Part shown: in pieces, positions 1 to 64,000 of the stretch
Numbering within the stretch: position 1 is the stretch's first letter
Layout of the letters: the number at the start of each line of letters is the position of its first letter
Assembly (NCBI RefSeq): GCF_900143685.1
Contig: NZ_LT671675.1
Span: 1 to 64,000, forward strand
Direction of reading: 5' to 3'
Length of the DNA: 64,000 nucleotides
Origin: Parolsenella massiliensis
Lineage (GTDB): Bacteria > Actinomycetota > Coriobacteriia > Coriobacteriales > Atopobiaceae
Made by a program: the position numbers and the translations under genes
Notes under the pieces: model-generated
What the model was told of the DNA's origin: nothing
What the model saw: only the letters and a program-made list of their open reading frames with translations
The model's database searches: none

Positions 1-41
1 CGGCCACAGGGCCGCCCCCTGACAGCCGAATGCCCCTCGTT

Positions 42-158
42 GGTCAGCGACCATGGCGGGGGAGGTACACCCGGTCCCATTCCGAACCCGGAAGTTAAGC
101 CCCCCAGCGCCGATGGTACTGCGGAGTAAGTCCGTGGGAGAGCAGGACGTCGCTGACC
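42..158 (+). rRNA. rrf: 5S ribosomal RNA
   Basis: Canonical bacterial 5S rRNA of about 117 nt with the conserved CCGAACCCGGAAGTTAAG core near 81-98. The terminal stem GGTCAGCG/CGCTGACC closes the molecule. The pairing continues past the mature ends: bases 30-49 are perfectly complementary to 151-170, giving a 20-bp precursor stem likely used by a processing RNase. Bases 1-29 would be the 23S-5S spacer, so the rest of the rRNA operon lies to the left of the window. Confidence 0.96.
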
Positions 159-178
159 AACGAGGGGCATTTGCTGTA

Positions 179-226
179 ACGAGGCCATCGCGCATCTTAT
201 CTGGTGCGCGATGGCCTCGTTTTTTG
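179..226 (+). terminator. rRNA operon terminator
   Basis: Strong intrinsic terminator: an arm near 180-195 (ACGAGGCCATCGCGCA) pairs with 206-220 across a short loop and is followed by a T-rich run. It directly follows the 5S gene. Bases 227-445 hold no gene and presumably contain the promoter of the next regulator. Confidence 0.9.
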
Positions 227-445
227 TTTTGATCCACGCCACTTTCTTTTACCGCTCGCCGACAGAAATGGTCGTCTTTTAAGTTTTCAACATTCGTTTA
301 TCCCTTGTTACGCCTGGTAAAACGCTTTCTGACTGAAATCTGACAACCACCAAACAGTCACTCACCGGCAATTATTCTCCCTTGGCCTTTATCCCCTCAT
401 TTTGGTCGTAGCGTAAGCGTTCCGTACCCGACGAGGGAGTTGCCC

Positions 446-3301
446 ATGAAGGACGATCACTTCCCTGGAGATTCGCCTCATCCAGATTCGAATAAGAAGA
501 GCTATATTTCGGTGTCTCGTTCAAAGGGCGATTCTGATATAAGCCTTGGCTCTCGGTTGGGAAGGCTTGTTAAGCGACCCGTTCTACAAGAAGCCATCGT
601 GTCTGCCCTAGAGCATGATTCCTTATGCGTTATCTGTTCTGAGTATGGGATGGGTGCTCATAGCGCAGCTAGTCTCGTCGCCGCTTCTTATGACGCGTCC
701 CGCGTTTTGGTCTCGTGGGTAAGGCTAAATGTGACGTCTGAGGCGGTCATATGCCGCCGTATCAACAAGGCCGTTTCTAAGTTTGGCGAGAGTTCTCCTG
801 GCTTGGGGCTCGGGCCGTCTGGCCTTCTTGTCATCGACGGGCTTGAGCTTCGAGATGACAACTACGTGACGCGCGCCTCGAAGTACATCACTGGCGCAAT
901 GCTGGCCGGAGTCCACGTTCTCGTGCTTATCTCGCCTGACTATCGGCATGTCGTCGATGAGCTTCCTCCCTGTCGCGTGATCGGGGCTCGAGAGCTTCTT
1001 TTGTCCGGATCAGAGATACGAAAGTGGTGTGGGAGGAAGAGGAGCCATTCGGTTGACTATATTCGATCTCAAACCCATGCCATTCCTCTTCTGGTAGATA
1101 TCGTCAGGGCTGGTCCCATTCTGAACATCCATGACCCTTCCTCTCGAGAGTGGGACGAGCGTGTCTCGACGTTGTATGCGGCGACGCTTCGAACTACCGT
1201 CATTAGCGAGGAGTGGCTATTTCGCTATGCGATGCTCGCGTTTGGCTCTGGGCATATAAATGACCTAAGGGCTTGCGGCATCAGGGTCCCGAGCGACTTG
1301 CTCAATGAGCTGGCGGCGAACTGTCCTATTTTTGGAATCGACTCTTCGACCGGTAGGTTTGATTGCGTCGCGCTCGGAGAGCGAGCGCTGCTGGAGGCGG
1401 TGGACTTCGGCCGTTTCTCTCCTGACTTTGCCGAACTTGGCTTCCGGGTTCTCCCAGAGATTGTCGCCATACTGATGAACCAGGGGAAATACCAGAGGGC
1501 GGGGCTGTTGGCACCATTGTGCTGTGAGTCGGCCGCTGTTCATTCTCAGGTGCTGGCGCATCCGCTGGATTTGATAGACGCGGGATATCTTGGGCTGGTT
1601 GTGGGCGTTGCTAAACAATCCGAGCAAGACCAGGCAATGGCCGCCCGGAAGATTTTGGAACTGCTCGGGGTTGCTGGGATTCGAGGACCTTCTCTCGAGA
1701 TGTCGGATGGTTCCTCTACGCCTGCGTGCCAAACGAGAACAGCTGCACAAATTAAGTTGTTGACACTTTGCCAAGAGGCGCAGTGCGATGGGAGCCTATT
1801 GGATGCCTCGGCGTCTCTTGCCGAGCTTGAGCCGGAGGTCATGAAACTGGATGACGCTCTAACCTCAAAGCTCTACTACCACGTTAGGGCCCTGGTTCTT
1901 GCACTCAGAGGGGCTGAGCTCGAGGCGTTTCGGGAGCTCGTGCTTATTCAGGACCTGCGCGAGCAAAGGGAAGGCGCCCCGTCGCTTTTCTCGGCCGTGC
2001 TGTGCCGAGACTACGAGTTGCTCGGCAAAATCGTTGGCAACCTTGAGACCCAAAGGGATGCGGCTTCATTTAGAGCCGCTGAGAAGGTCCTGGGGTCAAT
2101 GGGGCTTGTGGGAATCGAAGAGCAGTCTCGGGCCATGTGCGAGCTGGCGGGACTCGTGGCGGGAGAAAGAAGAGAGATCGACAACCCCAATCGAGTGCTC
2201 ACAAGGTGGAAGGGCGCCAAGAAATCTCGTGTCGTCATGTGGGCTAGTGCGCTGATGTCGTTGGGAGATTCTCTCCAGGGGCAGTTCCAGCGCGCTCACG
2301 TGAGGGCGCTGGAGGCGCAGAGGATAGCCGATGAGCTTGGCGAGGCGGATGCAACGCTGCTGTCGCGTATGGCAAGTCGCTGCGCTCTTCATGGGCTGGG
2401 CGAGTCGAGCGAATGGGCCGACGACGAAGTGCGGGGAGCCTCGGCTGACTTGACGGTCTTGGAAAGGCTCCACGGCCTCCTTTCTGCTGGGTCGGAATCC
2501 CAGTTGGATGATGCGATCTTGGAGATGAAGGGAATCCCGCCTCGGAGCGGTGTGATGGCCATTGCCTCATTGGTCGCGGGCGCGGATAGGGCGTTTGGGC
2601 CAAGGCTGGCGACGTGCCTCCCGCTTTCCTGGAGGGGTCATGCCAATCCAAGGCCACTTGCCTCTGCCGGCTTGGTTCGTCATGAGCGAGCCCCAGCGAG
2701 GGCGGACCAGTGCGCTGCCAAGCTGAGGGTTAACGTGCTCGGGGGCGTATCGGCCTGGCGGGATGGGGTCCGTATACCGGAGCGGGACTGGACTCGCAGG
2801 CAAGCGAAGATGCTGCTTGCGCTGCTCGCCCTTGCTCCCGGGCATCTTGTCCAAAGGCACGAGGCGATAGGGCTCCTGTGGCCCGACTCCGACCTTGCGA
2901 GGGGCAGGGAGAACCTTTATACGGTGTTGAGCTCCTTGCGCTCAACGCTTGGCCAAACGGCCGCAGGAAATAGGTTCGTGCTGGGGGAGCTTGGCCAGAT
3001 ATGGCTCGACGAGGAGCTGGTGAGCTGCGATGTAGACGAGTTCGAGGAGATTGCCCGGCGAATCATCTCCCGCAGGGCCGAGGACGACGAGGCCGTTGCC
3101 CTGTGCGTTGCGCTTGAGGGCATGTACGACGGTGGTTCTTTTGTCCCGGCCGATGACTCGGTGGGCCGGTTCAGGGACAGACACGAGGAGCTGGCGAGGC
3201 GCTACAGGGACGCGATGCTTGTAGGGGCAGAGGCGGCAACGAGACTTCGTGACGCTCGCCAGGCTGCTTGGTTTGCCCAGAGCGCAAAGAGGATAGGATA
3301 G
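446..3301 (+). CDS. Large SARP/BTAD-type transcriptional regulator with degenerate NTPase module
   Basis: A 951-residue regulator. ATG 446 is preferred over TTG 440 because the GAGGGAG ribosome site at 433-439 sits 6 nt before it. Residues about 25-230 look like a MalT-like signalling NTPase: an 'RPVLQEAI' entry, a Walker-A-like EYGMGAHSA that lacks the usual lysine, and a Walker-B-like LLVIDGLEL. The middle is helical and repeat-like (TPR-type). The last ~190 residues are a winged helix plus BTAD segment (LRVNVLGG..., then RRQAKMLLALL and LLWPDSDLARGRENLYTVLSS split by a linker), as in SARP activators, but the BTAD tail is short. It stands alone between the rRNA operon and secA, so its targets cannot be read from context. 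Family assignment is good; ATP use is doubtful given the P-loop. Confidence 0.8.
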   Translation: MKDDHFPGDSPHPDSNKKSYISVSRSKGDSDISLGSRLGRLVKRPVLQEAIVSALEHDSLCVICSEYGMGAHSAASLVAASYDASRVLVSWVRLNVTSEAVICRRINKAVSKFGESSPGLGLGPSGLLVIDGLELRDDNYVTRASKYITGAMLAGVHVLVLISPDYRHVVDELPPCRVIGARELLLSGSEIRKWCGRKRSHSVDYIRSQTHAIPLLVDIVRAGPILNIHDPSSREWDERVSTLYAATLRTTVISEEWLFRYAMLAFGSGHINDLRACGIRVPSDLLNELAANCPIFGIDSSTGRFDCVALGERALLEAVDFGRFSPDFAELGFRVLPEIVAILMNQGKYQRAGLLAPLCCESAAVHSQVLAHPLDLIDAGYLGLVVGVAKQSEQDQAMAARKILELLGVAGIRGPSLEMSDGSSTPACQTRTAAQIKLLTLCQEAQCDGSLLDASASLAELEPEVMKLDDALTSKLYYHVRALVLALRGAELEAFRELVLIQDLREQREGAPSLFSAVLCRDYELLGKIVGNLETQRDAASFRAAEKVLGSMGLVGIEEQSRAMCELAGLVAGERREIDNPNRVLTRWKGAKKSRVVMWASALMSLGDSLQGQFQRAHVRALEAQRIADELGEADATLLSRMASRCALHGLGESSEWADDEVRGASADLTVLERLHGLLSAGSESQLDDAILEMKGIPPRSGVMAIASLVAGADRAFGPRLATCLPLSWRGHANPRPLASAGLVRHERAPARADQCAAKLRVNVLGGVSAWRDGVRIPERDWTRRQAKMLLALLALAPGHLVQRHEAIGLLWPDSDLARGRENLYTVLSSLRSTLGQTAAGNRFVLGELGQIWLDEELVSCDVDEFEEIARRIISRRAEDDEAVALCVALEGMYDGGSFVPADDSVGRFRDRHEELARRYRDAMLVGAEAATRLRDARQAAWFAQSAKRIG

Positions 3302-3455
3302 GGGCAAGGTGCGCATATTGTGCGCTTCCTGATATGGGCGATGCTTGAGATGCACCCCAATTGGGACTAACGGATAAAGTGGAAAGGCTTATGGACATAA
3401 GCGCGTGCCCACGGGCTCGCGAAGGCCAAGTACATGAGAGTAAGCAGGAAAAGCC

Positions 3456-6290
3456 ATGGCAGGTCTCTTCTCAAAGATTCTTTCCATCGGTTCCGACAAG
3501 GAGCTGAAGGAATACAACTCCATTGCCGCGAAGGTCTCTTCGCTTGGGGACACGTTCGCGAAGATGGACGATGAAGAACTGGCGGGACAAACTGCGAGGT
3601 TCAAGGAGCGCCACGCCAACGGCGAGTCGCTCGACGACCTCCTGCCCGAGGCGTTTGCCTGCGCTCGGGAGGCCTCGGACCGTGTCCTGGGAATGCGTCA
3701 CTTTGACGTGCAGGTTGTGGGCGGCATCGCCCTGCACCGCGGCACCATCGCCGAGATGAAGACGGGTGAGGGCAAGACGCTCGTCTCCACGCTTGCCGGC
3801 TACCTCAACGGCATTGCCGGAGAGGGCGTCCACATCGTCACGGTGAACGATTACCTCGCAAGGCGAGACTCCGAGTGGATGGGCAAGCTCTATAACTTCC
3901 TCGGCCTCGAGGTTGGCCTGCTCCAGAACGGCATGCCCCTTGCCGACAAGCGCCCTGCGTACGCGGCCGACATTACGTATGGCACGAACTCCGAGTTTGG
4001 CTTTGACTATCTTCGCGACAACATGGTGATGCGCGTCGACATGCGCGTGCAGCGTGGCCACAAGTTTGCCATCGTCGACGAGGTCGACTCGATTCTCATC
4101 GACGAGGCCCGTACACCGCTCATCATCTCGGGAGCCGGAACAAAGTCCGCCGATACGTACAAGGAGTTCGCGCGAGCCGTCCGTGGCCTTGAGCGCGGCG
4201 AGGAGCCCGAGCGAGACCCGCTTGGCGGGCCTGTTCCCGAACCCGATGGCGACTACATCATGGACGAGGCCAAGCACACGATCGCGGCCACGGAGCGCGG
4301 CCTACGCAAGATCGAGCAGCGTCTTGGCGCAGACATCTACAGCGACCTCTCGGGCCAGCTCGCAAACCACCTGCAGCAGGCGCTCAAGGCCCAGTACATG
4401 TTCCACCGCGACAAGGACTACGTCGTTATCGACGGCGAGGTCAAGATCGTCGATGAGTTCACGGGTCGAATCATGGAGGGCAGGCGTTGGTCCGAGGGCC
4501 TCCACCAGGCGGTGGAGGCCAAGGAGGGCGTGCTCGTCCGCGAGGAGAACCAGACGCTCGCCACGATCACCCTGCAGAACTACTTCCGCCTCTATGACAA
4601 GCTCTCTGGCATGACGGGTACCGCCATGACCGAGGATGCGGAGTTCCGCGAGATCTACAAGCTCCCCGTCACCGAGATTCCGCCCAACAAGTCGGTTGTT
4701 CGCGTCGATCATGACGACAGGATCTATCGGACCATCGAGTACAAGTTCAACGCCGTTGCCGATGATGTCGAGCAGCGTCATGCCAAGGGCCAGCCGGTCC
4801 TCGTGGGCACCGTCTCCATCGAGAGCTCCGAGAAGCTCTCGAAGATGCTGACGTCTCGTGGAATCAAGCACGAGGTGCTGAACGCCAAGTTCCACGAGCG
4901 TGAGGCGCAGATCGTTGCCCAGGCGGGCCGCGAGGGCGCCGTGACGATCGCCACGAACATGGCCGGTCGTGGCACCGACATTCTGCTTGGTGGAAACCCC
5001 GACGAGCTTGCCGACGAGATACTGGCAGAGGCCGGCACTCCCGCTGACGTCGCAACGGCCGAGCAAGTCTCCGAGGCCCGCGCCCGCGCCCGCGAGATCT
5101 GCGCCAAGGAGCGCGAGCGCGTGCTCGCAGCCGGTGGCCTTGCCGTCATCGGAACCGAGCGTCACGAGAGCCGACGCATCGACAACCAGCTTCGTGGCCG
5201 TGCCGGTCGACAGGGAGACCCGGGCGAGACGCAGTTCTACCTCTCTCTCGAGGATGACCTCATGCGTCTGTTCGGTGCGGACCGCATGGACCGCATCGGC
5301 GCGCTCATGGCCAAGTACGACATGCCGCCTGACATGCCGCTCAAGGCAAAGATGGTGAGCAAGGCCATCGAGGGCGCGCAGCGCAAGGTCGAGGAGATCA
5401 ACTACGCCATGCGCAAGAGCGTCCTTGACTACGACGACGTCATGAACCAGCAGCGCCAGGTGATCTACGAGGAGCGCAACAAGATCCTTGACGGCAAGGA
5501 CCTGGTCGAGCACATCTCCGAGGTCACGAGTGCCACGGTCGAGCGCGAGGTTCGCGAGTTCTGCCCCGAGGGCTCTGCGAGCGAGGACTGGGACCTCGAG
5601 GGCCTGCGCTCCTGGCTGAACGAGCTCACGGGTGCCGACGACATGCCCGAGTTCTCCAAGGAGGCGGACACGTCGGACGTGGTCGAGGCCGTGGACGCCT
5701 ATGTGTCCGACCTGTATGCCAAGCGTACCGAGGACCTGGGCGAGGACATCACGCATCGCCTTGCCACGCAGGTCATGCTCCGCGTCATCGATACCCGCTG
5801 GATGGCTTACCTGCAGGAGATGGACTATCTCAAGACGGGCATCGGCCTTCGCGGCTTTGGCCAGCGTGACCCGCTCGTCGAGTACAAGCAGGAGGCGTAC
5901 GCAGCGTTTGGCCAGCTGGTCGACACCATGTACGAGGACTTCCTGCGCACGATGCTGCATATCCGTCGCAACACCGCCCCCATCGCCGCGGCGACGCCGG
6001 CCCCCTCTGCGCTTGACGGCGCGAACTACTCTGGCCCCGCCGAGGTTGATGGTGCCGATGGCGCCCGTGCTTCGGTGTTCTCGCGTGCCCGTGGCAACGC
6101 CCAGCCCCAGCAGGGCGCCCGCGCCGAGCGTCGCGAGGCAAGCGCCCCGTCGCCCAAGGCCTCCGCGGCGAAGCCCCACACGTACCGCAAGGCGGACGAC
6201 CCCGACCCCTACGTGGGCGTTGGACGCAACGATCCCTGCCCCTGCGGAAGCGGCAAGAAGTTCAAGAACTGCCATGGGAGAAACCGATAG
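3456..6290 (+). CDS. secA: Preprotein translocase ATPase SecA
   Basis: The 944-residue motor that drives Sec-dependent export through SecYEG. Visible are Walker A MKTGEGKT (101-108), the DEAD-like DEVD box (208-211) followed by SILIDEARTP, the motif region TNMAGRGTDI in the second nucleotide-binding fold, and a C-terminal zinc-binding tail with CPCGSGKKFKNCH (Cys928, Cys930, Cys939, His940) used for SecB or lipid contacts. A basic, alanine-rich linker precedes the tail. ATG 3456 has an AGGA ribosome site. The stop overlaps the prfB start by one base, so the two genes are translationally coupled, a common bacterial order. Confidence 0.98.
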   Translation: MAGLFSKILSIGSDKELKEYNSIAAKVSSLGDTFAKMDDEELAGQTARFKERHANGESLDDLLPEAFACAREASDRVLGMRHFDVQVVGGIALHRGTIAEMKTGEGKTLVSTLAGYLNGIAGEGVHIVTVNDYLARRDSEWMGKLYNFLGLEVGLLQNGMPLADKRPAYAADITYGTNSEFGFDYLRDNMVMRVDMRVQRGHKFAIVDEVDSILIDEARTPLIISGAGTKSADTYKEFARAVRGLERGEEPERDPLGGPVPEPDGDYIMDEAKHTIAATERGLRKIEQRLGADIYSDLSGQLANHLQQALKAQYMFHRDKDYVVIDGEVKIVDEFTGRIMEGRRWSEGLHQAVEAKEGVLVREENQTLATITLQNYFRLYDKLSGMTGTAMTEDAEFREIYKLPVTEIPPNKSVVRVDHDDRIYRTIEYKFNAVADDVEQRHAKGQPVLVGTVSIESSEKLSKMLTSRGIKHEVLNAKFHEREAQIVAQAGREGAVTIATNMAGRGTDILLGGNPDELADEILAEAGTPADVATAEQVSEARARAREICAKERERVLAAGGLAVIGTERHESRRIDNQLRGRAGRQGDPGETQFYLSLEDDLMRLFGADRMDRIGALMAKYDMPPDMPLKAKMVSKAIEGAQRKVEEINYAMRKSVLDYDDVMNQQRQVIYEERNKILDGKDLVEHISEVTSATVEREVREFCPEGSASEDWDLEGLRSWLNELTGADDMPEFSKEADTSDVVEAVDAYVSDLYAKRTEDLGEDITHRLATQVMLRVIDTRWMAYLQEMDYLKTGIGLRGFGQRDPLVEYKQEAYAAFGQLVDTMYEDFLRTMLHIRRNTAPIAAATPAPSALDGANYSGPAEVDGADGARASVFSRARGNAQPQQGARAERREASAPSPKASAAKPHTYRKADDPDPYVGVGRNDPCPCGSGKKFKNCHGRNR

Positions 6291-7423
6291 TGGCTGACGT
6301 GGACCAGGAGCGCCTCGACGCGCTCGCGGAGAGGCTTGCCGAGGTCGAGGGGTATCTGCACGTTGACGAGAGCCGCGCTCTTGTTGCCGACCTTGAGCAG
6401 CGCAGCGCCGAGCCCGGCTTTTGGGACGACGCGAACGCTGCGAGGGAGACCATGGCACGTCTCGCCAAGGCGAAGGACGACGTTGCGGACATCGAGTCTG
6501 CCCATGCCAAGCTTGATGACGCGCAGGCCGCTTTTGAGCTTGCGACCGAGATGGACGATGACGACCTCCTTGCCGAAGCCCAGGCAACGGCAGACTCGCT
6601 CGAGCACGACCTGGGCGAGCTGGAGCTTACGAGCTGGTTTACCGGCGAGTTTGACCAGGGTGATGCCATCGTGAGCATCACGCCCGGCCAGGGCGGGCTC
6701 GAGGCGCAGGACTGGTGCAGTATGCTTCTGCACATGTACCTTCGCTACTGCGAGCGCCGCGGCTGGAAGGTGACGGTGAACGACGCGCCGGCGGCCGAGG
6801 TCATTGGCATCGACCGCGCCACGTTCACGGTGAGCGGCAAGAACGCCTATGGCATGCTCCGTGCCGAGCAGGGCGTTCATCGCCTCGTTCGCATCTCGCC
6901 CACGGATGCCAAGAAGCGCCGCCAGACAACCTTCGCAGGTGTCGAGGTACTGCCGGTTCTGCCCGATGACATCGAGGTCGAGGTTGACCCCGGAGACATC
7001 CGTGTCGATGTCTACCATGCAAGTGGCCCCGGCGGCCAGGGCGTCAACACGACCGACTCGGCCGTGCGCGTCACGCACATCCCCACGGGCATCGTCATCA
7101 CCTGCCAAAACGAGCGAAGCCAGATCCAGAACAAGGCGACGTGCATGAGCATCCTGCGCTCGAAGCTCTACGAGCTGGAGCTCCAGAAGCGTGCCGAGGC
7201 ACTCGACGAGCTGCGTGGCCCCAAGCACGACATCGGATTCGGCAATCAAATCCGCAGCTACGTTCTCTACCCGTATCAGATGGTCAAGGACCTGCGCACG
7301 GGGTGCGAGACGGGCAACGTCGACTCCGTGCTCTCGGATGGAGACCTGGACCCGTTCGTTGCAGCCTATCACCGCTGGGTCGTGGGCGGCCGTGAGCCGG
7401 TTGCCGTCGAGGACGAGCAATAG
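6290..7423 (+). CDS. prfB: Peptide chain release factor 2
   Basis: Release factor 2 (377 residues), which ends translation at UGA and UAA. The catalytic GGQ loop is at residues 248-250 (SGPGGQGVNTTDSAVR), with the actinobacterial-style DIRVDVY before it and MVKDLRTG near the end. It begins with GTG on the last base of secA. There is no internal UGA or programmed +1 frameshift: the gene is one uninterrupted frame. The anticodon-like tripeptide, normally SPF, reads SPT here (residues 203-205, bases 6896-6904), which needs two base changes from a Phe codon and is reported as a finding. Confidence 0.97.
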   Translation: MADVDQERLDALAERLAEVEGYLHVDESRALVADLEQRSAEPGFWDDANAARETMARLAKAKDDVADIESAHAKLDDAQAAFELATEMDDDDLLAEAQATADSLEHDLGELELTSWFTGEFDQGDAIVSITPGQGGLEAQDWCSMLLHMYLRYCERRGWKVTVNDAPAAEVIGIDRATFTVSGKNAYGMLRAEQGVHRLVRISPTDAKKRRQTTFAGVEVLPVLPDDIEVEVDPGDIRVDVYHASGPGGQGVNTTDSAVRVTHIPTGIVITCQNERSQIQNKATCMSILRSKLYELELQKRAEALDELRGPKHDIGFGNQIRSYVLYPYQMVKDLRTGCETGNVDSVLSDGDLDPFVAAYHRWVVGGREPVAVEDEQ

Positions 7424-7431
7424 CTAACAAA

Positions 7432-7466
7432 GAGGCCGGCAAGCATGGGCTTGTCGGCCTTTATTT
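7432..7466 (+). terminator. secA-prfB terminator
   Basis: AGGCCGGCAAGC and GCTTGTCGGCCT form a hairpin followed by TTATTT, nine bases after the prfB stop. It lies between the convergent prfB and the HAD remnant. Confidence 0.85.
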
Positions 7467-7471
7467 GTGCG

Positions 7472-7807
7472 TCAGTTCCCGAGAAGGAGCCTTTTGAGCT
7501 CGCTGATGCTCGGGGCAATGGCCGTGGCGTTCGCCTTGCGGAGCTCGTTGTCCTTGTGGGTTCCGTAGCTCGCCCCAATTGAGGGGATGTCCACCTGCGC
7601 AGCCCCGGTGATGTCGTAGTACCTGTCGCCGACCATCACGCACTCTTCCGGCGTGGCGCCGAGTGCGTTCATGGCAAGCGCGATGAGCTCTGGCTTGCTT
7701 CCGTTAGGTACGTCTCCCTTGCTGAAAAAGGCGGAGAAGAGCTTCTTGATCCCAAGGTCGGAAATGCAGTAGTCCAGGCGCATCTTTGTCTTGGAGCTGG
7801 CGATTGC
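7472..7807 (-). pseudogene. HAD-superfamily phosphatase, 3' remnant
   Basis: Only the C-terminal half of a Gph-like HAD hydrolase remains. The readable frame runs from an in-frame TGA at 7808-7810 and gives AIASSKTKMRLDYC (motif II region, SSKT), then KPELI with motif III lysine, then MVGDRYYDITGA (motif IV, aspartates of GDRYYD). The N-terminal DxDGTL nucleophile motif and cap domain are absent, and the sequence upstream is non-coding and then the deoR gene. A 103-codon frame starts at 7783 but cannot be an active phosphatase. Its loss may relate to insertion or rearrangement beside the sugar locus. Confidence 0.8.
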
Positions 7808-7846
7808 TCAAGCTAAGCTCGTCCATAAAGGTACCCAATCACTCGG

Positions 7847-8647
7847 TTAGAGCAGTGCGTCAGAGCCCTTGTCGCCATCAAGTGTCGGCTCGGTGCGCAC
7901 GACGCTTCCCACGCCGTGTGCCAAAAGAGAGGATACCTGCTCTCCCGTGGCTCCGGTGTCGGTAAAGAGGATGTCAATCTCGTCGACCGTGCCAAACGAG
8001 AAGCTTGAGACGAGCCCAAGCTTCGAGGAGTCGGCGACGACGTAGTGCTCTCTGGAGCGCTCGAGCATGAGCGCGTTGATTGCGGGTTCGGGTGCCGTTG
8101 CGGAGGTGATTCCGCTGACAACGGAGAGGCCCGTGCAGCCAAGGAAGCACTTCGCCGCATTTACCTCGCGGATGTTGTCCATGGCAAGCTTGCCCACCAT
8201 CGATGCCTTCGGGGGCCTTATCTCTCCGCCGGTGAGCAGGATCGAGACGTTGGGGTGCTCGCCTATAAGGAGGACCTTGCAGTTGTTGGTCACGACGGTG
8301 ACGTCGTTGGCCGTGATGAAGTCAATGATGTTGAGGGCGGTCGAGCTGCCATTGAGAAAGATGCAGTCGCCGTCCTTCACGTGCTTCGCCGCCTCGCGTG
8401 CAATCGCGCGGTTGGCGCGTATGCGCGAGGAGCCGCTGGGCCTTCCCAGGGGATTGAGGAGCGTGGCACTGCCGTGCTGCCTGGAGAGAACGTGGCGCGA
8501 CTCGAGCCAGTCGAGGTCGCGGCGAATGGTGAGGACCGACACGCTGAATCGCTCGGCCAGGTCGGAGACGCTTGCATGCCCCTCTCGCTCGAGGATGGCC
8601 ATGATTGAATCGCGTCGTGCCGCTACGTATGCGTTGCTTCTTCTCAT
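7847..8647 (-). CDS. DeoR/GlpR-family transcriptional regulator
   Basis: A 266-residue repressor of the DeoR/GlpR type. Residues about 12-65 are the winged HTH (SVSDLAERFSVSVLTIRRDL). Residues 80-240 are the sugar-phosphate sensor domain (GSSTALNIIDFI..., VTNN, TGGEIR, FLGCTGL, VVADSSKLG). It is divergent from the PTS operon starting at 9090, with a 442-bp AT-rich intergenic region full of repeated and inverted motifs. By family precedent it represses the PTS genes and is released by a phosphorylated catabolic intermediate; the actual effector is unknown. Confidence 0.92.
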   Translation of the reverse strand: MRRSNAYVAARRDSIMAILEREGHASVSDLAERFSVSVLTIRRDLDWLESRHVLSRQHGSATLLNPLGRPSGSSRIRANRAIAREAAKHVKDGDCIFLNGSSTALNIIDFITANDVTVVTNNCKVLLIGEHPNVSILLTGGEIRPPKASMVGKLAMDNIREVNAAKCFLGCTGLSVVSGITSATAPEPAINALMLERSREHYVVADSSKLGLVSSFSFGTVDEIDILFTDTGATGEQVSSLLAHGVGSVVRTEPTLDGDKGSDALL

Positions 8648-9089
8648 CGCTTCTCCCGTTATGAACGTGCCGGGCCTGCGGCCTTCTGCGCCTATGCTAC
8701 TTTTGGCGCGCTACGGTGGATTTTACGATAAGACAATCGTAAAAGCGCAGATAAACGTGCATAAAATATAAAACTAGGTTAAGTAAACTTAGTTACGTTC
8801 CGAATTGCATTCGTTATGAACTAAGCATCGTAAATTAAATGACTTCAACGCATAAAAGTGCAGATAATGAACGTATCGTTCATAACCGCTTACGGAGAAA
8901 ACCAACACGCTCGCAGCTAAATACCATGCACCAACCGAGCTGCTACCCCTTATTTATGCGTCTAAGGCTCCAGACAACGGAAATTGTGAAAAACTCGTCA
9001 ACGTAACGTTCGTAAAACGCATGAACTGCGTCCTGGGTCTGGCCACCGCATCGCGCCCAGGTACTACTTGCGAAAGACGGGTGAAGTAA
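8648..9089. promoter_or_regulatory. Divergent deoR/PTS control region with repeated operator-like motifs
   Basis: AT-rich 442-bp gene-free stretch. A perfect inverted repeat TTTTACGAT (8721-8729) / ATCGTAAAA (8736-8744) has a 6-nt spacer. A second perfect palindrome ATGAACG-TAT-CGTTCAT spans 8867-8883. The word GTTATGAAC recurs at 8658-8666 and 8813-8821 and, inverted, at about 8878-8886. The block AAAAGYGCAGATAA is repeated at 8741 and 8854. These are plausible DeoR operators and promoter elements; no transcription start is claimed. Confidence 0.6.
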
Positions 9090-9542
9090 ATGCTGAGCGA
9101 TCTTTTGAGCGAGAACCTCATCCAGCTCGACGTTGACGCGGCCGACTGGAAGGATGCGATCTACAAGGCGACTGCCCCCATGGTCGAGTCCGGCGTTGTC
9201 ACCGAGGGTTACGTCGAGGACATCATCAAGGGCAAGGAGGAGCTTGGTCCCTACTTCGTTCTCACCGAGCACGTTGCCCTCCCTCACGCCCGGCCTGAGT
9301 GCGGCGCGCTTCAGAGCGCCATCGGAATCGTGACCCTCAAGAATCCCGTTGAGTTTGGCTCCGAGGCCAACGACCCGGTCAAGTACCTGTTCCCGCTGGC
9401 CGCCAAGGACAGCGACGCGCACCTGAGCGCGCTTCAGTCCCTCGTCGAGCTTCTGGCCGACCCCGACTTCTTCAGTCAGCTTGATGCCGCCAACACGCCT
9501 GCGGATGTCATGAACCTCGTCCACGCGAAGGAAAGGAACTAG
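9090..9542 (+). CDS. PTS EIIA component, fructose/ascorbate class
   Basis: A 150-residue cytoplasmic phosphocarrier of the PTS_EIIA_2 family. It takes phosphate from HPr on the histidine of LTEHVALPHARPE (His66 as the likely site) and passes it to EIIB. First gene of the PTS operon and followed after two bases by EIIB, so the two are coupled. ATG 9090 is preceded by a weak GGGTGAAG ribosome site. The downstream permease indicates an ascorbate/SgaT-type system, but the substrate of this system need not be ascorbate. Confidence 0.9.
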   Translation: MLSDLLSENLIQLDVDAADWKDAIYKATAPMVESGVVTEGYVEDIIKGKEELGPYFVLTEHVALPHARPECGALQSAIGIVTLKNPVEFGSEANDPVKYLFPLAAKDSDAHLSALQSLVELLADPDFFSQLDAANTPADVMNLVHAKERN

Positions 9543-9544
9543 AA

Positions 9545-9838
9545 ATGGCTAACTATCGTGCTCTCGTGTGCTGCCGCGCCGGTATGGGCAGCTCGATGAT
9601 GCTCAAGATCAAGTGCGACCAGGTGATCAAGGAGAAGGGCCTGCCCATCGAGACCGAGCACGGCAACCTTGACTCCATCAACGGCTTCACGGGTGACCTC
9701 GTCATCACGATGAGCGACCTCACCGAGGAGCTCTCCGCCGATCCTCGCGTCCCCTCTGCCATCGGCATCACGAACATCGTGAACAAGGGCGAGATCGCCG
9801 AGAAGCTCACCGCATGGGTTGAGGAGCACTCGGCCTAG
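9545..9838 (+). CDS. PTS EIIB component, ascorbate/galactitol class
   Basis: A 97-residue EIIB domain protein. The phosphocysteine loop is near the N-terminus (VCCRAGMGSSMML, Cys10 the likely site), matching the small Sga/Gat-type EIIB fold. It transfers phosphate from EIIA to the incoming substrate at EIIC. It lies 2 bp after EIIA and about 100 bp before EIIC; AGAA before ATG 9545 gives a weak ribosome site. Confidence 0.92.
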   Translation: MANYRALVCCRAGMGSSMMLKIKCDQVIKEKGLPIETEHGNLDSINGFTGDLVITMSDLTEELSADPRVPSAIGITNIVNKGEIAEKLTAWVEEHSA

Positions 9839-9940
9839 TTCTCGGGCCCTCCCAAAAACATCTTCGTTTGGCTTAGACGGGCGACGGTCGCAGGTCGTCC
9901 GATGGGTAGTTCTGTCAATTTCAGCTGAGAGGAAATCAAC

Positions 9941-11254
9941 ATGCTTGATGTCATTCTCGCCCAGCTCAGGGACACGTCGGTGATCATGGGAATCATCGCC
10001 CTCGTGGGCCTGCTGCTGCAGAGGAAGTCCGCCGTGGACGTCTTCTCCGGCACTGTGAAGACCATGATCGGCTTCATGGTGTTCAACATCGGCTCCAACG
10101 CCATGAGCGCCCAGGTCACGGTCTTCTCTGACATGTTCAGCCGTGCCTTCCAGGTGTCCGGCGTTGTCACGCAGGTCGAGGTCGCCACGTCGCTGGCGCT
10201 GCAGACCTACGGCACCGAGGTCGCCCTCGTCATGGTGCTTGGCTTCATCATGAACCTTGTGTTCGCCAAGTTCACCAAGTTCAAGGCCGTCTTCCTGACG
10301 GGCCAGCACTTCCTGTACTTCTCCTGCGTCCTCGCGCTCGTCTTCATCGCTCTGGGCGCCCCGACCGCTGTGACCGTCATTGCCGGCGGCGTGATCCTGG
10401 GCTTCTGCGGCGCTGCCCTCCCCACGCTCTGCCAGCCCTTCGTTCGCAAGCTTGTCGGTGACGACTCCATCGCAATCGGCCACTTCAACTGCATCGGTTA
10501 CGCGGTTGCCGGCTACGTGGGCAAGCTCTTCGCCAAGAAGGGTGCCGACGGCGAGGCCGAGGCTCCCCAGGAGACCGAGAAGCAGCTCCCCGAGTTCTTC
10601 AAGCTCTTCAAGGACTTCGTGTTCTCCGTGGCCCTGTTCATGATCGTCCTGTTCTACATCGTGACCATCGCCTGCTTCGTGACGGGTCACTTCTCTGACG
10701 AGCTCGCCTCCGGCAAGCCGTTCACGAGCTACTTTGGCAACGACGCCTGGTTCATCTGGCCCTTCCTCGCCGGTCTCCAGTTCGCCGCTGGCATGTCCGT
10801 CCTGATCTACGGCGTCCGTCAGTTCATCGCCGCCATCACCGAGGCCTTCGTCGGCATCTCTGAGAAGCTCATCCCTGACGCTCGCCCGGCCGTTGACTGC
10901 CCCGCCATCTTCCCGTTCGCCCCGAACGCCGTCATCATCGGCTTCATCGGTTCGTTCCTCGGCGGCCTCGTCGCCATGGCCCTCATGGTTGCCTTCCACT
11001 CCGAGACGATCATGATCCCCGCCGCCGGCATCTGCTTCTTCTCCGGTGGCACCTGCGGCGTCTGCGGCTACGCCTACGGTGGCTGGAAGGGCGCCCTGCT
11101 CGGCTCCTTCCTGGTCGGCATCTTCCTGTGCGCCGGCCCGCTCGTCCTCTACCCGGCCTTCTCCTCGCTGGGCATCGCCGGAGCCTCCTTCCCGAACGTT
11201 GACTACAACATCGTCGGCTCCCTCATCTACGGCATCGGCAGCATCTTTGGCTAA
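9941..11254 (+). CDS. PTS EIIC permease, ascorbate (UlaA/SgaT) family
   Basis: A 437-residue integral membrane permease of the SgaT/UlaA family, with about ten or more hydrophobic segments (for example residues 12-30, 85-105, 120-150, 225-245, 330-350, 385-405). The start MLDVILAQLRDTSVIMGIIALVGLLLQ, split here as two parts, is typical of the family. It imports and phosphorylates a small sugar acid or related sugar together with EIIA/EIIB. ATG 9941 has an AGAGGAAAT ribosome site. The flanking KDPG-type and DapA-type aldolases suggest that the imported compound is cleaved by retro-aldol chemistry. Confidence 0.9.
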   Translation: MLDVILAQLRDTSVIMGIIALVGLLLQRKSAVDVFSGTVKTMIGFMVFNIGSNAMSAQVTVFSDMFSRAFQVSGVVTQVEVATSLALQTYGTEVALVMVLGFIMNLVFAKFTKFKAVFLTGQHFLYFSCVLALVFIALGAPTAVTVIAGGVILGFCGAALPTLCQPFVRKLVGDDSIAIGHFNCIGYAVAGYVGKLFAKKGADGEAEAPQETEKQLPEFFKLFKDFVFSVALFMIVLFYIVTIACFVTGHFSDELASGKPFTSYFGNDAWFIWPFLAGLQFAAGMSVLIYGVRQFIAAITEAFVGISEKLIPDARPAVDCPAIFPFAPNAVIIGFIGSFLGGLVAMALMVAFHSETIMIPAAGICFFSGGTCGVCGYAYGGWKGALLGSFLVGIFLCAGPLVLYPAFSSLGIAGASFPNVDYNIVGSLIYGIGSIFG

Positions 11255-11268
11255 GCGCTGATGTTCTT

Positions 11269-11312
11269 GGGGCGGCCTCGGGGCCTGGCGCAGCCACCTC
11301 GGGGCCGCCCTT
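11269..11312 (+). terminator. Stem-loop between EIIC and the PH-domain gene
   Basis: GGGCGGCC (about 11270-11277) pairs with GGCCGCCC (11303-11310), but only TTG follows, so it lacks a convincing U-tract. It may be a processing or mRNA-stabilising hairpin rather than a full terminator, letting some transcription continue into the downstream enzymes. Confidence 0.45.
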
Positions 11313-11336
11313 GTGCGAGCAGTTAGGAACCATGTG

Positions 11337-11867
11337 ATGGACGACAAGAACAAGCAGCCTGAGCCCGAAGTGGAGCTATCGGTCGAGGAGGACCGAAAGC
11401 GCCTCCTCCTCTCGGGAGTCGGGCTTCTGCTGCTCATCTTTGCGCTGCTCTTCTGCGCGGTGTTTGCGTATGCGGCCGCGGAGTTCACGGGCCAGATCGC
11501 GCTTCTGCTCATCGTGCTCGTTGCCGTGGCGGTCGTGTGGTTCGTCTCGAAGCGCATGGGGCGCCTCCTTGGCAAGTACTTTGGCAAGGTCGACGTCTGC
11601 GAGTTCCGCCCCAAGGAGCTCGTGATCTTCGAGAAGGCCGACAAGGCCAAGGCCCTCGAGGTCCCCTATGTGGACATCAAGGGCTACGAGCTCATCCGAC
11701 AGGGCTCGTCGCTTCGCCTCCTGCTCTGGGGCAGCTGGGTCAAGCACCCTTCCGGCTATGAGTACGTCGCGATAAACAGGCCGTTCATGGCCGACTCCCT
11801 CGATGAGCTCGAGGCGCAGATCAAGGGCCGGATGGTCGCCCATCACGTAAAGAGGCACAAGAAATAG
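11337..11867 (+). CDS. Membrane protein with bacterial PH-like domain, unknown function
   Basis: A 176-residue protein whose role is unknown. After an acidic N-terminus there are two adjacent membrane segments (about residues 22-45 and 50-68), then a cytoplasmic domain of about 100 residues whose alternating pattern (VDVCEFRPKELVIFEK, then VPYVDIKGYELI) resembles bacterial PH or YcxB-like domains, and a basic tail (HHVKRHKK). ATG 11337 or GTG 11334 is preferred to the upstream GTG 11313 because of the AGGA at 11324-11327. It sits inside the PTS/aldolase gene series on the same strand, where such a protein is not expected; a role in sensing or organising the transporter is only a guess. Confidence 0.65.
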   Translation: MDDKNKQPEPEVELSVEEDRKRLLLSGVGLLLLIFALLFCAVFAYAAAEFTGQIALLLIVLVAVAVVWFVSKRMGRLLGKYFGKVDVCEFRPKELVIFEKADKAKALEVPYVDIKGYELIRQGSSLRLLLWGSWVKHPSGYEYVAINRPFMADSLDELEAQIKGRMVAHHVKRHKK

Positions 11868-11954
11868 CGTGCGCAGCTCGACTGCCGCACGGCACGGAGT
11901 AATGAGAGCGGCTGGGCCCACTCGGCAAGGTCGCCAAACAAGGAGGAACACCTC

Positions 11955-12851
11955 ATGGCAACGTTCAAGGGCGTCATCGTCCCCATGGTCACGCCTTTCA
12001 ACCGTGACGCCAATCAGTCCATCAACTACGACGCCGGCGAGCAGCTCGTCGAGAAGCTCATCGCGGGTGGCGTGAGCGGCATCTTCACGTTTGGCTCGAA
12101 CGGAGAGTTCCACGTCTGCTCCGCCGACGAGCGCATCGACTTCTCCAAGTTCGTGATCGAGAAGGTTGCCGGGCGCGTGCCCGTCTACGTGGGCACGGGC
12201 GCCTGCTCCACCCGCGACGCCGTCGAGATGTCGAAGCGCGCCGAGGCCATCGGCGCCGACGCCCTCTCCGTCATCAACCCGTACTTCATGGGCATCAACG
12301 AGGATCAGATGAAGGGCTACTTCTCCACGGTGGCCCAGAGCGTGAAGATTCCCGTCATGCTCTACAACATCCCGAAGTCCACGGGCATGAACATCCCGGC
12401 GTCGGTCGTTGCGGAGGTGTCGCAGATCGACAACGTCCGCGGCGTCAAGGACAGCTCGGGCAACGTGGACAACCTCAAGGGCTACATCGAGGCCTCCGCT
12501 GGCAAGAACGTCGACGTCATCGTGGGCTCCGACGGCAAGATCAGCGCCGCGCACGCCCTCGGCGCCTCGGGTGCCATCGCCGGCACGGGCAACCTCATCA
12601 CCGAGGTCGTCGTTGACCTGTGGAAGGCCCTCGATGCGGGCAACGCCGCCGAGGCCGAGCGCCTCCAGGCCGAGATCGAGCCGATCCGCGACATCCTGCA
12701 CATGGGCTCGACGCCTCAGACGCTCAAGCGCTCGCTGGAGCTCGCGGGCATCCCCGTTGGCCCGGCCCGCTTCCCGGTCACCGAGGTGGCCGACGGCGTC
12801 GACGAGAAGATCGTCGCCATGCTCGACCACTACGGCATCGCTTACGAGTAG
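11955..12851 (+). CDS. DapA-family (DHDPS/NAL superfamily) class I aldolase
   Basis: A 298-residue TIM-barrel Schiff-base lyase of the dihydrodipicolinate synthase/N-acetylneuraminate lyase superfamily. The Schiff-base lysine is Lys165 in VRGVKDSSGN and the catalytic tyrosine is Tyr137 in MLYNIP. The usual GTTGE substrate-carboxylate loop reads GSNGEF (47-52), as seen in 2-keto-3-deoxy-sugar-acid and related aldolases rather than in biosynthetic DapA. The context (PTS, KDPG-type aldolase, transketolase) supports catabolic cleavage of a 2-keto-3-deoxy acid or related compound. AAGGAGGAA precedes ATG 11955. Superfamily certain; substrate unknown. Confidence 0.85.
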   Translation: MATFKGVIVPMVTPFNRDANQSINYDAGEQLVEKLIAGGVSGIFTFGSNGEFHVCSADERIDFSKFVIEKVAGRVPVYVGTGACSTRDAVEMSKRAEAIGADALSVINPYFMGINEDQMKGYFSTVAQSVKIPVMLYNIPKSTGMNIPASVVAEVSQIDNVRGVKDSSGNVDNLKGYIEASAGKNVDVIVGSDGKISAAHALGASGAIAGTGNLITEVVVDLWKALDAGNAAEAERLQAEIEPIRDILHMGSTPQTLKRSLELAGIPVGPARFPVTEVADGVDEKIVAMLDHYGIAYE

Positions 12852-12924
12852 GTCTGCGCCTAGGGCTAACGAGAGCCGTGCGGCATCGCGGAGACGACCC
12901 ACGCGGCAGGAAAGGATTCCAACA

Positions 12925-13569
12925 ATGGTTCTTCAGAAGGCATCCGTCACCAAGGCGCTCTACGAGACCGGCGCCTTCGCCGTCGTTCGCGTTCCCACCG
13001 TGGAGCGCGGCTGCGAGATCGCCGAGGGCCTCATCAAGGGTGGCGTCCACGCGATGGAGATCAGCTACACCCTTCCCAACGCGGGCGAGGTCATCGCCGG
13101 CATCAAGGAGAGGTTCGGCGACGAGATGATCGTGGGCGCCGGAACTGTCATGGAGGCCACGACTGCCCGCCTCGCCATCATGAGCGGCGCCCAGTTCATC
13201 GTGGCCAACATGATGAGCGATGAGGTCGCGAGCATCTGCAACCTCTACCAGGTTCCGTACGCTCCCGGCTGCACCACGATGACCGAGGCCAACCACGCGC
13301 TCTCCATCGGCGCGGCCTTCATCAAGTGCTTCCCGATCTCCAACACCTACGGCTCCCAGCTCGTGGGCCTCTTCAAGACCCCGACGCCGTGGATGCCGCT
13401 CATGATCTCTGGTGGCATCAACCTCGACAACCTGGCCACCTGGGTCAAGTCTGGCGCCGAGTGCTATGGCATGGGCAGCCTGCTCACGAAGGGCTCCGCC
13501 GACGAGATCGCCGCCAATGCCGCTGCCGTGCGCAAGATCATCGACGAGACGTGCGCGGCTGCCAAGTAG
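12925..13569 (+). CDS. KDPG/KHG-type aldolase
   Basis: A 214-residue class I aldolase of the Eda family (2-dehydro-3-deoxy-phosphogluconate/4-hydroxy-2-oxoglutarate aldolase). The general acid/base Glu45 lies in MEISYTLP and the Schiff-base Lys134 in AAFIKCFPIS; GAGTV (71-75) and SGGIN are the phosphate-binding loops. The start ATG 12925 has GGAAAGGA upstream; longer readings of the frame run into the preceding gene out of phase. It yields pyruvate plus an aldehyde or aldose phosphate. Close to the DapA-like aldolase (73 bp away), so probably co-transcribed. Exact substrate not determinable. Confidence 0.88.
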   Translation: MVLQKASVTKALYETGAFAVVRVPTVERGCEIAEGLIKGGVHAMEISYTLPNAGEVIAGIKERFGDEMIVGAGTVMEATTARLAIMSGAQFIVANMMSDEVASICNLYQVPYAPGCTTMTEANHALSIGAAFIKCFPISNTYGSQLVGLFKTPTPWMPLMISGGINLDNLATWVKSGAECYGMGSLLTKGSADEIAANAAAVRKIIDETCAAAK

Positions 13570-13921
13570 GCTCGTTGCCCAACGTCGCTTCTGGCGCTGC
13601 TGCGGGCGCAGGGGACGGCGCGGCCGAGACCGGAGACCTTCGAGGTCGGGCGGTGTCCATACAATTTGGGCTCTTATGTATCTGAGGGCGCTCGCGCAGG
13701 CGGGCGCCCTTCCTATGCGTCCCATGATGATTTGCACGCATTGTGAAGAGCCGCGAGCTGCGGGGGAAAATCGCTGAGTTAAGCCTTTCACCTGCAGGTT
13801 TGTCGCAATTTTTCATAAAAATCTGCTCATGTCCCCATGTGCATGGGATACACTCTCAGCGAACGTTTCTCTGGAAGGCAACGTTTCGTCTGTCGGTAAA
13901 CCATCAGACCAAAGGAGTCTC
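13570..13921. promoter_or_regulatory. Terminator and upstream region of the transketolase pair
   Basis: A 352-bp gene-free stretch. AGGGCGC (about 13685-13691) and GCGCCCT (about 13704-13710) form a hairpin that probably ends the aldolase transcript. Further right the DNA becomes AT-rich around 13780-13830, and AACGTTT occurs twice (near 13862 and 13880), which could be a regulator site or promoter-proximal element. The AAAGGAGT at about 13911-13918 is the ribosome site for the next gene. Confidence 0.5.
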
Positions 13922-14785
13922 ATGGAAGAGAAGGAGCAGAAGGAGCTCGAGCTGCTCGCGGCCAAGGTTCGTCGCGACGTCGTCGAGATGCTGCTGCACC
14001 GTGGCTATGGCCACCTGGGCGGCTCGCTCTCCATCGTCGAGGTCATGGCCGTTCTGTACGGCAAGCAGCTCAAGCACGATCCCAAGAACCCCAAGTGGGA
14101 GGACCGCGACCGTCTCGTGCTGTCCAAGGGCCACGCCGGCCCCGCCTGGTACTCCGTCCTCGCCGAGCGCGGCTTCTTCGACCGCGACATGCTCTTCACG
14201 CTGAATGACGGCGGCACCAACCTGCCCAGTCACCCCGACCGCACCAAGACCCCGGGCGTCGACATGACGACGGGCTCCCTCGGCCAGGGCTGCTCGACCG
14301 CTGCCGGCATCGCCACCGCCCTCGCCAAGAAGGGCTCCGACGCCTACACCTACCTCATCGTGGGCGACGGCGAGCTCAACGAGGGCCAGTGCTGGGAGGC
14401 CTTCCAGTACATCGCCAACTACAAGATGGACAACCTCATCGTCTTCATCGACGACAACAAGCGCCAGCTTGACGGTTGGACCAAGGACATCATGAACCCG
14501 TTCGACTACGTCGCCAAGATGCAGTCCTTCGGCTTCTATACCCAGAAGGTCAACGGCCAGGACGTCGTCGCCGTCGACGCCGCCATCACCGAGGCCAAGC
14601 AGCACAAGGGCGAGGCCCTCTGCATCACCCTCGACACCGTCAAGGGTGCCGGCGTCAAGGCCTTCGAGGAGATGGAGAGCAACCACGCTCCCAAGTTCAA
14701 CACCCCTGAGCTCAAGAAGACCGCTCAGGATGCCGTCGATGCTCTTAACGAGCAGGTCAAGAAGCTTGAGGAGGAGGTCGCCTAA
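13922..14785 (+). CDS. Transketolase, N-terminal (TPP-binding) subunit
   Basis: A 287-residue half-size transketolase with the thiamine-pyrophosphate domain: HLGGSLSIVEVMAVLY, LSKGHAGPAWY, then SLGQGCSTAAGIA and the TPP motif GDGELNEGQCWEAFQ to NLIVFIDDN. It pairs with the following gene to form the complete enzyme that moves two-carbon units between sugar phosphates. The stop TAA (14783-14785) shares its last base with the next ATG, so equimolar synthesis is likely. ATG 13922 has AAAGGAGT at proper spacing; upstream in-frame starts are poor. Confidence 0.94.
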   Translation: MEEKEQKELELLAAKVRRDVVEMLLHRGYGHLGGSLSIVEVMAVLYGKQLKHDPKNPKWEDRDRLVLSKGHAGPAWYSVLAERGFFDRDMLFTLNDGGTNLPSHPDRTKTPGVDMTTGSLGQGCSTAAGIATALAKKGSDAYTYLIVGDGELNEGQCWEAFQYIANYKMDNLIVFIDDNKRQLDGWTKDIMNPFDYVAKMQSFGFYTQKVNGQDVVAVDAAITEAKQHKGEALCITLDTVKGAGVKAFEEMESNHAPKFNTPELKKTAQDAVDALNEQVKKLEEEVA

Positions 14786-15744
14786 TGTTCAAGCTCGCTG
14801 AAGATCGCAGCGCTACCGGCGCTGACCTGCGCAACGTGGTCATGGAGACCCTCCAGGGCCTCATTGCCGAGAATGACAAGATCGTCATGCTCGAGGCTGA
14901 CCTTGGCGGCGCTTCCAACTCCCTGAAGATCAAGGCCTCCAACCCTGACAACTTCATCGAGTGCGGCATCTCCGAGGCCAACATGATGGGCGTTGCCGCT
15001 GGCATGTCCTCCGAGGGCTACATCCCGTTCGTCCACACGTTCGCGCCGTTCATCGCCCGTCGTGCGTTCGACCAGGTGTTCCTCTCCGGCGCCTATGCGC
15101 ACAACACCATCAACATGTACGGCTCCGACCCCGGCTTCTCCGTCGCTGCCAACGGTGGCACCCACACCTCCTTCGAGGACGTCGCCATCATGCGCACGAT
15201 TCCGCACGCCCGCGTCTTTGACGTCGCCGACGCCGTGCAGATGGCCTGGGTCGTCAAGACCTGCGCTGGCCTTCCCGGCATCAACTACTTCCGCGGCGAC
15301 CGCAAGGCCATCCGCAACGTCTACGCCGAGGGCTCCGAGTTCGAGCTCGGCAAGGGCAATGTCGTCCGCGAGGGCTCCGACGTGCTGATCATCTCCGCCG
15401 GCCGCCTCGTCTCCGACGCTCTCGACGCCGCCGAGAACCTCGAGAAGCAGGGCATCTCCGCCGAGGTCATCGACATGTTCTGCATCAAGCCGCTCGACGA
15501 GGAGCTCGTCCTCTCCGAGGCCAAGGGCAAGAAGGCCATCGTGACCTTCGAGAACCACGGTGTCATCGGTGGCCTGGGCGACGCCGTCGCGTCCGTCCTC
15601 GCCGAGAACGCCGTTGCCGTGCCCTTCAAGCGCCACGGCATCGTTGAGCAGTTCGGCCAGGTGGGCACCGCCGACTGGCTGCAGAAGGAGTTCAAGCTCA
15701 CCGCCTCTGACCTCGAGGAGACCGTCAAGGGCCTTCTCGCCTAG
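14785..15744 (+). CDS. Transketolase, C-terminal subunit
   Basis: A 319-residue partner of the preceding gene: pyrimidine-binding domain (IVMLEADLGGASN, NFIECGISEANMMGVAAGM, HTFAPFIARRAFDQVF) and the C-terminal transketolase domain (DVLIISAGRLVSDAL... HGVIGGLGDAVASVL). The catalytic glutamate that activates TPP is in ECGISEANM. It overlaps the upstream gene by one base and is followed by a strong terminator, marking the operon end. Split transketolases of this kind are common in Actinobacteria and Firmicutes sugar operons. Confidence 0.94.
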   Translation: MFKLAEDRSATGADLRNVVMETLQGLIAENDKIVMLEADLGGASNSLKIKASNPDNFIECGISEANMMGVAAGMSSEGYIPFVHTFAPFIARRAFDQVFLSGAYAHNTINMYGSDPGFSVAANGGTHTSFEDVAIMRTIPHARVFDVADAVQMAWVVKTCAGLPGINYFRGDRKAIRNVYAEGSEFELGKGNVVREGSDVLIISAGRLVSDALDAAENLEKQGISAEVIDMFCIKPLDEELVLSEAKGKKAIVTFENHGVIGGLGDAVASVLAENAVAVPFKRHGIVEQFGQVGTADWLQKEFKLTASDLEETVKGLLA

Positions 15745-15768
15745 TCAAGGCGTACAAGCTGCACCAAT

Positions 15769-15805
15769 AGGGGGTCACGTCGAAGGACGTGGCCCCCTTC
15801 TTTTA
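15769..15805 (+). terminator. Transketolase operon terminator
   Basis: AGGGGGTCACGTC pairs with GACGTGGCCCCCT across a 3-4 nt loop and is followed by TCTTTT. It lies between convergent tkt and lacI genes. Confidence 0.9.
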
Positions 15806-15845
15806 TGAGTGCGATGTGGCGCCGCTAGGGCAGGCGCCTGAGCTG

Positions 15846-16862
15846 CTACTTCGTGGACTCGAGCCACCTCGTGTGACACGAGAGAATCTCTTGCCTCGGC
15901 CGGACGTTCTCGTTCTCGAGAAGCTCGATGAGCATCTGGCAGGCCATCCGGCCCTCCTGGCGGACGGGCTCGATGATGGTCGAGATGGAGGGCGTGGTGA
16001 GGTCCGTCCACTCCGCGCAGTTGAGCCCCAGGACGCCGATGCGGTCAGGGATGAGGTGCCTCGACGGCTCGAGCGCCTGGAACGCGCGGCTGAGCGCCCA
16101 CTGGTTCTGCACGAAGACGAGCGTGCGGTGGGCGGGTGAGATGCAGTACTTGAAGCGCTCCCGAAGCTCAGCGACGCTCGGGGTGTCGTGGTCGATGTCG
16201 ATCTGCTCAAACCCGAGGGCGTTCGCGGACAGGGCGTCTGCCATGGCGCTTGCGCGCTCGAACCTGGTCCTGAGCTGGCCGTTCGTTGGAGAGGGCGGTG
16301 CCGCGACCGCGATGAACCTCTCGTAGCCCATCTCGACGCAGCGCTGGATGGCGGAGTAGATGCCGTCGTAGAGGTTTGCCTTGATCCAGCTCGTGCTGAG
16401 GTCGAACGTGTCGCAGTCAAAGAAGACGACCGGGCGCCCGGCGCGCTTGATGCGCTCGTGAACGGCCTTGAAGTTCGACGTCGGCTGGATGATGAAGCCG
16501 TCGACTCCCAGGGAGAGGAGCTTCTCGACGCAGGCCTGCTCCGTGTCGCGGTCGAAGTTGGTGCCGCACACGACGGTCTGGTAGCCCGCCTCGCGAGCGA
16601 CGCTTTCGACGCCGCTCTGGATCTGGCCGGCCCACAGGTTCGTGTTGTCGAGGATGACCTGGCCGATAACGTGCGTGGGCTTGCCGGAGAGGGCCTGGGC
16701 CTGCGCGTTGGGCACGTAGCCGGTCTCGCGGATGGCGGAGGCGATGCGCTCCTGCGTTGGCTTGCCGAGCTTCTCGAGCTTGCCATTGAGGAAGTAGGAG
16801 ACGGATGCGGTCGAGGTGCCTGCGAGCTTCGCGACGTCCACGATGGTCACCCTGCTTGCCAT
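15846..16862 (-). CDS. LacI-family transcriptional regulator
   Basis: A 338-residue repressor. The start is taken at ATG 16862 (MASRVTIVDVAKLAGTSTAS), which has GAGAGGGG five bases upstream; the frame stays open for 25 more codons. The HTH and hinge (VTIVDVAKLAGTSTASVSYF, then IASAIRETGYVPNAQAQAL) are followed by a periplasmic-binding-like sensor domain (VIGQVILDNTNLWAGQI, DGFIIQPT, GVLGLNC). It is divergent from the transaldolase and convergent with the transketolase genes, so it probably controls one or both of them together with, or separately from, DeoR. Confidence 0.92.
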   Translation of the reverse strand: MASRVTIVDVAKLAGTSTASVSYFLNGKLEKLGKPTQERIASAIRETGYVPNAQAQALSGKPTHVIGQVILDNTNLWAGQIQSGVESVAREAGYQTVVCGTNFDRDTEQACVEKLLSLGVDGFIIQPTSNFKAVHERIKRAGRPVVFFDCDTFDLSTSWIKANLYDGIYSAIQRCVEMGYERFIAVAAPPSPTNGQLRTRFERASAMADALSANALGFEQIDIDHDTPSVAELRERFKYCISPAHRTLVFVQNQWALSRAFQALEPSRHLIPDRIGVLGLNCAEWTDLTTPSISTIIEPVRQEGRMACQMLIELLENENVRPRQEILSCHTRWLESTK

Positions 16863-17162
16863 GCTGGCCCCTCTCATGCGCAAAACCTCGTTCGCGGAAA
16901 AGTCCAAGTCGTTCTTGACTTTGCCGCAGCGTGTCAAATCAAGAGTATAGGCGAATGGTTAATCGCATAACAACAGAATTCTATATATGTGTTTACCTCG
17001 CCACTTACCGATTTAACTAGCAAATGATTAGCGTTACGTGTACATTTATCTTGCAACGGGTGACCCCCGCGAACGCGTCTTGCACGGGCCCGCGAGCCGC
17101 CTCGGTGCGTCAACGTTCGGGCATGCGCCGCATGCTTGGCCACAACTGGGAGGGACAAGCGA
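16863..17162. promoter_or_regulatory. lacI/transaldolase divergent control region
   Basis: 300-bp gene-free region, AT-rich from about 16930 to 17050. The imperfect palindrome GCGAATGGTTAATCGC at 16951-16966 (arms GCGAAT/AATCGC) is a candidate LacI-family operator. The only other signal claimed is the GGGAGGGAC ribosome site for the transaldolase near 17149-17157. Confidence 0.45.
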
Positions 17163-17843
17163 ATGAAGTTCTTTATCGACACCGCCAACCTTGATGAGAT
17201 CCGCGAGGCCGAGGCCTGGGGTATCCTCGCAGGCGTTACCACCAATCCGTCCCTGTATGCCAAGACGGGCGGCAAGCTTGCCGACTTCGAGAACCACATG
17301 GCCAAGATCTGCGAGATCTGCAAGGACATCCCCGTCTCCGCCGAGTCCACCGCCGAGACGACCGAGGACATGGTTGCCGAGGGCCGTCGCCTGGCCGCCA
17401 TCGCCCCCAACATCGTCGTGAAGCTCCCGATCTGTGAGGCCTCGCTTCCCGCGTGCCACACGCTTGCTACCGAGGGCATCCGCGTCAACATGACGCTCAT
17501 CTTCTCGGCCCCGCAGGCCCTGCTCGCCGCCAGCGCCGGCGCCCGCTACATCTCGCCGTTCGTTGGTCGCTTCGAGGACTGCGGCGAGGACGGCATCGAG
17601 CAGCTCGAGACCGTCGTCACCTGCGTCAAGAACTACGAGTACGGCTACTGGGAGCAGGAGGGCGGCCCGGAGATTATCACCGCCTCCGTGCGCACCCCGC
17701 ACCACGTGACGCAGGCCGCCCTCATGGGCGCCGACATCGCCACGGTGCCGTTCGCCGCGCTTAAGAAGTGCGTCCACCACCCGCTTACAGACAAGGGCCT
17801 CGCGTCCTTCGCCGCCGACTGGGAGAAGGTCGTGAACGCCTAG
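17163..17843 (+). CDS. Small transaldolase / fructose-6-phosphate aldolase family
   Basis: A 226-residue TalC/Fsa-type transaldolase. The catalytic Schiff-base lysine is Lys87 in NIVVKLPI; MKFFIDTANLDEIREAEAWG and GVTTNPSL are diagnostic, as is the phosphate-binding SPFVGR. It interconverts sugar phosphates with transketolase, completing the non-oxidative pentose phosphate part of this locus, or acts as a fructose-6-phosphate aldolase. ATG 17163 follows GGGAGGGAC; an earlier in-frame start at 17136 lacks one. Confidence 0.93.
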   Translation: MKFFIDTANLDEIREAEAWGILAGVTTNPSLYAKTGGKLADFENHMAKICEICKDIPVSAESTAETTEDMVAEGRRLAAIAPNIVVKLPICEASLPACHTLATEGIRVNMTLIFSAPQALLAASAGARYISPFVGRFEDCGEDGIEQLETVVTCVKNYEYGYWEQEGGPEIITASVRTPHHVTQAALMGADIATVPFAALKKCVHHPLTDKGLASFAADWEKVVNA

Positions 17844-17863
17844 GTCATCCCTAGGGTTTTGAT

Positions 17864-17905
17864 TGGGGCGCCGGTCCGCATGGGCTGGCGCCCCTTGCTG
17901 TTTTT
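17864..17905 (+). terminator. Transaldolase terminator
   Basis: GGGGCGCC (17865-17872) pairs with GGCGCCCC (17887-17894) and is followed by TTGCTGTTTTT. Confidence 0.88.
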
Positions 17906-18034
17906 GGGCGTCAGGGGCCGGTTTCTCCGTCCTGGCCGCGCTTAGGCCATATGTGGCCTGTGTGGGGTCTGTCTCGCATTTGCTATGATTGAGCGCGTGT
18001 CAACCTTCCTATCGCGCGAAAAAAGGAGCAATAA

Positions 18035-19108
18035 GTGGCCAACCACTTCCGCAGCAGCGAGGGACAGGACGGCATGGCTCCGGTGCAGCAGCCCGAGACC
18101 CCCATGCCGAACGAACAGCAGACCGCGCCCGCCGATCCCGTCGGCACGACGCAGGCTGCCCCTCTGTACGAGGCCCCGGCCCAGCCGGCGCCCCAGCCCG
18201 CCCAGGCCCAGCCTGTTGCGGCATCGAGGATTCCCTCCCTTGACATTCCCGTCATGAACCAGGCACCCCAGGCGCAGCAGGGCAACCCCGTGAGCGCACC
18301 CGCGCCAGCCGACAACTTCGACCCGACGAACGAGGCTGGCTTCACCACGGCGTTTGCGCCCATCACCGACGAGGCCGACACGAGGTCCGTCAACGCCGGC
18401 GGCACGCCCGTCATCTCGTTCCAGGACGTCTCGATGGTCTATCCCGCCCAGCCGAACAAGCCGGCCCTGCAGGGCGTGAACGTTGACGTCTACGCAGGCG
18501 AGTTCGTCTTCCTCGTGGGCCACTCCGGCTCGGGCAAGTCGACGTTCCTCAAGCTCATCACCCGCGAGCTCAAGCCGTCGCACGGCCGCGTCATGGTTGC
18601 CGGCCAGGACCTCACGAGCATGCGCAACTGGAAGGTGCCCTACCTTCGCCGCCAGATCGGCTGCGTGTTCCAGGACTTCAAGCTCCTGCCCGACAAGACG
18701 ATCTTCGACAACGTCGCCTTTGCCCTCGAGTGCATTGGCAAGCCGCGCTCGGTCGTGCGCGCCCAGGTCCCCGAGGTGCTTCGCCTCGTTGGCCTTGGCG
18801 AGAAGATGGACGTCTACCCCGACCAGCTCTCCGGTGGCGAGCAGCAGCGCGTCTCCGTTGCCCGCGCCATGGTCAACCGTCCCCCGCTGCTCGTCTGCGA
18901 CGAGCCCACGGGCAACCTCGACCCGGCGATCTCGCTCGGCATCATGAAGCTGCTCGAGCGAATCAACCGCACGGGCACGACCGTCCTCATGGCCACGCAC
19001 GACCGCGAGATGGTCGACTCCATGCGCAAGCGCGTTATCGCGCTCGAGGCCGGTCACGTTGTCCGAGACGAGGAGAGGGGAGGCTACGGCTACTATGGCT
19101 CCTTCTAA
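18035..19108 (+). CDS. ftsE: Cell-division ABC ATPase FtsE with long N-terminal extension
   Basis: A 357-residue protein. Residues 125-357 are a complete FtsE ATPase: Walker [10 protein letters not shown] (162-170), Q-loop [17 protein letters not shown], signature LSGGEQQR, Walker [14 protein letters not shown]. It works with FtsX to activate peptidoglycan hydrolysis at the septum. Residues 1-124 are a proline-, alanine- and glutamine-rich disordered extension absent from ordinary FtsE (about 220-230 residues). GTG 18035 has AAAGGAGC upstream, and the frame has no better start nearer the ATPase domain. It overlaps ftsX by 14 bp. Confidence 0.94.
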
Positions 19109-20042
19109 CTTTGGCTATTCGCTCCGCGAGGCGGGGCATCACTTCGTGCGCAACGGCTCGTCCACGTTCGGCGCCGTCGTCACGATCTTCCTCTCGCTGT
19201 TCATCATCGGCCTGTTCGCGATGGGCTCCGTGCTGCTCGACGGCATGGTGGGCACCGTGGAGGACCAGGTCACGATCCAGGCGTTCCTGTCCGACGACGC
19301 GTCCCAGGACGCCGTCGACGCCCTCCAGTCCAAGATCTCCGGCTGGAGCGAGGTCGAGTCCGTCACGTACAAGAGCAAGGACGAGGCCCTGGCCGAGTAT
19401 CGCGAGACCATGACGCAGCGCAACGCCTCCGACGCCGTCGCCGCGCTCGATGACCGCAACCCGATCCCGGCCTCCATCGTCATCAAGCTTCGCGACCCGC
19501 AGGACGTCGAGAACGTCGCCAAGCGCCTTGGCACCGACTCAGACTTCGCCGCCGTCGCGGACGTCACGACGGCCGATGACGGCACCACGTCCGACCCCGC
19601 CGACCAGGTCCAGTACGGACAGGGCACCGTCGAGCGCCTCTTCACGGTCACGAACTGGATTCGCGTCATCATGCTCGTGCTCGTGGCGCTTCTCACGTTC
19701 GTCGCGTTCGTGTTCATCAACAACACGATTCGCCTGTCCATCTCCGCGCGTCGCCGCGAGATCGCGATCCAGCGCCTCGTGGGCGCGTCCAACAGCTTCA
19801 TCCGTGGGCCCTTCATCATGGAGGGCGTGCTCCAGGCGCTCTTTGGCTCGGTGCTCTCCATTGGCGCGCTCGAGGCCATCCGCCGCTTTGGCCTGCCCAT
19901 GCTCGCCGAGCGCATCACGTTCCTGAACTTCACCATCTCGGCCCGCGCCACGCTGTCCACCTATGGGCTGCTCGTTGCCATGGGTCTCATCATCGGCCTG
20001 TTCGGTTCCGTCATCGCCATGAGGCGCTACCTCAAGGTCTAG
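19095..20042 (+). CDS. ftsX: Cell-division permease FtsX
   Basis: A 315-residue membrane partner of FtsE: N-terminal segment (about residues 25-48), an extracellular domain (55-190) with typical VTIQAFLSDD and YKSKDEALAEY motifs, then three membrane segments near 200-225, 245-270 and 290-310. ATG 19095 lies inside the end of ftsE after GAGAGGGGAGG, giving translational coupling; the earlier frame opening at 19059 has no adjacent ribosome site. Confidence 0.95.
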   Translation: MAPSNFGYSLREAGHHFVRNGSSTFGAVVTIFLSLFIIGLFAMGSVLLDGMVGTVEDQVTIQAFLSDDASQDAVDALQSKISGWSEVESVTYKSKDEALAEYRETMTQRNASDAVAALDDRNPIPASIVIKLRDPQDVENVAKRLGTDSDFAAVADVTTADDGTTSDPADQVQYGQGTVERLFTVTNWIRVIMLVLVALLTFVAFVFINNTIRLSISARRREIAIQRLVGASNSFIRGPFIMEGVLQALFGSVLSIGALEAIRRFGLPMLAERITFLNFTISARATLSTYGLLVAMGLIIGLFGSVIAMRRYLKV

Positions 20043-20048
20043 GAGCAT

Positions 20049-22121
20049 ATGGCACGTAGGCGTCACAAGACATCTAGCTACCGTCATGCCGGTCCCACGA
20101 GGGGCCGGCATGCGGCGTATATCGGCACGCTTCACGTGGCGCGCCCGGGGTCTGCCACCGTCGAGACGCCGGAGGGGACGTTTCTCGTGGCTCGCGGCGG
20201 CCTTCGCGAGGGCATGGATGGTGACGAGGCCACCGTCGTGCTCGTGAAGCGCGGCCCCGGCGAGCCCCAGGCCGTGGTGCAGGGCGTGCTGAGGCGTGCG
20301 TGTGAGAGGTTCGTGGGAACGTTCGAGGTCGCGGGCCCGTTGGGCGCCGTCGTGGCGCTTGACGAGAGGATCAGGCGCGACTTCTTCGTGCTTCCGGACG
20401 ATGAGAGCCCGCAGCGCCTGGGCGTCGCCGAGGGAGACGTCGTCGAGGCGCGCATCCTCACGTATCCCTCGCGCCACGAGGCGGGCGTCGTTACGGTGGA
20501 GCGCAGGGTCGGGCGCCCCGAGGGTCTCGACCTGCCCATCGAGAAGATCATCGCAAGCAATGGGCTGGCGGTTCGCTTTGGCGAGCAGGCGCTTGCCCAG
20601 GCGGCTGGTATCTCCGTTGACGCAGAAGGGGCGCTTGCCGCCCAGCCTCGCAGGCGAGACCTTCGCGACCTGCTCTGCGTGACAGTGGACCCCGCCACGG
20701 CGCGAGACTTCGACGACGCCGTCTCGTGCGAGGAGCTGCCCGAGGGTGGCTGGCGCCTGGGAGTCCACATCGCCGACGTCTCCCACTACGTGCTGCCCGG
20801 AACACCCATCGACCTCGAGGCCCGTTCGCGAACGTGCTCGGCCTATCTCGTGGACCGCGTCATCCCCATGCTTCCCGAGCAGCTCTGCAACGACGCGTGC
20901 TCGCTCGTCCCGGGCCAGGACCGCCTTGCCATGAGCGTGTTCTGCACGGTGACGTGCGAGGGCGAGGTCACGGGCTCCGAGGTGTGCTGCTCCGTCATCC
21001 GCTCTAAAGCCCGCCTCAGCTATGACGAGGTTGACGCGCTGCTTGCGGGGGCCGCTCCCGATTCGCTCCCGTGCGTGGAGGGGACGGACCCGGCCCGTGT
21101 TGCCCGCGCCCTCGCCGGCCTGGACGCGCTTGCGTGCGCACGCCGGGACGTAAGACGTCGCCGCGGCTCGGTTGACTTCGATACGGTCGAGGCAAAGGTC
21201 GAGCTAGACGAGGACGGAAGCCCCGTGGGCGTCTCCGTGAGGCACCGAACGCGGGCAACGTCGCTTGTCGAGGAAGCCATGCTCGTGGCCAACGAGGCCG
21301 TGGCGGGCATGCTCGCCGGGCGCGAGGACACGCTTCCGGCGGCGTTCCGAGTCCACGAGCGCCCCGCCCCCGACTCGATGGGGCAGGCCATTCTCGCGCT
21401 GCGCGAGCTTGACGTGCTGGCGCCGGGGGAGGCGGACCGCCTTCGAGCGGCAGACCCCTTTGCCATCCAGGACGTGCTTGGGCGAGCGCATGGGACGGCG
21501 GCGGAGTTTCCCGCGAACTCCCTGCTGCTCAGGGCCCAGAAGCGAGCCGTCTACCTGCCGAGAAACGACGGCCACTACGCACTGGGCGCCCGGGCGTACT
21601 GCCACTTCACCTCGCCCATCCGCCGCTACCCGGACGTCACCGTGCATCGCGCGCTCAAGGTGCTCATCGGCATGGCCGCAGACGCCGGCATGGACGCCAA
21701 GACGCGCACGCGCGAGCTTGCCGCCCTGCCACAGCTGTGCCGCACCTGCTCCGATCGCGAGCGCGCCGCAGACGCGGCCAGCCGCGAGAGCCAGCAGGTG
21801 AAGATGGCCGAGCTCTATGCCAGGCATGCGGGCGAGAGCTTCTCCGGCATCGTGGTGGGCGTGGAGCGCTACGGCCTGTTCGTCCGCCTCGACGAGACGT
21901 GTGCCGAGGGGCTTCTCCCCACGAGGGCGCTGGGGGACGAGTGGTTTGCCTACGATGAGGGTACGATGTGTCTCACGGGCGAGTCCACGGGCAGGGTCTG
22001 GCGGCTTGGCCAACGCGTTGCCGTGACCGTCTCCGGATGCAAGCCCGAGAAGGGCCAGATCGATTTCACGCTTGCGCGTGGCGCGCGCCCAGGCCGTGCC
22101 ACCCGAAAGGACGAGAGATGA
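20049..22121 (+). CDS. rnr: Ribonuclease R-like 3'-5' exoribonuclease
   Basis: A 690-residue RNase II/R family enzyme. It has cold-shock-like N-terminal domains, the RNB catalytic domain with the metal-binding aspartates in VTVDPATARDFDDAVS and the HIADVSHYV motif, the FTSPIRRYPDVTVHRAL motif, and a C-terminal S1 domain (FSGIVVGVERYGLFVRL) with a basic tail. It degrades structured RNA and, with SmpB-tmRNA, defective mRNAs; smpB and ssrA are just downstream. ATG 20049 follows AGGAGC; its stop overlaps the next start in ATGA. Confidence 0.95.
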   Translation: MARRRHKTSSYRHAGPTRGRHAAYIGTLHVARPGSATVETPEGTFLVARGGLREGMDGDEATVVLVKRGPGEPQAVVQGVLRRACERFVGTFEVAGPLGAVVALDERIRRDFFVLPDDESPQRLGVAEGDVVEARILTYPSRHEAGVVTVERRVGRPEGLDLPIEKIIASNGLAVRFGEQALAQAAGISVDAEGALAAQPRRRDLRDLLCVTVDPATARDFDDAVSCEELPEGGWRLGVHIADVSHYVLPGTPIDLEARSRTCSAYLVDRVIPMLPEQLCNDACSLVPGQDRLAMSVFCTVTCEGEVTGSEVCCSVIRSKARLSYDEVDALLAGAAPDSLPCVEGTDPARVARALAGLDALACARRDVRRRRGSVDFDTVEAKVELDEDGSPVGVSVRHRTRATSLVEEAMLVANEAVAGMLAGREDTLPAAFRVHERPAPDSMGQAILALRELDVLAPGEADRLRAADPFAIQDVLGRAHGTAAEFPANSLLLRAQKRAVYLPRNDGHYALGARAYCHFTSPIRRYPDVTVHRALKVLIGMAADAGMDAKTRTRELAALPQLCRTCSDRERAADAASRESQQVKMAELYARHAGESFSGIVVGVERYGLFVRLDETCAEGLLPTRALGDEWFAYDEGTMCLTGESTGRVWRLGQRVAVTVSGCKPEKGQIDFTLARGARPGRATRKDER

Positions 22122-22981
22122 ACGAGCGCACGAACATGACCGACGAGCTCGACGCCGCCGAGGGCCTCATCGCCGGCGGCCAGGCCAACCTTGCCGCGGA
22201 GCTTCTCGAGCGCCTTGCGGCGGATGCCGAGGAGTACGTCGACCGCAACTGCCCCACAACCGACGAGGTCCAGTGGTTCAGCTTCCCCACCATCTTCGAG
22301 CGCCTGTGCTATCGGCGCGTGGAGAAGGATCCCCGCGAGCTCAAGGACGTGGGCGAGCCCCTCGACCGTCTCTACGCCGACCTGGCGTTTGCGCTCGTGA
22401 ACGAGGGGGACTACGCGGCTGCCACCGAGGCGCTGCGCCAGGCGGTGCGTTGGAACCCGATGGGCTGCGGCTATCGCCTCGACCTTGCCGAGCTGTACCG
22501 CACGAACGGGGACGTTGACGAGTACCTTGCCCTCACGTTCTCCGTGTTCGAGCGCGCGAGTGACGTGCGCCACCTCGTGCGCGCCTTCTGCAACTTCGCG
22601 CGCCACTTCATGGACACGGGCGCCGACTCCGCCGCTGCCGCCGCGCTGCGCTGCGCGCGCCGCCTCGATTGGCCCGACGCCGTTCTCGAGGACCTGCTCG
22701 AGCGCGTGAAGGGCACTGCGTGCGACCCCGACTCGCTCACAGACGAGCAGGCGAGCTCCGTCATGGCCGAGAACGGCCTGCCCGACGGCGCGAACGCCGA
22801 GGTGGCCCTCTGCATGCTCATGTGCGCAACCGACTCCGCCGCCAGTGGCGACCGCAACCTCGCCACGACGCTCACCGTCCGCGCGCGCGACCTGGTGGGG
22901 GCGCCGGCCGTGAAGGCGCTGCTCGAGCTCATCCGCAGTGCGGATGCCGAGAACGGGGGCGCAGACCATGCCGATGCCTAA
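22118..22981 (+). CDS. TPR-like conserved protein between rnr and smpB
   Basis: A 287-residue helical protein with tetratricopeptide-like segments (for example LYADLAFALVNEGDYAAATEAL and LDLAELYRTNGDVDEYL, joined here as separate blocks). No catalytic motif or signal peptide is visible. It starts inside the rnr stop (ATGA at 22118) and overlaps the smpB start, so it belongs to an rnr-TPR-smpB operon. An involvement in trans-translation or RNA decay is plausible from position only. Confidence 0.8.
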   Translation: MNERTNMTDELDAAEGLIAGGQANLAAELLERLAADAEEYVDRNCPTTDEVQWFSFPTIFERLCYRRVEKDPRELKDVGEPLDRLYADLAFALVNEGDYAAATEALRQAVRWNPMGCGYRLDLAELYRTNGDVDEYLALTFSVFERASDVRHLVRAFCNFARHFMDTGADSAAAAALRCARRLDWPDAVLEDLLERVKGTACDPDSLTDEQASSVMAENGLPDGANAEVALCMLMCATDSAASGDRNLATTLTVRARDLVGAPAVKALLELIRSADAENGGADHADA

Positions 22982-23444
22982 GAAGCGCGAGCGCAGAAGC
23001 ATTGCCAAGAACCGCTCCGCGCGCCACGAGTACGTGATCGAGGAGACGTTCGAGGCGGGTCTCGTGCTCAAGGGCACCGAGGTGAGGAGCCTACGCGAGA
23101 GGGCCTGCCAGATCACGGACTCCTTCTGCCTCATCCGCAACGGCGAGTGCTGGCTGCACGGCGTCCACATCCCGCCGTTCTCGCACGGAACCATCTTCAA
23201 CGTGGACTCCGACCGCAAGCGCAAGCTGCTGCTGCACCGCAAGCAGATCGACTACCTGGACGGCAAGCTGCGCACGAAGGGCATGGCGCTCGTGCCGCTC
23301 GAGCTCGTCTTCGACGACCACAACCGCGTGAAGGTCGTCATCGGCCTCGGCCGCGGCAAGAAGCTCTATGACAAGCGAGCCGACATGGCCAAGCGCGACA
23401 CCGACCGCGAGATTGCCCGCGCCCTCAAGGAGCGCAACCGCTAG
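22968..23444 (+). CDS. smpB: tmRNA-binding protein SmpB
   Basis: A 158-residue SmpB. The OB-fold core is recognisable from KNRSARHEYVIEETFEAGLV through GTEVRSLRERACQITDSF and ends in the basic helix YDKRADMAKRDTDREIARAL that mimics an anticodon. It delivers tmRNA to stalled ribosomes. ATG 22968 has a GGGGG at 22955-22959; ATG 22974 is an alternative. Its partner RNA is encoded about 420 bp downstream. Confidence 0.97.
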   Translation: MPMPKKRERRSIAKNRSARHEYVIEETFEAGLVLKGTEVRSLRERACQITDSFCLIRNGECWLHGVHIPPFSHGTIFNVDSDRKRKLLLHRKQIDYLDGKLRTKGMALVPLELVFDDHNRVKVVIGLGRGKKLYDKRADMAKRDTDREIARALKERNR

Positions 23445-23548
23445 GCGCTGCGGTGGCGATTGTTCGTCTCGCGCAATTCGCGGATGGGTATAGTAGGGCG
23501 CGTCAGCGCATGAGCCCGCGCGTGCGGGCGGCACGAAGGGAGGCCGTC

Positions 23549-23779
23549 ATGGCCGAGGAGTCCACGTTCGATCGCGTCGTCAAGATCCTGCAGGAGCAGG
23601 ACGGCCTTGAGGACGTCGAGTTCACCAACGATACGTCGCTTACCGACCTTGGCCTGGACAGCCTTGCCATCGTCGAGGCCACGATGGCCTGCGAGGACGA
23701 GTTTGGCGTCGAGTTCGACGTCGACGACGCCCCCGAGACGGTCGGCGACCTGGTCGACATGATCGACTCGCTGCTCTAG
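23549..23779 (+). CDS. acpP: Acyl carrier protein
   Basis: A 76-residue acidic acyl carrier protein with the phosphopantetheine attachment serine in LGLDSLAIVE. ATG 23549 has AAGGGAGG upstream; the frame is open further up but without a start signal. It is isolated from other fatty acid genes, lying between smpB and ssrA; the AcpS that could modify it is encoded at 28622. It may serve fatty acid synthesis or a specialised acyl pathway. Confidence 0.93.
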   Translation: MAEESTFDRVVKILQEQDGLEDVEFTNDTSLTDLGLDSLAIVEATMACEDEFGVEFDVDDAPETVGDLVDMIDSLL

Positions 23780-23860
23780 GTTCGGGTAGAATCACTCTCG
23801 CGGCGTTGCCGCATGTTCATTGACAGCTCGCATGGTGGCCTTGTCCCCATCCACACCCGT

Positions 23861-24225
23861 GGGGGCGACTGGTTTCGACAGGGTGGTCCTGAGGTGGGCA
23901 GCAAGCCGTGGTCTCCTCGCCACGTTAAACAGGGGTACCGTCAAATTGAATTGACGACAACTCTTACCAGGGCTCTTACGCCCTCGCTGCTTAATTAATT
24001 AGCGGCCGTCAAAGCGGGGATTTCTCCTGTTCCCGCGGCGACGTCATTTTAGGGAGATGCGCGCGCGGACGTCGCTGGTATGCCGCGCGCTAAGCCTGAA
24101 CCAGCTGGGGCGCCGAGCGCGGGTCACGGAGTGTGACGCGCCCGAGACTCAATCGGTGACTGAGCTTGGAGACACCTGCCAGGGGACTGTTCTGGACCGG
24201 AGTTCGATCCTCCGCGCCTCCACCA
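23861..24225 (+). ncRNA. ssrA: Transfer-messenger RNA (tmRNA)
   Basis: A one-piece tmRNA of 365 nt. The 5' end GGGGGCG (23861-23867) pairs with CGCCTCC (24215-24221) to form the acceptor stem, followed by A and an encoded CCA (24223-24225). The 5' GGCGACTGGTTTCGACA signature and the T-arm GTTCGATCC are present. The tag frame ends at TAA 23992-23994 and reads DDNSYQGSYALAA (from GAC 23953), with a TGA in that frame at 23947-23949, so the resume codon must be at 23950 or later and is not an alanine codon. Additional stop codons follow. Confidence 0.97.
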
Positions 24226-24236
24226 TGTAGCTACTT

Positions 24237-24270
24237 GCCGGTAGGCGCATAACGCGCCTGCCGGCTTTTT
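24237..24270 (+). terminator. ssrA terminator
   Basis: GCCGGTAGGCGC pairs with GCGCCTGCCGGC and is followed by TTTTT, 12 nt after the tmRNA CCA end. Confidence 0.9.
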
Positions 24271-24282
24271 CATGCGTAACGT

Positions 24283-24350
24283 GAGCGGAGGATCGAACTC
24301 TGTGCAGGGCGCGAGCGTAAAGAAAACGCGTGAGCGGAGGGCCGAACTCC
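24283..24350. repeat. Two direct copies of an inverted tmRNA T-arm sequence
   Basis: GAGCGGAGGATCGAACTC (24283-24300) and GAGCGGAGGGCCGAACTC (24332-24349) are direct repeats. The first contains GCGGAGGATCGAACTC, which is the exact reverse complement of the tmRNA T-arm at 24200-24215. They lie just past the ssrA terminator, as expected for remnants at an integration hot spot. Confidence 0.75.
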
Positions 24351-24436
24351 CCGGACTGACGCCGCGTTATGTAAGGTAATCGGGTATAAGCAAGACATTG
24401 GCCTCGATTGGCGAGAATGACGCGAGGGGAGCAACC

Positions 24437-25357
24437 ATGGCGCTGGGAATCTTTGGCAGGGGCAAGGCCGAGTCGGCCGAGGAGAACGCGATGGGCGCGC
24501 CTCGCACGGGCGTCGACCTCGTCCTCGAGGGCGGCGGTATGCGCGGGCTGTTCACCGCCGGCGTGCTTGACGTGCTGCAGGAGCAGGGCGTCTACGGCTT
24601 TGACACGGTGTGGGGCGTCTCCGCCGGAGCCATCAACGCCGCGAGCTACCTGTCTCGCCAACAGGGCCGCTACATGCGCGAGAGCCTGGCCTTCAGGGAC
24701 GACCCGCGTTTCATGAGCCTCAAGTCGTTCGCCAAGACCGGAGACATCGCCGGGGCGGACTTTCTCTACCACCAAATCCAAGACGTGATCGACCCCTTCG
24801 ACTACGAGACGTTTGCCCAGCGCAGGAGCCGCTTCGTTGCTGTGGCCTCGAGCCTGGCGTTCGGAACGCCCGCCTATCTCGAGGTGAGGAGCCTACCGGA
24901 GGAGGTCGACAAGGTGCGTGCCTCCGCCTCGCTTCCCGTGGTGTCCCGCATTGTCGAGCTGGAGGAGGGCCGCTTCCTCGACGGCGGTACCACCGACTCC
25001 GTGCCCGTCGAGCGAGCCCTCGAGGAGGGGGCCGACACGGCCGTCGTGGTCCTCACCCAGGATCGCGGCTTCGAGAAGAAGCCCGCGCTCGAGCTCCAGG
25101 CCCTGGCAGATCGCCGCTACGCCAGCTATCCCTACTACCTCGAGGCGATGAGGAGCCGCCCGCAGCGCTACAATGCGCAGCGCGAGCGCATCTGGGAGCT
25201 CGAGCGCGAGGGAAAGATCGTCGTCGTGGCCCCGTCGAGTCCCGTCACCGTTGGGAGCACGTCTGGCTCCGATGGCGAGGGCCTGCTTCGCCTGTACCTC
25301 GACGGAAGGCGGCAGGCAGCCGGTTCCCTCGACGCGATTCGCTCGCTTGGAGCCTAG
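24437..25357 (+). CDS. Patatin-like phospholipase family protein
   Basis: A 306-residue patatin-fold serine hydrolase. The oxyanion loop GGGMRG (32-37), nucleophile elbow GVSAG (60-64, Ser62) and catalytic aspartate in FLDGGTTDSVP are all present, giving a complete Ser-Asp dyad. It belongs to the YjjU/RssA-like bacterial subgroup, probably acting on phospholipid or other acyl esters in the cytoplasm. ATG 24437 has GAGGGGAGC upstream and is preferred over an opening at 24398. It is a single-gene unit between ssrA and the ribosomal protein operon. Confidence 0.9.
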   Translation: MALGIFGRGKAESAEENAMGAPRTGVDLVLEGGGMRGLFTAGVLDVLQEQGVYGFDTVWGVSAGAINAASYLSRQQGRYMRESLAFRDDPRFMSLKSFAKTGDIAGADFLYHQIQDVIDPFDYETFAQRRSRFVAVASSLAFGTPAYLEVRSLPEEVDKVRASASLPVVSRIVELEEGRFLDGGTTDSVPVERALEEGADTAVVVLTQDRGFEKKPALELQALADRRYASYPYYLEAMRSRPQRYNAQRERIWELEREGKIVVVAPSSPVTVGSTSGSDGEGLLRLYLDGRRQAAGSLDAIRSLGA

Positions 25358-25423
25358 GGGTCCCTCCGCGGTCCCACATGTGGGAACTATTTGCGAATCC
25401 AGGCAAAAACCCGTGCGTTTTCC

Positions 25424-25451
25424 TTGAACTTCTCTGCCCGTGCGCTACACT
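25424..25451 (+). promoter_or_regulatory. Candidate promoter of rplM-rpsI
   Basis: TTGAAC (25424-25429) and TACACT (25446-25451) are separated by 16 bases, about 75 bp before rplM. Just upstream lies the palindrome CCCACATGTGGG (25374-25385). Confidence 0.55.
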
Positions 25452-25525
25452 TGGAAAGCTTCTTTTGCAGAGCCCCGTAACCTCGTAAAAGAACAAAGCA
25501 ACACGTAAGCACACGGAGGAGTCAA

Positions 25526-25963
25526 ATGAAGTCGACTCAGTACGCCAAGCCCGGCGAGGTCACCCGTAATTGGGTCCTCATCGATGCTGAGGGCGCCACG
25601 CTCGGCCGTCTGGCCACGAAGGCAGCCATGATCCTTCGCGGCAAGAACAAGCCGCAGTACACCCCCCACACCGACACGGGTGACTTCGTCGTCATCATCA
25701 ACGCCGATAAGGTCCAGCTTACCGGTGTCAAGGCCGACAGCAAGCGCTACTGGCGCTACAGCGGTTGGCTGGGCGGCATGAAGTTCGAGAGCTTCAAGGA
25801 GGCCATGGAGAAGCACCCCGAGCGCGTCGTCGAGCACGCCGTCAAGGGCATGCTTCCCAAGACCACGCTTGGCCGTCAGCAGTTCACCAAGCTCAAGGTC
25901 TATGCTGGTCCCGAGCATCCGCACGCTGCCCAGAACCCCGTTCAGATCGATTGGAGGGCCTAA
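25526..25963 (+). CDS. rplM: 50S ribosomal protein L13
   Basis: A 145-residue L13, beginning at ATG 25526 behind CGGAGGAG. Family hallmarks are [19 protein letters not shown], the basic [11 protein letters not shown] region, and [21 protein letters not shown]. First gene of the conserved rplM-rpsI operon, with rpsI starting four bases after its stop. L13 is an early assembly protein of the large subunit. Confidence 0.99.
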
Positions 25964-25966
25964 CCG

Positions 25967-26362
25967 ATGGCTGAGAACACCGCTGTCTACACTGGCACCG
26001 GCCGCCGCAAGGAGGCTGTCGCCCGCGTCCGTCTCGTCCCCGGCACCGGCAAGGTCACCGTCAACGGCCGCGACGCGCTGAACTACTTCGGCCGTCAGCA
26101 GCTCATCGACGACGCCTGTGCCCCCTTCAAGGTGACGGACACCGTTGACCACTTCGACGTCATCGCCCTGTGCGACGGCGGCGGCATTGCTGGTCAGTCC
26201 GGCGCCCTGCGCCTGGGCATCGCCCGCGCCCTCCTCGAGGCTGGCGACTACCGCGCCGACCTCAAGAAGGCTGGCTTCCTCACGCGTGACGCCCGCGCCG
26301 TCGAGCGCAAGAAGCCGGGTCTGAAGAAGGCCCGCAAGCGCCCGCAGTTCTCCAAGCGCTAA
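25967..26362 (+). CDS. rpsI: 30S ribosomal protein S9
   Basis: A 131-residue S9 with the typical [17 protein letters not shown] start, the [18 protein letters not shown] core, and the conserved C-terminus ending in KRPQFSKR whose tail reaches the ribosomal P site. ATG 25967 follows GGAGGGCC and lies immediately after rplM; a terminator closes the operon. Confidence 0.99.
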
Positions 26363-26403
26363 GCTTCTGGAGCCGCTGGGGCTTGCCCCTTGCATTGCAT
26401 CTC

Positions 26404-26440
26404 AAAGGACCCGCTGGCCATGTGCCGGCGGGTCCTTTTT
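26404..26440 (+). terminator. rplM-rpsI terminator
   Basis: AAAGGACCCGC pairs with GCGGGTCCTTTTT around a TGGCC-rich loop; a clear intrinsic terminator. Confidence 0.92.
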
Positions 26441-26668
26441 CTGTCGCGGAGCGGCGCGCGGCATGCTGGCTCTCTATGCATTTGGTGGTTGCTATATCAA
26501 GTGAGGAAGTTCTACCTGCGGTTTTAAGCCTTCGGATGCGATAACTTATCTTATTTCTCGCATGCTGTGCCTTTTTGTGGAGCGGGGGTCTAGCCTGTCT
26601 GTTCGTGCAAGTAGACAAGCCGCCTGGGCCAGACCGGGGCCCGGGCATGAGAGCATGGGGGACAGACT

Positions 26669-28516
<1,848 letters not shown>

Positions 28517-28621
28517 CGCTCCTGCGGTCCGGAGAATCTATGACGTGATGGTGGCGGCCTCGCTTAGCGGCGGGCCGCCATCGCGCTATGCTAGGAGGGA
28601 TACCGAGAGGCGGGGAGTCCC

Positions 28622-29113
28622 ATGGCACTGGCAGGCGTTGGCGTCGACATAGTCGAGATCGCTCGCATGGAGCGCATCCTCGAGCGCACGCCGCGGTTTG
28701 CCCGCCGCGTGTTCACGGACGAGGAACGCGCCTACTGCGAGTCCACGGCGAGGCCGGCAGCCCACTACGCCTGCCGCTTTGCCGCGCGCGAGGCCACGCT
28801 CAAGGCCCTGGGCTGCGGGTTTGCGCTCGGCGTGAAGTTCGATGACGTGAGCGTCTCGACGGACTCCGCCGGCAGGCCCCGCGTGGAGCTCCGTGGCCGC
28901 GTGGCGCAGATCGCGCGCGAGAAGGGCGTGCTGGCCGTTGCCATCTCGCTGTCGTTCACGCGCGAGATGGCCGTCGCCAATGCCGTGGCGACAACGGCGG
29001 AGACGGCACCGAAGACCACCGAGCAACGAGACCCCCGTCGCGAGCTTGCAGAGTCCTTTAGGGAGGCGCGCTCCGTCATCGACGAGCTCGAGCGCGTCAC
29101 GGACGGAAAGTGA
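28622..29113 (+). CDS. acpS: Holo-[acyl-carrier-protein] synthase
   Basis: A 163-residue AcpS-type phosphopantetheinyl transferase. VGVDIVEIARM carries the magnesium-binding aspartate and FAAREATLKALG the catalytic glutamate. It attaches phosphopantetheine from CoA to acyl carrier proteins such as the one at 23549. The enzyme core is the first ~125 residues; the last ~40 form a charged helical extension not needed for the fold. The next gene, nnr, starts within ten bases, an operon arrangement common in bacteria. Confidence 0.93.
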   Translation: MALAGVGVDIVEIARMERILERTPRFARRVFTDEERAYCESTARPAAHYACRFAAREATLKALGCGFALGVKFDDVSVSTDSAGRPRVELRGRVAQIAREKGVLAVAISLSFTREMAVANAVATTAETAPKTTEQRDPRRELAESFREARSVIDELERVTDGK

Positions 29114-29119
29114 GTGGGC

Positions 29120-30757
29120 ATGCAGCCTGTATTGAACGTTGAGGACATCAAGGCCGTCGAGACGCGCCTTGCGGATGCCGGCGTGAGCATCTCCGAGCTC
29201 ATGCACCGTGCGGGCGGTGCTGCCGCGCAGGAGGTCCTGCGCTTGGGAGACGTCTCTCGCGCCGTCGTGCTCGCCGGCTTTGGAAACAACGGCGGAGACG
29301 GCTGGGTTGCGGCCGAGGAGCTCAAGGCTGCCGGCGTCGACGTCCGCGTCGTGACGCCGTGCGAGCCCGACCAGCTTCACAGCGACCTCGCCAGGATGGT
29401 GGCGAAGGCCGCCGTCGAGGCGGGCGTCGTCTACGTCGTGGGCCCGGCCCGAGACGAGCTCGACGTGCTGCTCGGCGGCTGCGACGCCGTGCTCGACGCC
29501 ATGCTCGGCACGGGCTTTTATGATGCGCCCGTGGCGCCCCTGTCCATCTGGATCGACGCGCTGAACTCCTCGGGCGCGCGCGTCGTGTCCGTCGACGTCC
29601 CGAGCGGCCTGTCGGCGCAGACGGGCCACGCGCCCGGCGCCGTCGTGGTGGCGGACGTCACGATCACCATGCTCGCCCTCAAGCCCGGCCTGCTGTCAGA
29701 CGACGGCCGCGACGTCTGCGGCTCGATCGTGGTGGCGCCGCTCGCCGAGCAGACGGCGAAGCTCGTCTACGAGGCAGACCCCGTGGCCTGGCGCTGCGAG
29801 GCGGCCGACTACCTGGATGTGCTCGTGCCTCCCACGAGCGTCGTGGACAAGTACTCGCGCGGAAGCGTGCTCGTGGTGGGTGGCTCCACGCGCTTCCCCG
29901 GAGCCGCCATCATGGCCGCGAAGGCGGCTGCCCGCGCCGGCGCCGGCTACGTGACGCTTGCCGTTCCCGAGCCCATCGCCAACCTCTGCCGCACGCACCT
30001 GCTGGAGATCCCGGTGGTGGGGCTTGCCGCGGACGCCGACGGAACGTTCTCGAACGAGGCCCGCACCCAGGTGGCCCAGCTCGCCGAGCGCCGCTCGGCC
30101 GTGCTCGTGGGCCCTGGCATGTGCGTCACGGGCGGCACCGTAGGTGTCGTCTCCACGCTCCTCGAGAGCGAGGCGCCGCTCGTCGTTGACGCCGACGGCC
30201 TCAACAGCCTCGCGCGTCTCACGAGCAACCGCCTCGACGAGTTTCCCGAGCTGTTGCGCCGCAAGGCCCCGCTCGTGCTCACGCCGCACCGTCGCGAGCT
30301 CGGCAGGCTCGTCGGCCTCACGGACGCGGCTCCCAGCTCGCTCACGTCTGCGCTCGAGGCCGCGCGCCGCATCGTGTGGGCAGACGGCGGCAGCGAGCTC
30401 GTCGTCGTGGCGAAGGGAACGGCCACGGCCTGCGTGGGCGTCGAGATCGCGATGCTTCCCAAGCCCGGCCCGGCATGCCTTGCCACGGCCGGCTCGGGCG
30501 ACGTGCTCGCGGGCATCATGGCTGGCCTTCTCGCGCGCGGGGTGGAGACGGAGTCCCTGCCCGCGCTCACGGCGTTCGCCTGCGAGGTCCACGGCTACGC
30601 GGCCTCCATCGCGCAGGAGCGCTTTGGCACGAGGGGCGTCATGGCCGCGGATATCATCGACGTCATTGGCCTGGCGGTCGATGCCGTCGAGGACCGCGCC
30701 GCGTTCAGCGGGGCGGACGACGTGGCGCCGTCCGACGAGGGCGACGCTCGGAACTAG
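29120..30757 (+). CDS. nnr: Bifunctional NAD(P)H-hydrate repair enzyme
   Basis: A 545-residue fusion of NAD(P)H-hydrate epimerase (N-terminal YjeF domain, FGNNGGDGWVAAEEL, and DAMLGTGFYD, SVDVPSGL) with ADP-dependent NAD(P)HX dehydratase (C-terminal ribokinase-like domain with NGLNS-like DADGLNSLA, TPHRRELGRL and the ATG-type TAGSGDVLAGIMAGLL). It repairs hydrated nicotinamide cofactors. ATG 29120 is favoured; GTG 29114 directly after the acpS stop is an alternative. Domain boundary is near residue 220. Confidence 0.95.
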   Translation: MQPVLNVEDIKAVETRLADAGVSISELMHRAGGAAAQEVLRLGDVSRAVVLAGFGNNGGDGWVAAEELKAAGVDVRVVTPCEPDQLHSDLARMVAKAAVEAGVVYVVGPARDELDVLLGGCDAVLDAMLGTGFYDAPVAPLSIWIDALNSSGARVVSVDVPSGLSAQTGHAPGAVVVADVTITMLALKPGLLSDDGRDVCGSIVVAPLAEQTAKLVYEADPVAWRCEAADYLDVLVPPTSVVDKYSRGSVLVVGGSTRFPGAAIMAAKAAARAGAGYVTLAVPEPIANLCRTHLLEIPVVGLAADADGTFSNEARTQVAQLAERRSAVLVGPGMCVTGGTVGVVSTLLESEAPLVVDADGLNSLARLTSNRLDEFPELLRRKAPLVLTPHRRELGRLVGLTDAAPSSLTSALEAARRIVWADGGSELVVVAKGTATACVGVEIAMLPKPGPACLATAGSGDVLAGIMAGLLARGVETESLPALTAFACEVHGYAASIAQERFGTRGVMAADIIDVIGLAVDAVEDRAAFSGADDVAPSDEGDARN

Positions 30758-30813
30758 CAGGGGTCCGGCCGTGACAAGCCTCGCGGCCGGCGGTGACACG
30801 GGGGCGTATCTCC

Positions 30814-31974
30814 ATGGTCCAGCACAGGTGCCCTGACACGCGGTGGTCGTGGGTCGAGATCAACAAGGGCGCACTGCGCCGGAACACGAGGGCGTTCAAG
30901 AGCCTTCTCGAGCCGGGCGTGCGCATGATGGCCGTTGTCAAGGCGGACGCCTATGGCCACGGTGCCGTGGAGTGTGCCAAGGTCATGCATGCCGCCGGTG
31001 CCGACCAGTTCGCCGTGGCGACGGTGGCCGAGGGCCTTGAGCTTCGCGAGGCGGGCATCGAGTGGCCCATCCTCGTCCTGAGCGAGCCGCCCATGGAGTG
31101 CGTCCAGATGCTCGTTGAGCACGACATCATGCCCAGCGTCTACACCCAGGAGTTCGCGCTTGCCTACGGCGAGTGCGCCGCGGCGTTTGGCAAGGTGGGC
31201 AAGTATCACCTCGCGCTCGAGACGGGCATGACGCGCATCGGCGTCGACTGGCGCCATGCCGTTGAGTTCCGCCGTGGCATCGACTTCCACCGAGGCCTTT
31301 CCTGCGCGGGGACGTTCACGCACTTTGCCACGGCAGACGTCCCCGGCGACTGGACGTTTGCGCTGCAGTACCGCCACTTCACCGAGGCCGTCTCGGCCAT
31401 GCGCGAGGCTGGCATCGACTGCGGCCTCGTCCACTGCGACAACACCCCCGCCACGATCCTCTACCCAGACACGCACCTCGACATGTGCCGCGTGGGCGTG
31501 GGCCTGTATGGCATGCAGCCCGCCGAGTCCACGCGTCCGCACATCTCGCTCGAGCCGGTCATGAGCGTGCGCGCCCGCGTGACGCGCGTGGTCTACCCGT
31601 CCGTGGGCACGGGGGTGAGCTACGGCCAGACGTACTCCGTGGGCAGGCAGAACACTCAGATCGCCACGATTCCCGTGGGCTATGCCGACGGCCTGTCTCG
31701 CACGCTGTCGGACAAGATGGACGTGCTCGTCCATGGCACGCGCTGCAAGCAGGTGGGTCACATCTGCATGGACCAGTGCATGTTCGCCGTCAACGTGGAC
31801 CCCAGGCGAGCCGTGCGGCCCATGGACGAGGTTGCCTACGGCGACCTCGTGACCGTCATGGGCGCGGATGGTGACGAGCGCATCACCGCCGAGGAGCTCG
31901 CGGACATCCGGGGAACCATCAACTACGAGGTCACCTGCAACTTTGGCGCACGTCTCGAGAAGGTCTACGTCTAG
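30814..31974 (+). CDS. alr: Alanine racemase
   Basis: A 386-residue PLP-dependent alanine racemase supplying D-alanine for the cell wall. The PLP lysine lies in MAVVKADAYGHG, and the second catalytic tyrosine region reads VGVGLYGMQP with GTGVSYGQTY and GYADGLSR downstream. ATG 30814 is chosen; GTG 30793 would add seven residues. It follows nnr closely, so is probably co-transcribed. Confidence 0.95.
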   Translation: MVQHRCPDTRWSWVEINKGALRRNTRAFKSLLEPGVRMMAVVKADAYGHGAVECAKVMHAAGADQFAVATVAEGLELREAGIEWPILVLSEPPMECVQMLVEHDIMPSVYTQEFALAYGECAAAFGKVGKYHLALETGMTRIGVDWRHAVEFRRGIDFHRGLSCAGTFTHFATADVPGDWTFALQYRHFTEAVSAMREAGIDCGLVHCDNTPATILYPDTHLDMCRVGVGLYGMQPAESTRPHISLEPVMSVRARVTRVVYPSVGTGVSYGQTYSVGRQNTQIATIPVGYADGLSRTLSDKMDVLVHGTRCKQVGHICMDQCMFAVNVDPRRAVRPMDEVAYGDLVTVMGADGDERITAEELADIRGTINYEVTCNFGARLEKVYV

Positions 31975-31986
31975 CGAGGAGACATC

Positions 31987-32604
31987 ATGTCGGTCATGCA
32001 GATTCCCGGCCATGATCACCAGAAGCCCGGCGAGGTCATGCTCGAGGAGATCGAGAACATCCTGGGTAACTGCAAGCGCTGCGAGCTGGGGCAGACGCGT
32101 TCGCACATCGTCTTTGGCTGCGGGAATCCCCATGCGCGCGTCATGTTTGTGGGCGAGGGCCCAGGCCGCAATGAGGACCTCAAGGGCGAGCCGTTCGTGG
32201 GCGCCGCCGGCCACAAGCTCGACGAGCTGCTCTCCGTGGCGGGCCTCACGCGCGGCGAGGTCTACATCGCCAACGTCGTGAAGTGCCGCCCGCCCGGAAA
32301 CCGCAACCCCAAGCCCGAGGAGATCGAGGCCTGCTCGCCGTTTTTGCGCGAGCAGATCCGCTCCGTGTGGCCCGACGTCATCGTGTGCCTGGGCAACTTT
32401 GCGTCTCAGTGGGTGCTCAAGACCGACAAGGGCGTCATGTCGCTGCGCGGCCAGCTCTACCAGCAGGGCCACTTCGTCGTGGCGCCAACGTTTCACCCCG
32501 CGGCGACGTTGTACCACGAGGACTGGCAGCCGCTTCTGGAGGAGGACCTCGCTCGCGTGGGCGCCTGGCTCGCCGAGCACCCGGCCGAGGAGGGCACGCG
32601 ATGA
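31987..32604 (+). CDS. Family 4 uracil-DNA glycosylase
   Basis: A 205-residue type 4 uracil-DNA glycosylase with an iron-sulfur cluster. Likely cluster ligands are the cysteines in CKRCELG, VKCRPPGN and EACSPFL. Catalytic motif A reads GEGPGRNEDLKGEPFVG and motif B HPAATL. It removes uracil from DNA at the first step of base excision repair. The start follows GAGGAGAC 12 bp after alr, and the stop overlaps tsaE in ATGA. Confidence 0.94.
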   Translation: MSVMQIPGHDHQKPGEVMLEEIENILGNCKRCELGQTRSHIVFGCGNPHARVMFVGEGPGRNEDLKGEPFVGAAGHKLDELLSVAGLTRGEVYIANVVKCRPPGNRNPKPEEIEACSPFLREQIRSVWPDVIVCLGNFASQWVLKTDKGVMSLRGQLYQQGHFVVAPTFHPAATLYHEDWQPLLEEDLARVGAWLAEHPAEEGTR

Positions 32605-33086
32605 GCGAGCTCACGTTCTTCTCGGACTCCACGGAGCAGACCCGTGCCATGGGCGAGCGCATCGGATCGCTTCTGGAGCCCGGGGATGTTCTCGTGCTCA
32701 CGGGAGACCTCGGCGCGGGAAAGACGCAGCTCACGAAGGGCATCGCCCGGGCCATGGGCGTCACCGACGAGGTCACGAGCCCCACGTTTGCACTCGAGGC
32801 CGTGCACGAGGGCGCAAGCATGCCGCTCTACCACTTTGACCTCTATCGCCTGCAGGACGCCGACGAGCTTGGCGACGCCGGCCTGTGGGACGCGATCGGT
32901 GGCGACGGTCCGTGCGTCATCGAGTGGGGCGAGCAGTTCGCCGATGAGATCGGCGACGAGCGACTCGACGTCTACGTGACGCGTCTCGAGACGCAGGCGG
33001 CACCGGGCGAGGAGCCGCGCCGCGAGATTCGCCTCGTCGCCTACGACGAGCGTGGCGAGCAGATCCTCTCGCAGCTGTCTGAGTAG
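32601..33086 (+). CDS. tsaE: tRNA threonylcarbamoyladenosine biosynthesis ATPase TsaE
   Basis: A 161-residue P-loop ATPase: Walker A GDLGAGKTQLTKG, the switch region VTSPTFALEAVHEG, and the conserved HFDLYRL and IEWGEQ motifs. It drives the TsaB-TsaD complex that forms t6A at position 37 of ANN-decoding tRNAs. In this genome TsaB, RimI and TsaD are one polypeptide about 1.7 kb downstream, with peroxide-defence genes in between. Confidence 0.95.
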   Translation: MSELTFFSDSTEQTRAMGERIGSLLEPGDVLVLTGDLGAGKTQLTKGIARAMGVTDEVTSPTFALEAVHEGASMPLYHFDLYRLQDADELGDAGLWDAIGGDGPCVIEWGEQFADEIGDERLDVYVTRLETQAAPGEEPRREIRLVAYDERGEQILSQLSE

Positions 33087-33118
33087 GGAATCGACCCCTC
33101 AAAAATAGTTCCAAATTG

Positions 33119-33147
33119 TTGTTGCGAATCATTCTTAATAAGGATAT
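33119..33147. promoter_or_regulatory. Candidate Fur/PerR-type operator
   Basis: The AT-rich segment TTGCGAATCATTC then TTAATAAGGATATAG resembles a Fur/Per box made of GATAAT-like hexamers, and sits about 45-70 bp upstream of perR. Autoregulation by PerR and control of the next gene are inferred. Confidence 0.5.
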
Positions 33148-33189
33148 AGTCATAGACAGCAAGCGGGAGCCAGCGAGAGGGAGGAAGAC

Positions 33190-33585
33190 ATGCCAGCGAG
33201 GCAGACCATCCAGCGCGAGCTCATCATCAACGAGCTTCGCTCCATGGCCAACCACCCCACCGCTGACGAGGTCTATGCCTCCATTCACGAGAAGCACCCA
33301 ACGATCAGCAAGGCTACGGTCTATCGCACCCTGGGTAGACTGGCCGATGAGGGCGTAATTCTGCGCGTGAAGATCAACAACGGCGCAGACCACTTCGACC
33401 ACCAGACGTTTGCCCACTACCACGTGCGTTGCACGGAGTGCGGCAGGGTGGACGACGTGGAGGTCCCCGTGCTGGATGGGGCCGAGAAGGCCGCCTCCAG
33501 GACGAGCGACTACGTCATCACCGGCTACACGCTGCAGTTCGATGGCATCTGCCCGGCTTGCCAGAGGGCAAGGGAAGCCCGGTAA
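33190..33585 (+). CDS. perR: Fur-family regulator, PerR-like
   Basis: A 131-residue Fur-family repressor. Winged HTH at residues about 10-75 (HPTADEVYASIHEKHPTIS, ATVYRTLGRLADEG), then the metal-sensing dimer domain with DHFDHQTFAHYHVRC and two zinc-structural pairs CTEC and CPAC. The histidine/aspartate-rich sensor site and the rubrerythrin gene right after it argue for a peroxide sensor (PerR) rather than an iron sensor. ATG 33190 has GAGGGAGGAAG upstream. Confidence 0.88.
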   Translation: MPARQTIQRELIINELRSMANHPTADEVYASIHEKHPTISKATVYRTLGRLADEGVILRVKINNGADHFDHQTFAHYHVRCTECGRVDDVEVPVLDGAEKAASRTSDYVITGYTLQFDGICPACQRAREAR

Positions 33586-33662
33586 CAGTCCGGCGCCAAG
33601 GGGCGTCGGTTGGAGAGCGAGGACGGGCTGGGGAGCCCGTTCCCAAACCAAGGAGGTCCGTT

Positions 33663-34247
33663 ATGGACAAGTGGGTCTGCAAGGTCTGTGGTTACATCTA
33701 CGAGGGCGCCGAGCCGCCTGCGGAGTGCCCGGTCTGCCACGCTCCGGCCAGCGCCTTCAAGAAGGTCGAGGGCGAGCAGCAGCTTGCCGCCGAGCACGAG
33801 TACGGCGTCTACGACAAGACGGTCAAGAACAACCCCAACGTCTCCGACGAGGACAAGAAGTATATCCTCGAGCAGCTGAAGGCCAACTTCAACGGCGAGT
33901 GCTCTGAGGTCGGCATGTACCTGTGCATGGCCCGCATCGCCCATCGCGAGGGTTATCCCGAGGTCGGCCTGTACTGGGAGAAGGCCGCCCACGAGGAGGC
34001 CGAGCACGCCTCCAAGTTCGCCGAGCTCCTCGGCTCCGAGCTTGAGCCCAACATGAAGGCCTCCACGAAGGAGAACCTCGCCTGGCGCGTCGAGTGCGAG
34101 TATGGTGCCTGCAACGGCAAGACCGAGCTCGCCACCTGCGCCAAGAAGAACGGCCTGGACGCTATCCACGACACCGTCCACGAGATGGCTCGCGACGAGG
34201 CCCGTCACGGCAAGGCCCTCAAGGGCTTTCTCGATCGCCTGTTCTAA
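33663..34247 (+). CDS. Reverse rubrerythrin
   Basis: A 194-residue peroxide reductase with the rubredoxin domain first (CKVCGYIYEG, CPVCHAP; residues 5-45) and the ferritin-like di-iron domain second (ExxH-type motifs in NGECSEVGMYL, AAHEEAEHASKF and ARDEARHGKAL). This N-terminal rubredoxin order defines reverse rubrerythrins of anaerobes. ATG 33663 follows a perfect AAGGAGGT. It sits 77 bp after perR, so probably belongs to the PerR regulon. Confidence 0.94.
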   Translation: MDKWVCKVCGYIYEGAEPPAECPVCHAPASAFKKVEGEQQLAAEHEYGVYDKTVKNNPNVSDEDKKYILEQLKANFNGECSEVGMYLCMARIAHREGYPEVGLYWEKAAHEEAEHASKFAELLGSELEPNMKASTKENLAWRVECEYGACNGKTELATCAKKNGLDAIHDTVHEMARDEARHGKALKGFLDRLF

Positions 34248-34250
34248 GTC

Positions 34251-34676
34251 ATGAGCTCAAAGACTTCCAAGAAGAAGCCTGGCAAGAAGGTCAAGCCCTC
34301 AAGGCCCGCGGTTGCGGTGCTCTGGGGGCTTGACCCCTCTTCCGAGCGAGGCGCGGCCGTTCGCGCGCTCCTGCGAGAGATGGGCGTTGTGGCCAAGACG
34401 GCACGTCCCGAGCAGCTGGGCCTGCCCGCGGGCGTGGTCGCCGGCGGGCACGGTGGTGTCCCGATGGCCCCTGCGGGCGAGGGCCCGGCCTGCGAGTTCG
34501 TGCTGCTGAGCGGCTTTACGCATGCGCAGGTGGACGAGTTTCTCGCGCGGAGCAGGGAGGCCGGGTGCGTCGTGGGCGCCAAGGCCGTGCTCACGCCGGC
34601 AAACCGCAACTGGCCGCTGGGCCGCCTCATCGAGGCGGTTGCCGCCGAGCATGCGGCGATGGGCGGCGACAGGTAG
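34251..34676 (+). CDS. DUF3783-type conserved protein
   Basis: A 141-residue protein of unknown function with a very basic N-terminus (KTSKKKPGKKVK). The end of the protein, LLSGFTHAQVDEFL then VVGAKAVLTPANRNWPLGRLI, matches the DUF3783 family found in anaerobes. It starts three bases after the rubrerythrin stop and may be co-expressed under PerR. No catalytic residues are apparent. Confidence 0.75.
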   Translation: MSSKTSKKKPGKKVKPSRPAVAVLWGLDPSSERGAAVRALLREMGVVAKTARPEQLGLPAGVVAGGHGGVPMAPAGEGPACEFVLLSGFTHAQVDEFLARSREAGCVVGAKAVLTPANRNWPLGRLIEAVAAEHAAMGGDR

Positions 34677-34687
34677 GCGTTCCTCGG

Positions 34688-34711
34688 CTGCGGCGGCACC
34701 TGTCGCCGCAG
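34688..34711 (+). other. Short perfect hairpin before the tsaB-rimI-tsaD gene
   Basis: CTGCGGCG (34688-34695) and CGCCGCAG (34704-34711) form an 8-bp stem with an 8-nt loop. There is no T-run, so it may be a weak terminator or leader structure. Confidence 0.4.
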
Positions 34712-34766
34712 GCGCCAGACGGCTAAACTAAATGGGTTACTCGCACCACGTGAAAGGCCCCAACCC

Positions 34767-37223
34767 ATGAGCGAAGCCACTGCCGAGAAGATCGTCCTGT
34801 CCGTTGACACGTCGACGGACATGCTTGCCTGCGCCGTTGGTCGCGTGGGCGAGGCGGGCGTCGAGCTTTTGGCGAGCGGCGACCACCTGTGCCGCCGACA
34901 CGCCAACGAGGAGCTCGTGACCACGTGCCTGGATGTCCTGGCTCGTGCGGGGCTTTCGATGGGCGACGTCGACGCGGTGCTCGTGGGTCGCGGTCCCGGC
35001 TCGTTCACGGGCGTGCGCATTGGCATCGCCACGGCCAAGGGCCTGGCGTGCGGCCTGGGACGCGCGCTCTACGGCGCCTCCACGCTCGACGCCGTTGCCT
35101 GGGGCGCGTGGGCGTCCGGCGTTCGCGGCCTCGTGGGCGTCGTGGGCGACGCCATGCGCCGCGAGGTCTATCCCGGGCTGTACCAGGTGGGCGAGGACGG
35201 TCCCATGCGCCTGTTTGAGGTGGAGACCGTCGTGAAGGTGCCCGTCGCCGTCGAGGCTTGGGCAGCTCGTGCGGACGCTGGGCAGATTACGCTCGCGGGC
35301 GACGGGCTCAAGAAGTATCGTGCGCAGTTCGAGGCTGCGGGGTTCTCGCGCTTTGCCGATGAGGACGCCTGGCACCCAACGGGCGAGGGCCTGCTGCGCG
35401 CGGCGCATGCGTCCGGTGTTGTTCTCGGCGCGTCGAGCAGCGCGACCGACTCGGGCGACCCTGCGCTCGTGCTGCCCATTTACACGCGCCTCTCTGACGC
35501 CGAGGAGAACGAGCGCACGCGGCTGGGCCTCAAGGAGCCGACGTCCGCAGCCGTGACCGGCGTGGACGATGCGCTCGCGGGCATCCACTGTCAGCTGCGT
35601 CCCATGACGGTCAATGACGTCCATGCCGTGGCCGAGCTCGAGGTCGCGGCGTTTTCCGGCGCGAACCATGAGCCGTGGAGCGAGCAGACCTTCAACGACG
35701 ACGTGACGCAGCGCGGCCACCTGTGGTGGGTGGCCCATGACCGCGGGGCAATCATCGGCTTTGCCGGCGGCACGGTCGTGGCCGATGAGCTGCAGATCTC
35801 TGACGTGGCGGTTGCCGAGGGGCGTCGCCACGAGGGAATCGCGGGCCGGCTGCTCACGCGCGTGGCCTATGACGCGCAGATGCTTGGTGCCACGTGTGCC
35901 CTGCTCGAGGTCGAGGTGGGTAACACCCCTGCCGAGCGCCTGTACGAGCGCCTGGGCTTTACCGAGGTTGGCGTGCGCCCCAGCTACTACGGGGCCGGCC
36001 ACGACGCGCGCATCATGCGCGCCGAGCTGCCGCTTGCAGACCTCGCCCCCGACGCGGACCACGACCCCGCGCCGCGCACGTCCATCCGTCCCTGGCCTAT
36101 CGTGCCTGCGCCTCGTAGCGACGAGGCCCGCGAGCGCATCGCCGCTGCCGGCCCGCTGATTCTCTCCGTCGAGAGCAGCTGCGATGAGACGGCCATGGCC
36201 GTGACCGACTCTCACGGCGTGGTCTGCGCGAGCGTCGTTGCCACCCAGATCGACTTCCACGCGCGCTTTGGCGGCGTGGTCCCCGAGATTGCCTCGCGCA
36301 AGCACACCGAGGCCATCGTCGGCGTGCTCGAGGAGACGCTTGCCCAGGCTGGCGCCCACTTTGGCGTCGACACGCTGGCGCCTGCAGACCTCGCGGCCGT
36401 GGGCGTCACGGCCGGACCGGGCCTTGTGGGAGCGCTCGTGGTGGGCGTCGCCTTTGCGAAGGGTCTGTGTGCGGCGGCTGGCTTGCCCCTCATTGCCGTG
36501 CACCACCTCGAGGGCCACCTCATGGCCAACCTGTTTGAGACGCCCGACCTCAAGCCGCCGTTCGTGGCGAGCCTTGTCTCGGGTGGCAATACCATGCTCG
36601 TGCACGTGAGGGCGTGGGGAGACTACGAGGTTCTCGGCGCCACGATCGACGACGCCGTGGGTGAGGCGTTCGACAAGGTCGCCAAGGCCCTTGGCCTGGG
36701 GTATCCCGGTGGACCCGTCATCAGCAAGCTTGCCGAGAAAGGCAACCGCAAGGCCATCCACTTCCCGCGCGCGATGATGCACAGCGGCGACTACTCATTC
36801 AGCCTGAGCGGCCTCAAGACGAGCGTCATCACCTACATCAACAACGAGAACCGCGCGGGCCGGCCCATCAACCTGCCAGACCTTGCGGCAAGCTTCGAGG
36901 CCGCCGTGGTGGACGTGCAGGTGGCCAAGGCCGTGACGGCCGTGGAGGAGACGGGCGTGAGCGACGTCTGCATCGGTGGTGGCGTCTCGGCGAACCCAGC
37001 GCTGCGCGAGGCATATAAGCGCAGGTTCGGCCGCATGGGCGTTCGCGTTACGGTGCCGCCGCTCGCTGCCTGCGGCGACAACGCGGCCATGATCGGCATT
37101 CCGGCACTGCGCAGCTACCTTGCGGGAGACTTCGCGCCCCTCACCCTCGACGCCAACCCCAACGCCCCGCTCGGCACCTGGTCCTCATCGGCCGCCCCCG
37201 TCCCGCCCCACTGGGAGCGCTAG
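34767..37223 (+). CDS. TsaB-RimI-TsaD triple fusion
   Basis: One 818-residue polypeptide with three full domains. Residues 1-250 are TsaB (LSVDTSTDMLACAVG, GRGPGSFTGVRIGIATAKGL split over 75-95). Residues 275-425 are a RimI-like GNAT acetyltransferase (ISDVAVAEGRRHEGIAGRLL, EVGNTPAERLYERLGF). Residues 464-805 are TsaD (ILSVESSCDETAMAV, GGVVPEIASRKH, HHLEGHLMA with the metal ligands His580/His584, LVSGGNT, and GGGVSANPALR). TsaB and TsaD make t6A in tRNA; RimI acetylates ribosomal protein S18. Normally they are three adjacent genes, so the fusion fixes their stoichiometry. ATG 34767 follows GAAAGG; tsaE is separate at 32601. Confidence 0.95.
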   Translation: MSEATAEKIVLSVDTSTDMLACAVGRVGEAGVELLASGDHLCRRHANEELVTTCLDVLARAGLSMGDVDAVLVGRGPGSFTGVRIGIATAKGLACGLGRALYGASTLDAVAWGAWASGVRGLVGVVGDAMRREVYPGLYQVGEDGPMRLFEVETVVKVPVAVEAWAARADAGQITLAGDGLKKYRAQFEAAGFSRFADEDAWHPTGEGLLRAAHASGVVLGASSSATDSGDPALVLPIYTRLSDAEENERTRLGLKEPTSAAVTGVDDALAGIHCQLRPMTVNDVHAVAELEVAAFSGANHEPWSEQTFNDDVTQRGHLWWVAHDRGAIIGFAGGTVVADELQISDVAVAEGRRHEGIAGRLLTRVAYDAQMLGATCALLEVEVGNTPAERLYERLGFTEVGVRPSYYGAGHDARIMRAELPLADLAPDADHDPAPRTSIRPWPIVPAPRSDEARERIAAAGPLILSVESSCDETAMAVTDSHGVVCASVVATQIDFHARFGGVVPEIASRKHTEAIVGVLEETLAQAGAHFGVDTLAPADLAAVGVTAGPGLVGALVVGVAFAKGLCAAAGLPLIAVHHLEGHLMANLFETPDLKPPFVASLVSGGNTMLVHVRAWGDYEVLGATIDDAVGEAFDKVAKALGLGYPGGPVISKLAEKGNRKAIHFPRAMMHSGDYSFSLSGLKTSVITYINNENRAGRPINLPDLAASFEAAVVDVQVAKAVTAVEETGVSDVCIGGGVSANPALREAYKRRFGRMGVRVTVPPLAACGDNAAMIGIPALRSYLAGDFAPLTLDANPNAPLGTWSSSAAPVPPHWER

Positions 37224-37224
37224 C

Positions 37225-37283
37225 TGACAAAGGGACAGTCCCTTTGTCAACTTTCCCTTTGTCAACTTTCCTTTGTCAACTTT
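37225..37283. repeat. Left REP-type palindrome and three 14-bp direct repeats flanking the RAYT gene
   Basis: TGACAAAGGGAC and its complement GTCCCTTTGTCA form a perfect palindrome at 37225-37249 with a central A. The word CCTTTGTCAACTTT is then present three times (37241-37254, 37256-37269, 37270-37283). The right-hand copy of the palindrome is at 38081-38107. Confidence 0.85.
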
Positions 37284-37346
37284 ATACAGTCTCGTTCATC
37301 TGGGTATAAGCCTTCCCACCAGTTCAATGGGTGGGGAGGCGTCATT

Positions 37347-38084
37347 ATGCCGAGAGGTGCGCGGGGAAAGTCTGGATCCGGTTTCTACCATGTGGTCGCA
37401 AAAGGCAGCGGTGGCCAGAGCCTGTTTGAGGAGGACGCAGACTACCAGTCCTTTCTTGGCTTCCTCTCCAAGAATTGCGAGAGGTTCGGCGTGAGGGTGC
37501 ATGCGTACTGTCTCATGGGCAACCACGTCCACCTGCTTCTCGAGGACCGAGACAGCCACCTGAGTGAGACCATGGGCGCAACGCTGACGAGCTATGCCCT
37601 GCGCTTCAATCAGAAGCACGGCCACATTGGCCACGTGTTCCAGCAGCGTTTCAAGAGTCAGCCGGTCGAGACCGACGAGTATCTGCTCCGGGCGATTCGC
37701 TACATCCACAGCAATCCGGCAAAGGCGGGAATCTGCCCCGCGTGCGAGTACCGCTGGAGCAGCTATCGCGCGTATGTGGAGGGCGAGGAGAGCATCGTCG
37801 AGACGTCATTTGCCCTTGATGTGCTCGGGGGCGTTGAGGGGTTCCTGGCGTTCAGCTCGGAGACGCATGGGGATTACCGCTTCTCTCAGCGGAGCCGTAT
37901 CTCGGACGCGGAGGCTCGCCAGATTGCTTCAAGGGTCCTTGGGGACGTTGCCCCAGCTGAGCTCAAGGTCATGGAGCGCCCGCATCGCGATGCGCTACTC
38001 TTTGGCCTAAAGGATGCCGGCCTTTCCATCCGACAGATAGAGCGCCTTACCGGCATCGGAAGGGGCACGATAGCGAAAAGTTGA
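37347..38084 (+). CDS. REP-associated tyrosine transposase (RAYT, Y1_Tnp family)
   Basis: A 245-residue HUH/Y1 nuclease related to IS200/IS605 transposases. The HUH pair is in YCLMGNHVHLLLED, the catalytic tyrosine is probably in LLRAIRYIHSNPAKAG, and the C-terminal half carries an HTH-like SIRQIERLTGIGRGTIAKS. ATG 37347 follows GGGGAGG. The gene is bracketed by the GACAAAGGGAC palindromes, and its stop codon is inside the right palindrome, as expected of a RAYT that acts on its own REP elements. It interrupts the tsaD-nadE spacing. Confidence 0.9.
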   Translation: MPRGARGKSGSGFYHVVAKGSGGQSLFEEDADYQSFLGFLSKNCERFGVRVHAYCLMGNHVHLLLEDRDSHLSETMGATLTSYALRFNQKHGHIGHVFQQRFKSQPVETDEYLLRAIRYIHSNPAKAGICPACEYRWSSYRAYVEGEESIVETSFALDVLGGVEGFLAFSSETHGDYRFSQRSRISDAEARQIASRVLGDVAPAELKVMERPHRDALLFGLKDAGLSIRQIERLTGIGRGTIAKS

Positions 38085-38107
38085 CAAAGGGACTGTCCCT
38101 TTGTCAA
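38081..38107. repeat. Right REP-type palindrome
   Basis: TTGACAAAGGGAC and GTCCCTTTGTCAA, perfect 13-bp arms with a central T. It differs from the left copy only at the central base and by one more base pair at each end. It contains the RAYT stop codon (38082-38084). Confidence 0.85.
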
Positions 38108-38128
38108 TCGTCAATCGAGGAGGATTCC

Positions 38129-40132
38129 ATGAGGGACGGGTTCATCAGGGTGGCGGCGCTTACGCCGGCGGTGCGCGTGGCGGACATCGGGTACAACGTC
38201 GAGGCGTGCGTCGAGGCGGTGCGCTCGAGCGATGCCCAGGTCATCGTGCTGCCCGAGCTTGCCATCACGTCCTATACCTGCGAGGATCTCTTTTGGCAGG
38301 ATGCTCTGCTCCGTGCGGCCGAGGAGGGCCTGGGCCAGCTGGCCGCCGCCGTGGCAGACGTTGACGCGCTCGTGCTCGTGGGTGTGCCCGTGCGCGTGGC
38401 CTCCAAGCTGTACAACTGCGCCGCGGCTCTGTGCCACGGCGAGCTTCTCGGCCTCGTGCCCAAGCGAAACATCCCCACATATGGCGAGTTCTACGAGGGC
38501 AGGCGCTTCTCGGCCGGCCCTGAGGACGTGACGCTCGTCTCGTTTGCCGGCTACGAGGAAGTGCCGTTTGGCGCCGGTCAGCTCTTCGAGTGCGAGAACG
38601 TGCCCGGCCTTACGGTGGCCGCCGAGATTTGCGAGGACCTGTGGGTGCCCAACCCGCCGAGCACGGCGGCGGCGCTTGCGGGGGCCACGCTCATCTGCAA
38701 CCTCTCGGCCTCCAACGAGCTCGTGGGCAAGGCCGACTACCGCCGCGATCTCGTGGCCTCGACGAGCGCGCGCCTCGTGTGCGCCTACGCCTATGCCAGC
38801 GCCGGCTGGGGCGAGTCGACCCAGGACGTGGTCTACGGCGGGCATTGCCTCGTGGCCGAGAACGGCCGCGTGCTCCAGCAGACTCGCCCGCTCGATGACG
38901 CCGCGCTTGCGCTTGCGGGAGACGCCCATGCCCAGACGGGCGCCACGGCCGTCGTTGACCTCGACCTTCTTGCGCACGATCGCATGCGCATGTCCACCTT
39001 CAACGTGGACCCCACTGCCGCGGGCTACGTCATCACCACCTTTGACCTCGACGTTGTTGAGACGCCCCTTGAGGGCCGCTTCGTGGATCCGCACCCGTTC
39101 GTGCCGGCGGACCCGACGCGTCGTGCGGAGCGTTGCGAGTCGATCTTTGCCATCCAGGCGCACGGCCTGGCAAAGCGCCTAGCCCACACGCACTCGCGTC
39201 GCGCGGTCATCGGCGTGTCTGGGGGCCTCGACTCCACGCTCGCGTTGCTCGTCTGCGCCCGCGCCTTCGATCTTCTCGGCCTTGACCGCGCCGGAATTCT
39301 CGCCATCACGATGCCGGGCTTTGGCACCACGGAGCGCACGCATGACAACGCAACGGCCATGAGCGAGGCGCTCGGCTGCGAGCTGCGTGAGATAAGCATC
39401 GCCGCGGCGGTGCGCCAGCACTTCGCCGACATCGGCCACGATGAGGCTGACCACTCGGTGACCTACGAGAACGCCCAAGCGCGCGAGCGCACGCAGATTC
39501 TCATGGACGTGGCCAACCGCGAGGGTGGCCTTGTGGTTGGCACCGGCGACCTCTCCGAGCTCGCGCTTGGCTGGGCCACCTACAATGCCGACCACATGAG
39601 TATGTACGGCGTGAACGCGAGCGTGCCCAAGACGCTCGTGCGCCACCTCGTTCGCTACGTGGCCGACGAGGCTCGCGCGAGTGGCAACGACGCCCTGGCC
39701 GACGTGCTCGTTGACGTGCTTGACACGCCCGTGAGTCCCGAGCTTCTTCCGGCGACGGGGGACGGCAAGATCTCCCAGAAGACCGAGGACCTCGTGGGTC
39801 CCTACGAGCTGCATGACTTCTTCCTCTACAACGTCCTGCGCTGCGGCTTTGGCCCGGCGAAGGTCTGCCGCCTTGCGCTCGAGGCGTTCGGAGGTCGTTA
39901 CGCGAGCGGCGCTGACGCGGATGATGCCGCCGTGGGCACCTACGATGCCGAGACGATCATGAAGTGGCTTCGCAAGTTCTACTGGCGTTTCTTCTCGCAG
40001 CAGTTCAAGCGCAGCTGCCTGCCGGACGGTCCCAAGGTGGGCAGCGTTGCCGTGAGCCCGCGCGGCGACCTTCGCATGCCGTCCGACGCCTGCGTGAACC
40101 TCTGGATTCGCGAGCTCGACGAGCTGGGGTAG
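38129..40132 (+). CDS. nadE: Glutamine-dependent NAD+ synthetase
   Basis: A 667-residue two-domain NadE. The N-terminal nitrilase-type glutaminase has Glu43 (VLPELAITSY), a lysine in LVPKRNIPTYGEFYE, and the nucleophile cysteine in EICEDLWVP. The C-terminal synthetase has the PP-loop GVSGGLDSTLALLV, TMPGFGTTERT, GDLSELALGWATY and the conserved KFYWRFFSQQFKRSCLPDG split over its end. It converts nicotinate adenine dinucleotide to NAD using glutamine. ATG 38129 has GAGGAGG; the frame opening at 38081 lies in the REP palindrome. Confidence 0.97.
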   Translation: MRDGFIRVAALTPAVRVADIGYNVEACVEAVRSSDAQVIVLPELAITSYTCEDLFWQDALLRAAEEGLGQLAAAVADVDALVLVGVPVRVASKLYNCAAALCHGELLGLVPKRNIPTYGEFYEGRRFSAGPEDVTLVSFAGYEEVPFGAGQLFECENVPGLTVAAEICEDLWVPNPPSTAAALAGATLICNLSASNELVGKADYRRDLVASTSARLVCAYAYASAGWGESTQDVVYGGHCLVAENGRVLQQTRPLDDAALALAGDAHAQTGATAVVDLDLLAHDRMRMSTFNVDPTAAGYVITTFDLDVVETPLEGRFVDPHPFVPADPTRRAERCESIFAIQAHGLAKRLAHTHSRRAVIGVSGGLDSTLALLVCARAFDLLGLDRAGILAITMPGFGTTERTHDNATAMSEALGCELREISIAAAVRQHFADIGHDEADHSVTYENAQARERTQILMDVANREGGLVVGTGDLSELALGWATYNADHMSMYGVNASVPKTLVRHLVRYVADEARASGNDALADVLVDVLDTPVSPELLPATGDGKISQKTEDLVGPYELHDFFLYNVLRCGFGPAKVCRLALEAFGGRYASGADADDAAVGTYDAETIMKWLRKFYWRFFSQQFKRSCLPDGPKVGSVAVSPRGDLRMPSDACVNLWIRELDELG

Positions 40133-40141
40133 TGGTGGCGC

Positions 40142-42052
40142 ATGGAGGGTTCCCAGCGGGTGGGTCTCGGCGGCGGTTGGAGGGAAGCCCTACCGCTTCT
40201 GGGGATTTCCCTGATTCTGGGCACTCCACAGGTGCTTGCTCTGCCGGCGCCCTTTGCGAGTGATGGGCTTTCTCTGGCGCTTTCCTCGCTGCTACCTGTC
40301 GTGTCTCTGGCGGGGCTGTTCGGCGCGTCCGTTGCCGCTGCAAAGGGCGGCGGCGGGTGTCGCGAGCGCCTGGTTGCATGTGCTGGACTTGCCGCGACGG
40401 CAATCTATCTTGCGTTGTCGTGGTGGGTGGTTCTTAGCTGGTCGTGGGGTGTGGGCGTGGCGTCCCTTGGGGTTGCCGCCACGTTCGTCTTGGACGTGAT
40501 GGGGATGGCCGCTGCTGGCGTTGGCATGTTTGGCTGCTGCTATATGGCATGCGATGGGGGCGCGGAGGCACGGGCTGCCTCGCCTGCATCTGCTTGCCGC
40601 GTGCTTGTCTGCGCCCTGGCGGCTACGGGGATGCTCGGCGTTGCGGGGCGCTTTCTCCCCAACTGGACCATGATGCGTATTGCCGCCTCGTTTTCGGGGC
40701 CGGATGGCCGTCTCTTTGCGGAGTCCCTCTCTCTGGGAAGCCTCGAGGCCGCTCGTGGGCTTTGCCCCCTGGCGGCAGGGATTCCCTTCGCTTCGACCCT
40801 GGCTCTAGTGCCCAGTTTGGCCTGGGCCGTCTTGGTCACTGTGCTGAGGGCGCGTCCACGAACGATGGTGCGGGGTATATGCTCCGGTCTCTTCGCTGCT
40901 TGGGCCCTGTGCGCGCTGTTCCAGGAGCTTGGGCGCGCCCTTGTCTGGAGCGCGGCTGTTCCGGCCTTGCTCCTGGCGCTCGCGGGTTCCTTGCTCGCTG
41001 TTTCCTGCCGTTCGCATCGTCTTGGCGCAGCGAAGGGCGATGGCGGCGAGCCGGCCTCGTCGCTGACGGGCATCCTCTCTCCGCGAGAGTCGGAGGCCTT
41101 GCACCTACGCTTGGACGGGCTCTCTTCCTCGGAGGCCGCCGGGAAGATGGGCGTGAGCGCCTCGACGGTGAGGAACCTGCAGGCGCGAGCACTGGATAAG
41201 CTTGGCGTCGGGTCACTTGACGAGCTCCGTGCGGGCGAGGCGTCCGATCTCGGTACTTGCGGATTGAAGCCGGCTTCATGGGGCGTCGCGGTGTCCCTTT
41301 TGTTCGCCGTGCTAATCGGTGCGGTGCTCGTGGCGTTTTCCCGAACACAGAAGACGTGGGCTGACGCCGTCTCGGAAACTATGGTTCTCGGCATCTCCTT
41401 GAGTCTCTGTTCTCTGCTCCGTGGCGCTGGCTGGGACGAGCGGGTACCGCTCGTCTGGTACGAATTCGGGGCCTGCGCCTTCGTGGGCTTTCTGGCGGGC
41501 ATTGTGCCTTTGGTTTCTCTGGCTGCAGCGCTGCTTGCCCTGTTTGTGATGGTGGGCGAGAGGGGCGGCGAGCACCTCGATTCGTTCTCTGGCCTGTTCG
41601 TTGCATTTGGCCTGGGCGTATGCGTCGGGGGCTATGCGTCCGGGTTGTTGCCCCGGCTGCCCGCCTTGCTCGCCTTGGCGAGCAACAATGAGGACGCGAT
41701 GCTGCTTGCCGTGCTAACGGGAGTCGTTGCGGGTGCGCTCTGCCTCGTCGGGGTGACCTCGTGTGTGCTTGCGCTGCGAAGCGTGTCCGACCATTTCGCT
41801 ACGCCTGCGGAGGAAGCCGATGGAGGCCAGGGCATCCGCAGATTCTCTGCGTATCTCGTGAGCAAGGGCCTCAATCCTACCGAGGTGGATGTTGCGCGCC
41901 TGGTGCTGCAGGGTTTGGCGAGCCCGGAAATCGCCTTGAGGCTCAACCTCTCGAGAGGTGCCGTCAACTCCGCCCGCCGTGGAGCCTATCGAAAGCTGGG
42001 CATTCATTCCCGCACCGAGCTTGCCGAGGAATGCCGAAAGTTTCTCGATTAA
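40142..42052 (+). CDS. Multi-pass membrane LuxR-type regulator with two HTH domains
   Basis: A 636-residue protein of the membrane-LuxR type common in Coriobacteriia. About seven hydrophobic segments occupy residues 15-290. A LuxR HTH follows at 311-362 (LSPRESEALHLRLDGLSSSE, VSASTVRNLQARALDKLGV). A second block of about six membrane segments spans 385-570, and a second, more divergent HTH lies at about 575-636 (NPTEVDVARLVLQGLASPEI, LSRGAVNSARRGAYRKLGIHS). So it looks like two copies of the TM-HTH unit in tandem. It lies nine bases after nadE; the ribosome site is weak. Ligand and targets unknown; the adjacent convergent peptide/ABC cluster is a possible target by position. Confidence 0.85.
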   Translation: MEGSQRVGLGGGWREALPLLGISLILGTPQVLALPAPFASDGLSLALSSLLPVVSLAGLFGASVAAAKGGGGCRERLVACAGLAATAIYLALSWWVVLSWSWGVGVASLGVAATFVLDVMGMAAAGVGMFGCCYMACDGGAEARAASPASACRVLVCALAATGMLGVAGRFLPNWTMMRIAASFSGPDGRLFAESLSLGSLEAARGLCPLAAGIPFASTLALVPSLAWAVLVTVLRARPRTMVRGICSGLFAAWALCALFQELGRALVWSAAVPALLLALAGSLLAVSCRSHRLGAAKGDGGEPASSLTGILSPRESEALHLRLDGLSSSEAAGKMGVSASTVRNLQARALDKLGVGSLDELRAGEASDLGTCGLKPASWGVAVSLLFAVLIGAVLVAFSRTQKTWADAVSETMVLGISLSLCSLLRGAGWDERVPLVWYEFGACAFVGFLAGIVPLVSLAAALLALFVMVGERGGEHLDSFSGLFVAFGLGVCVGGYASGLLPRLPALLALASNNEDAMLLAVLTGVVAGALCLVGVTSCVLALRSVSDHFATPAEEADGGQGIRRFSAYLVSKGLNPTEVDVARLVLQGLASPEIALRLNLSRGAVNSARRGAYRKLGIHSRTELAEECRKFLD

Positions 42053-42095
42053 GTAAGTGGGCTCGCTCGAAATTAATCGAGCGAGCCCCGAGGGA

Positions 42096-42434
42096 TTACC
42101 AGGTGCGATAGTTGCACTTCAGGCGGCTAACGGTGCCTGGATAACTGTCCTTTGGGCTGAAGCCCGCCGCGCTCCAAAGAATCGTGGTGCCCTTTAGGCT
42201 ATAACCGCTTCGATAGGAAAGGCTCTTGTAGATCTTGTCGTAGCAGGAGACGTTGTGCGAAGAGTCATTTGCGCTCGCGAAGGCGCTGTAAGTGTCGAGG
42301 ACATCGTCAATGAGCAGATAGGGGGCAACGATACCGCCACTCTGAGCATGCGCGGGCGTAGCAACGAGGGCCGTTGGGGCAATTGAACAGGCGACCAGTG
42401 CGACTAGCAGGAACTTCTTGGCTTTCTTAAACAT
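42096..42434 (-). CDS. Small secreted peptide, bacteriocin-like
   Basis: A 112-residue precursor with a textbook Sec signal peptide: basic MFKKAKK, hydrophobic LLVALVACSIAPTALVA, cleavage near TPAHA|Q. The mature part is about 82 residues with two cysteines (SCYDKIY and KCNYRTW) that could form a disulfide, and it ends in an aromatic YRTW. A distant resemblance to lactococcin-972-type peptides (secreted, RSG..KG..W pattern and C-terminal W) is my inference. AAAGGAGGGATC precedes the start. It is the last gene of a permease-ATPase-peptide series, with about 48 bp before it. Confidence 0.75.
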   Translation of the reverse strand: MFKKAKKFLLVALVACSIAPTALVATPAHAQSGGIVAPYLLIDDVLDTYSAFASANDSSHNVSCYDKIYKSLSYRSGYSLKGTTILWSAAGFSPKDSYPGTVSRLKCNYRTW

Positions 42435-42482
42435 GATCCCTCCTTTTGAAGCTGTGGGGCGGGTCTACCTTGAATCCTCCTC

Positions 42483-43169
42483 TCACTCATAAAGCTCGCG
42501 ATAACGGGTGGCGCAGGAGCCGGGATGGTTTCGTGGATGGTCGTGGCACTCGATCTTGCCGTGAACGATGAAGGCAACGCGGTCGCAGGACTGGTCGACG
42601 TTCGCAAGGTTGTGGGTGGACATGACGATGGAGCGTCCGCCTCGCACGTACGAGCGCATGGCCCTCGTGACGACGCCCACGTTGGTGGGGTCGAGCGCGC
42701 TCATGGGCTCGTCGAGAAGCAACAGTTTCGCTCCGGTTGCCATGGCCGTGGCTATGGCGGCGAGCTGGGCCATTCCCTGCGAGCACTTGCGAACGGGTAG
42801 GTCGAGGAACGCCTCGATGCCCAGGCGCGAAGCGAGTTTGCCGACGTCTACATGGGACCTCCAACAATCCCTGGCGAACTCGATGTTTTGACGCACGGTG
42901 GCTCGCGCGCTGAGAATGCCGGGAGAGGGCAGGTAGAAGACGCCTTGCCTCCAATCGGCTGCGGTGGGTGCGCCTCCGTTGATGCTGGGGCCAATCGTGC
43001 AGCTTACGCGCTCGTCCCAGGGTTCCCAAATCGATTCGAGCAGCGTTGTCTTGCCGCTGCCGTTGGGCGCGACAAGCCCCGTGACGGTTCCCGAGGGGAC
43101 GTCGATGCGCGCATTATCGATTACTAGGCTATTTCCTCGGCGAACGGAGAGGTCAAGGAACGTGGTCAT
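42483..43169 (-). CDS. ABC transporter ATP-binding protein
   Basis: A 228-residue ATPase: Walker A GLVAPNGSGKTTLLESI, signature KCSQGMAQLAA (a variant of LSGGQ), Walker B LLLLDEPMSALDP, and switch histidine MSTHN. Its start overlaps the permease stop by four bases (ATGA), so they form one transporter. Next to a secreted peptide gene, it is likely an exporter or, because the peptide has its own Sec signal, a self-immunity pump. Confidence 0.92.
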   Translation of the reverse strand: MTTFLDLSVRRGNSLVIDNARIDVPSGTVTGLVAPNGSGKTTLLESIWEPWDERVSCTIGPSINGGAPTAADWRQGVFYLPSPGILSARATVRQNIEFARDCWRSHVDVGKLASRLGIEAFLDLPVRKCSQGMAQLAAIATAMATGAKLLLLDEPMSALDPTNVGVVTRAMRSYVRGGRSIVMSTHNLANVDQSCDRVAFIVHGKIECHDHPRNHPGSCATRYRELYE

Positions 43170-44368
43170 GAGAACCTCCTCTGCAGCCGCCCTGAGCGGG
43201 ATCTTTCTTGTAACGAGTCAACGAGAAGAGCCGCGAGAACCAGCGCCGCCGCAAATGCCAAGAGCGTGGCGCAACCCAGCTCCCACGTCGTGCCCGAGAT
43301 GACGCGGATGTCGAGCCCGTTGGCATAGACCGGCATGCCCACGACGCTTCCACACGAGAGGTACGAGCTGGGAAGGTGGCGCGCAATCTTCTGCCATTCC
43401 GTCTCCCGCGAGGCATACAGGGGAAGGAGCGGCGCAACGAGTAGGGCCAGGGAGAGCCCAAGGCCACAACTCGGCAGGATGGCCTCCGCCGTGGCGGCGA
43501 GCGCGGTGGTTACGAGGGCTGCCCCCATGATGAGCGCCATGTCCTTTGCGAGAACCTCCCCCACGGTGGTGCTCGCGACGTTTCCGTCGACAATCTGCAC
43601 GACGGGATAGGCGAGGTTCCCAAGCCCGTTCCTCACCAGGGCGAGCAATGTGGCGGGTGCAAGCTCCAGGGCGAGCGCGGCCAGGGCAAGGGCGAGTGCC
43701 ACGCCAAGGGCCGTCGTGCGCTTCTTGGCTCGATGAATCGGTGTCGCTTGCTCAAGCGATCTTGTGGCGAGACGGCGTTGTGACGCGCCCGCAAGCAGGG
43801 CAATGGGAAGCAGCGGCACGATACCGGGCATAAGGCCCAGAACAAAGGCGAGGTAGTAGGTGGCGGACATCTCGGCCGCAGTGTCGTAGACCTCGGGGTT
43901 CTCGAGTTGCGCCAGCCGGTGGATGAGCTCGGAGCGGGCGTAGAGGCTTGGATCTGGCTCGCTGTAGCCCGCCTTGACGCTTTCGAGCTCAATGTCGTAG
44001 TAGCGTGCGTAGGCGCCGAAGAAGTCCCTGCTTGGATAGGGTGTGGACGCAGCCTCCCCAAGGACAGTGAGCTCGCGGGCGTTGATGTCCTTGAGGTCTG
44101 CCGGTGCGGAGTCGTAGACGCCGTTGGCCGTGCTTGTCGACAGGATTTCGCGCGTCTGGCGTGCCTGTTCCTGACCGATTGCCTGGTCTGACAAGGTGGG
44201 GTATCCCATGAGCACGGGAAGCAGGAGCAAAATCTGAACGAGGACAAGAACGGCGAGCGTTGGCCTGTCCCAGAGGCATACCCTGAGCGTCGAGCGCGCG
44301 AGTGCGGCGAGCGGGCTTCTCATCTTGGACGCCGCGATGTCGAGCGTCGCTTCGGTGGGCTGGTGCAT
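43166..44368 (-). CDS. ABC transporter permease of a peptide/immunity-type system
   Basis: A 400-residue membrane protein. One membrane segment (about 37-57) is followed by a large extracytoplasmic domain (about 60-165, rich in QTREIL..., YARYYDIELESV) and then five to six further segments (170-192, 215-245, 270-295, 303-325, 365-392). This topology fits ABC-2-like bacteriocin or lantibiotic immunity permeases. GAAGGGAGAG precedes ATG 44368. First gene of the three-gene operon with the ATPase and secreted peptide. Confidence 0.85.
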   Translation of the reverse strand: MHQPTEATLDIAASKMRSPLAALARSTLRVCLWDRPTLAVLVLVQILLLLPVLMGYPTLSDQAIGQEQARQTREILSTSTANGVYDSAPADLKDINARELTVLGEAASTPYPSRDFFGAYARYYDIELESVKAGYSEPDPSLYARSELIHRLAQLENPEVYDTAAEMSATYYLAFVLGLMPGIVPLLPIALLAGASQRRLATRSLEQATPIHRAKKRTTALGVALALALAALALELAPATLLALVRNGLGNLAYPVVQIVDGNVASTTVGEVLAKDMALIMGAALVTTALAATAEAILPSCGLGLSLALLVAPLLPLYASRETEWQKIARHLPSSYLSCGSVVGMPVYANGLDIRVISGTTWELGCATLLAFAAALVLAALLVDSLQERSRSGRLQRRFS

Positions 44369-44851
44369 CTTCTCTCCCTTCTCCGGGTGAGTGCAGCGTC
44401 CACTATTTGTGATCTGATGTCTGTAGACGGAGCATATGAAGTTGGGAAGCGGGGCGTCTACAAGCCTTTGACCTCGCGTTTCTTCTCGAACCTATTTGTA
44501 CGCGCCAAGAGTCGTTGAGCACCCACATATGCGTGCTAGGAGGGCGTCTAGCGCGTATATGTGGGTGCTCGTTGGCTGGGCACGTAAATGTGGGTGCGCG
44601 GCTCACGGGCGTCCAAGGGCAATAGCTCTTCTCGGCAACGCAAATTCCCTGCGCCGTTGCGCTGAGATTGTGACGTTCGGTTGCACTCACAAAATCTAAG
44701 CGCGCTCAAAGAAGATTTTTTCATTTCTCGTTGTTATATCGAGAAGTGCTGGGTACCATTTCTAGCGTTGGTAACTAGCGCGCGGCACGCCGCCGCGCCA
44801 GCGACTGGCGTCAACGCAACCCGCCAGCGCTCAAGAAGGAGGTTCTTGGTT
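44369..44851. other. Intergenic region with palindromic repeats upstream of groES
   Basis: 483 bp without a gene, divergent between the ABC operon and groES. A long inverted repeat has the arms GAGCACCCACATATGCG (44517-44533) and CGTATATGTGGGTGCTC (44554-44570), matching at all but one position, with an inner stem GCTAG (44535-44539)/CTAGC (44548-44552). A third partial copy TAAATGTGGGTGC is at 44585-44597. Nearer groES, GCGCGGC and GCCGCGC form another hairpin around 44782-44800. I saw no CIRCE element; AAGAAGGAGG at about 44834 is the groES ribosome site. Confidence 0.7.
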
Positions 44852-45142
44852 ATGACTCTGAAGCCGCTTGGAGACCGCGTTCTCGTTAAGCCCGCCCCCA
44901 AGGAGGAGAAGACCTCGACCGGTCTGTACATCTCCAGTGGCGCGCAGGAGAAGCCGCAGCGTGGCGAGGTCATCGCGGTTGGCGCTGGCAAGGTCAGCGA
45001 CAAGGGCGAGCGCATCGTCCCCGACGTCAAGGTTGGCGACCAGGTCTACTACGGCAAGTTCGGTGGCAACGAGGTCAAGGTCGACGGCGAGGACTACCTG
45101 CTGCTCCGTGCCGACGACATCTACGCCGTCATCGAGGGCTAG
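44852..45142 (+). CDS. groES: Co-chaperonin GroES
   Basis: A 96-residue GroES: PLGDRVLVKPAPKEEKTSTG with the mobile loop (KTSTGLYISSGAQEKPQ), RGEVIAVGAGK and VGDQVYYGKFGGNEVK. It caps GroEL during protein folding. ATG 44852 has AAGGAGG; longer frames run from non-coding upstream DNA. groEL follows after 85 bp. Confidence 0.98.
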   Translation: MTLKPLGDRVLVKPAPKEEKTSTGLYISSGAQEKPQRGEVIAVGAGKVSDKGERIVPDVKVGDQVYYGKFGGNEVKVDGEDYLLLRADDIYAVIEG

Positions 45143-45212
45143 GACAACGTCCCGCGCAATTCCCGTACCTGTCTGCCGCGCAAGCTCTGACTCGGCCGAG
45201 CGCGGCATGTAA

Positions 45213-46868
<1,656 letters not shown>

Positions 46869-46891
46869 GCCTGAGGGTTTAGCCACCTGAC

Positions 46892-46986
46892 GAAGCCCCG
46901 GCCCGGCGTTGCACGCAAACGTCCTCGCGCCTTTGGCGCTGCGGAATGTTTGCGTTGCAACACCGGAGCCGGGGCTTCTGCTGTTT
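46892..46986 (+). terminator. Long hairpin terminator after groEL
   Basis: GAAGCCCCGGC at 46892-46902 pairs with GCCGGGGCTTC at 46968-46978, and within it GTTGCACGCAAAC pairs imperfectly with GTTTGCGTTGCAAC. The outer stem is followed by TGCTGTTT. The hairpin is about 90 nt, unusually long for a terminator. Confidence 0.8.
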
Positions 46987-47127
46987 ACCCCCTCAAGGGC
47001 TTCGACCGGAGGGTCGAGCGCATGTGGTGGCTGTTCGGCCCGACGGCCGGCGTCGGACGGATGCCCGAATGGCTACAATTAAACAGTTATGCCGCCGGGG
47101 AGCGGTGGGGTTGAAGGGGAGAGAGAC

Positions 47128-48411
47128 ATGGCCGAGAAGCGCGACCTGCTCGACGATTTCATCGATATCAAGAACGACTGGCAGGCGCTGTCGAACCCTG
47201 TCTCGGACGTCGCGAATGCGCTTGCGGCGAACCCCGAGGAGGTCAAGACCTGGAACCCCGCCGACTACAAGGAGCGCCCGCGCGCCAACGCCAACTCATG
47301 CGTCTCGTGCAAGTCTGGCAACGAGAACGCCTGCACGCTCTGCCGTGACGTCTGTCCCGTGAAGGCCATCGACCTGTCCGAGGGCGGCATCGAGATCGCG
47401 GACACCTGCCGCAAGTGCGGCCTGTGCTCCGCCGCCTGCCCCTCGGAGAGCTTCACGGCATTCCAGATCACCCCGCGCAAGCTCTATGACCGCATCGTTC
47501 GCGCGGCCACGGCGTTCGAGCACGCCTATGTCACCTGCACGCGCTCGCTTGGCCGCATGCCAGAGGGCAACGAGGTTGTGCTTCCCTGCGTGGGATGCGT
47601 TCCCACTGAGGTCTGGTACGCCATTCTCGCGGACTATCCCAATGTGTCCGTCTACCTGCCGCTGGGCATCTGCGACCGCTGCCGCAACACCACGGGCGAG
47701 GACGCGCTTGCCGAGCACATCGGCGCCGCCGAGGAGCTCTCTGCCAAGGGTATGGGCGTCGAAGTGGACGAGCGTGCCCTCGACCACACGAAGAACCATG
47801 ACTTCGAGCGCAAGGAGTTCATCAACAGCCTAGGCAAGCAGGGCATGAACGCCCTGGGTGCTGTGAACCCCGCCGTTGCCGCCGCGCGCTCGATCACCAA
47901 GAAGCTCGACGAGAACACGCGCCGCATCAACGCCATTACGCGCTCGCTCGAGGGGGCCGCGGCGCCTGCGCCGGCTCGCATGCACCGCATTCTCACCCAG
48001 CGTCGCCAGCTCTTGCTCACGACGCTGCAGCGCCACCCCAAGTACGCCGTTCGCCTCCACCCCCAGCGCCCCGTGTGTGACTCCGAGAAGTGCACGATGT
48101 GCGGCGAATGCGTCAACGTCTGCCCCGTGCATGCGTGCGAGCTTTCCGAGAACGGCATCTTCAAGGTCGAGGCCGGCTACTGCAACGAGTGCGGCGCCTG
48201 CCTCAAGGCGTGCGGTGAGCATGCCCTCACGTTCGAGGCGTATGATGCCGCCGAGCTCGTTGTCCCCGACAAGGAGGAGATCGAGCGCAAGAAGCGCCAG
48301 GCCGAGCAGAAGGCCGAGGTCGAGAAGCTCAAGAAGCAGGGCATGGAGCAGCTCAAGCGCGGCCTGGACTTCCTCGACAGCCTCAACCTCGGGGGAGACG
48401 ACGAGGACTAG
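47128..48411 (+). CDS. Polyferredoxin-like 4Fe-4S protein, unknown partner
   Basis: A 427-residue iron-sulfur protein. The N-terminal half has two ferredoxin-type clusters (CVSCKSGNENACTLCRDVCP; CRKCGLCSAACP), then CVGC and CDRC motifs in a central domain. A C-terminal two-cluster ferredoxin domain (CTMCGECVNVCP, CNECGACLKACG) leads to a highly charged helix (KKRQAEQKAEVEKLKKQ). It presumably transfers electrons in an anaerobic redox complex; no flavin or hydrogenase motif is visible. ATG 47128 has AGGGGAGAG. A lone gene between groEL and ychF, so the redox partner is not encoded next to it. Confidence 0.82.
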   Translation: MAEKRDLLDDFIDIKNDWQALSNPVSDVANALAANPEEVKTWNPADYKERPRANANSCVSCKSGNENACTLCRDVCPVKAIDLSEGGIEIADTCRKCGLCSAACPSESFTAFQITPRKLYDRIVRAATAFEHAYVTCTRSLGRMPEGNEVVLPCVGCVPTEVWYAILADYPNVSVYLPLGICDRCRNTTGEDALAEHIGAAEELSAKGMGVEVDERALDHTKNHDFERKEFINSLGKQGMNALGAVNPAVAAARSITKKLDENTRRINAITRSLEGAAAPAPARMHRILTQRRQLLLTTLQRHPKYAVRLHPQRPVCDSEKCTMCGECVNVCPVHACELSENGIFKVEAGYCNECGACLKACGEHALTFEAYDAAELVVPDKEEIERKKRQAEQKAEVEKLKKQGMEQLKRGLDFLDSLNLGGDDED

Positions 48412-48503
48412 GTAACAAGGCCGGGGCTCTCCTCGGCACGAGATAGGCCGGCCGTATGGCTGGCAACGCCGGGCAGTGCCCGGAAGCTACGGAAGGAACG
48501 AAC

Positions 48504-49580
48504 GTGTCACTCTCCATCGGCATCGTTGGTCTGCCCAACGTTGGCAAGTCCACCCTGTTCACGGCCCTCACCAAGAAGGGTGGCCTTGCGGCCAACTACC
48601 CCTTCGCCACGATCGAGCCCAACGTGGGCATCGTCGACGTCCCGGACGGACGCCTCCAGAAGCTCGCCGACATCGTGCATCCGGGCCGCATCGTTCCGGC
48701 CACGGTTGAGTTCGTGGACATCGCCGGCCTCGTGAAGGGCGCCTCCGAGGGCGAGGGCCTTGGCAACCAGTTCCTGGCCAACATTCGCGAGACGGATGCC
48801 ATCTGCGAGGTCGTTCGCTACTTCTCCGACCCTAACGTCATGCGCGAGGTTGGCCGCACGGCCGAGTTCGTCGATCCCGCCGGTGACGCCGACACGATCA
48901 TGACCGAGCTTATCCTTGCCGACATCCAGACGCTCGAGAAGCAGATTCCCAAGCTCGAGAAGGAGGCCCGCCGCGACAAGGAGCTGGCGCCCAAGCTTGC
49001 CGTGGCCAAGCGCCTCGTCGACTGGCTGAACGAGGGCAACCGCGCCGCGACCATGGACATGACCGATGACGAGCGCGCCGCCGCCCGCGAGCTGTTCCTG
49101 CTCACGCTCAAGCCCATCATCTACGTGGCAAACGTGGACGAGGACGCCCTGGGCGAGGACCTCGCTCCCATCGATGGCATCAAGCCCATTCCCGTGTGCG
49201 CCAAGATCGAGGCCGAGCTGTCCGAGCTCGACGCCGACGAGGCGGCTGAGTACCTCAAGGACCTGGGCATCGAGGCAAGTGGCCTGGACGTTCTCGCGCG
49301 CGTGGCCTACAGCACGCTGGGGCTCCAGAGCTACTTCACCGCTGGCGAGATGGAGGTCAAGGCCTGGACCATCCCCGTGGGTGCCAAGGCCCCGCAGGCC
49401 GCCGGCGTCATCCACTCCGATTTCGAGCGCGGCTTCATCAAGGCCGAGGTCGCGAGCTACGATGACTACGTGACCCTCGGTGGCGAGGCTGGCTGCAAGG
49501 CCGCCGGAAAGCTCCGAATGGAGGGCAAGGACTACGTCGTGGCAGACGGCGACGTCATGCACTTCCGCTTTAACGTGTAG
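48504..49580 (+). CDS. ychF: Redox-regulated ATPase YchF
   Basis: A 358-residue Obg-family ATPase. GTG 48504 is taken as start after GGAAGGA. Motifs: G1 [11 protein letters not shown]3 [10 protein letters not shown], the NxxE-type G4 variant (YVANVDED), and the C-terminal TGS-like domain ([32 protein letters not shown]). It binds ribosomes and acts in stress and redox responses. A hairpin array and a terminator follow. Confidence 0.96.
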
Positions 49581-49593
49581 GTTGCCAATGGGC

Positions 49594-49678
49594 GATTTCG
49601 CCGCGCGATCCCTCGGCGGGGACAGATTTGCTTCGCAAATCTCCCTTAGCCCCTTCCTCGGGGTCGTGCGGCGAAATC
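49594..49678. repeat. Nested inverted repeat after ychF
   Basis: GATTTCGCCGC (49594-49604) pairs perfectly with GCGGCGAAATC (49668-49678), and AGATTTG (49624-49630) with CAAATCT (49636-49642) around CTTCG. It is an 85-nt folded element of unknown role, between ychF and its terminator. Confidence 0.85.
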
Positions 49679-49699
49679 TTTGCGTCTCTCATTTGAATC

Positions 49700-49746
49700 A
49701 AGCCCCGCAGCCGGCCATGGCTAGGTCCGGTTGCGGGGCTTGTTGA
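49700..49746 (+). terminator. ychF terminator, left copy of a 45-bp duplication
   Basis: AAGCCCCGCAGCCGG pairs with CCGGTTGCGGGGCTT across a GCCATGGCTAGGT loop, then TGTT. An identical 45-bp copy is at 51425-51469. Confidence 0.92.
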
Positions 49747-49876
49747 TTAATCAAGGGACGTTTGGCGTGGTAAAACGACTGCTGGCCGAATGTCCGTTAG
49801 TTTTGCTGTTGAATCATTGTTTCTGTATGCCATGTTGCTGTCAGTTCTGTTGGGCAATTTGACTCTGGGGGCGATG

Positions 49877-51043
49877 ATGGATAGAAGAACGTTTATTAGG
49901 CTTGCGGCTAGCTCGGTTGCTTGCAGTTTCGTTGGTGGGGCCATTCCTGCTGGCGCTGAAGAACTGGATGATAATTTCATACCTTTCTCTCCAGAACTCG
50001 CCACCGAGATGGCTAGCGCGTTTTTTGAGGGAGCTGGTGGCCTATCCTCATGCATCTGTTCTGAACCTATCCCGTTATTTGATTCTTCGGGACAATTCCA
50101 AGGTTATGAAGTCACTGCGGCCGACTATTCAGATTGTCCGCTAGGCTATGTTGTGTTCGACGCGCGCTGTCCCGGGATCGTCTCTAGATTCTCATCTGCC
50201 GAGGGCAAGCTTGGTCCTTACGAGCAAATCGTAGGCAATGATGTGAGCGCGTATTCTCTTGCGGCGGATCAACCTATGCTTGTCTCCTCGAGTCCATTGG
50301 ACTTTTCGGTTCCTTTGTTCTCGAGAGGGGTCTCCCTATTGGCCGGTGGCGAGGTCGTTAAGCTCCCAGATGCGACTGCCACTTTCTCCGATGATGGCAG
50401 CTCTTCCTATGATCCTACTTCTTGGAATGAGCTGATGATTAGGTGGACTGAGGTCCTTCGTGGGCCATATACGCTTAAGGAACACAATAACATCGAGGTA
50501 AATGGTCTTAGCCAGGCCGAGTCGGTGGATGCGCTCAGGAGGTATGCCTGCGCTGTGACGGCCCTGTATTCGATAGCATCGACCATGCTAAATGCTGCGG
50601 GGAATGATTGGCTCATTAACCGTCATAACGACATAGGCTGTTACAACACAATTTGGGAGTATACAAACACTACGGTTGATCACGTGAAAGATGGAGTGAC
50701 GTATGGAAGTACCCAACACCAGGACATAGGACCTGGATTCCAGCGTTTCTGTGCGGAGAGAGGGATCTCGATTCTTCCTGTTCGCGTGGTGTCGCCCAGC
50801 TTGCAGAAATTCAAGAATCAGGTTGATGCTCTGAGACAGAGCGTTGTCATGCTTGCGATTAATGAGGGGACTATCTCCGCGCCGAAGAGGGCAGGTCATG
50901 CCATGGCTGTTTCTGGGTACGGAAGGATAACGAGGGGGTCAACGTCGCTCAATTGCATCGTCGTTCACGACGGGTGGAGTGATGAGGCGTTTATCAACTA
51001 CGACTTCCAGGGCTTCATGGACAAGAACGGGGTATTCATGTGA
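49877..51043 (+). CDS. Secreted cysteine-peptidase-like protein (C10/C39-like)
   Basis: A 388-residue exported protein. ATG 49877 (behind GGGGG) gives a twin-arginine-like leader: DRRTFIR, then hydrophobic LAASSVACSFVGGAIP. Residues 40-150 resemble an inhibitory propeptide (DCPLGYVVFDARCPGIVSRFS). The catalytic half has a candidate cysteine in RRYACAVTALYSIA, a histidine in RAGHAMAVSGYGR and VVHDGW near the end, the Cys-His-Asn/Asp order of papain-like C10/C39 peptidases. The DNA is markedly AT-richer than its neighbours. Substrate unknown; a toxin-like or host-interacting role is an inference. Confidence 0.7.
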   Translation: MDRRTFIRLAASSVACSFVGGAIPAGAEELDDNFIPFSPELATEMASAFFEGAGGLSSCICSEPIPLFDSSGQFQGYEVTAADYSDCPLGYVVFDARCPGIVSRFSSAEGKLGPYEQIVGNDVSAYSLAADQPMLVSSSPLDFSVPLFSRGVSLLAGGEVVKLPDATATFSDDGSSSYDPTSWNELMIRWTEVLRGPYTLKEHNNIEVNGLSQAESVDALRRYACAVTALYSIASTMLNAAGNDWLINRHNDIGCYNTIWEYTNTTVDHVKDGVTYGSTQHQDIGPGFQRFCAERGISILPVRVVSPSLQKFKNQVDALRQSVVMLAINEGTISAPKRAGHAMAVSGYGRITRGSTSLNCIVVHDGWSDEAFINYDFQGFMDKNGVFM

Positions 51044-51411
51044 GGCGCTTGCTTGCCTTTATCGGGATTCTCTCGTTGCTGTTCTCGGCGTATTACGTCG
51101 CATTTGAACGTACTGATTGCTTGGGCGATTTGACAAGCGGTGGGTATGAGGATTCGATGGCCCAGGCGACGGGAAAGGTGATTGAGAAGAACCCAGACAA
51201 TCACACCATTGTTCTTGATACAGGCTTCGGCGATGGATCTGTTGGCGAGATAAGGCTCGACATGGGGTCGGATGATGAGAGAAGTCCCTTTGGCTCTATA
51301 GAGGTTGGGGATTATCTAAGAGTCAACTATCTCAGATCCGTCTTGCCAAGCGGAGGGTATGAGTTCATGGGCCTGGAGAAGCCCAGGTCGCGCAACTCCA
51401 GCCTTGAGTGA
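51040..51411 (+). CDS. Small membrane-anchored protein partnered with the peptidase
   Basis: A 123-residue protein starting with GTG 51040, overlapping the preceding stop by four bases. A short basic start and one hydrophobic segment (LLAFIGILSLLFSAYYVAF) are followed by an acidic outside domain with a beta-rich, OB-like feel (ATGKVIEKNPDNHTIVLDTG, VGDYLRVNYLRS). It could be an inhibitor or binding partner of the peptidase, or an immunity factor; this is from linkage only. It is also AT-rich. Confidence 0.65.
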   Translation: MRRLLAFIGILSLLFSAYYVAFERTDCLGDLTSGGYEDSMAQATGKVIEKNPDNHTIVLDTGFGDGSVGEIRLDMGSDDERSPFGSIEVGDYLRVNYLRSVLPSGGYEFMGLEKPRSRNSSLE

Positions 51412-51424
51412 AAGAGCCTTGCGA

Positions 51425-51472
51425 AAGCCCCGCAGCCGGCCATGGCTAGGTCCGGTTGCGGGGCTTGTTTTA
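51425..51472 (+). terminator. Right copy of the 45-bp terminator
   Basis: Bases 51425-51469 are identical to 49700-49744 (hairpin AAGCCCCGCAGCCGG/CCGGTTGCGGGGCTT), followed here by TTAT. It ends the peptidase cassette and brackets it with the ychF terminator. Confidence 0.92.
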
Positions 51473-51482
51473 TCGGCTCGAA

Positions 51483-51591
51483 CCAAACTCCGCTTCTGGG
51501 GATGAAATGGAGGCAATTATCGACCTGAAACGTCCCAGAAAGCGGAGTTTGCTGGTGATGAGTGATGAAACGTCCCGGGAGGCGGAGTTTG
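51483..51591. repeat. Three copies of a ~20-bp repeat, one inverted
   Basis: TGAAACGTCCC then AGAAAGCGGAGTTTG (51526-51551), TGAAACGTCCC then GGGAGGCGGAGTTTG (51566-51591), and the inverted CCAAACTCCGCTTCTGGGG (51483-51501). Between the cassette terminator and the first LCP gene. No coding potential. Confidence 0.75.
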
Positions 51592-51627
51592 TGACGAGAC
51601 CACGTGAAGTCGATTGTTATGGGAGTG

Positions 51628-52938
51628 CTACTGCCCGACGACGCCGGCGAGGCCGGCGGTGGGGTCTTGGCTGGCGTCCTCGTAGGGCGGCAGGCCCTGG
51701 CCCACGCGGCTCATCATCGTCTGCCAGGCACTCTCATTGACCTTCTCGTACCACGTGCCGTTCACGTACTCGCTCGTGGTGGGCTCGAGGCCCGAGTAGA
51801 GGTTCTTGCTCATGTCGAAACCAACGAAGCGTGCGCCCAGGAGCATGAGCTCGATGCCCGTGATATCGGTGCTCACGCTCACGCTTGCGGCGTTCAGCGT
51901 CGCTAGCAGCATGAACGGGTTGCCCGAGAGTGCCTTCTTGAGGATGGCGCCCAGCACCATGCGCTGGTTTGCCGTGCGGTAGTAGTCGCCGGCGCCGTAC
52001 TGGTCATAGGCGTGGCGGGCGCGGCACAGGCCCAGCGCCTGCGCGCCGTTGATGGTCTGCGGGCCCGCCTTGAGGCTCACGCCGGCAAGCTCGTCGTCGA
52101 TGTCGATGGGCACGTTGACATCGATGCCGCCCAGGTCATCCACCACGGAGGTGAAGCTGTCGAAGTCAATCTCGGCGTAATGGGCGATGGGGACGTTCGC
52201 GAGCTTGGAGACCGTCTTGATGAGCAGGGGCGCGCCGCCGTAGGTGTAGGCGGCGTTGATCTTCTGCTGGCCGTAGTCTCCGCCCAGGTCAACAAGGGTG
52301 TCTCGCTGAATCGAGACGAGCGTGAGCTTGGCTGCCAGCGGGTCCACACGGGCCAGGATGATGGAGTCCGTGCGGTAGACGCCGCCCGTCGAGTTGTTCT
52401 CGACGCGGTCCTCGGACTTGTCTGTGCCCACGAGCAGCATGTAGAACGGCGTGCCAGGCAGCGCCGGCGTGAGCGAGAGCCTCGTGTCGAGCCCGATGCC
52501 GCTTCCCAGCCTTACGGTGATGAGCACGGAGAACGCGAGAAGTGCCACGAGCGCGCCGATGAGGGCGCGCTTGGCGATTTTGAGCCCGCGATGCACGTCG
52601 AAGCTGCGTCGCTGCTGGTAGGAGCCATCGTTGTAGAACTGGTTGCCAACGCCGCTGCGTGCGGGAAGGTGCTCCTCTATGTCGCGCTGGGCTCGGCGCA
52701 GCGGGGTGTTTTGCTCGCGCTGCTGGCGCATGCGACGGTAGCGCTCGGCGTCGTTTGCCTCGTAGCTCGAGACGGGCCGGGGTGCCTGTTGCGCCTCGGG
52801 TTGCGGCTCAGGATACGGCTGACCAGTGGGTGCCTGTGCTTCACGGGAGTAATCGGTGGCAGAGCGCCCACGGGTCGAGGCTCCGGCCGCTCGCTGCTCG
52901 GCTGGGGTCATCGTCCTGTGGGCGCGTCTGGGTGCCAT
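51628..52938 (-). CDS. LytR-CpsA-Psr family wall-polymer ligase, second copy
   Basis: A 436-residue LCP protein. A long basic/Pro-Gln-rich cytoplasmic tail leads to a membrane segment (ALIGALVALLAFSVLITVRL), then the LCP catalytic domain: FYMLLVGTDKSEDR, the arginine/aspartate TDSIILARVDP and TLVSIQRDTLVDL, INAAYTYGG, FDSFTSVVDDLGGIDV, and CRARHAYDQYGAGDYYRTANQRM split near the end. It transfers wall teichoic acid-like or capsular polymers to peptidoglycan. Start ATG 52938 is 16 bp from the upstream LCP gene. No LytR_C domain. Confidence 0.9.
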   Translation of the reverse strand: MAPRRAHRTMTPAEQRAAGASTRGRSATDYSREAQAPTGQPYPEPQPEAQQAPRPVSSYEANDAERYRRMRQQREQNTPLRRAQRDIEEHLPARSGVGNQFYNDGSYQQRRSFDVHRGLKIAKRALIGALVALLAFSVLITVRLGSGIGLDTRLSLTPALPGTPFYMLLVGTDKSEDRVENNSTGGVYRTDSIILARVDPLAAKLTLVSIQRDTLVDLGGDYGQQKINAAYTYGGAPLLIKTVSKLANVPIAHYAEIDFDSFTSVVDDLGGIDVNVPIDIDDELAGVSLKAGPQTINGAQALGLCRARHAYDQYGAGDYYRTANQRMVLGAILKKALSGNPFMLLATLNAASVSVSTDITGIELMLLGARFVGFDMSKNLYSGLEPTTSEYVNGTWYEKVNESAWQTMMSRVGQGLPPYEDASQDPTAGLAGVVGQ

Positions 52939-52954
52939 CTTGTGCCTGCTTTGC

Positions 52955-54445
52955 CTAGTGGTTGGCCATGTCCGAGCCGAGAACCACCACGACGTCCGCC
53001 TCGCCCGAGTACGTTCCGTCGTCTGCCACGACGTTGCTGAGGCCAAGCGTGTCGGCAACGGCCTGGGCCTTGGCCTTGTTGGCGCCGCCCACGTAGATGA
53101 TGCGAGTCTTGCTGTAGTCGTAGCTGTCGGCCGTGGCCGCGGTGGTGTCGAAGCCCTGGTTGTCGAGCGTGGAGGCAATGCGGCCGGCAAGGCCTTCGAC
53201 ACCCGCGCCGTTGAGCACCTCGACCGTGCCGGAGTAGTCCGTCTCGGCGCTCGTCTCGGAAGAGGAGGTTGCGGCGTCGGAGGTGCTCGTGGAGCCGTCG
53301 GCGCTCTTCGTGGCGGTGCCCGCGCCGGCAACGCCCAGCGTGATGTCCTCGTCCTCGCTCTCATAGGGGGAGAGGCCCTGGTTCACGCGGGTCATCATCT
53401 TCTGCCAGCCCTTGGTGTCGCAGATCTCGTACCAGGTGTCGTTCACGTACTTGGAGTTGGTGGGCTCCATGCCGCTGAACATGTTCGTGTTCATGTCGAA
53501 GCCCTGGAACTGCGTGGCCAGCGACACGATGTCGCCAATGGACAGGTCGGTCTGGACGCTGTCCGCCATGGTGGTGACGGTGTTGGCGATGGTCACGGGG
53601 TCGCTTGCGAGGACCTTCTTGAGGATGGCGCCGATGACCATGCGCTGGTTGGCGGCACGGTAGACGTCGCCGTCGCCGTACTTGTCGTAGGCGTGGCGCG
53701 CGCGGCACAGCTGCAGCGCGTCGTTGCCGTCGAGCGTCTGCTCGCCGGCCTTGATGTCAGCGCCGGTGTACTCGGGGTCGTAGACGTCCACGGGGACGTT
53801 GACCTCGATGCCGCCGATGGCGTCCACGACGGAGATGAACTGGTCGAAGTCGATCTCGGCGTAGTGGGCGATGGGCACGCCGGCGAACTTGGAGATCGTC
53901 TCGACGGTGTAGGAGGCGCCGCTCACGCCTTGTTCGCCAGCCTCCTGGCGCTCGGCGCCGATGGAGTAGGCGGCATTGATCTTCTGCTTGCCGTAGGAGC
54001 CAAAGTCGATGAGCGTGTCTCGGTGGATTGAGACGAGCGTCACCTGCTTCTCCGCCGGGTCGATGCGGGCGAGAAGGATCGTGTCCGTGCGGTAGGCGCT
54101 GTCGTTCGCGCCGTACTCGCTGCCCTCGACGCGGGCCTCGTCCTTGTCGATGCCGATGAGCACCATGTAGAAGGGGTCGCCCGAGGAGGCCTCGGTGAGC
54201 GTGCCGTGAAGGGCGGTGTCTCCGGTCATGCCAAAACTGTTCGAGAAGCGAGACATGATGGCGAAGGCCGCCGTGCAGCCAATGGCCGCGATGACGATGA
54301 TGGTGATGAGGAAGATCTTGAGTCCGCGCTTGCGGCCGCGCTTCTTGCGGGCGCCAGAGTAGCGATCGGCGGAATCGGTGCGAGAGTAGGCGGATGAGCT
54401 GGGACGATTGCTGTCGTCCTGCTTGGTGGCCTTGAACCTCGGCAT
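52955..54445 (-). CDS. LytR-CpsA-Psr family wall-polymer ligase with LytR_C domain
   Basis: A 496-residue LCP protein. A basic N-terminus (KKRGRKRGLK) leads to the membrane segment IFLITIIVIAAIGCTAAFAI, then the LCP domain (FYMVLIGIDKDEAR, RTDTILLARIDP, LVSIHRDTLIDF, INAAYSIG, CRARHAYDKYGDGDVYRAANQR). A serine/threonine-rich linker and a C-terminal LytR_C domain (GTVEVLNGAGVEGLAGRIAS, then TRIIYVGGANKAKAQAV) follow. GAGGAGACTAC precedes ATG 54445. It forms an operon with the next LCP gene and is divergent from guaA. Confidence 0.93.
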   Translation of the reverse strand: MPRFKATKQDDSNRPSSSAYSRTDSADRYSGARKKRGRKRGLKIFLITIIVIAAIGCTAAFAIMSRFSNSFGMTGDTALHGTLTEASSGDPFYMVLIGIDKDEARVEGSEYGANDSAYRTDTILLARIDPAEKQVTLVSIHRDTLIDFGSYGKQKINAAYSIGAERQEAGEQGVSGASYTVETISKFAGVPIAHYAEIDFDQFISVVDAIGGIEVNVPVDVYDPEYTGADIKAGEQTLDGNDALQLCRARHAYDKYGDGDVYRAANQRMVIGAILKKVLASDPVTIANTVTTMADSVQTDLSIGDIVSLATQFQGFDMNTNMFSGMEPTNSKYVNDTWYEICDTKGWQKMMTRVNQGLSPYESEDEDITLGVAGAGTATKSADGSTSTSDAATSSSETSAETDYSGTVEVLNGAGVEGLAGRIASTLDNQGFDTTAATADSYDYSKTRIIYVGGANKAKAQAVADTLGLSNVVADDGTYSGEADVVVVLGSDMANH

Positions 54446-54683
54446 GTAGTCTCCTCGTGGGTATGCGTGCTCGGCGCGCTGGCGGGAAACCTATCCCCGG
54501 GCGGGCGCCGCGTTGTTCCGTACAGAAACCAAATGGTACTAGCACGGCCGCGAACCTGCGGAAAGTCCACAGGAAAGCTAAGCCATGTTCACACGCGCGA
54601 CATGCGATGTCGTATGATTGAGCAGACTGTAGAGCGGTGGCGTGGCGCCGCCGCACCTGATAAGCCACAACCTGGAGGGGTCC

Positions 54684-56279
54684 ATGCAGACAAGCCAGCA
54701 GAAGGTCATCGTTCTCGACTTTGGCGCCCAGTACGGGCAGCTCATCGCGCGCCGCGTCCGTGACCTGCATGTCTACTCCGAGATCATGCCGTGTGACGCC
54801 ACGGCCGAGGAGATCGCCGCCGAGAAGCCCAGTGCCCTCATCCTCTCCGGCGGACCCGCCAGCGTGAACGAGGAGGGCGCCCCGCGCGTTGACCCCAAAA
54901 TCTACGAGATGGGCGTGCCCGTGCTGGGCTTCTGCTACGGCCACCAGATCACGGCCGTGACGCTGGGCGGCAGCGTGTTCCACCCCGAGGTGGGCGAGTA
55001 CGGCCGCGCCGAGCTGCACGTGAAGGGCGACAGCAAGCTGTTCGCCGGCACGCCCGCAGACCAGACCGTGTGGATGAGCCACTTTGACGCCGTGAACTCC
55101 GTGCCCGAGGGCTTCACCGTGACGGCATGCACCGACGTGTGTCCCGTGGCCGCCATGGAGTGCCCCGAGCGCAAGATCTACACCACGCAGTTCCACCCCG
55201 AGGTCAAGCACACCGAGTACGGCCAGCAGCTACTCAAGAACTTCCTGTTCGACATCTGCGGCCTTGAGGCCAACTGGTCCATGGACAACCTCGTGGAGAC
55301 CATGACGGCGCAGTTCCGCGAGAAGGTCGGCGACGACCGCGTCATTCTCGCGCTGTCTGGCGGCGTTGACTCCTCCGTGGTGGCAGCGCTTGGCGCCCGT
55401 GCCGTGGGCAAGCAGATGACCTGCGTGTTCATCAACCACGGCCTGCTGCGCAAGGGTGAGCCCGAGCAGGTGGAGGAGGTCTTCACCAAGCAGTTTGACG
55501 TCGACTTCATCCATGTGCACGCCGAGGACCGCTATGCCGAGCTGCTTGCCGGCGTGACGGAGCCGGAAGCGAAGCGCCGCATCATCGGCACGCAGTTCTG
55601 GAAGGAGTTCTTCGCCGTTGCCCAGCAGCTCGAGACTGACGGCAAGCCGGTGAAGTACCTCGCCCAGGGCACGATCTACCCCGACATCATCGAGAGCGGC
55701 GCCCGCAAGACGGGTGGCAAGGCGAGCACCATCAAGAGCCACCACAACCTCATCCCGTTCCCGGACGGCGTGCACTTTGATCTCATCGAGCCGCTCGACC
55801 ACTTCTTCAAGGACGAGGTCCGCGCGCTTGGCCTGGCGCTTGGCCTGCCCGAGCACATCGTGTTCCGCCAGCCATTCCCCGGCCCGGGCCTGGCCATCCG
55901 CATCATCGGCGCGGTGGACAAGGAGAAGCTCGAGATCCTCAAGAACGCCGACGCCATCGTGCGCGAGGAGCTCGACGCCTACAACCAGAGGCTATTCGAG
56001 GAGACCGGCGACCGCAACTCCGAGCACAGCTGCTGGCAGTACTTCGCGGTGCTGCCCGACATCAAGAGCGTGGGCGTCATGGGTGACGAGCGCACCTATC
56101 AGCGCCCGATCATCCTGCGCGCCGTGGAGAGCTCCGACGCCATGACCGCCGACTGGGCCAAGCTTCCCTACGACGTTCTGGCGAAGATCTCCGGCCGCAT
56201 CGTGGCCGAGGTGCCCGGCGCCAACCGCGTCTGCTACGACATCACGTCCAAGCCGCCCGCGACGATCGAGTGGGAGTAG
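54684..56279 (+). CDS. guaA: GMP synthase (glutamine-hydrolysing)
   Basis: A 531-residue GuaA. The class I glutaminase has FCYGHQI (nucleophile Cys) and FHPEV; the ATP pyrophosphatase has ALSGGVDSSVVAAL; the dimerisation domain ends in the conserved PPATIEWE. It converts XMP to GMP. ATG 54684 has TGGAGGGG. Its last codons GAGTGGGAGTAG are the target of the integration region that follows: the same sequence reappears at 63409. Confidence 0.98.
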   Translation: MQTSQQKVIVLDFGAQYGQLIARRVRDLHVYSEIMPCDATAEEIAAEKPSALILSGGPASVNEEGAPRVDPKIYEMGVPVLGFCYGHQITAVTLGGSVFHPEVGEYGRAELHVKGDSKLFAGTPADQTVWMSHFDAVNSVPEGFTVTACTDVCPVAAMECPERKIYTTQFHPEVKHTEYGQQLLKNFLFDICGLEANWSMDNLVETMTAQFREKVGDDRVILALSGGVDSSVVAALGARAVGKQMTCVFINHGLLRKGEPEQVEEVFTKQFDVDFIHVHAEDRYAELLAGVTEPEAKRRIIGTQFWKEFFAVAQQLETDGKPVKYLAQGTIYPDIIESGARKTGGKASTIKSHHNLIPFPDGVHFDLIEPLDHFFKDEVRALGLALGLPEHIVFRQPFPGPGLAIRIIGAVDKEKLEILKNADAIVREELDAYNQRLFEETGDRNSEHSCWQYFAVLPDIKSVGVMGDERTYQRPIILRAVESSDAMTADWAKLPYDVLAKISGRIVAEVPGANRVCYDITSKPPATIEWE

Positions 56280-56858
56280 GCTGATAGGGTTCTGACCTGC
56301 ATTTTTGAGTGCCGCACTGTGCCGCTGAGTTTCGTTTCGTACGAGAGTCATGGCAAAGCCGCCAGCGATGTTGGTGAGTAAATACGATAACCGAGCCTCC
56401 GTTCCCGCGTTGGGACGGAGGCTTTTTCTTTGTCGTTTTACTCCCTTTCACCTGCGATTTCGCAATTTACTCCCCCGTGTTTCAAGACGGCAAGGCACGG
56501 TGCGGCATTCGGAGGAACGGGAGTAAGGATTCATCCCAAGTGAGTAGACGCGCGATTTTTGTCTCCGAGAGCCAAACGGGGCCGTTTCGGGGCCTGTGAA
56601 ACTCAAATCGAACTCAATAGGCTTTTCGGCGGTCTTCTCACAGCGTTTTCCCAGGTGGTTAATGGGGAGTAAAGAATCTCGCCGCCTCAATGAAAACGGG
56701 AGTAACCAGGGGAAATGCCGCGGCGTACTGCCGCGTGCCGCCGTGTAAGCCACCGCGTCATTTACTCCCCAGGTGCGCCGGAAATGCCTTGGCATGCAAT
56801 GGGGAGTAAAAACTCAGCTTACGCAGGCCCGAGCGGCGCTCGCCGCCTGGTCCACCGT
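56267..56858. repeat. Left copy of a ~585-bp direct repeat at the guaA 3' end
   Basis: Begins in the last codons of guaA (CGAGTGGGAGTAG) and matches 63408-63990 along its length with scattered substitutions. It includes a terminator-like hairpin (GCCTCCGTTCCCGCG.../GGACGGAGGCTTTTT near 56394-56427). At least seven motifs of the type GGGGAGTAAA (both orientations) are spread through it. A 115-codon frame on the minus strand (56448-56795) is open in both copies, but I do not regard it as demonstrated coding. This is the likely attL side of the element. Confidence 0.85.
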
Positions 56859-56897
56859 CCTGATTCGGTTGCGTTGATCGCGAAATGCGGAGAGCCG

Positions 56898-57197
56898 CTA
56901 CAGCGAGGCTTTCCAGTCCTCGTATTCGTCGGCGTCGATCTTGCCGTTTTCGAGCTGCGCGCGCTTCTCTGCCCACAGTTCGATCGCCATCGCGGCTTTG
57001 GGCGCGTGCGGCGCCTTGGGGTTCAGGGAGAGGCCCGTGCCGTCGGCTGCGGGCACGATGCCGAAGGAGTCCTCGAGCCGCACGAGCAGCGACATGAGGT
57101 CGCCTGCGGTCTCGACGCCGTAATCCTTGAGGGCGTTGACGGACACGCCGAGCGCTGCGGCGATGGACTCGAGCAGCTCGGGCTTGTCCATCAGCAA
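56898..57197 (-). pseudogene. Truncated regulator fragment at the element junction
   Basis: An open frame of 99 codons, starting at TTG 57197 and reading LLMDKPELLESIAAALGVSV to an end YEDWKASL. The host-like GC and the abrupt end of similarity at about 57195, exactly where the recombinase fragment begins on the other strand, indicate that the N-terminal DNA-binding part (probably an XRE-type HTH, by resemblance) was removed. The remaining helical piece is probably not functional. Confidence 0.55.
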
Positions 57198-57600
57198 ATC
57201 CTATCAGCGGCTCAAGGGCAAGGACGTGATTACCACTCCTAAGACGAAAAAGAGCAACCGTGTCATTAAGATGCCCAAATTCCTCTGTGGAGAGATGGAG
57301 GACTACTTAAAGATGTTTTACAGCACCGGGGCAAATGAACGGATTTTCCCTGTCAGCAAGCACTATCTCCACCATGAAATGGACAGAGGTGCGAAAGCGG
57401 CGGGAGTGAAGCGGATCAGAATTCACGACCTCCGACATTCACACATTTCCCTGCTGATTGATATGGGCTTCACCGCCCTGGCAATCGCTGACCGGGTGGG
57501 GCATGAGAGTATCGATATCACCTACCGCTACGCCCATCTGTTTCCTACAAGGCAGACGGAGATGGCGGACAAACTGGACTTTGAAAGGATGGGAACGTAA
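57195..57600 (+). pseudogene. Tyrosine recombinase (integrase), C-terminal fragment
   Basis: The catalytic domain end of a phage-type integrase: KSYQRLKGKDVITTPKTKKS, RIRIHDLRHSHISLL (the HxxR box), VGHESIDITYRYAHLFP (the final His and the nucleophile Tyr). The N-terminal and first catalytic parts are missing, cut at about 57195 against the host-like regulator fragment. The frame is AT-richer than the host genes and resembles Firmicutes conjugative transposon integrases. Unlikely to be active alone. Confidence 0.85.
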
Positions 57601-57602
57601 CC

Positions 57603-57923
57603 ATGTCACTGAAAAACCGAGACAACAAAAATCGCTGGAGGAACAAGACCGTGGCCTTCCGGGTGTCCCCGGAGGAAGATGAACAGATCGAGGCCGCTGT
57701 GCGGCTCTCCGGCCTGACAAAGCAGGACTACATCACAAGACGCCTCCTGTGCCGGGACGTAGTGGTACAGGGTAATCCCAAGGTCTACAAAGCCCTGCGT
57801 GACCAGCTTGCCGCCGTTCTGGACGAACTGCGGCGGGCCGAGGACGGGGCTGGCGTGGACGATGAACTGCTGGACACCATTCAGATGATCGCCGCTATCA
57901 TGGGCGGCATGAAGGAGGATTGA
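57603..57923 (+). CDS. MobC-like mobilization accessory protein
   Basis: A 106-residue protein with a ribbon-helix-helix/MobC-like N-terminus (WRNKTVAFRVSPEEDEQI, LSGLTKQDYITRRLLCRDVV) and an acidic tail. Such proteins help the relaxase nick oriT in mobilizable elements. It follows the integrase remnant by two bases and precedes the replication ATPase by four. Confidence 0.8.
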   Translation: MSLKNRDNKNRWRNKTVAFRVSPEEDEQIEAAVRLSGLTKQDYITRRLLCRDVVVQGNPKVYKALRDQLAAVLDELRRAEDGAGVDDELLDTIQMIAAIMGGMKED

Positions 57924-57930
57924 TAGATTG

Positions 57931-59086
57931 ATGGATTCCAGAGAAACGAAAAGGACTGTCCCGGTTCCGTCTGTTGGCGCAGACGGGGAACAGCCCATTT
58001 CACAAACACCTACTGCAAGTATAACAGAGGAAACGACAGAAAACAATCCCCCTGAAAAAAATTATGCGGAACTGCTGCGGAAAATGCAGCGCATGAACGA
58101 CCCGGCGTATCTCCCCACGATTTCCATGAACGAGTTGTACGAGAACGTCTATCAGAGCAGACCGCCCGTCATTGACGGTCTGCTCTATCCGGGGACGTAC
58201 CTCTTTGCGGGAGCGCCCAAGGTAGGCAAGTCGTTTCTGATGGCCCAGCTTGCCTACCACGTCAGCATGGGCCTCCCCCTGTGGGACTATCCCGTTCACA
58301 AGGGGACTGTCCTCTATCTGGCGCTGGAGGACGATCACCGTCGCTTGCAGGAGCGGCTTTACCGGATGTTCGGCATGGACGGCACCAACGACCTCCTCTT
58401 TTCCATCTGCGCAAAGCAGGTCGGCAACGGGCTGGAGGAACAGCTAAAGCGATTCGTGCAGGAACACCCAGACACCAAACTGATTATCATTGACACCCTT
58501 CAGAAGATTCGGGAGGCTGGCGGGGATAAGTACAGCTACGCCAACGATTATGAGGTGGTAGGAAAGCTGAAACGCCTTGCTGACGCTTGCGGCGTCTGCC
58601 TCCTACTGGTACATCACACTCGGAAGCAGCAGGCCGACGACAAGTTTGATATGATCTCCGGCACCAACGGCCTGTCGGGGGCAGCAGACGGGGCCTTTCT
58701 TCTTCAGAAGGAGAAGCGGACGGACGGCACCGCCACCTTGGATGTGGTAGGACGTGACCAGCAAGACCAGCGGCTCTATCTCATTAAGGACAAGGAACAC
58801 CTGACATGGACACTGGAGCGGATGGAAACGGAGTTGTGGGTAGAACCCCCCCGACCCGGTGCTGGAGGCCGTAGCCGCCTTTATCACGGCGGAGAGGCCG
58901 TCCTGGGGCGGTACGGCCACGGAGTTGGCGGCAGCCCTGCAAGTGGATATGAAGCCCAATGCCCTGGCGATGCGGCTGAACGTCCGGGCCGGGAAACTGG
59001 CAACGGACTATCATATCCGCTATGAGAACACCCGCACCCACGCCGGGAGAAGTATCAGCCTGACCCTGGATCCTCCCCAAGCGTGA
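57931..59086 (+). pseudogene. RepA-like replication ATPase with a frameshift
   Basis: A RecA/DnaB-like ATPase (AAA family, plasmid RepA type): Walker A AGAPKVGKSFL, Walker B LIIIDTLQKI, HHTRKQQADD. A run of seven C at about 58846-58852 changes the frame. Before it the protein reads ...MEKELWVEPP-like, and the natural continuation DPVLEAVAAFITAERPSWGG is found in the frame starting at 58859 and ends at 59086 (SISLTLDPPQA). One C less would restore a single frame of about 385 codons. GAAGGAGGATT precedes ATG 57931. Damage, phase variation or an assembly error are all possible. Confidence 0.85.
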
Positions 59087-59170
59087 CGACCGTGACGGCT
59101 GTGACGGCTTTTTTGAGAGCGGGGGCGGTGTCCAAAACATCGTCACGGTCGTCACGGCTGTCACGGGGAG
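59083..59170. repeat. Iteron-like GTGACGGC arrays in opposite orientations
   Basis: Three 9-bp units GTGACGACC, GTGACGGCT, GTGACGGCT in a row at about 59082-59108, and the inverted series CGTCACGGT, CGTCACGGC, TGTCACGGG at about 59141-59167, separated by about 32 bp. It begins at the end of the replication gene. This resembles an iteron or a replication-origin-type structure. Confidence 0.6.
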
Positions 59171-59546
59171 CGGGGTCAAATGTCAAGGGGGCATACCTGT
59201 GGGTGGAGATTGCCGCAAGGCAATACAACCCGAACCCCTTGATATTTGGCCCACGGAGGACACTTGCCGGGTGGTGGAAAGGCTGTGCCTTTCCACCTGC
59301 CCAACGGCGAGTGGAAAAGTTTAGGCGGGGTGCAGGGCGCCCTTTTCAAAGGGCGGCCCTGCTGGGGGAGGCAACCGCAGTTGCCGGGGGCAAAGCCCCC
59401 GCACCCCCTCGGAGAGCCCACGGCACTTTCGCACCAACGGGGCGAAAGTGCCATAGTGGGTTATTACACTTCCCGCAGGAAGTGCCTTCCCCGAACCCCC
59501 GTCCATTTTCAACAACCAAACATCTGAAATGGGAGGATTTTTGCCT
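59171..59546. other. Hairpin-rich region before the relaxase, candidate oriT
   Basis: This gene-free stretch contains several short palindromes: GGAAAGG...CCTTTCC, GGGCGCCCTTTTCAAAGGGCGGCCC-type, GGGGGCAAAGCCCCC, GCACTTTCG...CGAAAGTGC, and CACTTCCCGCAGGAAGTG. Such arrays are typical of oriT regions upstream of MobV-type genes. A 169-codon frame crossing it (59083-59592) has no protein-like features and is not annotated. Confidence 0.5.
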
Positions 59547-60889
59547 ATGGCGAGAGGCGACGGCATTGACCGCACCAACGCAAGAAATATGAGGCTGACC
59601 GCTGCTAAAATCGGCAACACCCAGCAGCACAACGAACGCGAGAAGGATTCCTATGTCAACCAGGACATTGTACCAGAGCGGACGTCGCTCAATGTCCATT
59701 TCAAGGTCCCATCCGCAGGGTATCAGGAGATGTTCTCCCAAATGGAGGCCGATGGTGTGATCTCCACCCGTGGCATTAAGGCGGACGCATTTCGATACGG
59801 TGAGTTGGTCTTTGATGTGAACTCCGCCTACTTCTACAATCACGGCGGCTATGACTTCGCAAAACAATTTTACACCGACGCATACAAATCCGCAATCAAA
59901 ATCGTAGGTGGAGAGCAGTATATTTTGTCGGCGGTCATGCACGCCGACGAACGCAACCGGGCTATGTCCGAGGCGCTGGGAGAGGACGTGTACCACTACC
60001 ACCTCCATGTGTCTATATCCCGGTGGTGGAGAAGGAGATACGATGGACAAAGCGGTGCAAGGACAAATCCCTGGTGGGCAAGGTCAAAGAAACCGTTATG
60101 CAGGTCAGCATGAGCAAAAAGTGGGCATCCCAGCCCGCAGTAGACGAGGCCACCGGGGAGCCATTACGAACAGCAAAGGGCAAGCCTGTGCTGAGAAAGT
60201 CGTACAGCGTCTTGCAGGATGATTTCTTTCAGCAGATGCGCTCCGCTGGCTACACGGACTTGGAGCGTGGAGAGCGTGGCAGTTCCGAGGAACATCTGAC
60301 GGTCACGCAGTTCAAGGTGAAGTGTGAACAGGAGCGGCTTGCACAGCTTCAGGAGGCGGCTGTGCTGGCCCAGGCCGAGGTTGACCGAAGGAACAGGGAG
60401 GCGGCAGCTGCCGAAAAGGAAGCGGCCCAGGCCAAGGCCAAACTAAACGATGTGGCCCACATGCTGAAAGGCATGGAGAAGCTGGCGGAGGAATTTTCCA
60501 GCGACCCGGAACAGGTCTTGCCAGAAGCGGGACCGCTGGAATCGGCCAGGGCCTACCGGGAGAAAAAGGCCAAGCCCTTATGGGCGAAGATCGTCAAGGT
60601 GCTGCGGTCTGTCTACCGGGCCTACTGCGACCTCAAATCCAAATTTGAGCGGCTGCAAGCGGACTATGGCCGGGAGGTCAGCAAAAATAGTTCCTTATCA
60701 GAAAGGATTTACGAGGTCTGCGCCGAGAGGGACAGTCTAAAGGGAAAGGTCAGGGACTATGAGCGGGTCAGGCGGGCCATTGGCCCGGAACAGGCGGACA
60801 GAATATTAGAGGCCGCTTACCAGCAGGAACAGGCTGAAAAGGAACGGAAACGGGACGCAAGGCAAAAAGCAAGATTAGGCGCACGATAA
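59547..60889 (+). pseudogene. MobV-family relaxase (Mob/Pre) with a frameshift
   Basis: ATG 59547 has GGGAGG. The N-terminus (RGDGIDRTNARNMRLTAAKIG, EREKDSYVNQDI, HYHLHVSI) is a Pre/Mob type relaxase with the HxH-containing catalytic region. At about 60009-60011 one G is missing in a GTGGTC context, so the frame shifts. The rest, from VEKEIRWTKRCKDKSLVGK through a long coiled-coil (ERLAQLQEAAVLAQAEVDRR) to the end at 60889, continues in the next frame. The downstream frame (60023-60889) is open for 288 codons. Probably inactive unless the shift is an assembly error. Confidence 0.85.
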
Positions 60890-60898
60890 TCACCAAAA

Positions 60899-60936
60899 AC
60901 GGAGGGTGTTCCAGTGAATGCCCTCCTGATTTATTT
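60899..60936 (+). terminator. Terminator-like hairpin after the relaxase
   Basis: GGAGGG (60901-60906) and CCCTCC (60921-60926) followed by TGATTTATTT. Confidence 0.6.
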
Positions 60937-60949
60937 GGGGAATCGGGTA

Positions 60950-61230
60950 AAATAATTTCTTGTTTTTTAGAGTGTACTATGATATACTGCTATTATCTTG
61001 ATTTGAGGAGTCTACCAAATATGCGGCAAGGTATTCTTAAATAAAATTTGATAATGGGCGCAAAAATGATTGCCCCTTGCAGGGGCTTAGTTTTTGTACC
61101 CAATTTAAGAATACTTTTGCCTTTTTAGTAAATATCGTGACGGACAGCGGCTCATGTAAGCCGTCATACTTCTGTTTGTCCGAAGTCATGATCCCCAGCG
61201 GTAAAAGTATTAGCCGCTGGGGATTTTTGC
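60950..61230 (+). promoter_or_regulatory. Tet leader / transcription attenuator region
   Basis: The leader matches the organisation of tet(M)/tet(W)-type genes. GAGGAG at about 61005 precedes a mini-ORF ATG 61021-61044 (MRQGILK, stop TAA). A second short frame 61066-61128 reads MIAPCRGLVF then VPNLRILLPF. A hairpin GATCCCCAGCGG/CCGCTGGGGATTTTT (about 61189-61227) ends in a T-run and is the presumed attenuator terminator, relieved when tetracycline slows translation. Another hairpin GCCCCTTGCAGGGGC lies near 61072. A promoter near 60975-61000 is likely but not placed. Confidence 0.75.
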
Positions 61231-61260
61231 GCCCATTTGGGCCTTGTATGGAGGATAGAC

Positions 61261-63180
61261 ATGAACATTATCAATATCGGGATTCTTGCCCATGTAGACG
61301 CTGGAAAGACAACCTTGACGGAGAGCCTGCTATATGCCAGCGGAGCCATTTCAGAACCGGGGAGCGTCGAAAAAGGGACAACGAGGACGGACACCATGCT
61401 TTTGGAGCGGCAGCGTGGGATTACCATTCAAGCGGCAGTCACTTCCTTCCAGTGGCACAGATGTAAAGTCAACATTGTGGATACGCCCGGCCACATGGAT
61501 TTTTTGGCGGAGGTGTACCGCTCTTTGGCTGTTTTAGATGGGGCCATCTTGGTGATCTCCGCTAAAGATGGTGTGCAGGCCCAGACCCGTATTCTGTTCC
61601 ATGCCCTGCGGAAAATGGACATTCCCACCGTTATCTTTATCAATAAGATCGACCAGGCTGGCGTTGATTTGCAGGGCGTGTATCAGTCTGTTCGGGATAA
61701 GCTCTCCGCCGATATTATCATCAAGCAGACGGTGTCGCTGTCCCCGGAAATAGTCCTGGAGGAAAATACCGACATAGAAGCATGGGATGCGGTCATCGAA
61801 AATAACGATGAATTATTGGAAAAGTATATCGCAGGAGAACCAATCAGCCGGGAAGAACTTGCGCAGGAGGAACAGCGGCGGGTTCAAGACGCCTCCCTGT
61901 TCCCGGTCTATCATGGCAGCGCCAAAAAGGGCCTTGGCATTCAACCGTTGATGGATGCGGTGACAGGGCTGTTCCAACCGATTGGGGAACAGGGGAGCGA
62001 CGCCCTATGCGGCAGCGTTTTCAAGGTGGAGTATACAGATTGTGGCCAGCGGCTCATCTATTTGCGGCTATACAGCGGAACGCTGCGCCTGCGGGATACG
62101 GTGGCTCTGGCCGGGAGAGAAAAGCTGAAAATCACAGAGATGCGTATTCCATCCAAAGGGGAAATTGTTCGGACAGACACCGCTTATCCGGGTGAAATTG
62201 TTATCCTTCCCAGCGACAGCGTGAGGTTAAACGATGTATTAGGGGACCCAACCCGGCTCCCTCGTAAAAGGTGGCGTGAGGACCCCCTCCCCATGCTGCG
62301 GACGTCGATTGCGCCGAAAACGGCAGCGCAAAGAGAACGGCTGCTGGACGCTCTTACGCAACTTGCGGATACTGACCCGCTTTTGCGCTGCGAGGTGGAT
62401 TCCATCACCCATGAGATCATTCTTTCTTTTTTGGGCCGGGTGCAGTTGGAGGTTGTTTCCGCTTTGCTGTCGGAAAAATACAAGCTTGAAACAGTGGTAA
62501 AGGAACCCACCGTCATTTATATGGAGCGGCCGCTCAAAGCAGCCAGCCACACCATCCATATCGAGGTGCCGCCCAACCCGTTTTGGGCATCCATCGGACT
62601 GTCTGTTACACCACTCCCGCTTGGCTCCGGTGTACAATACGAGAGCCGGGTTTCGCTGGGATACTTGAACCAGAGTTTTCAAAACGCTGTCAGGGATGGT
62701 ATCCGTTACGGGCTGGAGCAGGGCTTGTTCGGCTGGAACGTAACGGACTGTAAGATTTGCTTTGAATACGGGCTTTATTACAGTCCGGTCAGCACGCCGG
62801 CGGACTTCCGCTCATTGGCCCCGATTGTATTGGAACAGGCATTGAAGGAATCAGGGACGCAACTGCTGGAACCTTATCTCTCCTTCACCCTCTATGCGCC
62901 CCGGGAATACCTTTCCAGGGCTTATCATGATGCACCGAAATACTGTGCCACCATCGAAACGGTCCAGGTAAAAAAGGATGAAGTTGTCTTTACTGGCGAG
63001 ATTCCCGCCCGCTGTATACAGGCATACCGTACTGATCTGGCCTTTTACACCAACGGGCGGAGCGTATGCCTGACGGAACTGAAAGGGTATCAGGCCGCTG
63101 TCGGCGAGCCGGTCATCCAGCCCCGCCGTCCAAACAGCCGCCTGGACAAGGTGCGCCATATGTTCAGTAAGATCACTTGA
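61261..63180 (+). CDS. tet(W): Tetracycline resistance ribosomal protection protein, Tet(W) type
   Basis: A 639-residue translational GTPase related to [21 protein letters not shown] holds the G1 P-loop; the G3 motif is [10 protein letters not shown], and NKIDQ is G4. It removes tetracycline from the ribosome. Length and sequence match Tet(W) end to end, with scattered differences (for example [18 protein letters not shown]), and I see no block that switches to Tet(O) or Tet(M), so it is not obviously a mosaic. ATG 61261 has GGAGGAT. The only intact cargo gene of this element. Confidence 0.96.
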
Positions 63181-63407
63181 TACACCACAGCGAGGAAGGT
63201 TATTGCATTTCCCTGTCTTTCGTGGTAAAATGTAGTTGTAAACCACCAGAGAAACCAATCTAATTTTATCGTTGATAGCCATTTCCTTGATAGCCAAATG
63301 ATAGCAAAAGTTCGGCAAGCCCATAGGATAAGGATAATAGGTATCAGGAAAAATCAAATGATATCAAATCCCCCAAACAAAAGCGTTTAGAATTAAGTTT
63401 CATTTTG
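63181..63407. other. Gene-free AT-rich tail of the element
   Basis: About 227 bp between tet(W) and the right repeat. Nothing with clear coding potential, and no obvious terminator beyond weak stem sequences. It ends at TTTTGCGAGTGGGAGTAG, the start of the right repeat. Confidence 0.6.
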
Positions 63408-64000
63408 CGAGTGGGAGTAGGCTGATAGGGTTCTGACCTGCACTTTTGAGTGCCGTACTGTGCCGCTGAGTTTCGTTTCGTACGAGAGTCATGGCAAAGC
63501 CGTCAGCGACGGCGGTGAGTAAATACGAAAATTGAGCCTCCGTTCCCGTGCTGGGACGGAGGCTTTTTCTTTGCCTTTTTACTCCCTTTCACCTGCGATT
63601 TTGCTATTTACTCCCCGTATTTCAAGACGGCAAAGTATGGGGCGGTATTCGGAGGAATGGGAGTAAGAATTTATCCCAAGTGAGTAGACGTGCGATTTTT
63701 GTCCCCGATAACGAAAAGGGGCCGTTTTAGGTCCTTTGAAACTCAAATCGAACTCAATCGGCTTTTCGGCGGTCTCTGCACGGCGTTTCCCCAGGTGGTT
63801 AATGGGGAGTAAAGAATCTCGCCATCTCAATGAAAACGGGAGTAACCAGGGGAAATGCCGCGGCGTACTGCTGTGTGCTGCCGTGTAAGCCACCGCGTCA
63901 TTTACTCCCCGTTTACGCTTGAAATGCCTTGGCATGCAATGGAGAGTAAAAACTCAGCATACGCAGGTGCGAGCGGAGCTCACCGACTATCCTGGCGCCC
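63408..64000. repeat. Right copy of the ~585-bp direct repeat (attR side)
   Basis: Starts with CGAGTGGGAGTAG (as in the last codons of guaA) and follows the left copy (56267-56858) to the window end with scattered substitutions. The GGGGAGTAAA-type motifs are mostly kept (for example 63807 area and 63901), and the same terminator-like hairpin is present near 63535-63569. A 118-codon minus-strand frame (63579-63935) corresponds to the one in the left copy. The native DNA to the right is cut by the window edge. Confidence 0.85.

Follow-up and report, generated by a model that had tools for sequence, protein, structure and literature searches.

The window, that is, the whole stretch of 64,000 nucleotides analyzed from Parolsenella massiliensis (contig NZ_LT671675.1), carries three minus-strand genes in a tight operon, as judged from the list of open reading frames and the sequence, and exactly as described in the sequence-only reading followed up here. 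These encode an ABC-2-like permease of 400 residues (43166..44368; assigned by hydropathy and a homologue search), an ABC ATPase of 228 residues (42483..43169), whose gene overlaps the end of the permease gene by 4 nt and lies 48 nt before the peptide gene, and a secreted peptide precursor of 112 residues (42096..42434; assigned from its frame, ribosome binding site, and conserved family). The unit is larger than the segment 42096-44368 delimited earlier and extends to a LuxR-type gene on the plus strand (40142..42052), which is convergent with the operon. Its product, a membrane regulator of 636 residues, is arranged as a transmembrane (TM) block, a LuxR/GerE domain (residues 312-354), a second TM block, and a GerE domain (577-628); two DNA-binding domains are therefore present in one membrane-bound chain, and in the host genome this protein matches nothing but itself. 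The whole cassette (regulator, peptide, ATPase, and permease) spans approximately 4.5 kb (40141..44682) between nadE and groES.

The start codon of the peptide gene follows a strong, near-perfect Shine-Dalgarno sequence (AAAAGGAGGGATCA-ATG), and the GC content of the gene is 54.9% versus 62.9% for the window. The same frame is kept in relatives at approximately 22-40% identity, together with the signal peptide, the core, and a (mostly) aromatic C-terminus, so the gene is taken to be real and more than a chance open reading frame. The Sec-type signal proposed earlier was confirmed: the n-region (MFKKAKK) is followed by a single h-region (residues 8-26) and an A-x-A site, the signal patterns of relatives match, and a Sec signal peptide is likewise a property of lactococcin 972 (Lcn972)-type precursors. 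Signal peptidase I likely cuts after residue 30, between A-H-A and Q-S (site read by eye), to leave a mature part of 82 residues ending in KCNYRTW. The precursor contains three cysteines, C16 inside the signal peptide and C64 and C107 in the mature part, so that the earlier count of two cysteines holds for the mature part but not for the precursor. Although C16 lies in a lipobox-like LVAC sequence, a lipoprotein was rejected and the resemblance attributed to chance, because the h-region ahead of it is just 8 residues long and the signal peptidase I pattern prevails among relatives. AlphaFold2 gave a pLDDT of 35 for the full precursor and a weak all-beta model (pLDDT 55, three sequences only) for the mature part, for which Foldseek and VIA-align retrieved nothing reliable; 2LGN, the beta-sandwich reference of the Lcn972 family, and 9HKJ were absent among the matches listed.

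The ATPase (PF00005, 7e-19) retains intact Walker A (APNGSGKTT), signature-like (CSQGMAQ), Walker B (LLLLDEP), and H-loop (STHNL) motifs, and its nearest solved sequences are nucleotide-binding domains of the ABCA type. By hydropathy the permease has six TM segments, which narrows the six to seven estimated earlier; TM1 (residues 32-50) is followed by the large outer domain already recognized, of approximately 118 residues between TM1 and TM2, and by five TM segments from residue 169 on. Searched against NCBIfam and Pfam at E values up to 1, it gave only a chance M50 match, and one of 16 permease homologues reached the ABC-2 profile ABC2_membrane_3 (PF12698, 3e-4); the six-TM topology fits ABC-2 exporters. 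Relatives of the permease, which belong to no database family, were found in 24 of 100 related genomes, where they occur alone, fused to the ATPase (approximately 600-640 residues), or as a double permease. Nutrient uptake, raised earlier as an objection to an immunity function of the transporter, was rejected, since the permease matches no importer family and a solute-binding protein is absent.

Upstream of the permease gene, a perfect 14-bp inverted repeat (GAGCACCCACATAT...ATATGTGGGTGCTC, 44517..44570) is a candidate operator; its 13-bp half-site is unique in the genome, and a third, imperfect half-site lies at 44586-44598. No counterpart was present upstream of the permease at three related loci (L102, L106, and L051), which rules the repeat out as a general operator. 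The convergent LuxR and peptide genes flank a 12-bp hairpin (42058..42089), with z values of about -5.7 and -5.9, that may serve both as a terminator; it has no long T run. A simple promoter scan yielded no convincing promoter.

The peptide family in Coriobacteriales

The recurrence of the peptide in other genomes, which the sequence-only reading had proposed to check, was established by sequence searches. Of 100 related genomes, 5 contained relatives of the window peptide, counting the host genome itself; the host genome carries two further paralogues in tandem, away from the window locus. An alignment-based search added a second family (f10), at least one of whose genomes is Collinsella aerofaciens, and a close alignment searched against a wider sequence collection returned a single locus in Olsenella sp. 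KGMB02461 (L129), while the window peptide alone or diverse alignments searched against wider collections mostly gave no result. In total, 21 distinct members were aligned, and every occurrence in this analysis falls within the order Coriobacteriales, for example in Olsenella and Collinsella. Copies are located on 27-30 kb plasmids of C. aerofaciens, and the members of this species are annotated as 'hypothetical protein'.

In all members a leader, in which an A-x-A site is the rule, precedes a core of approximately 70-90 residues with the elements V-x-DT[YF], YK-x-[LI]-x-[YF], and G, and most end in Y-x-x-[WYHR]. In stricter form, the motif reads V-x-DT[YF]...YK-x-L-x-[YF]...Y...G...Y-x-x-W. 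The aromatic C-terminal end noted earlier is real in the window peptide, which ends in W, and is kept in most but not all relatives. The number of cysteines beyond residue 35 varies from 0 to 5, so a cysteine pair does not characterize the family. None of the Pfam, NCBIfam, PHROG, or PDB profiles recognizes the members as a family. A housekeeping secreted protein, which had been named as the finding that would count against the module, was rejected: no profile of such a protein matched, and most relatives, among them the second genome of this genus (G001), do not have the peptide. A phage or defence gene was likewise rejected, as PHROG, phage records, and PADLOC gave no match.

The family is small and diverse, and the deep branches of its tree have weak support; in this tree the closest kin of the window peptide are those at L102 (identical in position to L127) and at L106. 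The median pairwise identity is 32% for the peptide versus 28% for the permease; the peptide is not the more divergent partner, and nothing at this depth points to an arms race. As a separate observation, in family f10 (Collinsella-type; L107, L110, L112, L113, and L114) the peptide gene shows no synonymous change between different genomes, and dS of the adjacent permease-ATPase gene is approximately 0.07-0.11, a pattern suggesting that the peptide gene alone may have recently spread or been replaced.

Gain of the cassette and its partners at related loci

No cassette separates nadE from groES in G001, a genome of the same genus, or in two genomes of other genera (G024 and G021), in both of which nadE and groES are neighbours. 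G001, whose nadE product is 88% identical, matches the window up to 40140 and from 44683, with approximately 100 bp in place of the 4.5 kb. From these cassette-free sites, the four genes were most simply gained together, and recently; no transposase was seen at the junctions.

The peptide gene adjoins this ABC transporter at 14 loci (the window, L037, L039, L041, L042, L045, L050, L102, L103, L105, L106, L107, L109, and L111), and at most loci of the peptide family the distance to the permease or ATPase genes is 1-90 nt. A further 18 ABC loci in the sample showed no peptide; because some loci were retrieved with the peptide and others with the permease, these counts are not frequencies. In a search with the permease only, five of the listed loci besides the window (in G024, G023, G045, and two in G021) carry a peptide that the peptide search had found independently, and a further listed locus, in G068, carries another peptide of the family, found by the alignment-based search. 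At L106 (genome G199), a broken peptide gene lies beside intact ABC genes. Operon spacing, linkage at 14 loci, and gain of the cassette as a unit together give the co-oriented and co-inherited arrangement looked for in a candidate immunity gene.

Tandem peptide pairs without ABC genes also exist (L036, L043, L104, and L129), so that the ABC transporter cannot be the sole guard. The second locus of the host genome (L036:4172-5513; G000:C1 about 1164171-1165512) carries two different tandem members of the family followed by a 149-residue protein with four TM segments; the second-type peptides form a clade (support 89/99) with long branches. At L043 the second gene of the pair is split and again precedes a four-TM protein, whereas in Olsenella sp. 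KGMB02461 (L129) the pair is followed by a response regulator and a kinase-like gene; a further pair is located on a C. aerofaciens plasmid (L104/L126). At the counterpart of the host locus in G001 (L150:3150-3960), a deletion eliminated the first peptide and shortened the second by two thirds from its N-terminal side; approximately 39 C-terminal residues of the latter are still readable, and the four-TM gene is intact, with a dN/dS of 0.33. To judge from these sequences, the fossil pair and the intact gene represent a pattern of killer lost and guard kept.

Different regulators adjoin the transporter or peptide genes. Genes for membrane proteins with one or two LuxR domains immediately adjoin the permease or peptide gene in divergent (L039), convergent (L049, L051, L055, and L106), or same-strand (L127) orientation, and an OmpR response regulator with a histidine kinase is found at five ABC loci (L040, L041, L042, L046, and L119; checked with Pfam in L119). 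The link of regulator and permease is recurrent and not exclusive, since sequences matching both LuxR domains are also present in genomes that yielded no permease, or at other places of the genome (G004 and G017). At one locus (L047:4762-8785), a member of the permease-ATPase family is followed by BlaI- and BlaR1-like genes, neighbours that suggest a link of the transporter to cell-wall stress. The role of all these regulators is inferred from gene neighbourhood.

This arrangement bears on two alternative explanations of the peptide. The position of its gene after the ATPase gene in the operon, the BlaI/BlaR1, response regulator/kinase, and LuxR genes beside the ABC genes, and the many genomes with ABC loci and no peptide are consistent with an extracytoplasmic accessory subunit, or a decoy, of a BceAB- or LanFEG-like transporter that would detoxify foreign antimicrobials. 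We regard this as quite unlikely, given that most ABC loci lack the peptide, which therefore is not an obligate subunit, that peptide pairs exist with no ABC genes nearby (L036, L043, L104, and L129), and that the peptide paralogues duplicate and vanish independently. Alternatively, the peptide might be a secreted signal or sensor ligand read by the linked regulator and removed or sensed by the ABC transporter, in a signalling of cell density or envelope state. Regulators are linked at many loci, and at the ABC-less L129 the response regulator and kinase directly follow the tandem peptides; nevertheless, the mature protein is large for a signal (82 residues, with an all-beta prediction from a weak model), G001 lost the peptide and retained the four-TM partner, and ABC-only loci with regulators are frequent, the regulators varying by locus where peptide and ABC transporter stay constant. 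Signalling is accordingly judged an unlikely function.

A candidate bacteriocin with proposed ABC immunity

With moderate confidence, the cassette is best interpreted as a bacteriocin-like competition module in which a Sec-secreted peptide is paired with ABC immunity in an Lcn972-like organization. The earlier proposal of a bacteriocin and immunity module thus remains the best-supported one, through recurrent linkage to one transporter family, mobility (gain as a discrete cassette and copies on plasmids), tandem paralogues, and peptide loss with a retained guard at the sister locus, although a sequence link to known bacteriocins was not obtained. Further observations point the same way: ABC-only loci are common, as in lactococcin-972-type loci (scbBC only; PMC11796350), a broken peptide gene accompanies intact ABC genes at L106, the combination of Sec leader and ABC pair has precedents (Lcn972 and mediterrocin), and the regulators beside the ABC genes (OmpR response regulator with histidine kinase, BlaI/BlaR1, and membrane LuxR) are typical of the response to peptide or cell-wall antimicrobials. 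The interpretation is weakened by the missing resemblance to any known bacteriocin, by the ABC-less tandem pairs, by the two-component systems, which could mean a signal, and by the lack of a divergence excess.

According to this interpretation, Sec would export the 112-residue precursor and signal peptidase I would trim it, leaving an 82-residue, probably beta-rich protein that would act extracellularly on related bacteria. The ATPase/permease pair would then remove or displace the peptide, or close relatives of it, from the membrane of the producer and so confer immunity, and the double-LuxR membrane protein may sense the peptide or envelope stress and control the operon. More broadly, and tentatively, Coriobacteriales might possess an undescribed class of Sec-secreted antibacterial proteins. 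Some would act alone, each accompanied by an ABC transporter as its guard, and others as two-peptide pairs accompanied by either a small guard protein in the membrane or a two-component system. Part of their regulation would fall to double-LuxR membrane proteins, and they would spread in cassette form, on chromosomes as well as on plasmids of Collinsella.

Mouth and gut commonly harbour Olsenella and Collinsella, yet a literature search (titles and abstracts) for bacteriocins of this group retrieved no publication describing such a system from them. If the interpretation is right, recurrent, mobile, and lineage-bound secreted peptides with their guards would explain competition within these genera, would supply antimicrobials of narrow spectrum directed at particular gut commensals, and would permit a direct test of protection by an ABC-2-type pump against a secreted protein. 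Definition of the peptide family also takes unnamed genes out of the 'hypothetical protein' pool of annotation pipelines.

Comparison with known systems

A bacteriocin with a Sec leader and an ABC pair, without a processing exporter, is an established design, known from Lcn972 (PMC4055356) and mediterrocin (PMC12345188). The Lcn972 locus consists of a structural gene and of orf2-orf3, which encode a putative immunity transporter of the ABC type (PMC4055356); for streptococcin B (scbABC), 27.5% of the scb loci consist of scbBC only (PMC11796350), and immunity by membrane proteins is mostly inferred for systems of this type (PMC11796350). Mediterrocin comprises 114 residues with a 25-residue leader and is 18% identical to Lcn972 (PMC12345188). 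The present locus resembles these three in its Sec-type leader and its adjacent multi-TM permease and ATPase, as well as in an unmodified mature protein of 60-90 residues with an aromatic end, occasional location on plasmids, and immunity-only remnants (PMC4055356, PMC11796350, PMC12345188). It differs in gene order (permease-ATPase-peptide), in the double-LuxR regulator, in cysteines that are often present but variable, and in a permease with six TM segments by hydropathy as opposed to the seven-TM DUF1430/TIGR01654 immunity protein of Lcn972 loci.

The weak similarity to lactococcin 972 noted earlier holds for locus organization but not for sequence. The profile search that had been proposed gave no match at E values up to 1 between PF09683 or NCBIfam profiles and the window peptide or any of the 21 members, a PF09683 scan of the host genome was also negative, and hhalign of the family against five Lcn972-family sequences returned a probability under 0.1%. 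None of the DUF1430 families in Pfam matched the 16 permease homologues, TIGR01654 did not match the window permease, and the ATPase scored 63.6 bits against TIGR03608 (Lcn972 ABC; cutoff 254.85), below many other ABC models. Membership in the lactococcin 972 family was rejected on these peptide, immunity protein, ABC, and profile-profile comparisons. A divergent member with similarity below profile detection could share the locus logic (Sec leader, multi-TM permease, and ATPase), the precursor size (114 residues in mediterrocin, PMC12345188), the aromatic C-terminus, and the beta-rich, low-confidence model, yet is very doubtful: besides the lack of a PF09683 or NCBIfam match in any of the 21 members, the near-zero hhalign probability, and the differing permease and ABC profiles, the N-terminal W-x-x-G part of the compared Lcn972-family sequences is missing, and a true PF09683 protein from the same bacterial family (G007) looks different. 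The latter, a lactococcin-972-like peptide from another genus (L056:1321-1701; PF09683, 33.5 bits), resembles the solved 9HKJ, and ABC partners were absent from the 3.2 kb fetched.

Like LanFEG and the ABC immunity systems of AS-48/MR10, the cassette has a dedicated ABC transporter beside a (candidate) bacteriocin gene; ABC immunity is widespread, and one transporter can serve several unrelated bacteriocins (PMC10598978). Unlike them, it has one large permease with an outer domain between TM1 and TM2, often fused to the ATPase in relatives, and belongs to other sequence families; the lantibiotic ABC model TIGR03740 scored the ATPase at a generic level only (75 against 310 bits). The sister loci, and not the window operon, recall class IIb two-peptide bacteriocins in their two different tandem peptides and, at L036 and L043, in the four-TM protein alongside, but their leaders are of the Sec and not the double-glycine type, their peptides are larger and of beta type, and the sequences are unrelated. 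The Lcn972-like locus logic is known; what appears to be new is the family itself, candidate bacteriocins of Coriobacteriales that would depend on Sec and have ABC transporters as guards.
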